Part shown: one piece after another, positions 1 through 64,000 of the stretch
How positions within the stretch are numbered: position 1 is the first letter of the stretch
Layout: each line of letters opens with the position of its first letter
Assembly (NCBI RefSeq): GCF_040436345.1
Contig: NC_133227.1
Location: 25,418,671-25,482,670 of the forward strand
From: Pagrus major
Lineage: Eukaryota > Chordata > Actinopteri > Spariformes > Sparidae
Length of the DNA: 64,000 nt
Reading direction: 5' to 3'
Position numbers and translations under genes: made by a program
The notes under the pieces: generated by a model
The model's input: only the letters and a program-made list of their open reading frames with translations
Told to the model about the DNA's origin: nothing
Databases searched by the model: none

Positions 1-145
1 TCCAGTCCTTCTCGCAGTCATGGAGGACATTCTGCATCATGTTCCTCTTTGTTGGAGCCTCTCAGATTTCCCTCTATATCTCTGCATTTGTACTAGGTAT
101 GAATTGATCTTTTATTATATGTTTACATTTGTGTTGCATGTGTCG

Positions 146-199
<54 letters not shown>

Positions 200-3100
200 G
201 TAAACCACTCCTCATCCTGTGTTTATCACCTACATAAATAAATAGTTTGATTCATCACTAAACATTTATATTTGATCTCGGACAGGAACGGAGGTGTTGA
301 GTAAAACCATGCGAGTGATCTTCACAAGTCTTGGGGCCTTTCTTTTCTATTGCATTGGATACATGACGCTACCCTGGATCGCATACGGCATCAGAGAATG
401 GAGGACTCTTCTTGCCACTCTGTCCATGACTGCTGTGGTCTACATCCCATTGTGGTGGTAAGTTCCTGATGTATTTTTAAGCTAATATTGGGTGCATGAT
501 TGTAACGGTCCCATTGTCAGCCTCCACGGATCAACATGGTAAATCTGAATTGATTGCACAGGTTCATCCCAGAGTCTCCTCGGTGGCTGATCACTCAGGG
601 ACGAGTGGAAGAAGCTGAGGCCATAGTGAGAGAAGCTGCGAGGAAAAATAAAGTTCAGGCACCGGCAGTCATTTTTAAAGAGTCTGAGGTGAGATTTTTT
701 TTTTGTCTTTAGATGATATCACATTATGAACACATTCTCATGCATGAATGACTGAATAGGTCGATTGCGGGTGATTACCATAATGACACAAATCACCATT
801 CTCAACACAACGTGACCTTCATCGTACGATTGCAGACTGATTAGGTTTCAGCAACAAATCTTCTTGGTTAGATGTAAGAAAACATGGCTTGGATTAAAAT
901 AACTATGTTAATTATGCAACTTAATTTATGACTGCACCAACTTATGTACATAACATAAATTACCGTCCACTTTTGCTTTCACACTGGACACGAACAGCGG
1001 TGTCTTGGTTGAAAGTCCTGTGCTTGTTTGACCCAACCATCCATCACTGTCCTCCTCACTATGCCCACTTGTCACTCTTTATACTAGTGCTGTCACGATA
1101 GTATAATTTCTAACTTTGATACAATACCTTGAAAAATATCAGTATTCAATACCATGTTGGATACCACAGGGAAATTAACTTTAGATTTTTATTAAACTGT
1201 AAATACAACAAAGCTTGTGTACAGTGTGATAAGAACACCAGCATCTAAGTTAATTTACTTCTGGAGGAGGTGGGATAAAAAACCCCAAAATAAATCGATT
1301 AAGATACAGCTAGTACTGTTGTATCGATACTGTGAAAAATTGGTATTGAATGCATTTCAAATATTGAGAATTTGTATATATGATATGTATCTATAGTTTG
1401 ATACTTTTGACAACAAGACTTCATCTAACTTGCCTTAATAATGACTACAGCCACTAGAGGTCACCGCCTAACAAGACACATAAATATGGGCTGTAATAAG
1501 CTGCTTGCACAGACGACCTATGTGGTTGTTCTTCTGATGAGGAGGGATTGCACTTTATCATTTGTGACATTTGAATTAGAAAGTCCGTTTTTTAAGTTTG
1601 GGTCAAAAATGACTTTTCTCAGACATGGAAACACTCAAAACAGTGCCTTCACCTGTGACTCGTCTGGACAGTGTAACCACATGAATTCTCTTGTTTGCAT
1701 TGATTTAACCTACAGGCAACGCCTCTATTCAGGACATATACCATGCTTGATATTCTGAAATCCAAGAACATCAGATGCATCACACTGATGTGTCTCCTTC
1801 TGTGGTAAGTGGTTGTTTTTTACTTGAACATTCACAATTCAAACCTTAATTATTAACGAGATAGACGTCTGTTTAAACTTGAGGAAAAATATACAAAACA
1901 TCCCAAGGCATTTATTTGATAATACAAATGTGCACCATTAATTCCAGCTGTCTTTTGTTTTTCTTTTCTTTTCAGGATGGCAATAAACATTGGGTATTTT
2001 GGATTATCCCTGAACACTTCCAACCTGAGCGGCAACCCATTCATGAACTGTTTTTTATCAGCTACTACGGAGGTCCCTGCCTATGTTGTTTCTACTTGGC
2101 TGCTGAGGAAATGTCCAAGAAGAGCACTGCTGTCATCGTTCCTCGTCATTGGAGGAGGAGTTCTTCTTCTCATCCAGTTCATCCCTGATAGTAAGACTTA
2201 TTTTTCATTTATGCTAAATAGCATTTTGACAACATATCTAACACTCACAGTGATTTGCATGATAACAGCTTGCACTGCGACTGAAACAGACATGGATGAG
2301 AAGCATTCATTGATACAAAACAAATATTTTCTCATGTACCTCACGTAACAACAAAATAAAGAGATAAGCAACATCGTCTTCAAAAAATAGTTTCCCGTTA
2401 CTCTGGATAATCCACAGGACACTGTTCATATATAAAGACTATTGTTTTATTGTAGAAAGCTAAAAAACAAGGTGTTTAGTAAGATAAAAGTCCAGCAGGT
2501 TCAATGTATAGTTTCCCTGAACAGGCTTTTTCAAAGAATTAGCCTTTATATAAGAGGGTTGCGCAAATGTACAAATGTAAGTTAGTGTCTATGCTGCTGA
2601 TTGTGCAACTCAGGTATGTCCACTGAGGGTTATACACAGTGTGAAGTTCACAGACGTGATGAATATATAAGTTACATACCCTCGTCCAGGAAGGATGATG
2701 CAACATCTGTAAAAAAAAAATGAAAGTGTTTCATCACATGCTACTTATGGAGCTACATTAAACAGAGCCACGTGAGCTGAGCAACTTCACCCTTCTACCC
2801 TCACCCAAACAACCTCTGTAATATTTGTATTTTTCAAGGCGTTGAAGAATGATTGCATCCTCCAATTGATTAATTTGTTATACATGAGTTGATGGAGGTT
2901 CATATCAGGACACGATTCTGTCACTTTCATTCCTGCTTCTGTTTTGTTGAAGTACAAAAGACTTCTTCACAGAAAAGAAGACATTTTTCAGGCACTCGTC
3001 AGCATGTTCTCACTCCAAGTGTGTCAAATACAGCAGCATGGTCAGTCACACCTCTAAGCTTGAGGCTGTAGGTACTTCTCTAGTGTCATTTCTTGAAGCG

Positions 3101-4580
3101 CTGCTCTTGTTCAGTAGTAGAGAGCGAGAAAAGTCTGTCACAGGGTGCTGAGGGTGGTTGGATGAGTCCAAGAAACAGTGACTTGTTTTCAAGTCATGTT
3201 ACGAAGGCAAGTGAACAAACGTAAATGACATAAGTTATGTCACTTAAGTAGTTTTTTGTGCCTAAAAGTTGTAATATGTTTGTCAGCAAGCTTTCTTTTG
3301 AAAGTGTAACCCTATGTTGCATATTATGTTGTATTTCTAACTTGACCGCAGAGCCCTTCACATTAAATGCTGATGTGAGAGGGTTAAGTAGAGTGTCACT
3401 TTAAAGTTTATGGCCACTGATCAAGCTGACGAGTTGGGAGTAAGAGGTTTATATGAAAGCCATTATGTCATGAACAAGACTCCGTGAGGTTACAAACTGG
3501 TCGCCGTTTTATCCAACATGCCACACTGAATGAAGCTAACTTTTAAAAAATAGATCTTCTTAATGCTCTTCCTACGAGTGCCTGAATGTTTTCTCTTCTG
3601 TGACCTTCTTCATCTTCATCTTCATCTTAAAGAGCAGCAGAACTCAATCATAAATCCCTTCAAATTACTTCTCCGTGTCCTCTTTAGCCCTCCAGCACGT
3701 TGCTCTGGCCCTGGAAATGACTGGGAAGTTCGGCTTCACCATGGCCTTCAGCATCGTCTACATCTACACTGCAGAGATTTACCCGACTGTACTCAGAAAC
3801 GTCGGCATGGGAATGTGCTCCTCTGCTGCTCGCATTGGCAGTATCACAGCTCCTTATGTCATCTATTTAGGTATGTAAAAGCCTGCACAGGATAATATCA
3901 GTAATATGTACAAATTTAAGAAATGTTCATCTATATTCAAGTAAAAGTTTTGTCATTTTCTCATGTAGAATTTTTCCTTTGTTGTTTACAGGTACTTATA
4001 ATAAGGTCCTGCCTTATATTCTCATGGGAAGTCTCACAATTGCCTCCTCTGTGGTGAACCTCTTCCTCCCGGAGACCTTCAATAGAGATCTTCCAGAAAC
4101 AGTGGAACAAATGCAAGAATGTCAGGGGTAGGTACACTTTCACTCAGGTTGCTGACGTTCACATATTTTTCAAGTCACCATAAAAACGTTTTTTTAAAGC
4201 ACACTTGATTAGATAAGATGAACTCACTTCCTCAGTCACGTGAGAACTGGATGTACAGACATGAAGTTACAGTGGTTTTAGTATGTGCTGATGCACATCG
4301 TGACTATTTCAATAACAGAGAATTAAAAAACAGACATAGTTTTCACTGGTCAAAATAAAAGCACAATGAAAGAATAGAAGTAGAAAATAAAAGTGTAGAA
4401 ACAGCCTTTTATTTATCTGTGGGAGCTGTGTTGCTCATTGGCTATTCTGACCATGGTGTTCCTTTTGGTTACAGGTTGTGCAACGGACCCAAAAAGAAGA
4501 AATATGTAGAAAATGGAGGAAGTGGCAACCCATCCACACAACCTGAGACCAAATCTGATTTGCAAACTCTCACTCCATAG
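1..4580 (+). CDS. slc22a5: OCTN-type carnitine/organic cation transporter, gene A (partial, exons 3-10)
   Basis: Multi-pass plasma-membrane transporter of the SLC22 major facilitator family, closest by eye to OCTN2/OCTN1 (Na+-carnitine or organic-cation transport). The window opens inside exon 3. Coding exons are 1-96, 286-457, 562-688, 1716-1804, 1976-2190, 3688-3870, 3992-4127 and 4475-4580, all with GT-AG junctions and continuous phase, giving 373 visible residues to a TAG stop. Family landmarks: [10 protein letters not shown] in exon 5, [14 protein letters not shown] in exon 7, and [15 protein letters not shown] in exon 8, which keeps both tyrosines and the glutamate linked to Na+-stimulated carnitine transport in human OCTN2 (Y447, Y449, E452). 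Exon 6 is 89 bases, against 101 in genes B-D. The tail ends LQTLTP and lacks the SKL ending of the other copies. This is the most OCTN2-like member here; slc22a4 cannot be excluded without a tree. N-terminal exons lie outside the window. Confidence 0.9.
147..198. repeat. (ATCT)n microsatellite in intron 3 of gene A
   Basis: About 13 uninterrupted tetranucleotide units just downstream of the exon 3 donor. Confidence 0.95.
689..1715. other. Intron 5 of gene A, no gene seen
   Basis: AT-rich intron of about 1 kb. Only short unsupported reading frames were found, with no family resemblance or splice context. Confidence 0.6.
2191..3687. other. Intron 7 of gene A; left edge of a duplicated block
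   Basis: From about 2570 onward this intron is closely matched by 13585-14683. It is therefore the left end of the segment that was duplicated downstream. No coding exon seen. Confidence 0.7.
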
Positions 4581-4904
4581 TTTTTTTTTCAATGCTGGCT
4601 TCACTTTTAAATGGAAAAAGTGAAAGAACATTTCTCTTGCTTGAAAGTAATGATCTGAAATCTGAAAATGAAATCCAAAACATGCACAGTGGGATCCATG
4701 TGTCCACTGCCAAAAACTGTCTTTTGTTTAAAACAAACAAAAAAAACTATTTTTGTACCTATATGATGCTGGCTAATTCCAGATTTTTTTTTTTTTGTAA
4801 TAGAAATGTTGCAAAGTATTTTCAATTTTTTTGATTTTAAAATTTTTGTATGAATTTGAAACACACATCTGATCGGTCTCTAATTTCGTTCACACAGAAG
4901 GTGT

Positions 4905-4910
4905 AATAAA
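4905..4910 (+). terminator. Polyadenylation signal AATAAA of gene A
   Basis: AATAAA about 325 bases past the gene A stop codon, the first good hexamer in the 3' UTR. Confidence 0.6.
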
Positions 4911-5019
4911 AAATATGAACATTTGAACCCTACTCATACGGTCTGAATTGTTTTTGTCTTTCAAAAAAAAAATCCTGAATGAATACGGATCTCTGTGTGT
5001 TATTGTTTTGCAAGCTCTT

Positions 5020-5190
5020 TTCACTTTTGGGCATTTTGGGAAATATTTGAGAAAATGATGGCTTCAGTCAGCAGCTGGCGAGCTTAGCTCAGCATAAAGA
5101 CTGGAACACGTGAAAGAACTAGCATGGGTCCGTCCAAAGGGAACAACATCCATCTACCTCGCACCTCTCAGTAACAAATTCTATTTTGAT
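5020..5190. repeat. Interspersed teleost repeat (AGCATAAAGACTGGAA family)
   Basis: Contains the phrases TTTGGGAAATATTTGAGA, AGCATAAAGACTGGAA and GTCCGTCCAAAGG, resembling a short interspersed repeat common in fish genomes. A second copy at about 15875-16035 came with the segmental duplication rather than by new insertion. Confidence 0.5.
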
Positions 5191-5821
5191 GCCTTGTGAT
5201 GACAGTGTTTCAGTTATACTGGTTATATATCACAACAGATAAATCATGTGAATGCATATGTATTTTAGTTTTATTAGTGGTGGTTTTAAAACCTTATTTA
5301 GCCTGAAATACTTCAAAAAAAAGTATGCACACACTGCTGTGAGTTTTGAAACTGGCGTACATGAAGCTTTCAAATTAAAACATATTAATATATCAGCCTC
5401 TGTTGTGCAAGAGATTAACAGGAGGTTTGAACAGTCATAAATATTATTGATTATAAAATGAAGGCTTTAAATAGATTTTTTCTTTTGCCAAAACTGGATT
5501 ACGATAATGATTGAGCAAAACTCCTAATGGGCTGCTCTCCTACAGGACTTTGGTCCTTTGCGAGCACAGACGAGCACGTGTGTTTCATAGTTACAGGCGT
5601 CATTAATGTTTTACATGTGTCTGAAAATGACATGACATCTTATGTATAATGAATTTAATTGTCTTATCACTATGTTGAGGGAAAATATCTAATCTAAAAA
5701 GAATTTATTTGAAAGAATTTTGTGGCATGTCACCTTCAAGCTGAAGTGGTAAACTGAAGGTACTTTTTTGTTTTTTGTTTTACAGCACTGGAAGTGCAGT
5801 AACTCTGTAACCTCCCCAGTT

Positions 5822-5828
5822 TATAAAG
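5822..5828 (+). promoter_or_regulatory. TATA-like box of gene B
   Basis: TATAAAG about 120 bases before the ATG of gene B. It sits in a block (TATAAA..., then AACTCAG.TTGATGG) that recurs before genes C and D, which supports a conserved core promoter. Confidence 0.55.
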
Positions 5829-5943
5829 TGTTAACTCAGTTTGATGGTCACAGAGCAGCAGATCACACTCTCTTTTGTGCCTCTCAGTATTGAAGAAGTT
5901 TTTCCTCCTTTCTTTTCTAAATATTTTGGATTCTGGTGAGGTA

Positions 5944-8900
5944 ATGGGCAACTTAAAAATTAGAGACTATGACAGCATTACATCTTTTCTTGGATCTTGG
6001 GGACCCTTTCAGCTAAGGATTTTTTTAGCCCTCGCTATCAGCATCCTCCCGAATGGCTTTGTTGGCACCTATGTAGTATTTGTAAGTGATACCCCACCTC
6101 ACGAGTGCTACATCCCTGAAAACTACAGCATCAGTGAAATGTGGAGAAATGTGACGATCCCACTGGAGATAGTCGATGGCATTGAAAAGCGCAGCTCTTG
6201 CTCGAGGCTCAACCTGGAAATTGTCAGGAACTACTCCATGAATGAAATCATCCCAAATGTGGATGTGAATGTGAGTGAAATTCCTTTGGAGAGTTGTCTG
6301 GATGGCTGGAAGTACAGCAAGAAGATCTACCAGTCAACTACTGTCACAGAGGTGAGCGATAAGATATCAATTATCTCCCCTGCAAAATGTTTTCAAGGTT
6401 TCCACAAAGAAATTGTATTTAGAAGTTACAAGTTAAAGGCCCAGTGTGTCGGATTCAAGGGGGATCTATTGGAAGAAATGGAATATATTATTATTATTAT
6501 TATTATTACTATTATCATTATTATCATTATTATTATTATAATTATTATTATTATTATGTGTTCAGTGTATAATTAACTAAATCTGAGTATCTAGTTTTTA
6601 AAATGTTTTCTTTCAACTTACCATGTGTTATTGATTTGGAAATAGTGTACTTATTTATACTTTTTGTTTATTATTCATAACTCTGCTGCAATTACAATAA
6701 ATACTAAGACGAGTGCTGGTGCTAGACAGTGGATATTGTTACTGTATAATATTGATATCTAAAATAGTGAAAAGCAAAATGTGTTGACTTTTCAGTGGGA
6801 CTTGGTGTGCGAGAACGGATACAAATCTCCACTGGCCACCTCCATCCATTACATTGGTGTGCTAGTGGGTGCGTTTCTCTCAGGCCAGATGTCTGACAGG
6901 TCTGTACTGTACACAATGTTGTCTTAAACACTCTTATTTTGCTGTTGGGGTAAAAAAAAAAAAATTATATAATTAACTCAACTCCTGTATTTCTTACACA
7001 GATATGGGAGGAGGCCGGCAATGTTTCTCATGATGGTCCTTCAGACTGTGTCCATCGCAGCGCAGATATTCTCCCCGAGCTGGGAGGTCTTCAGCTTCAT
7101 TTTCTTTTTCGTGGGTGCGGGTGGATACTCCAACTATATCATTGCATTTGTGCTGGGTATGTTTTCCAGAAAGGATTTCCAACATGGAGAATTTGATTCT
7201 GTTTGATGTGTTTCTTATGTCCTTAGAGCCCATCGACCTGAAAACAGAAAAAAAAAAAACTGTAATATCCTGGTTCAAAACCTAATGGGGACCCAAGTAA
7301 AAACAAAAAAGTGTACATACAATGTATCGGTGTAGTGTACAAAAGTGTGCAAGAATAAAATACAGGTGAATTCATGTAGATTGAATGTATGTTTAAAGAA
7401 AATCTTCAGTGCCTACCAAAGTAGGTCTGGGTGGTAAAAGGGCTGGAATTAGTGCTTAACTTTGAAAGTTGCATCCTCGGTGTGCCTCCCATCTCATACT
7501 GAAGCTCAGCAGCTAAAGTTCTTCTATACTTTCCAAAAAATGTTTGATGCTAATGGAAAATAGTTTCGTATAATCATAAATTCTGCAGTAAAAAGCATGC
7601 TCTTGCTTTTTGTCGTTGATCTCACACATTTGTCTGAACAGAACGGACTATCAATGAAGCACCAAGACACAAATAAAAAAGTTTTTTGTTGCATAAGTCC
7701 TCTATTAATTTATCACCTACAGGTACAGAAATTCTAAGCCCAAAAGCTCGAGTGGCCTTCTGCTCCCTTGGGGTTTTTATGGGTTCTGCTTTGGGGTACA
7801 TGGCAACGCCACTTGCAGCTTACTTCTTACGTGACTGGCGGTTGCTGCTGATTCCCATGGCTGCCTCTAGTCTGATCTACGTTCCTCTGTGGTGGTAAGA
7901 ATTATTATATATTGTATTTTATACAGCAGCCTTTACATGTTTGGTTTAAGTAATAATTCTCCTCAAGCACCACCAGTGCAGACTAACATACCGTAAATAT
8001 TTACTGAAATAAAATGCTGCTCAGTTTGGTTTGCTGTAGTTTGTCGCATCTCTGTGTGAATCTGCTGATAATGTTGTACACTGTGTTTTAACTCTTGAGG
8101 TTAGTCCCAGAGTCTCCTCGCTGGCTGTTTAATCAGGGAAGAGTGGAGGAGGCTGAAGTCATACTGAAAGACGCTGCCAAGGCTAATAAAGTAGAGGTTC
8201 CAAAGGCCATTTTTACACAAGAGGAGGTAAATGTATCAGCTAGTTTTTATTTATGACATGTAATCTAACACAACACAACATAAAAAAACATGACACAACA
8301 TGACACAAGACAACACAACAGAACTTTACACTACATGACAAAACAGAACTTAACACAACACAACACAACATAAAATGACATAAAATAATGCAACATAAGA
8401 TGACACAATGTAACATAACATAAAATAACACATGATAACATGACATAATGAAACATAACAACACAACAGAACTTAACACAACACAACGCAACTTAACACA
8501 ACTTAACGTAATTACAAGGTGAACATGTTATCATAACACTGTTTAATTGACATAAGTAATGAGAAAAAACTGGAATGTTAATGTGTTAAATATACTTATA
8601 TGGAAAAATATTTCTGCTGTATAAACATCTTGTTCAGGTAATCAAACAATGTTTTATTATTTATTATTTCTATCACCTCAGATTCAATAAAAATCAACAC
8701 CATCTGTCGTCTGCTGCAGATTTGTGGTGCCGTGTGTTGACAACGTGCCGCTCTGCACCATTCAGACAACAATATGATTCTCGACTGTTGTCATGCTTCC
8801 ATGTTCCCATTTGTCATTGGCAGGGTTCATGTTTTATTTAACTCTTACAACTGTTTTTTATCTTGTTTTTCACAGATTGAAGATGCACTCACTATGAAAG

Positions 8901-11270
8901 ACAAGAAATACAACATCTCAGCCATCCTGAGAAGCTGCAATGTCTTGTCTGTTACATTGCTGTGTTCACTTCTGTGGTACGTCTACGATTTCCTCACAAC
9001 ATACAGTGATTCCTGTACACCAAAAATAGATTAAATCAATAATGGTCACACTTCAAACCTTCCTTCACAGCTCATGCTCATATTTGAATAAAAAAATGTT
9101 GTTTCCCCTCTTATTTGTATTCACTTCATTGTTTTGAATGTCTCTGCAGGATCATCATCACCATTAGTTACTACGCTTTGCTCCTCAATACTTCAAACCT
9201 GCATGGTGACCCTTACTTAAACTGCTTCCTGTCTGCTGTGACCGAAGTGCCAGCTTACATTATTGCCTTGATACTGCTGCAGTACTGCTCCAGGCGCTTC
9301 TGCCAATCATCCACACTCTTCCTTGGAGGCGTTATGATCCTCTGTGTTCACCTTATCCCAATAGGTACAGCTGAAGTGCTTTAGCTCGACACCTAGACAG
9401 GAACAGTTAAAGGAATAGTTCACTCTAGAACGAAACTCAGTCATTATCGACACACCCTCATGCTGATGAGAAGTCTTTTTCTTATTCCTCAAAGTGCAGC
9501 TGGAGACCCGCAGGGGTACCCTCCGGCAGCAATAATCCATATAACGGGCGTAAATGGTGCCCGAGACGAAAAGGTCCATAAAACTACACAAAAACTTTGT
9601 AATATTCCTCCATACTGCTCGTCCGCTGCAATCCAAGTGTCCTGAAGTGGCGACATTTGCTGCAGGAGGGTACCCCCGCGGATCTCCAGCTGCACTTTGA
9701 GGAATAAGAAACTACACTGGACTTCTCATCAGCATGAGGGTGAGTCGATAATGACTGAATTTCGTTCTAGAGTGAACTATTCATTTAACACGAGATGGAT
9801 TCATATTGTCACCAAAACTGTAACAAGTCAAAGAGTTTACAGCCATGTCAGCTATGTGAGGCTGTACTTAGGCAAAGTGAGCTAAATGCTACGTCAACAT
9901 ACAAACACAGCATCCATGCTAGCAGGTATGTCAGTTCACCATTCTATTTTAGTGTTTAATGGACTTAAAGTTATTATTTTTTATTTCCTCAGATCTACCG
10001 GCTGTGTCTGTGTTTCTCGAGATGTTGGGGAAATTCGGCATGACGTCTTCATTTTGTATTGTGTATGCCGTTTCATCAGAGCTCTTCCCCACTGTTATCA
10101 GAAATACAGCAATGGGATGTTGTTCCATGGCTGCTCGTATTGGGACCATCATCTCCCCCTTCATAGTTTATCTGAGTAAGTATATTTATTCATATTTCTT
10201 TCTGTTTTGAACTTAAAGCCGGTATAATAAGGTGTGTTTCTTTGACCGAAATAGCTGTAGTTGTAATAACTTCTGCAGAGCTGCAATAATTAGTCAATGT
10301 TAGTCAAGCGACAGAAAATTAATCAACAACTATTTTAATTATTTAATCACTTCAAGCAGAAATGCAAAATATTCTCTGGTTCCAGCTTCTTAGATGTGAC
10401 AATAAGCTGTTCAATCAGGTGTCAGTTTTTTTACTGTATGTTTTCTCTCCCCATCTTGTGGTGTTTTTGGCCTCTTTTTGCAGGACAATACTACAAGGCA
10501 CTTCCATACATATTGATGGGAAGTTTGGCCATTTTTGGTGCCTTCTTATGTTTCCTGCTGCCAGAAACTTATAGGAAGCCTTTGCCAGAGACCATACCAC
10601 AAATGCAGCAGATATGTGGGTGAGTTTACACACTGAGGCAGGCTAAGAAACTGAACTCATGTTCGGTCTATCTGTCTATTGATCGATCTACTCCGCTCTG
10701 TTTCAGTGCTATGGACACAGCGTGCACCTACACACACGCGCATTCTAATATAGCTGTACTCATTTGGCCATTTTAAAGCACAAATGTAATCATGTGCTAA
10801 AATATTTAGTCACTAAAGAGCATTAAACCACATGCCAACATAGATATCATCTTGTCGACACAACTCATACATTTCTCTAACTCTCAGATTTCAAATGCAT
10901 CCAAAATTCACGAACAGGCAATAAACGAGTAACTTCAATGGGAAATTGAGTCAATATCAATAAATAGTACACTAAATGTTTTTCCGGTTTTCATAGTGAC
11001 AAAGAATGTGCTCATCCGTGACCTCACACGTTGGGTGTGAGGTCCTGTTCCAGCAGGATTATTACCATTTGTTGCTCTTATATGTGCAACATGCCAAGAT
11101 TTGTGCATTGTTACGAATCTATATTTGAACAATTCACTTTTATGTCTCTGCTGTTACACTGATGTTAAATGTCCTCTTAATGTTCAAACAGGAGAAGGAG
11201 AAAGCAAGAAAAGGAAGCTGAAAAAGGAGAGACCGCCGATGATTATCAGAGTAAAGAATCCAAATTATAG
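5944..11270 (+). CDS. slc22a5-like: OCTN-like SLC22 transporter, gene B (complete, 10 coding exons)
   Basis: Predicted 559-aa, 12-TM organic cation/carnitine-type transporter. Exons: 5944-6351, 6796-6899, 7002-7156, 7723-7894, 8100-8226, 8876-8976, 9150-9364, 9993-10175, 10484-10619, 11192-11270; lengths sum to 560 codons including stop, all junctions in phase. The start was chosen because [10 protein letters not shown] is shared by B, C and D. After TM1 there is a large extracellular loop with sequons at N60, N69, N96 and N109. The MFS signature GQMSDRYGRR spans exons 2-3 (about residues 166-175), and VPESPRWL starts exon 5. At the OCTN2 Y447/Y449/E452 positions it has Y452, V454 and E457, so one tyrosine is replaced. 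The exon 8-9 junction codes Arg where A and D have Gly. The charged tail ends ESKL, a possible class I PDZ ligand and a PTS1-like SKL. Substrate cannot be deduced. Confidence 0.92.
6484..6556. repeat. (ATT)n microsatellite, intron 1 of gene B
   Basis: Imperfect ATT tract shortly after exon 1. Gene C has a shorter version at the paralogous site (about 21570-21592). Confidence 0.9.
8262..8512. repeat. ACAACATA-type minisatellite, intron 5 of gene B
   Basis: Degenerate tandem array of AACAC / ATAAC / AGAACTTA words. A longer relative lies in the same intron of gene C; gene D lacks it. Confidence 0.85.
9411..9784. mobile_element. TTAA-flanked miniature inverted-repeat element in intron 7 of gene B
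   Basis: 374-base insertion with long terminal inverted repeats (left end AGGAATAGTTCACTCTAGAA; right end is its complement with few changes). It is flanked by TTAA at 9407-9410 and 9785-9788. The same site in gene C (25919-25922) carries a single TTAA, an empty site. TTAA duplication is the hallmark of piggyBac-type transposition; no transposase is encoded, so the element is non-autonomous. Confidence 0.85.
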
Positions 11271-13584
11271 TTAGTTATGATTTTTGTTTGTTTATATTTT
11301 TTTCCTTTGTTCTTTGTTATATCAAAGGTTCTGTCATGGACGACAGTGGTGGACATAGACTGTAACAACAACATCTGTTCAAATGTCCCAATTTACAAGT
11401 GCCTTTGCATCCTACTTAACTTACTGTAAACACATTGCTTTTTAAAAGTGATCAATAAAAATGTTTCAATTGAATACTTTTTAAGTGCTGTGACAATTTT
11501 GTGTGGAGTCTTGTAAGCCTCCTGTTTTCTATAAATGGCTGTGGATTGATATGGTTCTCTCGAATGACGGGAGATTAATGGTGTAAGCTCTTCTCACTTA
11601 GCAATAGTTTGACTCTTGTTGTGGAGGAATTGTGTACTTTTCTTTAATAAAAGTCAAAAACAATGTCTCTGTGAACACAAATATATTTTATTGCATTCAC
11701 AAGAGAGAAGGACTCTTATGGTGATCTGTCTTCTGTCCCTTATTAGTCTCCATTCTCATGCCTGACTGGACTGGTTGCTGCACACACTTCAAGTATGCTC
11801 TCTTAGCAAGACAATATTAGAATTGTATTAGTGTTTGTTTATTCTGATTTGATAGACACTCTGTTAACATTCAGTCATTCAACGAGCTTCTGCTCTTAAC
11901 AATAAGCTGTTCATATAACTTTCGATTAACAGTATTACCATGTACTTACAATATAAACTAATAGATGAACAAGGACAGGATTGTGTTGAATAACAACAGT
12001 ATACACAATCAGCATCCAATAGTTGAAATAACAGAAAGGAAGAGAAAAGGTGAAAGAACAGAGACAGAAAATAAAAAGACTTCCCCTCTAACTCCCACCC
12101 CAGATCCAAGCCACCACCCCATAATAATAATAATAATAAAAAGGCTTTTTAAGTTACCAGAAAAGCAAATACAACATCTATATTGTCATTCAATTTAGAT
12201 AACTCATATCTACGTTAGAACCCACACTTGAAAGGAGAGTGAGTGAGGAGGCTTCCAGCGTGTTGCAATCACTTTTTTCCGCTGCTGTAAGAAACACCTG
12301 ATAAAGCACTCTTTTTTAACCGTGTCAAGCTCAATTTGAAGAGACTGTTTAAAGTGTGATGGGTGAGCAAGACACACTGATCTCAAACATCTCAGAGGCT
12401 AGAGTCAACCGTTATTCTACCAGACTGAATGTTGCCAACCTCTACTCTGTCAAGGACTCCAAAATTCTTCGACCATTACTAGCTGTTATGGTAATACTGG
12501 TTGTAGTTATTAAGTTAATTATTAATAAGAGTTACAAACTGACAGTTTAGTACCCTTTTCTGAGACTGATTTGGTGAATTGGCTATCTTTTCCCTTCTTC
12601 AAGGGTGGTGCCCTGAGGTGATCTAATGTCAATTGGATCTTATTATTTATCATGATTAATAATTATCCCCGATAATCATTAATTATTATTGATAGCGAAA
12701 TTTAACCCAAAACTCCCTATTGTCCCCTAACTCCCTAATGTTGCATGAAGCACTATATATGGTACCCCGTGTGAGGCAATGCACTGTTGGCAATCATTCA
12801 TAATTGTGCAATATGAATGTCAGCATAATTTGACCAGTGCTAAAATTTGAGATCCACATTTTGAACCCTTTTGCCAAAGGTTTTTGCATTTAACCGCAAA
12901 GCTTACCAACTAACTCCACAAATCAAGGAACACCAAGCAAGTTAGCACCAAGCTGCTATCCTTGCACAGGAAAGAAGTGACCAGTTTCCTCCACCTGCTG
13001 TCTTTCATCAGACCTTGAACAGCAAGAACAGCATTGTTCAATATTGGAATTATAACCTTCTCCTGCTTGGCTCATCAGCTAAGGAACCACCAGCACATTT
13101 TCTTCAAAGGCTGGTAACATTGAACTGGACCTAGACAGCACACGGTATAGCATAGCATGGCTAAGCACAGGACTTTTAACTCTGGTTGATGTAATGCACA
13201 TGTGTTCAATCTATGTGTTTGTTCACTGTTTGGGTGTTATTGTGATCTCAGGTCAGGTTATTGGTAGTTTGCTTTGCTACACGGCTAATTTGAGTTTAGT
13301 TGAATTATGCTTCACACAGACTCTGGGTCTTTGCATACAGCTAACCATCTTATATAACGTGGCATCACATCACACGCAATGAAAGTTATTGTGTAGGCTT
13401 ACAATGTGTTTTAAGCAAAAGCAGATTGAACACTTTACAATAATTAAATAATGTGTGAGCACCATAATTAACATGAACACATTAGGTAACTATTAGTTAA
13501 TGGTTATTACTACATTAACTTATGTTGATTAATGTACCCTTGTTGCTAAAGTATGATGCAAAATACTCAGAAATGGGATTATCA
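11271..13584. other. Gene B 3' UTR and intergenic region
   Basis: A polyadenylation signal AATAAA lies at 11454-11459. The stretch up to about 12407 is closely matched downstream of gene C (27292-28966, apart from an insertion there). Similarity then stops abruptly, marking the right edge of the duplicated block. The 12410-13580 part is unique AT-rich DNA in which I see no gene. Confidence 0.7.
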
Positions 13585-16500
13585 CAAATATAAGTTAGTG
13601 TTTATGCTGCTGATTTTGCAACTCAGGTCTGTCCACTGAGGGTTAGGCACAGTCCGAAGTTCACAGATGTGATGAATATATAAGTAACATACCCTCCTCC
13701 AGGAAGGATGATGCAACATCTGTAAAAAAAAAAAAATGAAAGTGTTTCATCACATGCTACTTATGGAGCTACATTAAACAGAGCCACGTGAGCTAAGCAA
13801 CTTCACCCTTCTACCCTCACCCAAACAACCTCTGTAATATTTGTATTTTTCACGGTGTTGAAGACCTCTAGATGATTGCATCCGCTGATTATTTAATTTG
13901 TTGAACGTGAGTTCATGGAGGTATCACTTTCCTGCTTTTGTTTTGTTGAAGTGCAAAAGACTACGTCACAGAAAAGAAGACATTTTTCAGGCACTTGTCA
14001 GCATGTTCTCTCTCCAAGTGTGTAAAATACAGCAGCATGGTCGGTCACTTTACACTTCTAAGTTAGAGGCTGTAGGTACTTCTCTAGTGTCACTTCTTGA
14101 AGAACCGCTCTTGTTCAGTAGTAAAGATTGAGAAAAGTCTATGTCAGAGGGTGCTGAGGGTGGTTGGATGAGTCCTGTGACCAAGAAACAGTGACTTGTC
14201 AAGTCATGTTATGAAGGCAAGTGAACATACGTAAATGACATAAGTTATGTCACCTATGTTACGAGACTTGAATGCAGTTTTAACACAAAGTATGATCTTT
14301 TCCAAAACTTAACCAAATAGTTTTTTGTGCCTAAAGGTCATAAGATGTTTGTCAGCAAACTTTATTTTGAAAGTGTAACTGCACGTTGCATATTATGTTA
14401 TATTTCTAACTTGACCGCAGAGTCCTTCACAAGAATAACTGATGTGAGAGTGTTACGTAGAGTGTCACTGTTTAAAGTTTATGGCCACTGATCAAGCTGA
14501 CGAGTTGGGAGTAAGAGGTTTATATAAAAGCCATTCTGTCATGAACAAGACTCCTTGAGGTTACAAACTGGTCGCCGTTTTATCCAACATGCCAGACTGA
14601 ATGAAGCTAACTTTTAAAAAATATAGATCTTGTTAATGCTCAATCATAAATCCCTCCAGATAACTTCTCCGTGTCCTCTTTAGCCCTCCAGCACGTTGCT
14701 CTGGCCCTGGAAATGACTGGGAAGTTCGGCCTCACCATGGCCTTCAGCATCGTCTACATCTACACTGCAGAGATTTACCTGACTGTACTTAATTCAAGTA
14801 AAGGTTTTGTCAGTTTCTCATGTAGAATTTTTCCTTTGTTATTTACAGGTACGTATAATAAGGTCCTGCCTCATATTTTCATGGGAAGTCTCACAATTGC
14901 CTCCTCTGTGGTGAACCTCTTCCTCCTGGAGACCTTCAATAGAGATCTTCCAGAAACAGTGGAACAAATGCAAGAATGTCAGGAGTAGGTACACTTTCAC
15001 TCAGGTTGCTGACGTTCACATATTTTTCAAGTCACCATAAAAACGTTGTTTAAAAGCACACTTGATTAGATAAGATGAACTCACTTCCTCAGTCACGTGA
15101 GAACTGGATGTACAGACATGAAGTTACAGCAGTTTTAGTATGTGCTGATGCACATCGTGACTATTTCAATAACAGAGAATTAAAAAACAGACATAGTTTT
15201 CACCGGTCAAAATAAAAGCACAATGAAAGAACAGAAGAAAAGTAGAAAATATAAGTGTAGAAATTGCCTTTTTTTATCTGTGGGAGCTGTGTTGCTCATT
15301 GGCTATTCTGACATGGTGTTCCTTTTGGTTACAGGTTGTGCAACGGACCCAAAAAGAAGAAATATGTAGAAAATGGAGGAAGTGGCAACCCATCCACACA
15401 ACCTGAGACCATATCTGATGTGCAAACTCTAACTCTTTTTTTTTAATGCTCTTGCTTCACTTTTAAATGGAAAAAGTGAAAGAACATTTCTCTTGCTTGA
15501 AAGTAATGATCTGAAATCTGAAAATGAAATCCAAAACATGCACAATGGGATCCACATGTCCACTGCCAAAAACTGTCTTTTGTTTAAAACAAAAAAACAA
15601 ACTATTTTTGTACCTATATGATGCTGGCTAATTCCAGATTTTTTTGGGTAATAGAAATGTGGCAAAGTATTTTCAAATTTTTAGATCCTCAAATTTTTGT
15701 ATGAAATTGAAACACGTCTGATTGGTCTCTAATTTCATTCACACAGTATGTGTAATTAAAATATGAACATTTGAACTCTCCTCATACAGTCTGAGTTGTT
15801 TTTGTCTTTCAAAAAAGAGATCCTGAATGAATATGGATCTCTGCGTGTTATCGTTGTGCAAGCTCTTTTCACTTTTGGGCATTTTGGGAAATATTTGAGA
15901 AAATGATGGCTTCAGTCAGCAGCTGGCGAACTTAGCTAAGCATAAAGACTGGAACAGGTAAAAGAACTAGCATGGGTCCGTCCAAAGGTAACAAAATCCA
16001 TCTACCTCGCACCTCTCAGTAACAAATTCTATTTTGTTTGATAAACAATTATATACAGTTCATACAATACAGTTTACCTAATGTAGACTCGTTGAAGGTG
16101 AATCCAAATCTATAAAACCTACAGTTTATACCCCAGCCATGATGACTTGCACAAGATCAACTGCACCTGCACAAAGAGAAGTACCCCTCTGTTCTGCAAT
16201 GGCATGCCATTCCTTCTGGGTCAAAGTTATGTGCAAGAAGATTGATTTCTCAGCAGCCAGATTACCGTACACAATGTTGGGATGCTGTTACTTTTCTACA
16301 TTCAGCTTTCTGCCATAGTCAGTGTTACTCTGTGTTCAGGCATACAGCGATTACATTACTTTCCAACCACTCCCACTGTTATTTTGCTATTTTAAAAATC
16401 AAAACTTCGTCGGACAACTGATGCTACAATCATGAACTCAAAAAATGAAAGTAGGAGTCGCATTTCACTTATCATGTGAGGAGAGTAAAGACAGTTGGTC

Positions 16501-18010
16501 AAAGAGATGATTGATTTGTTGTCAAAGCGAAATGCAAAAGTGTTAAATATTTTGTATTTAAATCCAATGCTAATAGGGTTCAACATTATTTAACGTTAAT
16601 GAGGGACTAGGAGTTGGTTACCTCACTGAGAAGTTGGAGGTGTGCATCCTGTCGTCTGCAGGTCTTCAACTAACAGCTGCTTCTTGTTCCGTTACTCCCA
16701 CAAACAGTATAAACTACTCCCTGACATATTTGAACTGATCTGACGTCAACAAATTAAAAAAATGACTGTAGATGCATTTTTGATAAAAGATAGTGGTAAG
16801 TCCTAAACTCACTGAACATATTACATTTCCTGTGACTAGCCTACTTCAAAATCAAAGCCAGTTAAATGTGTTTGATATGAAGCAGTAGGAAATGTTTAGT
16901 TTTCATTAGCCTGTGTTACAGGAAAATGTCATAACTGCGGCAACCCTATAGGCTGAACTGAATATATCCAGACAATTTTGAAAAGGTGAAACATTTTGGA
17001 GTAGTGTGGACTATCCAAATCTGTTAAATATACTGAATCAATGCCTGTGATGACAGTTTTTCATTTATACTGGTTATATATCGCGACAGATAAATCATGT
17101 GACTGCATATGTATTTTAGTTTTATTGGTGGTGGTTTTAAAACCTTATTTAGCCTGACATGCTTCAAAAAGTATGCACACACAGCTGAGTTTTGAAACTA
17201 GCATACATAAAGCTTTCAAATTAAGACATATTTCATACCTACCTACTGTGTTGTACCTATTCTGTTCTGCTTATCTTTGCAGTCAAGCCAATGAAATAGT
17301 ACCCTATCTCATATTCTTATGGCAAGGGCTATAAACTACTACCACCAAGCCAGAGATTAATAGGTTTGAAAATTCATAAATATTATTGATTATAAAAAGA
17401 AGGCTTTATACATTCTGTTTAAATAGATTTTTTCTTTTGCCAAAACTGTATTACGATAATGATTGAGCAAAACTCCTCATGGGCTGCTCTCCTACAGGAC
17501 TTTGGTCCTCTGCAATTGTTTATGGAGGAGCACAGGCGAGCATGTGAGCTAAAATGTCGTAACTACTTTATCTTTAAACTGTTTGACTGTAAAAGAATAA
17601 CTTAAACATCCTTATGTTTCACAGTTACAGGTGTCATTAATGTTTTACATGTGTTTGAAAATGATAAACTCCCTTTTCAAGTATGCCTTAAATGATATAA
17701 CAACTTATATATAATGACTTTAATTGTCTTATCGCTACATTTGAAGGAAAATATCTAATCTAAAAAGAATTTTGTGGCATGTCACCTTCAAGTTTAAGTG
17801 GTAAACTGAAGGTCCTTTTTTGTATGTTGTTTTACAGCACTGTGAGTACAGTAACTATGTAACCTCCCCAGTTAAATCTTCAACTCAGCTTGATGGTCAC
17901 AGAGCAGTAGATCACACTCCCTTTCGTGCCTCTCAGTATTGAAGAAGTGTCTGCTTATTTTTCTTTTTTAAATGTTGAGGATTTTGGTGAGGTAATGAGC
18001 AACTTAAAAA
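13585..18010 (+). pseudogene. Truncated slc22 pseudogene plus relic promoter/start, from the A-to-B segment
   Basis: Copy of the segment running from intron 7 of gene A to the first codons of gene B. It keeps an exon 8 relic (from 14684), exon 9 (14849-14984) and exon 10 (15335-15446), but exons 1-7 are absent. A deletion removed the 3' part of exon 8, its donor and the start of intron 8, so exon 8, leftover intron and exon 9 now read through as one open frame. Near 17880-18010 a copy of the B promoter and start follows (ATGAGCAACTTAAAAAT at 17996) but breaks off at once, and the TATA block has decayed to GTTAAATC. It cannot make a transporter. Confidence 0.88.
16035..17040. other. About 1 kb insertion inside the pseudogene block
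   Basis: Absent from the parental sequence near position 5190, where CTATTTTG runs straight into GCCTTGTGATGACAG. No terminal repeats or coding capacity recognised; origin unknown. Confidence 0.55.
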
Positions 18011-18141
18011 TGCAAAAAAATGCAACTTCAGAAAGGACACGGTACACTTAACAGTCTTGTTGATTTGATACTGGTCACAAAGAAGCCATGTGTTTATGAA
18101 TAAACTGTTAGTAACACCGGCGCGAGCCTCAACGTCTTCTT

Positions 18142-18413
18142 CAGGTATTATGCTCCATATATCTGGAACAAACTCCCTGAAAACTGCAGACCTGCTTCAA
18201 CTCTCACCTCTTTTCAATCAAGGCTGAAGACCTTTCTGTTTGCCACTGCTTTTTACTGAAGCAATTTTAAGGCTTTGAACTGCACTGTGACTTGATGTTT
18301 TGTTTCTTGATGTCTTCCTAGTTGTTTTTAACGTATTTTAAATGCAATTTTTAATTTATTTTAATGTAATTTTTATGCCTTGTAAAGCACTTTGAGTTGC
18401 CTTGTGTCTGAAT
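18142..18413 (+). mobile_element. 5'-truncated LINE (CR1/L2-like) 3' end
   Basis: Inserted into the upstream flank of gene C; the matching flank before gene D (about 29670) is uninterrupted. The + strand encodes the end of a reverse-transcriptase ORF (IWNKLPENC, then SFQSRLKTFLF and a stop), followed by a 3' UTR with TTGTAAAGCACTTTGAGTTG, typical of fish non-LTR elements. Exact ends are approximate. Confidence 0.7.
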
Positions 18414-18554
18414 TTATCCTATCTTTAAACCATCTGTCAAGAAAAATAAAACAACCCGAGCATACTTATATGCTTCATACATGTTTCAACTCTGCTTGAA
18501 AATGATACACTCTTTTTCCAAGGATTCCTGGAATGGTGTTTCCCTTCATAACAC

Positions 18555-20850
18555 GTACCAGGGTATGATGATCCATATGCATCAACACGTGAGGCAGCAG
18601 GAGCCAGGAGAAGTAATATTATTGGAAGAAACGCATTGTGTTCTTTCCGAAAGGTAAGACTTTAGCCAAGCGAGAGCCAGGCCAGAGATGCCAAATTGAA
18701 TTTCAAGTCAGTCTGACACTATGCCTTGATCTAACTGAGAAACAGCAGAGGGATGTTTTACAATCAACTTTGCCGAGGAAGCCAGAGATGAAGAGATCAT
18801 TTTGATTCTAATCTCATCAATTTTATTGCAAAAGAAATCTGAGAAATAATTTGCATTAAAGGGTGCACAGCTCACAGACTGGTTTTTGAGAAATGTGCCG
18901 TTGTAGCAGCATTAAGAGCGCGTTTATAATTAAGTGCACTATCACGCCATGCAAGATAAAACACGTCCAATTTAGATTTTCGCCATGCACGTTCCATATT
19001 CCTGCAGGTCTGCTTGAGATCTCGGGTTTCACCAGTAAAACGGGGAGTAGATTTCTTTGGTCGTCTTGTCTTGGTCAAGACAGATGCCACAGAATCAAAG
19101 AGAGAAACAAGTACTTTGTGAATTTTTCCACAGGTTCTGTCTTGTTGCAAAAGGAGCCAAGACCCCAGGCAATTTTTCACACATTGCAGCCCTGATTGCC
19201 AGGCTGATATAATGAGAAGTAAAAACGTTTAAATCACCGGTACAAGGACAGGATAATGATGCTTCAAATGTAATAAGACAGAAGCGACATTCAGGGCTGA
19301 CACATCCAATCCATAGGAAAGGATCAAGTCCAGAGTGTTACCACTGGAATGAGTAGGTTCATGAACAAGTCGAATGAAGCCAGAAATATCAAGAAGTGCC
19401 AGAAAAGCTTTACTTAGAGGGTCAGAAGGCTTATTTAAGTGAGTATTGAAATTCCCAATAATTAGGATCTTAAATTCTTCTAAGAATTGGGAGTAAGGCC
19501 CTGGAGGTCTGTAGATTACCACGAGATGAAAGCCTGTCACCTGGATGAGGCCATTACTACTTGATGAAGATGGTTTTAAACCCTGAGCGTCAAATGAAGT
19601 AAATTTAATATCCTGGTTGGAGGTTAAACTGAAAATAGATTTGTAGATTAGATTACACCTCCCCCCTGTTTAGAGGCCCGAGCAACATGGGCGCAGTTAT
19701 AGTCAGGAGGGGAGGCTTCATTTAATGGCAGAAAAGTAGCTTTGGTGGACAGTGATCTAATATTAATGAAGCCAAATTTGAGGGTTTTGAGCTCATTGGA
19801 GCGGCAGTTTCTCATTGGAGTTCATGGTGGTTAATTTATGAATAGGAACAAGGTACCTTTCAGTAATAGTATGTTTCGGCTGCCTTTGCAGGTAGAGATG
19901 ATGGGATGCAGTAGTGATTAGCTTTGGTATTTCATTATGTAAGACTGTGTAAGGTGCTTGCTGAGACACGTCCCCACTGTCAGAGGTGGAGATCCAAATT
20001 ATTGTGATTTATACATTTACAGGATGGTTCAATGAGAGAGTGGCGAGGGAAGGTGACAGTCTCAATGTAATAAACTAAGTTTTCAGTCTTATATTCTGCA
20101 CTATATCCCTGACTAGCCATATTAACTAGGCTAGTAGACTCCATACCTGCACTAGCTGCATCACTAGCAGGCTCTCTAGTCACCTGCGACCTGCTACATC
20201 CCTCGCGTCACACCTGCTTCAAACACCTGGACGATATCGCGACATGAAACAGCGGCGCCGACTCCAGTGGGATGAAGGCGACCCCAGAAAGAGGTCCAGT
20301 TATCCAAGCACCTGTATCCTTGCCCATTAGCTGTAAACCTACTGTGATTAGCCTCTATGTCGGAAGCTCTGGCCCCAGGTATACAGCAGACAGTGGCTTG
20401 CGACGCTAGCTTAACGGTGCGGGTGATGGGGAGTCTCCCATCCCGATGTTTAGCCTCGTCAGCGGGACCAAAAAACCGGGCTAGCGAGGAGAGAAAACTG
20501 CCGACGACACTGAGTTAATGCCAAGGCTAGAAAGCTATCGTGACACTCGTTTATCGAGGCTGTGTTAACTGTGGCTAAAGGCACAAGCTAGTAAGCTAAG
20601 CTAGGATGAGGGAAGCTAACCGGTTAGCAACAGGCTAACCCAGTAACAGAAGATCGGTTCAAAAACAAAACACCAACACGCTTTAAAAAGCCTAAAGTTA
20701 ACTACGGTACAAAACCAGTGGGGACTGTGAAAGAGTCAGAAGTCGAAGAATAAACAACTAAAGATGGACAGACAAGGAGAGAAACAGTGTAAACATAAGG
20801 TTTCGATCCCACGGAGGTACCGATGTGGGCGTCACCGGAAGCAGGAAGCA
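18555..20850 (-). mobile_element. Degraded LINE with apurinic-type endonuclease remnant, antisense to gene C
   Basis: Second insertion in the gene C upstream flank, since flank matching gene D resumes on both sides. The - strand reading near 19540-19229 has the endonuclease signatures VVIYRPPGP, LIIGNFNTHL and SGNTLDLILSYGLDVS, and 19180-18872 continues into the linker before the reverse transcriptase. The GC-richer 19980-20830 part may be the element's 5' region. Several frames are needed, so it is dead. Clade not assigned with certainty. Confidence 0.7.
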
Positions 20851-20889
20851 GCTAAATTTAAATTCATGTGTTATGAAACCTCCCATGCT

Positions 20890-20896
20890 TATAAAA
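20890..20896 (+). promoter_or_regulatory. TATA box of gene C
   Basis: TATAAAA followed by CCTGAGCTCAGCTTGA, the same block as before gene D, about 150 bases before the start codon. The antisense LINE ends only some 40 bases upstream. Confidence 0.6.
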
Positions 20897-21047
20897 CCTG
20901 AGCTCAGCTTGAGGTGTTATAACCTTGTCACAAAGCCTCAGATCACACTCTTTGTATTGCCTCTCATCCTTGAAGAAGAGTCTGCTCATTGTTCCTCTTT
21001 TCTTTTTTTTTTTTTTAAAAAAAAATATTGATAATTTTGTTGAGGCA

Positions 21048-24000
21048 ATGGGCAACTTAAAAATTAGAGACTATGATGATATTACATCTTTTCTTGGATC
21101 TTGGGGACCCTTTCAGCTAAGGATTTTTTTAGCCCTGGCCATCAGCATCCTCCCGAATGGCTTTGTTGGCACCTATGTAGTATTTGTAAGTGATACCCCA
21201 CCTCACGAGTGCTACGTCCCTGAAAACTACAGCATCAGTGAAATGTGGAGAAATGTGACGATCCCACTGGAGATAGTCGATGGCATTGAAAAGCGCAGCT
21301 CTTGCTCGAGGCTTAACTTGGAAATTGTCAGGAACTACTCGCAGAATGAAATCATCCCAAACGTGGATGTGAATGTGAGTGAAATTCCTTTGGAGAGTTG
21401 TCTGGATGGCTGGAAGTACAGCAAGAAGATCTACCAGTCAACTACTGTCACAGAGGTGAGCGATAAGATATCAATTATCTCCCCTGCAAAATGTTTTCAA
21501 GGTTTCCACAAAGGCCAAACTAAGTCCCAGTGTGCAGGATTCAAGGGGGATCTATTGGAAGAAATTAAATATATTATTATTATTATTATTAATAAGTGTA
21601 TAATTACCTAAATCTAAGTATCTAGGGTTTTTTTTATATTATCATCATTATTGTTTTTTTACCTTTGTGTAATTACCATGTGTAATCGATTTGGAAATAG
21701 TGCACTTATTTACACTTTTTGTTTATTATTCATAACTCTGCTGCAATTACAATAAATACTAAGACGAGTGCTGGTGCTAGACAGTGGATATTGTTACTGT
21801 ATAATATTGATAACTAAAATAGTGAAAAGCAAAATGTGTTGACTTTTCAGTGGGACTTGGTGTGCGAGAACGGATACAAATCTCCACTGGCCACCTCCAT
21901 CCATTATGTTGGTGTGCTAGTAGGAACGTTTCTCTCAGGCCAGATGTCTGACAGGTCTGTATTGTATACATTGTTGTCTTAACCCTCTATGGTACCATGA
22001 ACCCATTTTTGGCCTGTCACATCACCACAATGCATCCCTTTGAAGGATGTAATCCTTTAAAAGAGTGTGAAGACCATAAGGAACCAATAAGGATGCTTTA
22101 ATTTGTCACGTGGCCTTCAGGAAGCCACCTTGAAACCCCTTTTCCCGGACTTTTTCAAAGAAAACAGCTTTGCCATTTTGCTCCTTAAAAGTGGCTGAAA
22201 ACATAATTTCCTGGCCCTTTTCTGTCGTGAAAATAATATATGCACACTCATAGGAGAGAAAACTTTACTACTAATTTAATTGTTCATTAAATAGTGGAAA
22301 CTTGTTAAAATGCAACTGTTGCCTTGAGGCAACAGTGAACCATTATGGAATCACCATGGAAGCATGAAATGTTGGTAGTGTGTGTTTAGGTATATATAAT
22401 ATTCAAAAGCATACCATTCATCATAATCTTTATATTGTATTATTATTATTATTATTATTTGTTATATTTTCCTCCATTTACAGAATGAATTAATGACCAT
22501 TATGGTACAATGTTGCCTACAGGCAATGAACCCCAAAAAATCCCCCCCCCCCCACCCCCCCCCCCAAAAAAAAAAAAAAAAAAAAAAAAATCTATAAAAT
22601 TTCTTTAGATTGTTTATTTAGTCTATTTTAAGACATAAAAACACTAATTTTTTTTCCTATCTCGCATCATAATGCGTACCATAAAGGGTTAAACACTTTG
22701 CTGTTAGGGGTAAAGAAGTCATGTAATTAACTCAACTCCTGTATTTCTTATGCAGATATGGGAGGAGGCCGTCACTGTTTCTCATGATGGTTCTTCAGAC
22801 TGTGGCCATCGCAGCGCAGATATTCTCCCCGAGCTGGGAGGTCTTCAGCGTCATTTTCTTTTTCGTGGGTGCGGGTGGATACTCCAACTGTATCATTGCA
22901 TTTGTGCTGGGTACGTTTTCCAGAAAGGATTTCTAACATGGAGAGTTTGACACTGCTTGATGTGTTTATTATGTCCTTAGAGCCCATCGACCTGAAAACA
23001 GAAAAAAACATCTGTAATATTCTGGTTTGAAACTTAAAGAGTAACTAAACCCCTAGGTTTCGGCTGAGGTGCATCTAGGCTGGAAATTCAAAAAATGCCT
23101 TGATTCTGAGCGGGGCTCCAGGAGCAGTTAAGACATGCCCAGTCACTCTGTGCAGCCTCCAACATTTGTGCACATGAAGCAGTCAGTCAGACTGTTTTTT
23201 TTCATAAATCATCTATTAATTTATCACCTACAGGTACAGAAATTCTAAGCCCAAAAGCTCGAGTGGCCTTCTGCTCCCTTGGGGTTTTTATGGGTTCTGC
23301 TTTGGGGTACATGGCAACGCCACTTGCAGCTTACTTCTTACGTGACTGGCGGTTGCTGCTGATTCCCATGGCTGCCTCTAGTCTGGTCTACGTTCCTCTG
23401 TGGTGGTAAGAATAATTATATATTGTATTTTACACAGCAGCCTTTACATGTTTGGTTTAAGTAAGAATTCTCGTCAGGCAGCACCAGTGCAGACTAATAT
23501 CCCTTAATATTTATTAAAAACAATTGCTGCATCTCTGTGTGAATCTGCTGATAATGTTGTACACTGTGTTTTAACTCTTAAGGTTAGTCCCAGAGTCTCC
23601 TCGCTGGCTGTTTAATCAGGGAAGAGTGGAGGAGGCTGAAGCCATACTGAAAGACGCTGCCAAGGCTAATAAAGTAGAGGTTCCAAAGGCCATTTTTACA
23701 CAAGAGGAGGTAAATGTATCAGCTAGTTTTTATCTATGACATGTAACACAGCACAGCACAACACAACATAAAATAACATAAAAGAACATGACAAAATGAA
23801 ACATAACAATACATAACAAAACACAACATAACAGAACTTAACACAACACAACACAACATAACACAACAAAACACAACATAACAGAACTTAACACAACGCA
23901 ACTTAACACAACGTAGCGTAACATAACACAACAAAACACAACATAACCACGACATAACATGACACGACATGACACAAGACAACACAACAGAACTTTACAC

Positions 24001-27000
24001 AACATAACATAACAACATGACATGATACGACATAACGTAATTTAACGTAACACAACATAACATGCCAACATGAGATCCTAAAATGATTAATTAATTAATA
24101 TAGCTTTAAAACCATTTGTCCTTTTGTAGCAGTGTTCGTGTTGTATTGACTCACTGTTGCCCTATTTTTGAGTCGGCACAACAATTAGCGCAAGCAGCAC
24201 TCAGACTAAAAGCAAACATTTTAATACATGGAAAGAGTCTACATACAGTTTATTTGACAATACATGGCAATATATTGTCATTTTGCGTCAATAATTCAGT
24301 ACAAAATATAATGAATGCACATTTGATAATACATTGGCAATATAAACTGAATTAATTTCTACACTATTTGAAAAACCGCAATAATTGGTGTATTTCTTTA
24401 TTTCATTATTCAATAATATATTGCAAGTAAATTAAATAGATATATTTCAATAAATATGAAATATTAAAATACTAGCCTGTGTAAATCTTTCACATTATAA
24501 TATGTAATTACAAGGTGAAAATATTAAAATAACACTGTTTAATTGACATAAGTAATGAAAAAAAACCTTCTGCTGTATAAGCTTCTTGTTCAGGTAATCA
24601 AAAGATGTTTTATTATTTATTATTTCTATCATCGTTGTACAAATTCAATAAAAATCAACTCATGTTCCAATCAATCAATCCAATTCCATGTTCCCCTTGT
24701 CTTTGGCAGGGCTCGTGTTTTATTTAACTCTTACAACTGTTTTTTATCTTGGTTTTCACAGATTGAAGATGCACTCACTATGAAAGAAACGAAATACAAC
24801 ATCTTAGCTATCCTGAGCAACTGCAATGTCTTGTCTGTTACATTGCTGTGTTCACTTCTGTGGTACGTCTACAATTTCCTCACAACATACAGTGATTCCT
24901 GTACACCGAAAGTTGATTAAATCAATAATGGTCACACTTCAAACCTTCCTTCACAGCTCATGCCCAAATTTAAAAAACTGTTGGTTATAAAAGATAGTCA
25001 CACCTAAAAATTGTTGTTTCCCCTCTTATTTGTATTCACTTCATTGTTTTGAATGTCTCTGCAGGATCATCATCACCATTAGTTACTACGCTTTGCTCCT
25101 CAATACTTCAAACCTGCATGGCGACCCTTACGTAAACTGCTTCCTGTCTGCTGTGACCGAAGTGCCGGCTTACATTATTGCCTTGATACTGCTGCAGTAC
25201 TGCTCCAGGCGCTTCTGCCAATCGTCCACACTCTTCCTTGGAGGCGTTATGATCTTCTGTGTTCACCTCATCCCAATAGGTACAGCTGAAATTGTTACAC
25301 CTCGTTGTAGGTAGTTGAACCCAAAAGCGGACAATGAGGCAGAGAGTAGTGTGCAAGGTGATTTATTTGACTTCACAAGGTATCTTGCCGGTGAAGGTGG
25401 GGAGAGACTCAGGCTGAGTCTCCGTCCGGGCGGTGGAAGGAGGAGGAGAGGTGGCTCATGTTGGTGCTGGTGGTTAGCGTGGCGAGTAGGGACTCGGGTG
25501 AGCACAGGGCAAGGCTGCAGAGGTGCAGAGAGCTGGGTTGCTGGAAGTGGAGCCACTGGTAGCTGGATATGCTGGTGAACACTGGAGGTACAGCAAAGAA
25601 ATGTTAGATCTCCTGAAGAAAGCACAAAAACAAAAGTAGTTACACTAGAAGGCGATATAGCCAGAGCCATGTACCACGTCTGACTGATGAAATCATCTGG
25701 CAGCAGGTAGCGTGAAGACCAGAGCTTATCAGCAGGTGCTGATTGCCAACCTGCCGCAGGTGCGTGTGTGTCAGCAGCTCCGGTGAATGGAAAGCTCCGC
25801 CAAGCCTCTCAGTGCACCTCTGCAAGCACAACAGAAAACAAAACACAAAAATCCACCACAGAATTATGAATTATGACTGTGAAAGAAATGCTTTAGCTCA
25901 TCACCTAGACAGGAACAGTTAACGTAAGATGGATTCATATTGTTACCAAAACTGTAACAAGTTGAAGAGTCTACAGCCATGTCAGCTCTGTGAGGCTGTA
26001 CTTAGGCAAAGTGATGCTGTGAGCTAAATGCTAACGTCAGCATACAAACTCAGCATCCATGCTCGCAGGTATATCGGTTCACCATCTTATTTTAGTGTTT
26101 AATGGACTTTACATTTTTTTAATTTGACTTTCTTTTTCTATGCTATAATCAAAGTTATTATTTTTTTATTTCCTCAGGTCTACCGGCTGTGTCTGTGTTT
26201 CTCGAGATGTTGGGGAAATGCGGCATGACGTCTTCATTTTGTATTGTGTATGCCGTTTCATCAGAGCTCTTCCCCACTGTTATCAGAAATACAGCAATGG
26301 GATGTTGTTCCATGGCTGCTCGTATTGGGACCATCATCTCCCCCTTCATTGTCTATCTGAGTAAGTATATTTATTTGTATTTCTTTCTATTTTGAACTTA
26401 AAGCTGGTGATAAGGTTTGTTTCTTTGACCGAAATAGCTGCAGTTGTAACAATTTCTGCAGAGCTGCAATAATTAGTCAATGTCAGTCAAGCAACAGAAA
26501 ATTAATCAACAACTATTTTGATAATCATTTAATTACTTCATTCATTTTTCAAGCAGAAATGCAAATTTTCTCTGGTTCCAGCTTCTTAGATGTGACAATA
26601 AGCTGTTCAATCAGGTGTCAGTTTTCCTCATTTATGTTTTCTCTTCCCTTCTTGTGGTGTTTTTGGCTTCTTTTTGCAGGACAATACTACAAGGCACTTC
26701 CATACATATTGATGGGAAGTTTGGCCATTTCTGGTGCCGTCTTATGTTTCCTGCTGCCAGAAACCTATAGGAAGCCTTTGCCAGAGACCATACCACAAAT
26801 GCAGCAGATATGTGGGTGAGTTTACACACTGAGGCAGGCTAAGAAACTGAACTCAATGACATGTCTGTCTATCTGTCTACCGATCAATCTCCTCCGCTCT
26901 GTTTTGGTGCTATGGACACAGCGTGCACCTACACACGCATCCTAAAGTAGCCGTACTCATTTGGCCATTTTAAAGCACAAACGTAATCATGTGCTAAAAA

Positions 27001-27291
27001 ATGTAGCCACTAAGGAGCATTAAACCACATGCCAGCATAGCTCTCTGTGCACACAACTTATACATTTACGAGTAACTTCAATGGGAAATTAAATCGATAA
27101 CATTAAATAGTATACCATTTGTTGCTCTTATATGTGGAACTATAGTTGAACAATTCACTTTTATGTCTCTGCTGGTACACTGATGTTAAATGTCCTCTTA
27201 ATGTTCAAACAGGAGAAGAAGAAAGCAAGAAAAGGAAGCTGAAAAAGGAGAGACCGCCGATGATTATCAGAGTAAAGAATCCAAATTATAG
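21048..27291 (+). CDS. slc22a5-like: OCTN-like SLC22 transporter, gene C (complete, 10 coding exons)
   Basis: Close sister of gene B: same exon lengths and phases, 559 aa. Exons: 21048-21455, 21851-21954, 22756-22910, 23234-23405, 23583-23709, 24762-24862, 25065-25279, 26178-26360, 26680-26815, 27213-27291. Introns also align with those of B over most of their length, so the duplication is recent or recently homogenised. It has the four N-glycosylation sequons of the first loop, the MFS motif [23 protein letters not shown] in exon 8 (Val at the OCTN2 Y449 position), Arg at the exon 8-9 junction, and the ESKL end. Differences from B are scattered, for example Ser-Leu for Ala-Met after GRRP, and Cys for Phe in GKCGMTSS. 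An upstream in-frame ATG at 20925 would add a lysine/phenylalanine-rich stretch from a poly-T tract; MGNLK is preferred because B and D share it. Confidence 0.92.
21983..22688. mobile_element. TTAA-flanked non-autonomous element in intron 2 of gene C
   Basis: 706-base insertion bounded by TTAA at 21979-21982 and 22689-22692. Terminal inverted repeats are CCCTCTATGGTACC on the left and GCGTACCATAAAGGG on the right. The paralogous intron of gene B has one TTAA (6924-6927) and no insertion. Terminal CCCT...GGTAC and TTAA duplication fit the piggyBac superfamily. No transposase reading frame. Confidence 0.88.
22541..22590. repeat. Poly-C followed by poly-A tract
   Basis: Low-complexity run of C (with one A) changing directly to a long A run inside the TTAA element; prone to sequencing and assembly error. 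Confidence 0.85.
23742..24062. repeat. ACAACATA-type minisatellite, intron 5 of gene C
   Basis: Expanded counterpart of the array in the same intron of gene B, built from ACACAACATA and AACAGAACTTA words. Confidence 0.85.
25293..25884. mobile_element. 592-base insertion with 5-bp target duplication, intron 7 of gene C
   Basis: Flanked by GAAAT on both sides (25288-25292 and 25885-25889) and missing from intron 7 of gene B, where GCTGAAGTGCTTTAG is continuous. The left end reads TGTTACACC. GC-rich interior; LTR-like or other class not decided. Confidence 0.6.
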
Positions 27292-27477
27292 TTAGTTATG
27301 ATTTTTGTTTGTTTATATTTTTTTCCTTTGTTCTTTGTTAGTGTCAAAGGTTCTGTTATGGACGACAGTGGTGGACATAGACTGTAACTTGACAGCATCT
27401 GTTCAAATGTCCCAATTTACAAGTGCCTTTGCATCCTACTTAACTTACTGTAAACACATTGCTTTTTAAAAGTGATC

Positions 27478-27483
27478 AATAAA
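27478..27483 (+). terminator. Polyadenylation signal AATAAA of gene C
   Basis: About 190 bases after the stop, at the same relative place as the hexamer in gene B (11454-11459). Confidence 0.65.
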
Positions 27484-28031
27484 GATGTTTCAACTGAATA
27501 CTTTTTAAGTGCTGTGACAATTTTGTGTGGAATCTGGTAAACCTCCTGTTTCCATCTTTTCTATAAATGGCTGTAGATTGATATGGTTCTCTCGAATGAC
27601 GGGAGATTAATGGTGTAAGCTCTTTTCACTTAGCAATAGTTTGACCCTTGTTGTGGAGGAATTGTGTACTTTAATAAAAGTCAAAAACAATGTCTCTGTG
27701 AACACAAATATATTTTATTGCATTCACAAGAGAGAAGGACTCTTACGGTGATCTGTCTTCTGTCCCATATAAGTCTCCATTCTCATGCCTGACTGGACTG
27801 GTTGCTGCACACACTTCAAGTATGCTCTCTTAGCAAGACCATTCTATAATTTTATTAGTGTTTGTTTGTTCTGATTTGATAAACACTAATTCAGTCATTC
27901 AGTCATTCAGCAAGATACGGCTCTTAACAATAAGCTGTTCATATACCTTTTGATTCACAGTATTACCATGTACTTACAATATACTACCAATATATAACTT
28001 TTAACTAACAGATAAACAAGGACAGGATTGT

Positions 28032-28556
28032 TGTTACGCCCCAGGCTAGGGGAACAGAGGCGCAACATAAATGAGGCAGGGAACAACGTTTTGCAACCAG
28101 AAAACTGTAGTTTATTGTTAACCGCTCAAGACAATCAATGATTACGGTAACAAAGCCAAAACAAAATATGACAGAACACAAAGTGAAGCTTCTCTTCAGG
28201 GTGAACTAAGGCCAAAATAATAAACAAAAGGAACTATCTTCTCAACCAGTCTATCTAGCCCTGGGAGGAAACAAAAGAACAAACAAAATCACAACAGCTA
28301 AACCTAACTCCCTAAATTAACAAAAAAACAGGAGAAAAAGGGGGATCAAAATAAATGGCAGTTACACCCTTACTGCTTCCTAACAAGAGAAATATTTATG
28401 TGCAAAAAAAGCACAGCAAAAGGACAGCACAGCTCAGTAGCTAACACACACACAGGCTAACAATACTATGAGCAGAAATTGCCTACACATGATTCAAACA
28501 AAGTTCAGAACAATAGATTCTGCAAGCAAGGAGGAGAGTCACACCGCACAATAACA
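28032..28556. mobile_element. LTR-like insertion (solo LTR candidate)
   Basis: Insertion starting TGTTACGCCCC and ending GCACAATAACA in the gene C downstream flank. The gene B copy reads through the site (ACAGGATTGTGTTGAATAAC near 11975). TG...CA ends and lack of coding capacity suggest a solo LTR, but no clean target duplication is visible (ATTGT against ACCGT). Confidence 0.45.
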
Positions 28557-28966
28557 ACCGTTGAATAACACCAGTATGCAGAATCAGCATTCAACAGTTA
28601 AAATAACAAAGAAAGAGAAAAGGTGAAAGAACAGAGAAAGAAAATAAAAAAGACTTCCCCTCTAACCCCCACCTCAGATCCAAGCCACCACCCCAACAGA
28701 TGATCATAATAAAAAGGCTTTTGAAGATACCAGAGAAGCAAATACAACATCTTTATCATCATTCAATTTAGATAACTGATATCTATGTTTGAACCCACAC
28801 TTGAAAGGAGAGTGAGTGAGGAGGCTTCCAGCATGTTGCAATCATTTTTTTCCGCTGCTGTAAGAAACACCTGATAAAGCACTCTTTTTTAACCGTGTCA
28901 AGCTCAATTTGAAGAGAGTCTTTAAAGACACACTGATCTCAAACATCTCAGAGGCTAGAGGCAACC

Positions 28967-30007
28967 AAGGCATAAAATCTGTCCACTGGAGAACGTGCCC
29001 GGAACATGTGTAAGTAAGTGCCAGTCGCTTTCATACGACATAGGTAGGGTCAGCAATCATTTACATCCACTATTGCCAAACTGTGGCATGAGTACCACTG
29101 GTGGTATGGAGGCTCCCTCTAGAGGTAGGGAGAGGAGCTCCAGATGTGCTTTTGAAAAAGTGAAAATGAATTCAAAAACATACAGTTATTACTCTCAAAA
29201 TATTGCAACATTTCCAATTAGAACGCTTAAATTGAATTGTTATTTTTATAAATAGGTTTTCATTTTTTGTTTCAGCTTGATACATGGTCATGCTCATGCA
29301 CGTGCCACTCGGCCACGTTATAAACTCAAACTCAGATGGCAAAATACTAAAGTGAGGTAAAATGAAAGGTTTTTTTTAAAAAAACTACAAAAGTGACTCC
29401 AAATGCAAACTATCTGAAGGAGACTGAATGCAAAGCAGGTTGATAGAAAACGTCTAAATCTGAAAAGAATAAACCTGAGAGCATTTTGTAGCAGAACAAA
29501 TTGTGCATGCACTAAAGTTGGGGAGTGAAAGTGAGTCTTTTATTGGAGTCTAATTAAAATGTTAAGAAGTTCAGAAAGTACAGAGTACACTTAACAGTTT
29601 TGTTGCTTTGATACTGGTTACAAAGAAGCCATGTGTTTACGAATAAACTGCCAGTAACACCGGCTCAAGCCTCGACGTCTTCTTTATCCTATCTTTAAAC
29701 CCTTTGTCAAGAAAAATAAAACAACTCAAGCATACTGATAGGCTTCATTAATGTTTCACCTCTGCTTGTAAAATGATTAACTCTCTTTCCAAGGATTCCT
29801 GGAATGATGTTTCCTTTTACAACACGTTACACAAGGACTATTTTTCTCTTATTTCTCTAGTTTTATAGAAAACATCTAAATCTATGAAGTACATATATTT
29901 GAAAGCTCTTTGCAACACATCAAATTGTGCATAAGCTAAAGAGGGAGTTATACTATTTTTCCAGAGCGCTCTACGGTGTGAACTGTAGTTGTGTAACCTC
30001 CCAGGCA
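28967..30007. other. Gene C-D intergenic region and upstream flank of gene D
   Basis: No gene seen. From about 29570 it matches the interrupted flank of gene C (18025-18560, then 20855 on), including CCTGGAATGATGTTTCC. A TATAAAA box at 30008-30014 lies 143 bases before the gene D start. Confidence 0.65.
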
Positions 30008-30150
30008 TATAAAACCTGAACTCAGCTTGATGGCTCATAATCCTGACAGAGCAGTAGACCACACTCTCTTTTGTGCCTCTCAGTGTTGAAGAAGTGTCTG
30101 CTTATTGTTCCTCCTTTCTTTTTTTAAATATTGAGGATTTTGATGAGGCA

Positions 30151-33100
30151 ATGGGCAACTTAAAAATTAGAGACTATGACAGCATTACATCTTTTCTTGG
30201 ATCTTGGGGACCCTTTCAGCTAAGGATTTTTTTAGCCCTGGCCATCAGTATCTTTCCGAATGGGTTTATTGGCATCTACATAGTATTTGTTGCCGATACG
30301 CCACCTCACGAGTGCTACATCCCTGAAAACTACAGCATCAATGAAATGTGGAGAAATGTGACGATCCCACTGGAGATAGTCGATGGCATTGAAAAGCGCA
30401 GCTCTTGCTCGAGGCTCAACCTGGAAATTGTCAGGAACTACTCGCAGAATGAAATCATCCCAAATGTGGATGTGAATGTGAGTGAAATTCCTTTGGAGAG
30501 TTGTCTGGATGGCTGGAAGTACAGCAAGAAGATCTACCAGTCAACTATTGTCACAGAGGTGAGCGATTTTTTTATTTATAATAAATCACCTTGAATCTTG
30601 AACAATGAGGTCTGAACGATATCTTTACTTTTACTCAAGTATGACTTTGGGTCAAACTGACCCTAAGGCCAAACTGTCATTGTTTAATGATACACGCTTG
30701 TTTATGGTTGCTTCCCTGTAAATATTGTAACAGGCTGGGTGACACGTTTGTGTTTAACTGTTCTGTTATGAGTGTGATAAGAGTGATAAGATACAGGAGT
30801 TCAGCCAAGGTAAAACTGTTTATTGCAGTTCCTGGGATTTCTAGGATGTCAGTGAAGCTTAGAAGCTTTCAAGCCTGTTAGTCATTACAGTTATCTACGT
30901 GTGAAATAGCTTACGTAAGTTTGGGGGGGAAGTTTGTTGTTGTTCCTTCTAGTTGGGGATTGAAAGTGAGACTATAGTGAGACTGTAGCAAAATCTGTCT
31001 GAGAGTGCAGTTAGACTGAGTGAGAAAGTATGGCCTCGTTTTATTTCTGCAGCTCTGACAATTAGATCAGATTTCATGCAATGCTAAGTTTGAAGGCATA
31101 CAGAATAAGGCCTGTACTAATCATGTCTTCCTCTCGTTTGTATAAATTTGTTCTCACAAGTCACATCTATGTACATGCTGACTGTCTGCCTTGTAAGCTT
31201 GGGCTGGGCATGATGCAAGATACAACATTAATATCAGACCTACTTGCGTGTTACAGTGTTACAGTCCCTATCATGATGGGAAACAACAACAACAGTCCCC
31301 CAGCTAGCATCCTATACGCTGAAAATAAGATTTTACCCTAACCCTAACCTAACCGCTCTAGTAATGTTTATGCCAGGGCCTGCCTCCTCACGTGCAAAAC
31401 AAGTTCCCCGCTACACTATCTTGCAGGGGCATGGTTGCTGCGTCCTGGGTTTAGTGCTGCCCAGTTTGACTGTGATTGATTTAAAGAAACAAGCCAGAGC
31501 ATTTTTTACCCCAGTACCAAAATTAATATTGGTGCAGGCAAACCTTTCTCCAGCGCAGACAGCACTGACCAGACTTTGGATACTGTTAGTTAAATAAAAT
31601 TGATAAAGTGATTTTAACAGCTTCAGTTTGTGATTTAGCTTTCACTTCTATCTCACACGAGAGATCTGTGTGAGATAAAAGTTGCTACTTTTTAATTTTC
31701 AAAATGTGTTGATTTTGCAGTGGGACCTGGTGTGTGAGAACGCATACAAAATTCCACTGACCACCTCCATCCATTACATTGGTGTGCTAGTAGGAGCGTT
31801 TCTCTCTGGCCAGATGTCTGACAGGTACTGTACCGTACTCATGATTGTCCAAACATTTTTAGAGAACATTTTCATCACTTACTCAGCTGCAAACTGTATT
31901 TCTTACACAGATATGGGAGGAGGCCGGCTCTCTTTCTCATGATGGTTCTTCAGACTGTGTCCATCACAGCGCAGATATTCTCCCCGAGCTGGGAGATCTT
32001 CACCCTCCTTTTCTTCTTCGCGGGTGCAGGAGGATTCTCCAACTATACCATTGCATTTGTGCTGGGTATGTTTTCCATCAAGCACTTGTGTTTGCTTTGA
32101 CAGTGGCATATGGTTGCATATGATCATAAACTCTTCCTCTTAGTCACTTATCTCACATGAAATTTGCCTGGTCAGAACTGACTGAAGCACCAAGAAAGTC
32201 TCAGATTTATTCTGCTAAATTTAAATTTATCTCACTTACAGGGACAGAAACTCTCAGCCCAAAAGCCCGATTGGTCTTCTGCTCCCTTGGGGTGTTTATG
32301 AGCTCTGCTGTGGGGTACATGGTAATGCCAGGTGTGGCTTACTTCCTCCGTGAATGGTGGTTGCTGCTGATTCCCATGGCTGCCATTGGCCTAATTTACA
32401 TTCCTTTATGGTGGTAAGAATATGCATGCATCATATTTCAGCTTGCCCTCACACAGCAACATTTATAAATTTGGTTTACCACACATATTTTTGTTACCTT
32501 GCACTGTTTTTCTTCACGTATTGACCTATAACCTCACAGTTTATTACACCTTTAAGCACTGTGAATTATGACCTGGCCTAAGTGTGAACTGTTTGACTTA
32601 CTTTTGAACGCGGACCTCGCTGATATATCGGAAAAATGTTTGTCCCGTTGCTTATCGGGTGTTGTGGGTACATCCAAGGCCATCTGGCCATCTGGCTATT
32701 GTTTTGTGAAATCTCCCGTTCTCAAGGTATCTCTGAGTGTTGTCTGTGACTCACTGTCGGTCTCTGCCAGAATTGCCTGGTGGATGAGGCTGACCTTTCA
32801 GCTGAAATGGGTTAACTCTGCTTACTCTTTGCTTTTGCCACTTTATTAAATTACACAAAGACAACCTTGTGTGAATCATTCTATTATATTGAGGTGTTTA
32901 ACTTTGTGGGTTATTGTGATGACGTTTAAAAAATTTATACTGCCAGAAGAAATGTCAAGAAAGTGGCACATCAGAATACATTTCTTTGTTCCTGGAAAAA
33001 GCTGGTGCTGGACTCCAGATGACATAATGTCTGTGCTCATTAATCCAGTCTGCAACATTTGCGCAGCAGTTTCTATTTTGCTTGGCCCATGTAGGACTGA

Positions 33101-36100
33101 CTTTACTGGAGCAAAGCTTAGGAACGCTTAGCTCTCAGCTGCTCTTTAATGAGAGAGTCCCAAACTGGGTGAATACTTCTGTAGAGCAGAGTTTTATGAA
33201 ATGAAAAGCCTCTTCCATATTGTTTACGGTCCATAAAGGTAAGCAGTGTTTCCCACACAGACACAGAATAGACTTTACTTGGGTCTTCCTCCACACGTGG
33301 CTCACCTTACTTCAATTCCACCAGCATGTCGGTAGTTTGGTGCACTTAGTCCTGCATGTCTGTGTGAATCTTCTGACAGCGTTGTACCCTGTGTTTTAAC
33401 TCTCCAGGTTACTCCCAGAGTCTCCTCGCTGGCTGCTCTCTCAGGGAAGAGTGAAGGAGGCTGAAGCCCTACTGAGAAACGCTGCCAAACTGAACAACAT
33501 CAAGGCTCCACAGGACATTTTTACACCAGCTGAGGTAAGTTTTGTCAGCTAGTTTTTATTTTTCTCATGTGATAAACATAAACTACACGTGCCTCAGCAG
33601 TTGTTTTTTTAAGTTTGACATGAAACTCAACATTTTCAAGTCATTTAAAGCAGTGTTCGGGCTCACTTTTACATTTCAGGTTACCCTGTTTTTGTTAGGT
33701 GACTCATTATACCATGCAGGATCCTATTTTTATGGTGGGACAAAGACCAGAATAAGCCATGTCCGAACGCTTTGTCCGTCCGTGTTGTCATCAGTCCTGT
33801 GTGTCATTACCCTTCTTAACAAACTGTCTTCATAGCAAAAGTGGTGTTTCGTGTTTTATTCTTAAAATGCAGTACGCTACAAATGCTGTTGTGTCACAAT
33901 TTAAGACCAGATGTGACAAGTTACGATGTCAGATACAGTCAAATTCATTACATTTTCCCGTTATGTCTAAGTGATCTATACGGCTGTATGAATAATCCAT
34001 GTCTACGACAACACGCTATGTGTTTGGGAGGGCTTGTGTTTCATTTCTACAGATTCAGGACCGGACCTTTTTAGGTTTAATTGTTGAACTTGTTCTTGTT
34101 TTTCCCAGATTGAAGATGCACTGGCTCTGAAAGACAAGAAATACAACATTTCAGCTATCCTGAGCAGCTGCAGTGTCCTCTCTGTTACAGCACTGTGTTC
34201 TTTTCTGTGGTGAGTCTCACCTTCCTTCCCAAATTAGAATAAAAAATTTGATTTAGCTTTTGGTGTTTCCCATCCCATGTGTATTCATGTGTTGTTTGAA
34301 TGTCTCTGCAGGGTCGTCATCACCATTAGTTACTACGCTTTGATCCTCAACACATCAAACCTGCACGGCGACCCTTACATAAACTGCTTCCTGTCTGCTC
34401 TGACCGAAGTGCCAGCTTACCTTATTGCCTTGTTACTGCTGCAGTACTGCTCCAGGCGCTTCTGCCAGTCGTCCACACTCTTCCTTGGAGGCGTTATGAT
34501 CCTCTGTGTGCACCTCATCCCAATGGGTAAAACTCAAAACCTTTAGCTCCTAAAGCATATTGATTTCAGCTCTGATTTAGCCACATTAGCAGCTCTGTAA
34601 GGCTGTACTTAGGCAGAGTTGTGCTTTGACCTAAATGCTAATACAACAAATATATGGTAATTCGTGATGAACGCAAAGGCCCAAACATGACCATTAATGT
34701 TGCTCCAGGACCATCATTGCAGCTGACCAAGCATGTTTTTCCAATATCATAGCTTTGCAAGTGGGAGGAGTCATCCTTTGTGGTTAATGTTGTTGAAAGG
34801 GTCTATTTTAACCCAAAGTGTCTTATCCGAAACCTCACCAATGGTTTAGTGGTTTATGGTTTAGTTTTGTGTAAAACTGCTCCATGAACTACGTCATCTG
34901 TACAAGAGCAAAGAAAATCACAACAAGTCTGACAGCTGCAGCGAAAGGAAGGTTAGGGACCGGCGTTTCAAGGTTTTGTTTCTGGGCTTTGGTGAGTGTT
35001 AAACACGACAACACCACCCAGTGGTTCACTTCGTTAGATGCTGAGACATTTCACTCAAAACAATAAATGTGAACCTCAAGAGGGCTCTGGATGAAAAGTC
35101 AGAGGATTCATCCTCTGGGAACCATGATTGTCTGTACAAAATCTCTCGGCATTCCATCAATAGTTATATTTCTTAGTCTTCATCAAAGTGGTGAACTGAC
35201 TTACCGCTAAAAATTTATTTTGAGAATTGGTCTATTTTCACTCCTTTAATGGACTTTTTGGATATTTTATGTGACTCTCATTTGACTTTTAAGTGTTTGC
35301 TGTAATTAAGGCTATTTTTTTTTTATAATTTCCTTAGCTTTACCTGGTGTGGCTGTGTTCCTTGAGATGGTGGGGAAGTTTGGTGTCACATCTTCATTTT
35401 GTGTGGTGTATGCCGTTTCATCAGAGCTCTTCCCCACTGTTATCAGAAACACGGCGATGGGATGTTGTTCCATGGCCGCTCGACTTGGAACCATCATCTC
35501 CCCTTTCATCATTTATCTGGGTAGGTTTATATTTATTTTTCTATTTTGAGCATTTAGAAAGCGACAAAGGAATAACTTTTCAATAAGGCATAATATCTGT
35601 GAGTTTTTTTCTCCTTCAAAATGGTGACTTCAGGACAGGTGTCGGTCAATTTATGTCTTCTCTTCACTTCTCATGGTGTTTTTGTCTTCTTTTGCAGGAC
35701 AATACTACAAGGCACTCCCATACATATTGATGGGAAGCTTAGCCATTTGTGGTGCCATCTCTAGTCTCGTGCTGCCAGAAACTTATGGAAAGCCTTTGCC
35801 AGAAACCATACCACAAATGCAGCAGATATGTGGGTGAGTTTTGCACGCTGGACATACGTGTACTGCATGATCACCGGACACTGTTTCACAACCAGCACAG
35901 ATGCAGCCACTGCAAAGATCACAGCTTTATGTTTGGCTGCTAGTTAGAATAAAATGTCTGTCAACCAGGTGCACCAGTGACCAATCCTTCTTCCACTATT
36001 ATAAGATCAAAAATTAAGAGAAACAAGACGCCATCTTGCAATAGGGTCCCACCTGCCGCAACGCCAAATCGGTGTGTATGGTGCAAGGAAGTTATGAATC

Positions 36101-36783
36101 TATAACACCATTAAAAATACATTCAGAACATTTTTTTTGCCATAGTTGGACCTCATACTGGCATATAGGTGAGTTATGGAGCAAGACACATATGATAAAA
36201 ACACTTAAACAGCAATTTATACTTCATGGGAACTTTAAATAAGCTATTTAGCCAACTATAACTATAACGAGAGATGAATGAGATGCAAATACATTTTTCA
36301 GTGCAGATAGTTTATTGACAGACACAGTGTGGGTTAATGTTAATGGACAAAGGCCAGACATAACAATAAGCTGATTACCATTTTCCCTTGTGTTGTTTAA
36401 TTATTTTGATGTTACAGTATATATCCTCTGAGGCCCTTTTCTAAACGGCTCCACAAAAATGCTACATAAGAAGTTTACCAATTTATTATTATTTTGGTGC
36501 ACTTACATATGCAACATGTGTGTAAGGTTACAAAGAAACGTCATACAACCTCTCATAGTTAGTAGTCAAAAACAGCAGAAAGACTAGTAAACACTAAATA
36601 TCACACTTTCTAAAACTATTTAAAGTAACCAGGATCGATGTGAATAGATGTATCAATGTTTTTGATAACACAACATTGATAACACTGTTGTTACACTTCA
36701 ACAGGAGACGAGGAAAACAAGGAAAGGAAGCTGAAAATGGAGAGATCACCGCTTATAACCGGAGTAAAGAATCCAAGTTATAG
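30151..36783 (+). CDS. slc22a5-like: OCTN-like SLC22 transporter, gene D (complete, 10 coding exons)
   Basis: 559-aa paralogue with the exon lengths and phases of B and C. Exons: 30151-30558, 31721-31824, 31911-32065, 32242-32413, 33408-33534, 34109-34209, 34312-34526, 35338-35520, 35698-35833, 36705-36783. It is more diverged in exons 2-9 and its introns share little with B and C, yet most of exon 1 is almost identical to theirs. Features: [19 protein letters not shown] opening exon 5, [12 protein letters not shown] in exon 8 (Val at the OCTN2 Y449 position, Glu at E452), Gly at the exon 8-9 junction as in gene A, and the shared RSKESKL tail. Intron 1 is longer than in B or C and contains one short run of CCCTAA-like repeats. 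Probably an organic cation or carnitine-type carrier; substrate unknown. Confidence 0.92.
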
Positions 36784-37131
36784 TTAGTTATGATTTTTGT
36801 TCGTTTGTATTTTGGTTTTGTTCTTTTTTTAATGTCAAAGGTTCATGAGATGACAGTGATGGTCACAGATTGTCAACAGACTACAATGCTGCACTTCAAG
36901 ACTCTTTTTTATTACAACTACTTTTATGTATTTATGATTGAAATGTGAGAAATCAAAATTCTCAACTCTCCACATGTTTTTGTGTGTCTTGGTTGTCGTT
37001 TTTATTTTTTGATTAAGGGACTTTTTTCCTCCAAAAAAAAAAAAAAAAATACTAAATTTCAAATTAGTACATGATGAAAATCCATGAAATGAAATGAGAC
37101 GCCACAAATTGTAGCACTTGGCTGCTGAAGA

Positions 37132-37137
37132 ATTAAA
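37132..37137 (+). terminator. Possible polyadenylation signal ATTAAA of gene D
   Basis: Variant hexamer about 350 bases after the stop; no AATAAA closer. Confidence 0.35.
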
Positions 37138-37210
37138 GACATACAAGGTCACCTTATACACCCTGATGCTATGTATTTATTGATTTTATCAATCAGCATT
37201 TTGGTTTGTT

Positions 37211-37760
37211 GTAAACTGACCTCAGCCCTGCAGAAGTGGAGTTACTGCAGCGACGTTGCTGATTTTGCCTGAATGTTGACTGAAATGAAATTGAAACCAC
37301 AGACTGCACTGACATATGAGCCAATCGTTGCTTCTTTGTTCAGTTAGAAGCAACAAAGTTTACTACATTTGTGTACATTTTTTTCAAATTATAATAATAT
37401 AATATAAAGATGAGTTTTATCCTCAATATGAGCTCTTAATTGTAGATCCACTGTATATCCTGTAGCCCTCGATGGAAATGAGTGGTTATGACACTTCATA
37501 AAGAAATAGCCTCATGAAATGGGAATACAACGGGATATCAAACCACAAACATACCTTAAGGTTCAGTAAAAAGATTTCTTGAGCTTGTCTCTATTAGAGA
37601 AATTAGAGTCAAAGTCACAGTGCACAAACGACGATATATTCAGCGAGAGCTATCTATCATCTCGTCTTTTTCTTATATTTGTCTTTATATCTCCCTCTTT
37701 TTTAATTAATATGACACCAAACATTAATATAACAGCAAATAACTATCTACTATGCCAAGA
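37211..37760. repeat. Duplicated block X (partner of 44150-44760) with ISRE-like motif
   Basis: Same-orientation, diverged copy of 44150-44760. Shared landmarks: CTGACCTCAG, GCGACGTTGC, TCCTTTGTTCAGTT-like text, CTTCATAAAGAAATA, CTCATGAAATG and a CTTATATTT.TCTT pyrimidine stretch. At 37287-37297 it has GAAATTGAAAC, which fits the GAAANNGAAAC core of interferon-stimulated response elements. Confidence 0.65.
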
Positions 37761-37856
37761 TATTGTGGGCTAATGGCACTTCTGATTGACCAGACTTGAA
37801 ACTTAAAGTGGCAGCAACATGGTCAGTGGTCAAAGCTCTGTGTTGTCCTCAAGTCT

Positions 37857-40800
37857 TCAGAACACAATGGAGTACTGAAGGCTCTCACAGAACTCGTTTG
37901 TGGGATCTGGGAAGAAAATGTATGAAGATATGTGGGTTAAACTTTAATACTAAACATTTAATACTACATTTCAAAAAGTGGCATTTCTTGAAGGTGCAGT
38001 CTGACACGAGCTTTGAGAAAATAACTGATGATGTCATAATGATGTAAGCAGAGTCAGGGACACAAAATGAAATATTTTGTGTGGCACTGAATCATAGTGC
38101 AAGTTAGAAATTATGATGTTCTGGACCGACCCTTAAGGAAATAACTGGACTTTTAAATGTTTTTTCCTCCCTCTGAGTACCACCAGAAAATAATCCCTGT
38201 ACAAACACACATGTACAGTCTGAACCCATCGGCTAACAACTTTTACCTGAGGTAGATTCCCAGCATCTGGTGGCTGGAGGGGTGCATGCTTCATCGATCG
38301 GGAACCTCTTGACCTCCGCCGCTAAACTTCCAAGACCCATGTTTTCCATCAGTTGATGGATAATCTGAAAGAGCAACACTGGACTGAGTATGGCGATTAT
38401 AACTTGCACAACTGGAGTTTTCCAACACCAGTCTTTACCAATCAAACATCTGATTTGGCCGTTATTACGCAAGCCAAACAGGCAGGATAAGACAAACATG
38501 CATGCTGTTTTGGGGAGGAGCCAATGAGGAGGCGATGCTTACCTCAGCGAACTCTGGAAGATCACAGCAAAGACAGAGGGCGAGAAAGGGGAGGAGGCAT
38601 GAGTACGGCACTGTGATATCAATATATCTGTTTGTGTTTACTCAATTTCACCTCATCCTGAACCATTTATTAGCAAGTATGACTTGATTTATTTACTAAA
38701 TCATGATATAATATAGGAGACAACAAGCACAGAATGTAATTAATTAATTAACTGCAGTTTGCATGTATAATTACACTTCACTTCACCTCTTCGATATTTC
38801 CGATCCAACAGAAGTTCATCCCCGTAGTATGAAGCTAAACGCCTCAGATGCATTAGGCGCATCATCACATCCTGTCAAATATAAAAAGGAAAACTGAGTT
38901 GTAAAGATGGCGACCGCAACATAATGCATCATAGAAAAAAACAAAGTATGAGCCTAAATTTTGAAATATTGCATGAAGCATCACACTGAGTATCTAACTT
39001 ATAGATTGTCGTTAACAGTTTTCTATTTCATGGCCTCAAGTTATGTAAAAAAATATTTGGATAAGTATATATACAGTATATATACTGTATAATAAACTGT
39101 TATCCAAATATTTTTGAGGAGGCGATGCTTACCTTGCTCATTAGACCTGGAAGATCACAGCACAGAGAGAGGGAGAGAAAAGGGAGGATGCATGAGTACA
39201 GCACTGTGATATCAATATATCTGTTTGTGTTACTTCATCTCACTTCATCCTGAACCATTTATTAGCAAGTATGACCTGTGTGTTTGAGTAAATTGTACTT
39301 TTCAGGGTAATTTTAATGCAGAAAACTTTTACTGGAGTAGATTTTTTGAGAAAAATCATTACTTATACTCAGTTACAAGTTTACAGTTACAGTTTCAAAC
39401 TTGGCTCCTCTTGCTGGTTTCTAGGATCTTCCCAACTCCAGCTTTAATAGGCAACACATGATAAAACAATTTGACACAACAGAAACTGTCTTTTATGACT
39501 ATGCATTCCACTGCTGATTTATTTGCCAAATCATAATATAATATAGGAGGTAACAAGCAAAGAATGTATTTAATTAATTAATTAATTAATTGCAGTTTGA
39601 ATGTATAATCACACTTGCACACCTCCGTGATTTGTTCACTATAACATAAGTTCATTGTCATGCAACATCCTACCGTGTTGAAGTGAACGCCTCAGATCCA
39701 TTAGGAATACCTCCATTTCCTGTCAAATATAAAAAGGAAAACTAAGTTGGAAAGATGGTGGCTGCAATATAATGCAACACAGAAAAAACTAAATATGAAG
39801 CATCACACTGAGTATCTAACTTATAGATTGTTGTTAACAGTTTTCTATTTCGTGGCCTTAAGTTATGTAAAAACAAAATATTTGGATAACAGTTTATTAT
39901 ACAGTATATATACAGTATATAGACTCAGAGTTTATTTTAAAATGCATGCTGTTAAGAGTAGGAGCCAACGAGGAGGCGATGCTTACCCCAGTAATAACCC
40001 AACCTGGAAGATCACAGCACAGAGAGAGGGAGAGAAAAGGGAGGATGCATGAGTACGGCACTGCGATATCAATATATCTGTTTATGTTACTTCATCTCAC
40101 TTCATCCTGAACCATTTATTAGCAAGTATGACCTGCGTGTTTGAGTAAATTGTACTTTTCAGGGTAATTTTAATGCAGAAAACTTTTACTTTTACTCAGT
40201 TACAAGTTCAGTTTAAAACGTCCTCTTGCTGGTTTCTACAATCTTACCAACTCCAGCTTTAATAGGCAATAAATGATCAAACAATTTGACACAACAGAAA
40301 CTGTCTATTATGAATATGCATACATATGCCAAATCATAATATAAAATAACAACAAGCAAAGAATGTCATTAATTAATTAATTGTAGTTTGCATGTATAAT
40401 CACACTTGCTCACTTCTCTGAATTGCCCACTCCATCAACAGATGTCCATCCTTCCCCGACATCCTGCCGTATCGAGCTGCATTCCTCAGAGCCGTTAGGA
40501 ACATCATCACATCCTGTAAAATATAAAAAAGGAAAACTGAGTTGGAGAGAGGGTGGCCGCAACATAATTCATCATAGAATAAACCAAAATATGAGCCTAA
40601 ATTTTGATATATTGCATGAAGCATCACATTGAGTATCTAACTTGTAGACTGCTCTTAACGGTTTTCTATTTCGTGGCCTTCAGTTATGTAAAAATGTATT
40701 TGGATAACAGTTTATTACATAGTTTATATACAGTATATAGACTCTAACTATGTAACAAATATCACTAAAGTCAAAGTAAAAGTAGAATGACAAGAAAACT

Positions 40801-42630
40801 CCAAAACAAAAACAAAAACAAAAACTCTTGACATGTTTTTGGCATCAAGGTTTCATCAGGGAGTTTGTTTTTACAGGTCTAAAATTACAATGACCATTTT
40901 GTGTCCACATAAATACAAAGGGCACTAACAAACTCAGTTTGAGTCCACTAAGTGCTCCTACTCTTACATTTGTTGATAAAAAATATCTATTGTAGTTACC
41001 TCCTTCATCGTCCTGGTTTCCTCTTCTTCGCTTTGTTCAACTGTGCAGATGAAAAAAAGACATTTTGATCACTTGAAAATCTCAAACAGCTCATTGTGAT
41101 TGCAGAACAGAGTGGATCAGCAGCTGCTCACTTCCTGTCAGTAGCTTTTTCATGCAGCACACTTACTCTTCCTTAGATTTTTTTTGTTGTTGAGAAAAAT
41201 CATTACTTTTAATCTTTACTTATAGTAGAATATAATATTAATGCAATATTTATACAGGTTATCTAATCAGGAGATAATGACTTGTCATCCGATCATAAAT
41301 AAATACAGCTGTGTGTTTACTTCTTCTTCTACTTCCCAGACATATCCACATCAGATAAAAGACAGCACAGATAGTATGCGGGTGTTGCTTTTTCTTTTTT
41401 AAAAAAAAATTTCTTAAGTTATTCATTATTCAAGTGACATTTTCAGTAAATACTTTTGTACTCTAACTCGAATAGTGATTTTGAGCACTACTTTTACTTC
41501 TACTGGAGGACTTTGAGTTCAGTACTTACACAACTCCATCGCCCTGCGGAACATGGCTTTCCATACATTTGGGTCATCTGCAGAATACATCTTTATCAGT
41601 TTCACACTTTCACACCTCAAGTTTCTGAGATATTATTTGCAGAGGTTGCATGTATATATTCACACTTTTCTCACCTGCGTGGCGGGGGGACAGATATTTG
41701 TCCAGGTCATGTTGAACACGCCACAAAGCACCTGGGAACCACTGTAAAATACAGAAGAAGACCGTGGGTGGCTGCACATTCAACGTAGATTAAATAGAGG
41801 CTGCCATTCAAACTGAGTATCTAACTTGTAGAAATACAAAAAAACCCCGGCTCTAAATGATTTTGTCTAAGTCTCCTGCACTTTAAGTTATCGTCCTTGT
41901 TGCTCAAGCTCTTATGGTTTACATTTTGTCATATTGTCAACCCCCCAAAATGTTGAAGTCTTATTTATGTTGTGTTGTTTTGCTTCTGTCTTAACTTTTC
42001 CACTGATTTTGTTTTGTCACACAATGCAGATGATTCATATACGAGCTACTGTTGTAACTTGAGTCTTTAAACTGATCTGTTTCAATAAAGATGAAGAAAT
42101 CAAAATATCTTTGTATGTATGGAAATTATCTCGCATTAATGGACGGTCCTGCTGACGTCATTTTGGATATGTTGGCAAGATGGCTCCAGCCAGCAGGCCA
42201 GGCACCAGCTGCGTCTTAAAGGGATATGCACGGATGCATCAAATACAAAGGCCTTAAAGTAGCGAGATGAATGTTTCCAAACAACGGAGTAAAAGCACAT
42301 TTTACTCAAAAACTACCCACCTGCATCGATGCCCTTTCCGGAAACATTTCTAGCCCTCCTGTCTCTTCTCCGTCATCTTCCCTGCTGCACTTCTACGATA
42401 CAAGAGTTAAAAAAAAAGTCAGTTTTTCCTCTGTTGCATCATATGTTAAAAAAGTTCCACTGTAGGCATGCTGAGCAAAAACCACACAAACTCTACCATC
42501 TGAAACATTTAAAGCACCACATTGTGTTAGACACTCCTAACAGCTTTTAAAATGTTCAAGTATGAAGGAATTTCCTTCAAGCAATAAATCAATACAGGAT
42601 AAAATTACTTACGGATACTGTATTCCCCAT
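37857..42630 (-). CDS. Novel irf1-derived gene with multiplied exon 3/exon 8 pairs and no intact DNA-binding domain
   Basis: Predicted - strand coding exons in order: 42630-42613 (MGNTVS), 41741-41675 (exon 3-like), 41577-41530 (exon 4-like, DPNVWKAMFRRAMEL), 41040-41000 (exon 5-like, 41 bases as in irf1, ETRTMKE against QTKTMKK), 40513-40414 (exon 3-like, 100 bases as in irf1), 40003-39987 (exon 8-like), an optional pair 39719-39623 / 39146-39133, 38871-38787 (exon 3-like), 38553-38543 (exon 8-like), 38364-38247 (exon 9-like, IIHQLMEN...DEACTPP against ICQQLEKD...NEACTSP) and 37906-37857 (exon 10-like, DPTNEFCESL against [11 protein letters not shown], then stop). Exon phases agree with irf1 at the matching junctions, and flanking introns still align. 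Without the optional pair the product is 184 aa. The Trp cluster is mostly lost: irf1 W34 and W42 correspond to Leu and Arg, H36 to Asn. DNA binding is therefore unlikely. Expression is not proven. Confidence 0.72.
39049..39115. repeat. Hairpin-forming AT inverted repeat
   Basis: Perfect 15-base arms (AAAAATATTTGGATA and its complement) enclose a second palindrome TACAGTATATATACTGTA. Only this one of the three paralogous introns has both arms. Confidence 0.75.
41440..41529. repeat. AAGTA-rich interspersed repeat truncating the exon 4 copy
   Basis: TTACTTCTACTGGAGGACTTTG-like text of the family also seen near 39300, 45470, 46660, 58795 and 61960. It abuts the exon 4-like exon exactly where irf1 similarity stops, and its antisense strand supplies the GTAAGTACTG splice donor. 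Confidence 0.55.
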
Positions 42631-42763
42631 GATGTGAGAGAAAAATGTACAAAATCAGTCCCGACTGCTTTAAGTCTCCACAGACGTGTCTCCTCTCCTC
42701 TCCTCTCCCCTTGTGTTGTGCTACAAGTTCACGGACACCCGGGTTTGTCTGACTGGCCGGTGA

Positions 42764-42808
42764 GGAATTTCCGGCTGAGGGGAGGAGCAAATACATTTTT
42801 TTTATATA
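42764..42808 (-). promoter_or_regulatory. Candidate promoter of the irf1-derived gene: TATA box and kappaB-like site
   Basis: On the - strand TATATAAA (42808-42801) lies about 170 bases before the MGNTVS start. Some 30 bases further downstream is the palindromic-type kappaB sequence GGAAATTCC (42772-42764). The start codon context CATCATGG has A at -3 and G at +4. Motifs only; no expression evidence. Confidence 0.4.
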
Positions 42809-42899
42809 ATGCACATTTTTATTTGAGTTTAAACCACTTCAAACTAACAAAAGTTGGGAGGGGATTCAACAGAATGAATCATTAACATACGTCTACTTG

Positions 42900-43438
42900 A
42901 GTACTCTTTAGGACAAATTATATATGCAAAATAAAAGTAAAAATAAAAATAAAACCAGATAGCACAGACACTTTCACTCTGGAATCTCCTCCTGAATTAT
43001 ACACAGATTTTTAGATACTACATTAACCTTTATGTCATGTGTAGCCAGCCAGTAAAAGGGCTTCATGTAAACCTGCTATGATCAAGTCGTATGCAGTCAA
43101 TTGTGCCACTGTTCTGGTCCATTCTTCATGAGGGGGTGGGCATTTTCTCCTCTCCTCCAGTGCCAAAAATAAGTAAATATACTACTCAATGACATGATAA
43201 TGCAGAAATATTTAGACGTATAGGCTGTAGAGATAATCAAATGCATTTTATTGTTGTTGCTGTCTATCAGTGGCTCATATTTGCCTTGCAGTCTCTCCAG
43301 AGGGTGGAGATTTGGATTCAGCCCAATGCTCCCCTGGTCCAGGAGCTCCCAGTCCAAACCGCTAGCTGCACGGCTAACTGAGCTAACTAGATAAGGGTTA
43401 GTGACAGTTAGCGCTTAGCGGTCTATCTGGTGTTATGT
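42900..43438. other. Intergenic, no gene seen
   Basis: AT-rich sequence between the irf1-derived gene's upstream region and the palindromic element. Short frames only. Confidence 0.6.
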
Positions 43439-43439
43439 A

Positions 43440-43686
43440 CGGAAGCCAAGAACGGCCATGGATTTTTCTTCTTTTTATGCACCGTTTTCTCGTGATAACA
43501 AGTTATCTCGTTATCTCGATATAACAAAGATTGTTTTCTCGTGATAACAAATTAATTTATTTCATTATCTTGATATAACAAAGAGAAAAAAAACTTTGTT
43601 ATATCGAGATAACGATATAATAAGTTGTTATCACGAGATAACAGTGCATAAAAAGAAGAAAAATCCATGGCCGTTCTCGGCTTCCG
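43440..43686. mobile_element. Near-palindromic foldback miniature element with TA flanks
   Basis: 247-base element whose halves are inverted copies: CGGAAGCCAAGAACGGCCAT on the left, complement at the right end with one mismatch in that stretch. The interior consists of TCTCGTGATAACAAG and TTATCTCGATATAAC arms. TA on both sides (43438-43439 and 43687-43688) fits a Tc1/mariner-type target duplication. No coding capacity. Confidence 0.75.
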
Positions 43687-44149
43687 TAGTTATGCATCGC
43701 TGCCCCCTATTTTCTTTGAGCGTGAATTCTTACATAATGTGTCTTTAACGTCTGTGTTACTGTGTAGAGTCATGTCATTTATTTATTCAGGTCAAGTGGA
43801 ACAAGGAAGCAAAGCCAGAGGTGTTAGACAGAGACGTGTGGGCAGCCTGCAAGATGGTTTCACTTGTACATCTTTTCATTTTTAGGATTGTTTTAAAAAA
43901 AAGTTTGAATGGCTATAAAAAGCAGCAGTAAATTACGTGGCACACGTTTGACTACTTTCATGTTTGCTGTAAATATTTAGGGGGAAGTCCCCAAAGAAGA
44001 CAGGCCAGCTGTTTCATTTCACCTTCACCTCAGATCCTCTCAACACCCTTTAAAATGCAGACATACGGAATCTCTGCGTTATTTCTCTGGTTAAAAGTAA
44101 GTCCTGTGTCATTTTAGTAAACACACAGGCTGAAGACAGCAGCTGCTGG

Positions 44150-44760
44150 TAACCTGACCTCAGACCAGCTGCTGCTGCGACGTTGCACGTTTGGCCTGAC
44201 GACTCGACTGAAGTAAAAGTGAAACTGCACAGAGCTCCGGACTCACTCTCCCACCGTTTGCTCCTTTGTTCAGTTTATGTGTCGTTTACTCCCTTTACAA
44301 GTGGATTATCCTCAGGGCACAACTTCCATAAGGAACAATAAGACGGCTGCTTGATTAAAGGTGAGTTTTCTCTTCTTGCAGCCTCTGAATAGCGTCTCGC
44401 ATCCAGTAATCCTGGGTGGAGATTAATTAATGGTGATGCTTCATGAAGAAATATGACTCATGAAATGTGATTTTTTAAAGGAAATACAACAAATCATCAT
44501 GTATAATCATGCTGTAAGCTGGTCTGGAGAGTTATCCTACATGTTCTGTAGGTTTATGGAGCTTTTTTTCTATTTTGTAGACAGAAATCAAGCAAAAATG
44601 ACAAAGTGAAAGTGACAGGGCGGAAACGGGGATATAATTAGCAGTAAAGAGCTAAATATCATCTCTTCTCTTTTCCTTATATTTCTCTTCATATCTCTTT
44701 CTTTAAAGCTTCTTTCTTATTTCAATATATCGTGAATTGTACAGCAGTGAGGCTAGTGTG
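44150..44760. repeat. Duplicated block X' (partner of 37211-37760) with ISRE-like motif
   Basis: Counterpart of block X about 7 kb away. AAAAGTGAAACT at 44215-44226 resembles an interferon-stimulated response element. A consensus splice donor AAAGGTGAGTTTTC follows near 44360; block X has AAAGATGAGTTTT at this spot. It could be a non-coding first exon on the + strand, but no downstream coding exon was found. Confidence 0.55.
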
Positions 44761-47700
44761 CACTGTTGTTGTGATTGCATGGGCTATAATGATTTTTAAC
44801 CAAACATCTTTAGGATCTCTAGCACATATTAAATACTGGGACATATAACTGTCTCACACATATTTACATCTATATGTGAAAAAAATGAAACACAAATAGT
44901 TAAAATCTCTCACATAAGGTGACACGTGTCTGTTTTTAAATACATAATGTATTGTTGTCATTGTTGACTCAGAAACAGGAAACTAGTCGCTCCAGATTTC
45001 ATGCTCTAAGTTAAGATTTTTAAAATTAATACAGCCTGAATGTAAGTATTTTAGCCTCATCCTGTGTCATTATTTTAATGTGAATCTGTGGGAGTGCGTT
45101 GCAGATCCTAATCTGTAATAACCGACCAAAAACACGTAGGCCTTATAAATCTGCTCACGTTATTTTAAATGGCTGCTGACACCAGGGTGCTGCATCACAA
45201 ACAGCCGCTAGATGTCGCCAAATCCGACCGTAGCATGAGCCATGGGATTTTGTGAGAGATTGTGTCCTGACTGTGTGAATGTTATTTCTCCTGTATATTT
45301 TGAATGGATTAGTGTGTCAGGTGCAGTGTACTTTTAAATTTAAGGATGTCGATTACGTCTTTACTCATCTTCTTGGGTGAATTTCTACCAAATTGCAGTT
45401 TTTTTCCCCGTCTGTATTCATCTGACTTCTCTATTTTGCACTTTGAACTCCAAGATATCCATAAACAGTGGTGCAAAGTAACTAAATACATTTACTTTAT
45501 ACTTCTACACCATTACATTACTCTGAGAGAAATATGTTTTTATATGATGACTATAGTTACTTAACCAGGAGAGACCATTGAATGTAAAGATCATTTTTAT
45601 CACAGCAGATGATGTTGGATGATGTAAACTGCGTTCCAGTACTACCGTACTATTTATAATGCAAGAAAAAGTTTTAGTCTGTCCCAATAGCAGGAAGCCA
45701 GCATGCAGCAAAAGTTATGTCACATCGACTAAGTCACAGAGAGAGCAGAGACAGACGACTTGCAAGTTTGACACTACAAACTGCAACATATGTATGAGCA
45801 AGAGGGCCCACATTTTATGCCGACTGCATGCAACAGTACGTACTTACTAAGGGCAGCTGCAGTACTTCCTAATAGTAAAAAAAAAAAATACGTATGCGAT
45901 CTGGAATGCAGCCTGAGTCGTGTCAGAAAGGCTTAGACAGGGAGGTTTTGTAATCGAGGGTTACTGCCCTGAGCAGCAGTCCAGACACTGGTGGCGGTGG
46001 TGGTGGTGGTGGTGGTGGTGGCTGATGACTGATGAAACTGATGCATCTTGTGAAGGCTGGGCGGTGATGCAGAGGGTGGAGGGGACACGCAAACAAGGCA
46101 GCATGACTGAAACAAAGCAGACAGAGACTCATAATTGAAAAGACAGCAGCAAGATGACTGGTTTAACAATGTAGGTGTGGGCTACTGGATTAGATATGAC
46201 TGGCTGATGTGAACAACTGACAGCAGGAGTGATGAGTGAGCATGGTGGAGAGGAGCGAATGACTAAAATGAATAAAAGCCTAAACATGAAAAAAAACAAC
46301 AACTGAACTTTCGCGAGAACTTCAACAGTTTGTTGTCAGATTTTGATCTGACACTTAAAAAAACATGATAAAGCCGATGATGATGCTTCTAAGATACACA
46401 CATTGTTAAAGAGTATTCAGATCCGTTACTCAAGCAAAATAAGTCACCAATAGCGAGTAAAAGTATTCATAATGCAGAAAACTAGCACCACACTATTTGA
46501 TATTATTTTCTTGGATTATTGTTTCTGATGCTCTGATGTGAAAGTAGCACTTCACTGTTGTAGTTTGTCGACGTTGAGCTGATTTGATCTGTTTTACAAA
46601 CTGTTTTGTCATTTACCAGCTACAACTTTTAAAATACAACTTACTGTACATCTTAACACCGGTGGTTGGAAGCAAGTACACTTACTCAAGTACTTCACTT
46701 CAGTACAGTTTTGAGGTACTTGTACTTTATTTGAGTCTTTCCATTTCTTATGGGAAGACTCCTTATCTGAAAAATTGTTCTTTTTACTCCACTACATTTA
46801 TCTGGTTATCAAGTTAATCGAGTTAATTTGACGTTGCAATGATACAAAATATAATCAACAAATCAATTATTATATGTTTTTATAGGTTCACTCACAAAGA
46901 CCACGGCAACAATGTTTTGAATTCAGAGGCTTATTGCATGTTATGATGGAAGTTTGAGATGATGTAGGAGGGATGGATTGAGGGAGTGGGGTGAAGGAAT
47001 GAGGGATGACAGAAGAAGAAATTAGGGTTGTGGAAGGATGGATGATGGACTGGCGATGGTCGGATGGAAAGACGGAGACTGAAACAAGAGAGAGGTGAAA
47101 GAAAAATACATTTTGGGGGAAGGATGTGAAAAACTCATCAGGTGAGCTTCAGTACTTCTTTGTGCAGAAATGGGATGCGTTTGAGCCGTTGTCTTTGTTC
47201 TCGAACCTAGTTTGGAAACTTAATTTAATTGATCCACATGGGAAAGCTCACAAGCTGCCCAGCAGTTTATTAAGTAATTTAAATTAGCTGCACTTTTACT
47301 AGCTGCAATGTTGAAACAGTGCTTACACATTAATACATACAAAAAGACAAATGTGATGTTGATTTTTCTCCAGAAAGAGTATTTTTACTTTTGTTACTTC
47401 TATATTATTTCTTATATATTATCACTATATAATTATTCTGCTAACTTCAGTAGATAACTCTTCAACACAATACACAGATGTCTTTGGCGTAAAGTCAAAA
47501 CTGTTATTGTCAAGCTGATATTCTGAGTTTCAGTTATTTTTAATTTTTTTAATGTTTTAAATAATATCCCTACACATTTCACATTTAAAGTCATTTCATT
47601 TAATTTTTCCTGTGGCATTGTTTGGTTTATTTGAGTAAAGGCTGTAAGTGCCCTTTGTACAAAGGTTAGGTGTTAGAGTATACAGTTAAGGTTGGTGTCA

Positions 47701-47934
47701 GTAAAAGCATCATGTCTTAAATGAACACTAGAGAGCGACATCGGTCAACATTTAGATAAACACACCGGCATCGTTAATAACCACTAGATGGCGACGGAGC
47801 CTATGATATAACCAACATGAACTTGATGCTGTTATCTGGTGCTCACACTGTGTTAGTGGCATGTGAAAAAGGAAGTGGCACGGTTTCGGTGTTATTAACT
47901 CACCGGCTGCTTTTCTTGTTTGTTTTTTACTCAC
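44761..47934. other. Intergenic, AAGTA-rich repeats and simple repeats
   Basis: Contains fragments of the AAGTA-rich repeat family (about 45470-45545 and 46655-46805) and a (GGT)n run at 45989-46021. No supported gene. Confidence 0.6.
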
Positions 47935-48045
47935 CTTGAAACTGAACTCGTGGGGAAGAGTCGACCACAGCAGTTCCCCCAGAGAGAAGCTGTCATCTAA
48001 CTTTTTTTTACCACAGTCGCCCCGCAGAGCCGTTAAATTGGAGTC
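47935..48045 (-). pseudogene. Orphan exon resembling the irf1-derived exon 3 copies
   Basis: 111-base open exon with acceptor TTTTTACTGTAG and donor AAG|GTGAGT. It begins DSNLTALRGD and continues to LGELLWSTLPHEFSFK. LTALR is identical to the start of the 40513-40414 exon (FLTALRNAA), and both begin in phase 0. The upstream intron also appears to follow the irf1 exon 3 flank (ACGAGCA, then GCAGGAG). It ends in phase 0 rather than 1 and has no partner exons that I can find, so it is probably a remnant of a third irf1 copy; an unrelated exon is possible. Confidence 0.4.
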
Positions 48046-51000
48046 CTACAGTAAAAACAGGAAATGACTCTTCTAAACCAGGGCAGTGGTATTTGATCTA
48101 CTTTGAACTGAATCACGAGCAGCCTTTTACATAACAGCAGTGCAGGAGCCTTTGCTGCACAAGCATTTCTGACAAGACAAACTTAGACTTCCTCATACCA
48201 TCGCCAGGCAGAACCTTTACACAAAAAGACAATCAAAGATCACATTAATCAAGACATGAAAGCCTTAACTCCAGGAGGCCAGGGTGTGTGTTTCGAATGC
48301 CTGAGCCTTAGGTATGTCTTCATCTCGTTTCCAAGGAATCTGTTTTGCTGCTATTATCAGTTATCATCAGTGAGCAACAGAGATAACAGGCTGCCTCAGA
48401 TTCACTCACACAGACAGCAGAAGAGACAAGTCATGGCAGCTGTTGAGTTTTAGATCATCAAAAGCACGTAGGAATAAGTTTTTTCCTTTGCAACTTGAGT
48501 TTTGGTGTCTATTTGTGGCATTAAATCCCCTGACTGCGGTTCAACGGTATGAGATTGGCACGGTCAGATAACTGTCTCAGAAAGTATCACATTATTTCAC
48601 AGGTTTTTATCAGTCACAATGACCTTCAAAGGTCATTGTGACTTGGTCTTGACTTGGAACTTGACATGAAATAAACCAAAGTAGAAACAGATGCTTTTTT
48701 GACCGCCCTCCCCCCGTCACTGTTTCCCTGTAGGATTACTGTTGTCACTCAGACAGTGTTAGCATCCTGCCAACAAACAACTACAAGAATCCCAATTTAA
48801 CTGAGAAATCCCACAGAGTAAAACTGAGTGCCGGTTTTGAACCATCTTGATTCCCGGTGTGAAGGGGAAACCACATTTCAGTGAGGGAACAGACCTTGAC
48901 ACAACACCGGCGCGCTCTCCATCAAGTAAATGCCCGTCCATTCACTCTTCTTTATTTCACTCTCGCTCATCTTTTTCTTCTGCAATGTAGAGTTTCCACA
49001 GTTATTCTGGTTCTTCCACCATGACCTCATGAAATCCACCAGGCAAAACAATGGCTCTTCCTGTTTTGGTTGCACAATGGCAGAGCTTTCTTTGTGCCGT
49101 AATTCGACTTTCAATTTTTGTGGGAAGAATCCGGTCCGGTGACAGACCGAAGCCATTACACTGTGCAATCAGTAATGACTTCAGAATGATAATTTAGAGC
49201 AAAAGAGTTGTCTACTCCAAGTTCAGTAACACTCTTACAGTAGAATTCATGACCGTGGATAAGGCACGATAACCATCAGTCTGTGTACACCAGAACACTG
49301 CTGCAACCCTACGCAGTTGTGGTTAGTGCACACTCACATATGAAGCTTGTTTATGTGGTGTGACACCTTAACTCTCTCGACTCTCAGCATGAATGACTGT
49401 AGCGCACGACATGATTTCACATGATTTCACATCCCAGCAGGGTCACAAATTCAAGCGTTCACTCTCTGATTCTTGCTCGAGCCATACGAGTAACAAACAA
49501 AAAATGCATGTTTTATTTGGCATGTTGATAGTCTACCCTTATTGGACATGATGTTATATTTTTTCTTGTACTAAAAGATCAGACAAACACCTTAACATGA
49601 CTAAAATCCTCATTAATCCTGTACATAAGTGGACCCTGCAGCAAAAGTAAATGTCCAAATAGGTTTTTGAGTATGTCGTCATGCTCACCAAACTAATAGC
49701 TGTTACTATCTGATTAATAACTTATCTAACACATTCAAACTTGTTATGCAGTGAACCCCACCCATCTTGCACATTTGCAATTAGGATTCGATCCAAATTC
49801 GATAGACAGTGATGATGAACTGTCATCCATCAGCTCCCCTGCACTGTTTACTTTTCACTAAACAAGCAAGAAAAAGCAACCTTCACAATGGCACATTCAG
49901 GTGTTTTTTTGGAAATGCCTGCATGTTTTTTTTAACAGTGGCTTCTCATAAAGCAGCTACTGTAAAAAGCTTTGCAGCTCAGCCAGGATGTGTTTGCAGG
50001 GAGGGGAGGTGGAAGTTATAAACTCAGAATTGGATTTCCCAACTCGAGGCCGGTTTCTTAGAAATGCCCTGTCTCCCTCCTGTGAGCAGCGCCACCTCCT
50101 GGTCAGACGAGGCAACTGCAACATTCTTCTTTCAAGTCACGTGATTTATAAGAAATTGAGCCTCCAGTTTGTAGCAGGGCAGAGAGCCTGGCTGTAAAGC
50201 TCTTGACTCAGCAGTTGCTTTTTTCCCTTCTTTTTATTGCATCATGTGTTTGTGCAGTTTTATTTCTCTTATCTGAGATATTCATGTACACTCATTGAAT
50301 CAAATGTTTAACATACAGCAGCACTAAATTTGCAATTTAATGTGCGTGTCCGTCTGTGTATCAGTCGATCAAACTGGTTGACTGCACTTAATAGCAGGTT
50401 GTTTGCAGCAGTAACAGCTGTAGGTCATGTATTCATGTGATTCATTACAATAGACTGAGGAGAGACTATTCAGGCTATCAAATCCACTGGTTGTTGATAC
50501 ATTAAAGCACAATTCATGCCCCTGTTTCAATAAAAATCAACAAAGGAGCTTTATAAATCCAAAATATGCCTTTTAAATGATCTAGGCAGTTTTTGTTTGA
50601 GATCCAAAAGCAGGTTCATCGTTTGAAGTTGTATAAAGTAAACAGCTATGGAGAAGTTAAAAGATAAGTTCACCCATAACTGAAGAGTTAGTCACTACTT
50701 AACTCATGCAGATGGAAAATTGCATTCTTTTGTAGTTTTCTGTTTGTATTCAATGAGATGAGACGTTAAAATACATAAATAAAAACTAGTGTATACCTGT
50801 GATCTGAAAATAGAACAGGAAATGTGCATATTACCCTCAAAAGGCTTCACTTGCCCCACATGACGTGCCATGATGTATTTACTGTACATCACCAAGTCAC
50901 TCACACAACAATTAATCCAGGCTTTAAAGTCGTGCCTTTGTTTTAAAGGCATTATCACCTATTGCCACCTGCTTATCTGCACATTTATCTTCCAAGTGGT

Positions 51001-51807
51001 TCAACAGGTCGACTTATGTGACTTCCAGTCATCAGCAGCCACCTGGACAAACCAGAACAGATCATCGTGATGAATGAAAAGAATCTCATCACCACGGTGT
51101 TTTATAACAAAGGAAAACATCAGCTGCCACAAACATGCAGACACTTTATTTTTTACACCCTTCTCCTGTCTTCATGCTGCTTATTGTGATTTATGTTGAT
51201 TGTAAGTAATGATTAAGCCAACATGCATGGCTTAAGCTCAGTTTAATTTCATGATAACACTTGACAGACGCTTACTAAAAATGTGCGATGTGGGATTATA
51301 TGGGAACCCCAGATAGAGACAGAACTATAATTGATGCAACATGTTAATCAATAACATTACAGTCTCATTCTCTGTCAGTTCATTTATTTGTTTATAGCTC
51401 AACGCTCAGTAATCATCATTTCCACAAATTAACCAATGCTAGCCAGCTGGCTAATTCTCATCTGCAGCCCTTTGACAGGATGTTTTGAAACCAGTGAGGT
51501 GATGGTTCAAATTTTACAGAAAGAAGACAACAAAACACCAACAGCAACAAAATAAGCATTCTCAAAACTGTGCACAAGCCAATATTGTTAAGTTTCATAT
51601 CTAAGATCAATATATCAAAATGAGAAGGGACATTTGAGAATTTCTCTCACACACACTGATCTAACGGAGAAAAAAAACAACGTTTAATGCGATATTAATG
51701 ATACATGAACTACAAGTCAAATGTTGAGCACGCTGAATTATTCCGAGCGTCAAACACATGGCACACGTGGGGGTGTTGTAGCTTAAGGTGTGGAGACTGC
51801 TAAGTCC
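48046..51807. other. Intergenic between the orphan exon and irf1
   Basis: No coding exon supported. A duplicated promoter-like block lies at 50060-50290. The irf1 3' UTR must lie in the right-hand part, but no convincing polyadenylation hexamer was fixed. Confidence 0.5.
50060..50290. repeat. Duplicated block P (partner of 55440-55680)
   Basis: Closely matches 55440-55680 in the same orientation: CCCTGTCTCCCTCCTGTGAG, a CACGTG E-box within TCACGTGATTTAT, GCAGGGCAGAGAGCCTGGCT and a TGACTCAGCA motif (AP-1 / antioxidant-response-like). The partner lies about 700 bases upstream of the irf1 start codon, so the block may be an irf1 promoter segment that was copied with the gene. Confidence 0.7.
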
Positions 51808-54745
51808 TCAGTGGAAGGGCGGGAGCTGTTGGCAAAAGTTGTTCCAGAATTCATCTTTGGTAGGGTCTGAGCCCAAAGTGTGATACTGCGGCATTTCGTC
51901 TAGTTCGTCGGCTGCAAAGCAAACAGAGGAAATCCAAGGTCAGGGTGGTGATGAAGAGCACGCATGAACTGAACTTCAATACTAAACATCTTGAAAAGTG
52001 AGCTAAAGTCTGAGAAAATAATGACGTAATGGTGATGTCAGCAGGGTCATCTCGGACCCAGTGTTTGAGGTGAGCGTTAACTGGCTTTTAAGTTGCATTA
52101 TGGGAAAAGTAGGATCCAGTGTTTTTGCACCCTTAAAAGGGACTAAAAGTCAGGATATCTCAGCCTCTGCTGCATCAACTTTGACTTGGTGGTAGCTATT
52201 GTTAGCTGTTACGAAGTTGATACGCTGTTTGTTTTGAGTATGAATGCGACAGGTGGCTGATTCTCACACACTGCACCTTTAAGGTGTAATATTTTGGCAT
52301 GCATATGTCTGTAACTTCACTTTGCAGCCTGAGTGAAAACAACATTTACCTGAGTAAGAGTCACTCCACTGGCTCCCTGGGCTGGTGCATGCTTCATTGC
52401 TCAGGAACCCCGTGCCGTCTAAACTGCATGATGTCATCCAGTGTGAGTCTTTCTCCAGTTGCTGGCAAATCTGAAAGAGCAACACTGGACTTAGTATGGC
52501 CAAAATATTCTACACAACTGGAATTTTTTTCAACATCAGAAAGGCAGAATATGACAAACATGGGTATTCCTGCCAATAAAAAATGCATGCTGTTAAGAGT
52601 AGGAGCCAATAAGGAGGTGATGCTTACCTGGATAATGTTGTCGGTTTCGTCGTCGAAATCTGGAAGATCACAGCAAAGAGAGAGGGAGACAAAAGGGAGG
52701 AGGATGAGCACGGCTCGATGGTATCGATATATCTGTTTGTATTTACCCTAATTTCACTTCATCCTGAACCATTTATTAGCAAGTATGCCGTGTGTGTTGT
52801 TGTCTTACCGGGGCTGTGTTCAGGTGAAACTTCAAATCTGTGGAAGAAGGTCTGGTTTGGAAAGCTTGATCCCCCGATCTCAACTGACATAGACCAGTCG
52901 GGGAATTCAGACGGAGCCACAAATGAGAAATCTGCAAAAATGGCGAACAATGGCATTCAATACACTGCAACCAAACATTCAGCACATTTAGCTCGTTTTG
53001 CTAGTGGTGGAATGGTAAGCTAACTGTAGCTTACACAGCTTGCATACAACTTTATCTCGGGGCTCCGCATTTATGCCGTCTACTGACCAAAATCCGAGGT
53101 ATTTCCAAACGGGGCTTTTAAGGTTGCTTGGAGTCCAAACCGCTCTCTCTGCTGCCGAGTTGGGCTCTGAACTTTCTGCCGATTCGTTTTTCTCTCTGCC
53201 ATCTGCATCTGCCACGGTTTTTGTCGCGTCTCACTTTCAGCGGTGCGTGACGCTGTGCAAGTGACCTGTCCCTGACCCATCATGCAGTGCGCCCACTCGC
53301 AAAGCAGCCGCTGATGTGTTTTTTTCCACAGTCGAATATTAATTTTCACAATCGAATCTCCGTTTTTTTTAAATAATCGAATATATATATTCGAATTTAG
53401 AATATTCGTTGACAACCCTACAAAGGACAAAGCATTTCCTCTTCACGTTATCTGTTTTTCCTCACCTTCCTCCTCGGTGTTCACTGCGCTGTCGACCGTG
53501 TTCTCCTGAGCGGAGGAAGTGTCCTCCGGATTTGACTCGTCTATGTCACTGTCCTCTTCCTCTATCTTGACAATTGAGCCCTGCAGATGCAGATACAAAG
53601 ACACGTTCGGTAAATAAATCAAACACCATTTAAGTCAACATAAAAAGTAGAATGGTCATTATTTACCTTCTTCATTGTCTTGGTTTGCTCTGCTTTGCCC
53701 CGTTTATCTGTGCAGGTGAAAAAAAAGACATTTGGTCAACATCTTAAACAGTTTTTTGTGTTTGCAGAACAAACTGAGCACAGATGAAAAAAAAAGATCA
53801 GCAGCAGCGTTAATTCAAGCTCTGCCTACTTCCTGTCAGTTCACTCACCTCTAGATTTTGGTGTGGATGGCAACAACCTGAAGACGCGCATGGCTTGGTG
53901 GCCCTTGTTGATGCTCTCGTCTTTCACCTCCTCGACATCCGGCAGCGAGTTCATTGCGCAACGGAAGTTGGCTTTCCACGTCTTTGGGTCACAGGTCTGA
54001 CCTTCCACGTACTTCCCTGCAAAAAAAAACAACAACATTTTGTTTACACCTTTTTCCATCCAAACAACAAGAAGAAATTCCTGCTTCTGTTCACAGTAAG
54101 CGTGCATGTTCAAGCTCCCTCACCTGTGTGGATGGCCCACAACTTAAACAGACTTGCGTCCTTGGCCAGTTCCCAGCCGTGTCGGGCTGCATGCTTCCAG
54201 GGGATTGAGAACATCATCTTTTCCTATAAAATACAAAAAGGAAGACTGAGTTGGAGGGTGGCTGCACGTTCGACTTGAATTAAATCAAAATACGAGCATT
54301 ATTTTTTAAATATTGCAGGAGGCTGCCATTCAAACTGAGCATCTAATTATAGTTTCATGTTAAAGTATGTAAAAATGTTATTTGCATAGCACGGTGGCAG
54401 TGCCCGCAGTGGAAAAAACACACACAAAACAAGCTTATAGGTTATTTATATATGATGGTTTGTCTTTTTTCCTGCACAACACCAAAATCCAACTTTCAAA
54501 CAAGCGACTCTAAAGGTAACATGCAGGTGTTATGTCTTCGTTAAAGAGAGACAACTAAAACATAAAAAAAGACACGTGCAGCCTTCACTTCCCTGTCTAC
54601 TAAACTTCTTCAGTAAATGTCGTTAACAAGAACTAATCAAGTCTGTTGCAGCAGGAAATGAGCTTCTCACCTTGTCCACCCAGCTCAGACCCGGGACGTC
54701 GTTCGACTCGATCATCTTCTCCAGCCATGGCCTCATCCTGGACAT
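51808..54745 (-). CDS. irf1: Interferon regulatory factor 1
   Basis: Nuclear transcription factor of the interferon response. Coding exons on the - strand: 54745-54671, 54223-54124, 54016-53849, 53707-53667, 53580-53466, 52931-52809, 52659-52628, 52470-52350, 51911-51808; all GT-AG and in phase, 292 aa. The N-terminal DNA-binding domain has the five-tryptophan repeat (W7, W22, W34, W42, W54), the loop histidine H36 within [11 protein letters not shown], and the recognition-helix region [15 protein letters not shown] with R77 and C78. This is almost the human IRF1 motif, shifted by four residues. A basic stretch ([18 protein letters not shown]) follows, then an acidic mid-region and a C-terminal activation/enhancer-like tail ending CQQLPPFH. 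The start [13 protein letters not shown] was chosen for its match to the family N-terminus. The 5' UTR exon is not located. Teleosts have irf1 paralogues (irf1a/irf11, irf1b); OCTN linkage favours the irf1 syntenic copy. Confidence 0.95.
52998..53419 (-). mobile_element. hAT-type transposon 5' fragment with BED zinc finger, in irf1 intron 6
   Basis: The - strand frame 53215-52988 encodes a ZBED-like N-terminus ([14 protein letters not shown], then [17 protein letters not shown]). The start carries the terminal text TAGGGTTGTCAACGAATATT typical of hAT ends, followed by TCGAATATATAT repeats. The coding part stops after the first zinc-finger residues, so the finger lacks its final ligand and no transposase core remains. 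Confidence 0.75.
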
Positions 54746-54942
54746 GTTTGCCTAAAATATTCTGCAAAAGAGGGAAAGAAAAAAAGCAAATTCTTTAGAT
54801 AAGGAATGCTGTGTGAAATCCTCCTGACAGCAGATGAACACCAGCAGCTGCCTCAGCTCAGATTTACTGTTGCATGGTAACATGCAAGTGCTATGTCTTC
54901 GTTAAAGACAAGAGACAAGTAAAACATAAAAATAAAAATTAC

Positions 54943-55370
54943 CACAGGAGGATGAGCACAGCTCTCCATCTGTTTGTATTTACCCTAATTTCACTTCATC
55001 CTGAACCATTTATTTATTTATTTATTTAGTTTATGTATTTATTTATTTATGTATTTATTTATTTTATGTATTAAACTTCAACTGACCACTCGGGGACTTC
55101 AGACGGAGTCAAACATTCAAGTTGCATTATGGGAAATGTAGTGTATGCACCCTTATTGTTAGCTGTGACGAAGTTGTTTGTTTTGAGTATGACTGCGACA
55201 GGTGGCTGACTCATTCACACTCGGTGACTCCAGACGGAGCCAAACATTCAGGACATTTAGCTCTTAGCTTCTTGAATCTGCACGGCCGCAGGACAAAGCA
55301 TTTCCTCTTCACGTTATCTGTTTTTCCTCACCTTCCTCCCCGGTGTTCACTGCGCTGTCGACCGTGTCCC
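54943..55370 (-). pseudogene. Mosaic of shuffled irf1 fragments upstream of irf1
   Basis: Pieces matching irf1 in non-collinear order: intron 7 (TTTGTATTTACCCTAATTTC, as near 52738), exon 7 (ACTTCAGACGGAGTC, as near 52905), intron 9 (GTTGCATTATGGGAAA and GACAGGTGGCTGA, as 52090-52262), and exon 6 with its donor (TTCACTGCGCTGTCGACCGT, as 53490). No open gene results. Confidence 0.7.
55007..55072. repeat. (ATTT)n microsatellite
   Basis: Imperfect ATTT units with ATGT variants within the shuffled irf1 block. Confidence 0.9.
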
Positions 55371-55439
55371 TCTTGACTGACCAGGCGTTTGTCTCGCCAC
55401 TGCTCCGGTGCCTTTAAAATCATCTGGGTCGGTGCATAC

Positions 55440-55680
55440 AAGCCCTGTCTCCCTCCTGTGAGCAGCACCACCTCCCGGTCAGACGAGGGAACTGCAGCAT
55501 TCTTCTTTCAAGCCACGTGATTTAAAAGAAATCGAGCCTCCAGTTTGTAGCAGGGCAGAGAGCCTGGCTGTGAGGCTGTAAAACTCATGACTCAGCAGTT
55601 GCTTTTTTTTTTCTCCTCTTTTTTTTTATTACGTCATGTGTTTGTGCAGTTTTATTTCTCTTATCTGAGGATTGCAGAGT
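55440..55680. promoter_or_regulatory. irf1: Duplicated block P' , candidate irf1 promoter segment
   Basis: Upstream of irf1 by about 700 bases and matched by block P at 50060. Contains a palindromic CACGTG within CCACGTGATTTAAAAG and ATGACTCAGCA (AP-1 / ARE-type core TGACNNNGC). No clear GAS element was seen, so assignment as promoter rests on position and conservation between copies. Confidence 0.4.
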
Positions 55681-56649
55681 TGAGAGCACATGAGTTGACC
55701 TCTCAGCCATGACATTTCTAACCTGCATGCATGACCGCTTCCTGTCACAGGTGGGAGTTTTGGGTCTTGGGGTCTCGTGACCTCAACACGAGGCGACAGT
55801 GTCATCACATTATGGGATATTTTTTAAAGTCAGGTGCCTTTATTAATGTGTTTATCACAGCCACACACAAAAAAATTCTCGTGGGATTGTTTTGCAGCAG
55901 CTAGAAATAGAAAACTGATAAGATATTTGCATTATTCAAATTCTCTATATCGGTGGGAAATGGTGCTATTGGACAAAACATGACTGTGAGTAACCTTGAC
56001 ACCTGCTGTAGGCAGGATAGTGTTAAAGCTGCCAGAATAAATGTTGGAAATGTATATTTCTGCAAACCATGAATATGCTGAAACTTTTTTTTTGTTGAAA
56101 CTTTTTTTTCTTTAGATCCAATTCTCTCTGTACCCACAGTCTGGTTAGGCTTGCGCACAAAAACACTTGGTTAGGGTTAGGAGAGTTTGGTTTAAAGTAC
56201 TTAGAAAACAGCTGGAAATCTCACAACAGAGTCGAACTGCGGTTGCCCACAGAGGTGAAATTCAGCTGACGAGCATATAATGCGAACGTGATCCTCCACC
56301 TTTGGTTAAAAATGTCAACCTTGGAGGTATCTGTGGTATGCAGAGATGCTAAGTGCCAACATTTTGTTCTGTCGACTGGGCCAGGTGTTTGAACCTGGTG
56401 ATTTTAGATTGAGAGGGTTGACGCAATAAGGATATCAGGCAAGGAATAATTAACCCCTGGCAAGTATCCTGAGGTTGTGAAAAGCGCTTTTCTAAATCCA
56501 AATAAATATCTGTGGTATGTTATTGAACAGGTCGTGCAGCCTGCATGTTTAGCATCCCTGCTCAATGTTTTCTTCCTGTTTTCCTGCTCTTGTTGTTGTT
56601 GCTATGACTGTACAGCTGCCTCACCTGCCTGTGGCCACACCCACAGCAG

Positions 56650-56694
56650 ATGGCAGGGCAGAACAAAGGCATTGCCATCAACGGGTCGCGTCAG
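56650..56694 (+). other. Weak candidate first or internal exon
   Basis: ATG in good context (CAGCAGATGG) opens MAGQNKGIAINGSRQ up to a GTAAAT donor, with a pyrimidine tract and TACAG acceptor at 56618. No following exon found; unknown product. Confidence 0.15.
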
Positions 56695-58218
56695 GTAAAT
56701 GGGGCATGTATTCATTGACACTGACTCAGACACAGACTGGTTTATGTTATGAACTCATTTTAATGTCAGAAACACATCAGTTATATAATATCGGCGCTGC
56801 ACGTTGACCCAGTTCTGGTATCAGAATTAAACTGATGTTGCAAATAAACTTGTTGCACTCCAACATTAAGCACTAACAGTCTGAGAAGAAGAAGTTAAGA
56901 CATTCACTTTGGAGGTTTTGGTGATATTTTAAGTGTTTCCTGTCTGATAAGACAAACAGCATGTCAACTGTGTTGAATAAACTCAGCACACTGTTGGAAT
57001 GGCTGCAGCTCATTCCTGTTTATAGCGCTGTCGACCGCAGCAGGGATCTGTTCGCTCAGATAACCTTCTGTGCCAAGATATACTGTGACACATATACCTA
57101 CATACACTCTGACATATATAGTGTATATCACCTGTAGTTCTGTAGTTATTGGGGTCGGCTGAAGGGTTGTTCTTGGCTCTTCTAGGAGTTCAGGAGGGTC
57201 AGGAATTCCTGTTCAGCAGCCAAGACCGAGAATTTCCTCAGAACCGACATTAATCACCTTAATTCACTTACTTGCGTGCTCTTGGCTTAATACGACAATG
57301 TCTGTGACATTGTTCAGGCTCATAGATATAAACCTTAAACCTCCAAGGCATTTTTATTTATGATGTGACTTTAAGTGAGCGAGGTAGTAAGTGAGTCCAG
57401 AAAATAGATGCAGGTTTCCCTGGAAAATGTGGGTGGATGTGGCCGTGTGACCAGCAAGCATTCCTGGGATTTTCCAGTGATTTTGGTGATGTACAGATGT
57501 TGGCGTTTATTCTCATGACACCCACGGCTCAGTGACACAAGGCTGAAAGAATCTGAACGAAGAGCTGCAGCATCTGGTGTCAATATTTTACAACCCCATT
57601 ATTTTACAAATGTTCCTAGTTTTTTACTGTTATTAAATAAACATTGATTGCACAGTATTAATTCCTTCCACGTCTCCATTATTGCCGTGATATGTGTTGT
57701 TGGTAGTTGCCACTCTGATGAAAATGGATTGTCTTTGCAACAGCGGTGGCAGTAATAAATAAAAATGGTCAAAAAGAGCTCAACAAGAAGATTTATGACA
57801 AAAACGTCACCATTTTTTGAGTCAGAAGTGTGAGTGCACAAGATAAAGATTTCAGGAACACATGCATGTTTTTCAGGAAGAAAGAAGTTTTACAGTCACA
57901 CAGCCACTTCAGTCAGTGTTCATGAAATATGTTCACCAAAATGTCAGTTACGTATTTTTAGCTGGCAGGGAGTCCTGCAGGGAGTGAATGCCATGAGATG
58001 ACTAAGTCTGAAGTGTTATTCTGTGTTGATCATGTGATGTGATGTGTTTTTCGGGATTACTCTACAAGTTGTTATTATACAACTATCATTACAATGATGT
58101 GGTAAGTGCCTGATGAAAATCAAACTGCAGCCCGGTTTGACGGGTTTGTTTTGCTGCCTGGTGTGGTTTTATAAGTACTGTGCCACCATGCCAGTGTCAT
58201 CTACCCCCTCCTTCTGTG

Positions 58219-58221
<3 letters not shown>

Positions 58222-58279
<58 letters not shown>
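58222..58279. repeat. (TG)n microsatellite
   Basis: Long pure TG run. Similar text (CTTTCCAG.AA.TCAGCTGACTT) follows both this run and the AC run at 58438-58464, so the pair is a small local duplication. Confidence 0.95.
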
Positions 58280-58281
<2 letters not shown>

Positions 58282-58396
58282 GTAACAGACAGGGTTTTGG
58301 ACTTTCCAGTAAATCAGCTGACTTTACCAAGGTTTCGTTCTTCTTTCTTTTCTCTCTTTCTCTAATTTCCTACAGACCGACCCTGCCAGCCCAAAC

Positions 58397-58431
58397 ACAC
58401 ACACACACATACACACTCACACCCATAAAGT

Positions 58432-58464
<33 letters not shown>
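58397..58464. repeat. (AC)n microsatellite, interrupted
   Basis: Two AC runs separated by TCACACCCATAAAGTCACG. Confidence 0.95.
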
Positions 58465-58466
<2 letters not shown>

Positions 58467-61337
58467 CAAGCAAAGCAATACAACCGATATGCATTGCAAC
58501 TTTGCCCCAGTAGGCAGCCAGAAACATGGCTTTGGTCTTTCCAGAAAGTCAGCTGACTTACTGTCCTGCCTTCTCTCTCTGTCTCTCTCTCTCTCCCGCC
58601 TACATCTATCTTACACTCCCACGCCCACACACACACAAACACACACACAAACACGGATGCACTCACACATCACTGGATTTTTGGCAAACAGGCAGCTCCT
58701 GTTTAGAGAAGTATCACAGTTAAACGGATTTTGATTACATTAAACAAGAATGAATAAATGTCTCCAACAGTGTTGTTCCAACAGTGGGGGTTTGGTGTTC
58801 AGTATTCAGATCCTCTACTTAAGTAAAAAATAGGATTTAAACACTGGAAATCGATATTAAGAACAAAGGTCATGCATTGGAAAAAAAGAAGAAAAAAGGC
58901 CCTTGTGCAATCCAATCACCAGAGTTAATGTTTGCAGTGTGTGTCTGCAGCTATGCTGAAATGAATATGTTGCAACTTTATGTTTCTTTGGCTCAGTTTT
59001 TAGAGAGTGTTGTGCATATGGTCAGGTTAGGTTTCAGGCACAGAAACCTCTCTGTAGTGGTTAGGAAAAGATCATGTTTCAATACAGCTGGAGATTCCAC
59101 TGGTGTCACATATACACATGTTGACTCAGAGAAAAGCAGACGTTGCAGGCTAACTACCGTAGCAGCCTTGTCGTCCAGGTCTAGTGCCACCACCGTCCAC
59201 AACACATAAACAGTTATTGTCAATGTGATATGACTGCGTTGTAGAAATGTTAATTTGAACTGATCCGTGGTTTGCAGAAACGTAAACTACCAGCATTTTA
59301 TTCAGGCTGTGAGTGTTATAGTATTAAGTATTATATCGGATTAATATTACCGATGCATTCACGTGTACATAAATAGCAATATACTGTTTGAACAAGTCGA
59401 GGTGGAGATATTTTGAACATTTTTATATATTTTGAGTTGTATAATCTGTAACAATGTTTTATTGTTTTATGAGATCATCGTGTGTGAGAAGTAACTCGTA
59501 ACTATAGCTGACAAATGAATGTCTTGTTTGGTAGTGTAGAAGGATACATCGCATAAAATGGAAATATTTAAAGGAGCACTGTGTAGTTTTGGGGGAGGAA
59601 TTTTAATCAGAAGGAAAAAAATCTCTTATTGATTGATTTTTATGCCTAAACAAACAAAATAAACAAAAGTTTACCGTCATGACTGAATAAACTGAACTAA
59701 CAAACTGACCTTAAAAGACAACACAATTTCGCAGTTTTACTTTGTTTATATTTGGCGGACCCTGCCACCTTTTTAGCTTCAAACAGTGTTCTGGACCTTA
59801 TTTTCCTCTGAGAACAACTTATTTATTGAGTTTTGAAAAAAAAGTTTTTATTATTACCTCAATAACATTATAAATATTACTAGTAAAGTAAAGTACTAGC
59901 CTTAGTAAATATACTAAGTTACACTCCAGTGCTGGTTTCCAACTGTGCTTGACAAAGATTTTTATCAGTGTTTGTTTAAATGGTTTTGGTTTTCTTACTG
60001 AGGTGTGTTCAGTATTCATCACAGCACTTGTACTGGCTTGATGTGCATGATGTCATACAAATAAAATACACTTAGTACACTGGAGCATTTCATAGCCTAC
60101 AACAATGAACATCTCTGCCACATGAGTTAGCCTCTTAACATGCAGTGGCATGAAGATGCTGTCGAGCAGCACGGGGGTTTGTCATCTGACCACGTCCAGT
60201 TGAATCCTCACTTTACTTAACACCCGCCATAAAAAAACAAACAGAAACAGTAAAATGATAATAAATCCCAAAGAGTTGCTGTCAAAAAATGATGACAACT
60301 GTAATCTAAAGGGTTAAAGGTTAGTAACCTTTATTTAGGGTATCGCAGTTTCAGGCTTGTGATTGTGCGTGTGTTTGTAGACATTGTATTAATAATAACT
60401 ACGACAATAACTTTATAGTATGGTACTTTTCTAAACATAGTTATAACGTGCCTTAACAAAGTACATGAGAGACTTTCAAAAAGTAAAACCAGATAAATTA
60501 GATAAAGTAGTAAATAGATAATACAAAATCATTCAAGTCTGTCACAAGCCAGCATTGAAAGTTGTGGTTTTTGGGGACATTGAAAAGAAAAAATCCAGGA
60601 ATAGCTCTGAAGATTGTGAAGTTTTAATAAAAAGTACAATATTGGTCTTCAAAACGTAGTGGAGTGAAAATATAAAGTAGCAGAAAATGGAAAAAACTTA
60701 AGTAAAGAATGTGTACAGTATAGTTTTTGAGTAGATGCGTCGCCCAACTGCTTTTTACGGCCGTTAAGATAATGCAGGTGGGATGAAAAACAGGTGTGAG
60801 TAATCTTCAACGTTACACAGAAACAGGGGTGTTCTGGGAAAGAAAATCAGGCCTGGACTTCTCCTCTTGGACCTGCCCGGGTCTTCCTCTTCCTCATTAC
60901 CGCTCCACTGTGAACACAAGCGCTCTGCTGGAAACAACTTTTCAACTGATCCCAGCGGGCCCAAGTATACTATTAGCTACTAGCACCAGGGACCCTGATA
61001 ATATAAACATTTAAATGAACTAAATCTAATTCGACTGTGTAGAGCATCAGTCTGCAGGTTTTAACAGGCACCTTTATCAGGTACGTCCTGCTGTTTTGTT
61101 TTGATATGTCCTGGCAGTGTCAAGAAGATATGTTGAACATCTAAAACATAAAACACAAGAAGGTTTCATTGCTGCAAGACAAGTGTTAAGACTCATATGT
61201 ATTTGACCCCTGTGGACTCTTTCTGCCTCCTGCAGTGCGCTTGTGTCCACAAGCTCTTTACAGCCTCTTTTCATAGACTGCTCTGGCGTTTCCCGTAAAT
61301 CAGCAGGCTAATCACCACGGCTTGTTTCACTCTGTCT

Positions 61338-61384
61338 CACACACACACACAAACACACACACCGCACACACACACACACACACC
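61338..61384. repeat. (AC)n microsatellite
   Basis: AC run with two interruptions. Confidence 0.95.
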
Positions 61385-63972
61385 AAGCTCCATGTCGCTG
61401 TCAGAGACACACCCACAGATACTCACACAGACAGAAGAGTATCCACAAACATGTATAAATTTTATCAGTCTCCCGCCCTCAAGCCCTCACACGCAGCCAG
61501 ATACCGAACTAATCGTGCAGGCTCGATTCATCACGTATTGATGGATGATTAATCTATAACTCAGATAGTATCAGTTTGTGTAGTGTGATGCTGAATCATG
61601 GTTCAGATTTATTGATCTAGTAAATAACTGAGCGATAACACGTAACTTGCTTTTATCAAACGTCCTCGGCGGCGTTTATAACTGGTTATGAAACAGTCAG
61701 AATTTGACACCGATCTCTTTATGTGACCCACATAAGATCAGCATCTCTCTTCGGGAGACGGATGAAGAAATTATAGCATGGATAACTGAGATAAGCCCCC
61801 CAATTGGCGTCTTGCTCTCATTCCACTTCCTGTCATTGTCTCTATCTCAGATTAATAGTGAGTTAACAACTGCCAGACCTTTCTCCTGAACTGCTCCAGC
61901 ATGCCACAGTTTGGCAGTTCTTTAATTCCCAAACCTGCGTCTTCCAGACAGTGGTGGAAAGAAGTACTCAGATCCATCCTTTACTTCAGTAAAAGTACTT
62001 ATACCTCACTGTAAAAACACTCGACTACAAGTAAAAGTCCTGCTTTTAAAACTTTACGTGAGTAAAAATATGTAGCTATTATCAGCAACATGCAATTAAA
62101 GTTTAAAAAGTACTCTATTATCTCATTAGATTGTCATTACTGCTGCATTAAAGTGAGTGTTGCATTTCACTGCTGTAGATGTTTAAGGTTGTGCTAATTT
62201 TAACAACTTTATATAGTTTTGGGTGGTTTAATCTCCAGCATTACAACATATTCTTTAAGATGACTGTATGTTTGTAGCGTGGCTGTCCTGTGAAAACCAA
62301 AGATCTCGCCAGGATAAAATGCTAGCACTTAAAGTTTCTGCAAACAATTTCCAGCCGTGTTTGTGGCGACCAAACCGGGTGTTTTTAACAAGACCTAAAC
62401 ATGTATTTTAAGCCAAACCATGATGTTTTTCTAACCCTAACTGAGGGCTTTTTGTGCACGTAACCACAGCGTTGTGACAAGCTCCTACTCAAAAGCTGCC
62501 AAACACTGCAGCTGCTGCTGGAAGGCGAGCAGACACAACCCCAGCCTGCAACTCTGGTTTTTAAGTAGAGTCATATCAGGGCTCAAGGTTAAAAAGTGCT
62601 TCACTTTAATAAGATTAAAAAAAAACAAAATGATAAAATATACAAGAAAAGCAAAATCAGCTAATTCAAACCAATAAAATAAGCAGGCAAATCAGATCAA
62701 ATCAAGATATGCTTTCCAATAAAAGTACGTTTTTAGAGTCTGAAAAAAAACAAGAGAGAAATATAAAACTGACCCTAAAGAAATGTAAAGTTGCGACATA
62801 AAGACACGTGAAGATTTTAGTTATCTGTGATTTTGCAGAAACGTACTTTGCCAACATTTAGTCTGGCGATTTGGTTGTTTCATGACCTCAGAAAAATGGC
62901 TAATCCAAGAGGCTTTTTGAATCGTTTGTTATAAGAAGAGGAAGGAGAACTTTCTCAACACTTAAAGGAACACGTCATCCAACATCAACACATCTTGAGA
63001 TACCTGGTTTAAACTAAACAGGAAGGGTTTGAAAATCTACAAAGTATCTAGTAGCTAAAGCTGTCAGACAAATGTAGTAGAGTCAAAATAATATTTGTAT
63101 AAAGTTGAATTAAATTAAAACACTCAAGCAAATTACATGTACCTAGAATTTGTGATAAAAACAGTACTTGAGTGATAGTAATTAGTTACACTGCGCCACT
63201 GTTTTCAGCTGATATCACTTATTGACTCCAATAACTAGCCGGGAAAACTCCGGCTGTGAGCGGTGAGGGATTCACGTGGTAATGACTGTACTGCGGGGAG
63301 CCATTGTTGCCTTGCAGTCTGAGTCATTATGAAACTAAATCATAACTAGACCGAATAATATTTTATTTTAGACGCTGGGATTAATTAGTTGAGTCATAAA
63401 ATCAAAAAAGGCAGTATGAGCTGGCAGTCTCTATTTCTATCTTCCACGGTTGGTAACCCACATTTCTCTAGAGTAGTGTCACTCATTACACCAGATAGTA
63501 TTACAATATGTGACACCATTGTTTTTGAGGTGTCTTTCATTCATTCAGCAGATAGTTTTTCCCAGTCGGTTAAACATGCCCTGAAACTGTGGCTCAATTT
63601 ATCGAACATCTGACCAAAAAACTGGAAAAAAAAACAGTTAATCATTTTGTCAAAACCCCACAAATCTCCCTCAAAATGAAACACTCCACTACAAACTATG
63701 TTCTGCTTTGTGCTTGCTGTACGAGTGGCAGTCTGGAGATTCGTTTTTGATACTTGAGCTTCAAGTTTTCAGAAATGTGTGCATTGTAGGTCCATTTTTT
63801 GTGTGTACACCATGGAGAATAAAAGGGAAGCTCAGCGTTGGTCATATGCATTAAGTCATACGCCCCAGCTGTAATCAGTTGACAGCCTGCCGATGCAAAC
63901 ATCGTTACCAATCAGTCTCACACCACTCCCCACATTTACTCATAACCACTCCTGCTCAAAAGCTTCCAAACA

Positions 63973-63999
63973 CTGCTGCTGCTGCTGCTGCTGCTGCTG
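63973..63999. repeat. (CTG)n microsatellite at the window edge
   Basis: About nine CTG units, cut by the window end. Confidence 0.9.
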
Positions 64000-64000
64000 G

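Follow-up and report, generated by a model that had tools for sequence, protein, structure and literature searches.

The locus studied here in Pagrus major carries three irf1-derived genes in tandem, alongside slc22a5-like genes. The window, the whole stretch of 64,000 nucleotides that was analysed, holds irf1-B and a gene built around an array of repeated exons (the exon-array gene). The third gene, irf1-A, is an intact irf1 copy that lies 13 to 16 kb past the window edge and encodes a protein beginning MPVTRMRMRPW. The product of irf1-B matches PF00605 at 2.8e-38 in a Pfam search, and a PDB sequence search with its DNA-binding part finds the solved structure of IRF1, 1if1, at 2.4e-51. This copy is the irf1 of the original prediction; it is itself a recent duplicate, and intact irf1-A lies just outside the window. 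We judge false duplication by the assembly to be unlikely, as the introns of irf1-A and irf1-B differ by 5.7% and the array units by 8 to 11%, presumably more than two haplotypes would.

The exon-array gene runs on the minus strand, and its predicted start at 42630 and stop ending at 37857 are both correct (Table 1). Its 13 exons, or 12 if the optional Ex2 is skipped, join in phase to give 228 or 204 codons, respectively, and a stop, with GT-AG at each predicted intron. The frame from ATG to stop is open only if E3c (the exon at 39719) takes a new donor or is skipped, because an in-frame TAG TGA lies ahead of its homologous donor; of the two phase-1 donors that keep the frame open, CACG/gtagga at 39673 is the better. 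In the 615-nt version, frame 0 contains the terminal stop only and the other two frames contain 17 and 7 stops; none of 5,000 mononucleotide shuffles keeps an open frame. ATTAAA occurs 151 nt 3' of the stop codon.

Table 1. Features of the irf1-derived genes in the window
Feature	Coordinates	Strand	Basis or remark
E1, start-codon exon MGNTVS	42613..42630	-	descends from irf1 leader exon
Ex2, optional 24-codon exon KCSREDDG..., phase 0-0, skippable	42321..42392	-	GT-AG and phase
E3a, exon-3 copy shortened by 33 nt relative to irf1 exon 3	41675..41741	-	upstream intron matches irf1 intron 2; phase
E4, shortened exon 4 (DDPNVWKAMFRRAMEL)	41530..41577	-	13-residue match and alignment
E5, length equal to irf1 exon 5	41000..41040	-	blastn and alignment
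Three tandem E3-E8 units	38490..40760	-	U1 40760-39940, U2 39945-39090, U3 39095-38490
E3b, full-length exon-3 copy, unit U1	40414..40513	-	alignment
E8a, mini-exon, unit U1	39987..40003	-	phase, unit alignment
E3c, exon-3 copy of unit U2, spliced at a new internal donor or skipped	39674..39719	-	unit alignment
E8b, mini-exon, unit U2	39133..39146	-	phase, unit alignment
E3d, exon-3 copy shortened by 15 nt, unit U3	38787..38871	-	phase, unit alignment
E8c, mini-exon, unit U3	38543..38553	-	phase, unit alignment
E9, exon-9 copy	38247..38364	-	alignment
E10, terminal exon (TGA), shortened by 54 nt relative to irf1 exon 10	37857..37906	-	alignment
irf1-B	51808..54745	-	intact recent irf1 duplicate; irf1 of the original prediction; served as control

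Homology to irf1 had been proposed for exons 3, 4, 5, 8, 9 and 10. Exons 3, 5 and 9 match irf1 together with their flanks by blastn and alignment. A match of 13 residues, with alignment, links exon 4 to irf1; for exon 8 the link comes from the introns on either side, as the exon sequence itself does not align, and for exon 10 only from its position and a short likeness, DPT.EF. Alignment places the E10 acceptor in register with irf1, whereas the DPT.EF likeness places it inside irf1 exon 10. The exon at 40513-40414 shows the described changes from irf1 (W to L, K to R, H to N and W to R, with the last Trp retained). It is not the only exon-3 exon, as had been thought: exon 3 is found at four places (41741, 40513, 39719, and 38871) and exon 8 at three (40003, 39146, and 38553), because the E3-E8 unit has been triplicated, and exons 4 and 5 precede the 40513 exon in gene order.

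We agree that irf1 exons 6 and 7 are missing, as seen in the sequence, and irf1 exon 2, with its RPW, is likewise absent. The six-codon exon said to have replaced exon 2 is not foreign, as it descends from the irf1 leader exon: E1 aligns with the irf1-A 5' region at a score of 86, where 300 dinucleotide shuffles reach 41 at most, and its donor gtaagt is in register with the irf1-A leader region. TATA lies at 42808, and farther upstream E1's flank resembles irf1-A weakly (score 46, against a maximum of 42 in 100 shuffles). Descent of Ex2 from irf1 exon 2 was ruled out (score 20, shuffle mean 20.4). Among the best candidates scored in its own genome, E1-Ex2 matches itself and, over short stretches inside query bases 1-57, two further sites.

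Each unit of the array enters and leaves in phase 0, and therefore gain, loss, or skipping of a unit leaves the frame unbroken. A search of the genome with U2 listed 50 matches (40 of 117 candidates scored), seven of them at the locus, in the array, irf1-A, and irf1-B. The 43 listed matches elsewhere all fall inside query bases 356-477 or 569-666 and are dispersed repeats in the intron; among the best candidates scored, the unit is matched at length only at its own locus.

The exon copies differ far more than the introns that separate them. In the three unit pairs, the E3 exons differ at 34/97, 25/85, and 32/85 sites (29-38%) and the introns at 44/577, 47/419, and 37/397 (8-11%), and Fisher tests of E3 plus E8 against introns give p values of 4.5e-14, 4.5e-6, and 1.3e-12. 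The most divergent exon-sized intronic windows reach 0.18, 0.17, and 0.15, and none of 5,000 neutral simulations at the intron rate reaches the least observed divergence of 0.294 (simulated maximum, 0.17). Pairwise dN/dS of the E3 copies in the true frame is 4.19, 9.00, and 4.36, with dS (0.05-0.14) near intron divergence, whereas wrong-frame controls give 0.23-1.09 in all six comparisons. Maximum likelihood gives omega values of 11.3 for the three E3 copies (p = 9.8e-5) and 13.0 for E3b and E3d alone (p = 1.6e-3), and for the array branches a branch codon model estimates 15.5 (p = 2.3e-5 against an omega of 1) and favors three omegas over one (p = 0.0085), all from 25-33 codons of three paralogous exons, so that the p-values depend on one another. 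The codon models were purpose-written for the analysis, and a 15-codon fit hit its bound. Weaker tests give a single overall omega of 2.30 with irf1 as third sequence (p = 0.06) and, from Fisher tests on rounded synonymous and nonsynonymous counts, p values of 0.025, 0.0096, and 0.042; the third-position deficit is significant in one of three pairs (p = 0.28, 0.008, and 0.17). Pairwise indels are multiples of three in 7/7 cases in exons and 2/18 in introns, in overlapping pairs that are not independent.

In the control pair of irf1-A and irf1-B the contrast is reversed (exons 21/875, introns 106/1871; p = 8.4e-5, with E5 and E6 borders off by one or two bases), and the slc22a5-like control pair has a dN/dS of 0.22 over the first 138 codons. 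Counting against diversifying selection, dN is about equal to dS in the irf1-A and irf1-B coding sequences (17 nonsynonymous and 4 synonymous changes). Within the exon-array gene, the branch model gives the stem leading from irf1 into the array an omega of 0.96, and dN is close to dS against irf1-A for both E9 (dN 0.63, dS 0.48, with 41% of sites differing) and E5 (dN 0.36, dS 0.38), which points to relaxation, not selection, in these parts.

That coding pieces outpace the surrounding non-coding DNA suggests a new protein under strong selection, and these tests support the claim of an intact gene beyond what its reading frame and splice sites show. If the locus were instead a pseudogene in decay, transcribed or not, with its frame and splice sites kept by chance, the E3c stops and the omega values close to 1 (the stem, E9, and E5) would be accounted for. 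However, this reading is hard to reconcile with a dN/dS of 4-9 confined to the true frame, the exon-intron contrast, the exon indels, and the shuffles, and we consider it very unlikely. Gene conversion may well have occurred to some extent, as is suggested by uneven intron divergence from irf1-A (8-11% before E8, 26-35% before E3); a 189-nt block is also 98% identical between U1 and U2. Both observations would fit conversion that evened introns and synonymous sites among units while the exons escaped, with no adaptive divergence. Yet conversion would even out nonsynonymous and synonymous sites alike, whereas variable columns here number 19, 14, and 6 by codon position, and it would need selection against converted exons, which is selection for difference again; we give this explanation slightly less credence still. 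We consider it probable that the gene encodes a translated, non-DNA-binding protein born from an irf1 duplicate and under intense diversifying selection.

The 228-aa product has no Pfam family listed at E<=10, and so no PF00605, in a search whose HMMER filters discard most matches above 0.1. Among PDB sequences, IRF chains (1if1, IRF2, and others) appear at E values of 0.018-0.044 only, over product residues 45-83, which include the exon-4 remnant. The top PDB match, a designed PPR protein (6.2e-6), was taken as composition, with no single stretch significant alone. The Pfam and PDB sequence searches give no fold. Among the best candidates scored, a viral_contigs scan with the product gave no match, and its eight matches at E<=10 in its own genome are all at the locus. 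The gene descends from an IRF gene but has no recognisable PF00605 domain. At the irf1 positions that we take to be the five conserved tryptophans, those in exon 2 are gone with that exon, E3b has L and R in place of the next two, and the last is retained. Five conserved Trp residues are described for the IRF family (PMC6332930). With PF00605 and exon 2 gone and the loop Trp and His lost, the original proposal of a functional gene from irf1 tandem duplication, without IRF-type DNA binding, appears sound.

As the original prediction suggested, such a protein could act in the interferon pathway; it would compete for the partners of IRF1 by means of the 3' exons it has kept. Its irf1 descent and the preserved exon-9 copy and terminal exon at the exon-10 place are consistent with this role, and KSHV viral IRFs act on cellular IRFs and p300 (PMC6332930). 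However, a dominant negative bound to IRF1 partners should presumably be conserved, whereas 41% of E9 sites differ from those of irf1-A, and of the exons compared it is the exon-3 copies, not E9, that have the dN excess. We regard this role as unlikely.

The exon-array gene shares exons, introns, leader exon, and position with its parent, fish IRF1 (irf1 / irf1b), and differs in its lack of a PF00605 match, the loss of exons 2, 6, and 7, and a multiplied exon 3 whose copies are apparently under diversifying selection. Fish irf11 (irf1a) is likewise an extra IRF1-group gene, but an old, separate one in a neighbourhood distinct from that of irf1 (PMC7915476), whereas the exon-array gene is a local tandem derivative. 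A reference title within PMC7915476 names irf11 DNA binding, and that domain is gone here. Unlike irf11, the exon-array gene adjoins irf1-A and irf1-B. Trp residues are also lost in the KSHV viral IRFs, from which we know of no exon array like that of this irf1 offshoot. These IRF homologues modulate cellular IRFs (PMC6332930) and are viral, whereas the exon-array gene belongs to the host. In snake venom three-finger toxin genes, exon segments change drastically, introns remain >85% similar, and nonsynonymous changes commonly exceed synonymous ones (PMC2711939). The same acceleration, with exons more divergent than introns and dN above dS, is found here; however, the toxins are unrelated and secreted, and the array units are exons inside one gene of an intracellular transcription-factor lineage. 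Literature titles and abstract openings, among the matches listed, contain no irf1-derived fish gene without the DNA-binding domain.

In the reading that we consider probable, several steps are visible in the sequence itself. An ATG has arisen in the irf1 leader exon, so that translation would begin ahead of the lost exon 2; exons 6 and 7 are lost, the internal E3-E8 unit was triplicated, and the repeated exons then diverged by amino acid while introns and synonymous sites stayed alike and GT-AG borders and frame were held. We infer that the product, of ~204-228 residues and unable to bind interferon response elements, displays several short exon-3-derived modules and that N-myristoylation at MGNTVS may anchor it in membranes. 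Contact with a partner that itself changes quickly, most plausibly a factor made by a pathogen, would keep the surface of these modules under diversifying selection. The arms-race role, the anchoring via MGNTVS, and the helical repeats are putative. More tentatively, and with considerable doubt, we propose that a transcription-factor gene became a membrane-anchored modular recognition protein: the ATG gained in the leader would have abolished the DNA-binding start, and a piece of the DNA-binding domain would have become a tandem module, its copies split by an arms race and its units gained, lost, or skipped in frame. Nothing in the sequence points to a particular partner, and the selection could be real and the conflict of another kind (e.g., reproductive or intragenomic), but we think this improbable, as the immune-regulator origin, including the leader exon, presumably makes an immune setting likelier.

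IRF1 is a conserved immune regulator. A host IRF offshoot giving up DNA binding and evolving in the fashion of venom genes would, if true, be a clear example of a regulator becoming a different kind of protein, and the steps (leader ATG, exon loss, unit triplication, and exon divergence) are all still legible in one locus. The locus is also a simple test bed, with three exon copies and similar introns as an internal neutral yardstick.

Two features of the product may be added. Its N-terminus, MGNTVS, fits the MGXXXS/T consensus (PMC4736023), and acylation is putative. Ser6/Thr6 is neither sufficient nor critical for myristoylation (PMC4736023). The helical moment is higher at the starts of E3b (0.51) and E3c (0.45) than at that of irf1-A (0.30), and is 0.28 in E3d, a weak signal.

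Three irf1-derived genes lie side by side on the minus strand: an intact irf1 beyond the window (irf1-A), a recent duplicate inside it (irf1-B), and the derived gene. The window, which is gap-free, corresponds to C13:25418671-25482670 in the genome searched (785,883,843 bases in 25 contigs). The start-to-stop frame is open in both irf1 copies, which differ at 21 of 875 aligned exon sites and 106 of 1871 intron sites, as counted with the borders of exons 5 and 6 one or two bases off. The mouse IRF1 of entry 1if1 matches irf1-B at 2.4e-51. The coding start of irf1-B is 12 nt shorter (MSRMRPW versus MPVTRMRMRPW in irf1-A).

The irf1-derived genes and their positions
Gene	Window position	Genome position	Strand	Remark
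irf1-A	about 80408-77475	C13:25496145-25499078	-	outside window; intact, begins MPVTRMRMRPW
irf1-B	54745-51808		-	irf1 of the original prediction
derived gene	42630-37857		-	

The exons of the derived gene, named after those of irf1, run E1-(Ex2)-E3a-E4-E5-[E3b-E8a]-[E3c-E8b]-[E3d-E8c]-E9-E10, where Ex2 is an optional 24-codon exon and the brackets enclose tandem units U1, U2, and U3 (821, 856, and 606 nt with the boundaries used here; together, the array), each with one exon-3 and one exon-8 copy. The predicted exons encode 204 codons without Ex2 and 228 with it. The irf1-like exon series of the original prediction stands with respect to its open frame, GT-AG introns throughout, and matching phases, but exons 3 and 8 are present in several copies. 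Length differences from irf1 are multiples of three for E3a (-33), E3b (0), E3d (-15), E5 (0), and E9 (-3), and for the E8 copies (-15, -18, and -21 versus irf1-B; -12, -15, and -18 versus irf1-A); this also holds for E4 (-120) and E10 (-54), but the E4 donor is new and the E10 acceptor ambiguous. The homologous E3c donor at 39622 is preceded by TAG TGA, and the predicted frame is kept only if E3c is skipped or uses an earlier donor; of the two phase-1 sites that stay open, 39673 (51 nt upstream) is better than 39688.

Within the array, intron likeness reaches the splice sites, and from there the exons differ abruptly. Introns differ by 7.6%, 11.2%, and 9.3% in the three unit pairs, E3 copies by 35.1%, 29.4%, and 37.6%, and E8 copies by 7/14, 5/11, and 8/11 (exon-versus-intron Fisher p, 4.5e-14, 4.5e-6, and 1.3e-12), with U2 represented by its full homologous E3 stretch, including the part past the short donor. 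We reject a plain pseudogene, as none of 5000 neutral simulations at the intron rate diverged as far as the real copies and pseudogene decay would give no frame-specific dN excess. Such an excess is located on the exon-3 modules, where dS is intron-like (0.05-0.14) and dN, unlike the introns, is 0.48-0.61; over the first 15 gap-free codons, each pair has 0-0.5 synonymous and 11-14.5 nonsynonymous differences. In the two wrong frames of the same alignment, ratios were 0.23-1.09 in 6/6 comparisons. Gene conversion may have kept the introns alike among units, but alone it is unable to lift dN above dS.

Maximum likelihood gave omega 11.3 for the three E3 copies (p 9.8e-5) and 13.0 for E3b and E3d only (p 1.6e-3); the 15-codon fit had p 2.8e-4, but its estimate lay at its bound. 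A single omega for array and irf1 was 2.30 (p 0.06). Branch omegas with irf1-A and irf1-B were 0.34 for irf1 (based on very few changes), 0.96 for the stem, and 15.5 for the array (array versus 1, p 2.3e-5; three omegas versus one, p 0.0085). Cruder tests were weaker: Fisher's test, applied to rounded counts, gave p 0.025, 0.0096, and 0.042, and the codon-position test gave p 0.28, 0.008, and 0.17. Over the entire coding sequence of irf1-A and irf1-B, dN is close to dS (17 and 4 changes), and E9 and E5 show no clear dN excess against irf1-A (dN/dS 0.63/0.48 and 0.36/0.38). The slc22a5-like control pair (138 codons) has dS 0.153 and dN 0.034. Accelerated exons alongside conserved introns, the pattern of the derived gene, are also described for snake venom genes (PMC2711939).

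The predicted loss of the IRF DNA-binding domain was borne out: no IRF match occurs among the Pfam families listed at E<=10 for the product, and a PDB sequence search returned IRF chains at 0.018-0.044 only, across the exon-4 remnant. The derived gene was not found elsewhere among the best-scoring candidates in its own genome, nor its product in the viral contigs. The literature matches listed, all open-licence papers, include none on a comparable irf1 offshoot. The exon-3-derived modules represent pieces of the former domain (part of the IRF fold) that are now repeated, their Trp/His contacts lost. The simplest reading of the sequence is a protein that would not bind DNA and whose repeated modules would face a changing partner. 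This partner would most likely be a pathogen factor, because the gene stems from an immune regulator and retains a leader exon. It is also possible that the product modulates IRF1 via its 3' exons. Viral IRFs modulate cellular IRFs (PMC6332930), and fish irf11 is another gene of older origin (PMC7915476).

Exon 2 was originally thought to have been replaced by a six-codon exon. Instead, that exon (E1) and its following intron align to the irf1-A 5' region, 0.75 kb ahead of the coding start (score 86; 300 dinucleotide shuffles reach <=41), with gtaagt donors in register; the start-codon site reads ATCATGG in the derived gene versus ATCATAG in irf1-A. Together these argue that the derived gene inherited the leader exon of irf1, within which its start codon arose. 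We call the irf1-A stretch a leader exon because it has a TATA (81342) and a donor, and irf1 exon 1 is untranslated. It has no match above shuffles (20 each) in 63900-54900, ahead of irf1-B. Ex2 was rejected as an exon 2 descendant (score 20; shuffle mean 20.4). MGNTVS, encoded by E1, fits the MGXXXS/T consensus, which is only suggestive of predicted N-myristoylation; Ser/Thr6 is described in PMC4736023 as neither sufficient nor critical.

Upstream of irf1-B, 55434-54946 holds short irf1 intron pieces and the exon 6 end in scrambled order (e.g., 55367-55290 versus 53501-53424, 98.7% alike), perhaps remnants of a further copy. Two copies of a roughly 0.2-kb sequence, 87% alike, flank irf1-B (55669-55442 upstream, 50277-50066 downstream); the own-genome search, which scores the best candidates, listed no third. 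The interval separating irf1-B from the derived gene has ORF stretches at 49156-48884 and 48045-47755, neither with a convincing Pfam match. The slc22a5-like tandem pair (plus strand, 20870-26823 and 29988-35841) comprises 10 blocks 79-90% identical; its name is that of the original prediction, and its first 138 codons have no Pfam match. Near the predicted transcription start of the derived gene, GGAAATTCC at 42772 is a candidate kappa-B-like site, with two more raw matches within 2 kb upstream. Farther upstream, 43438-43688 is a long inverted repeat that resembles a small mobile element; its 69-nt arms are 94% complementary.
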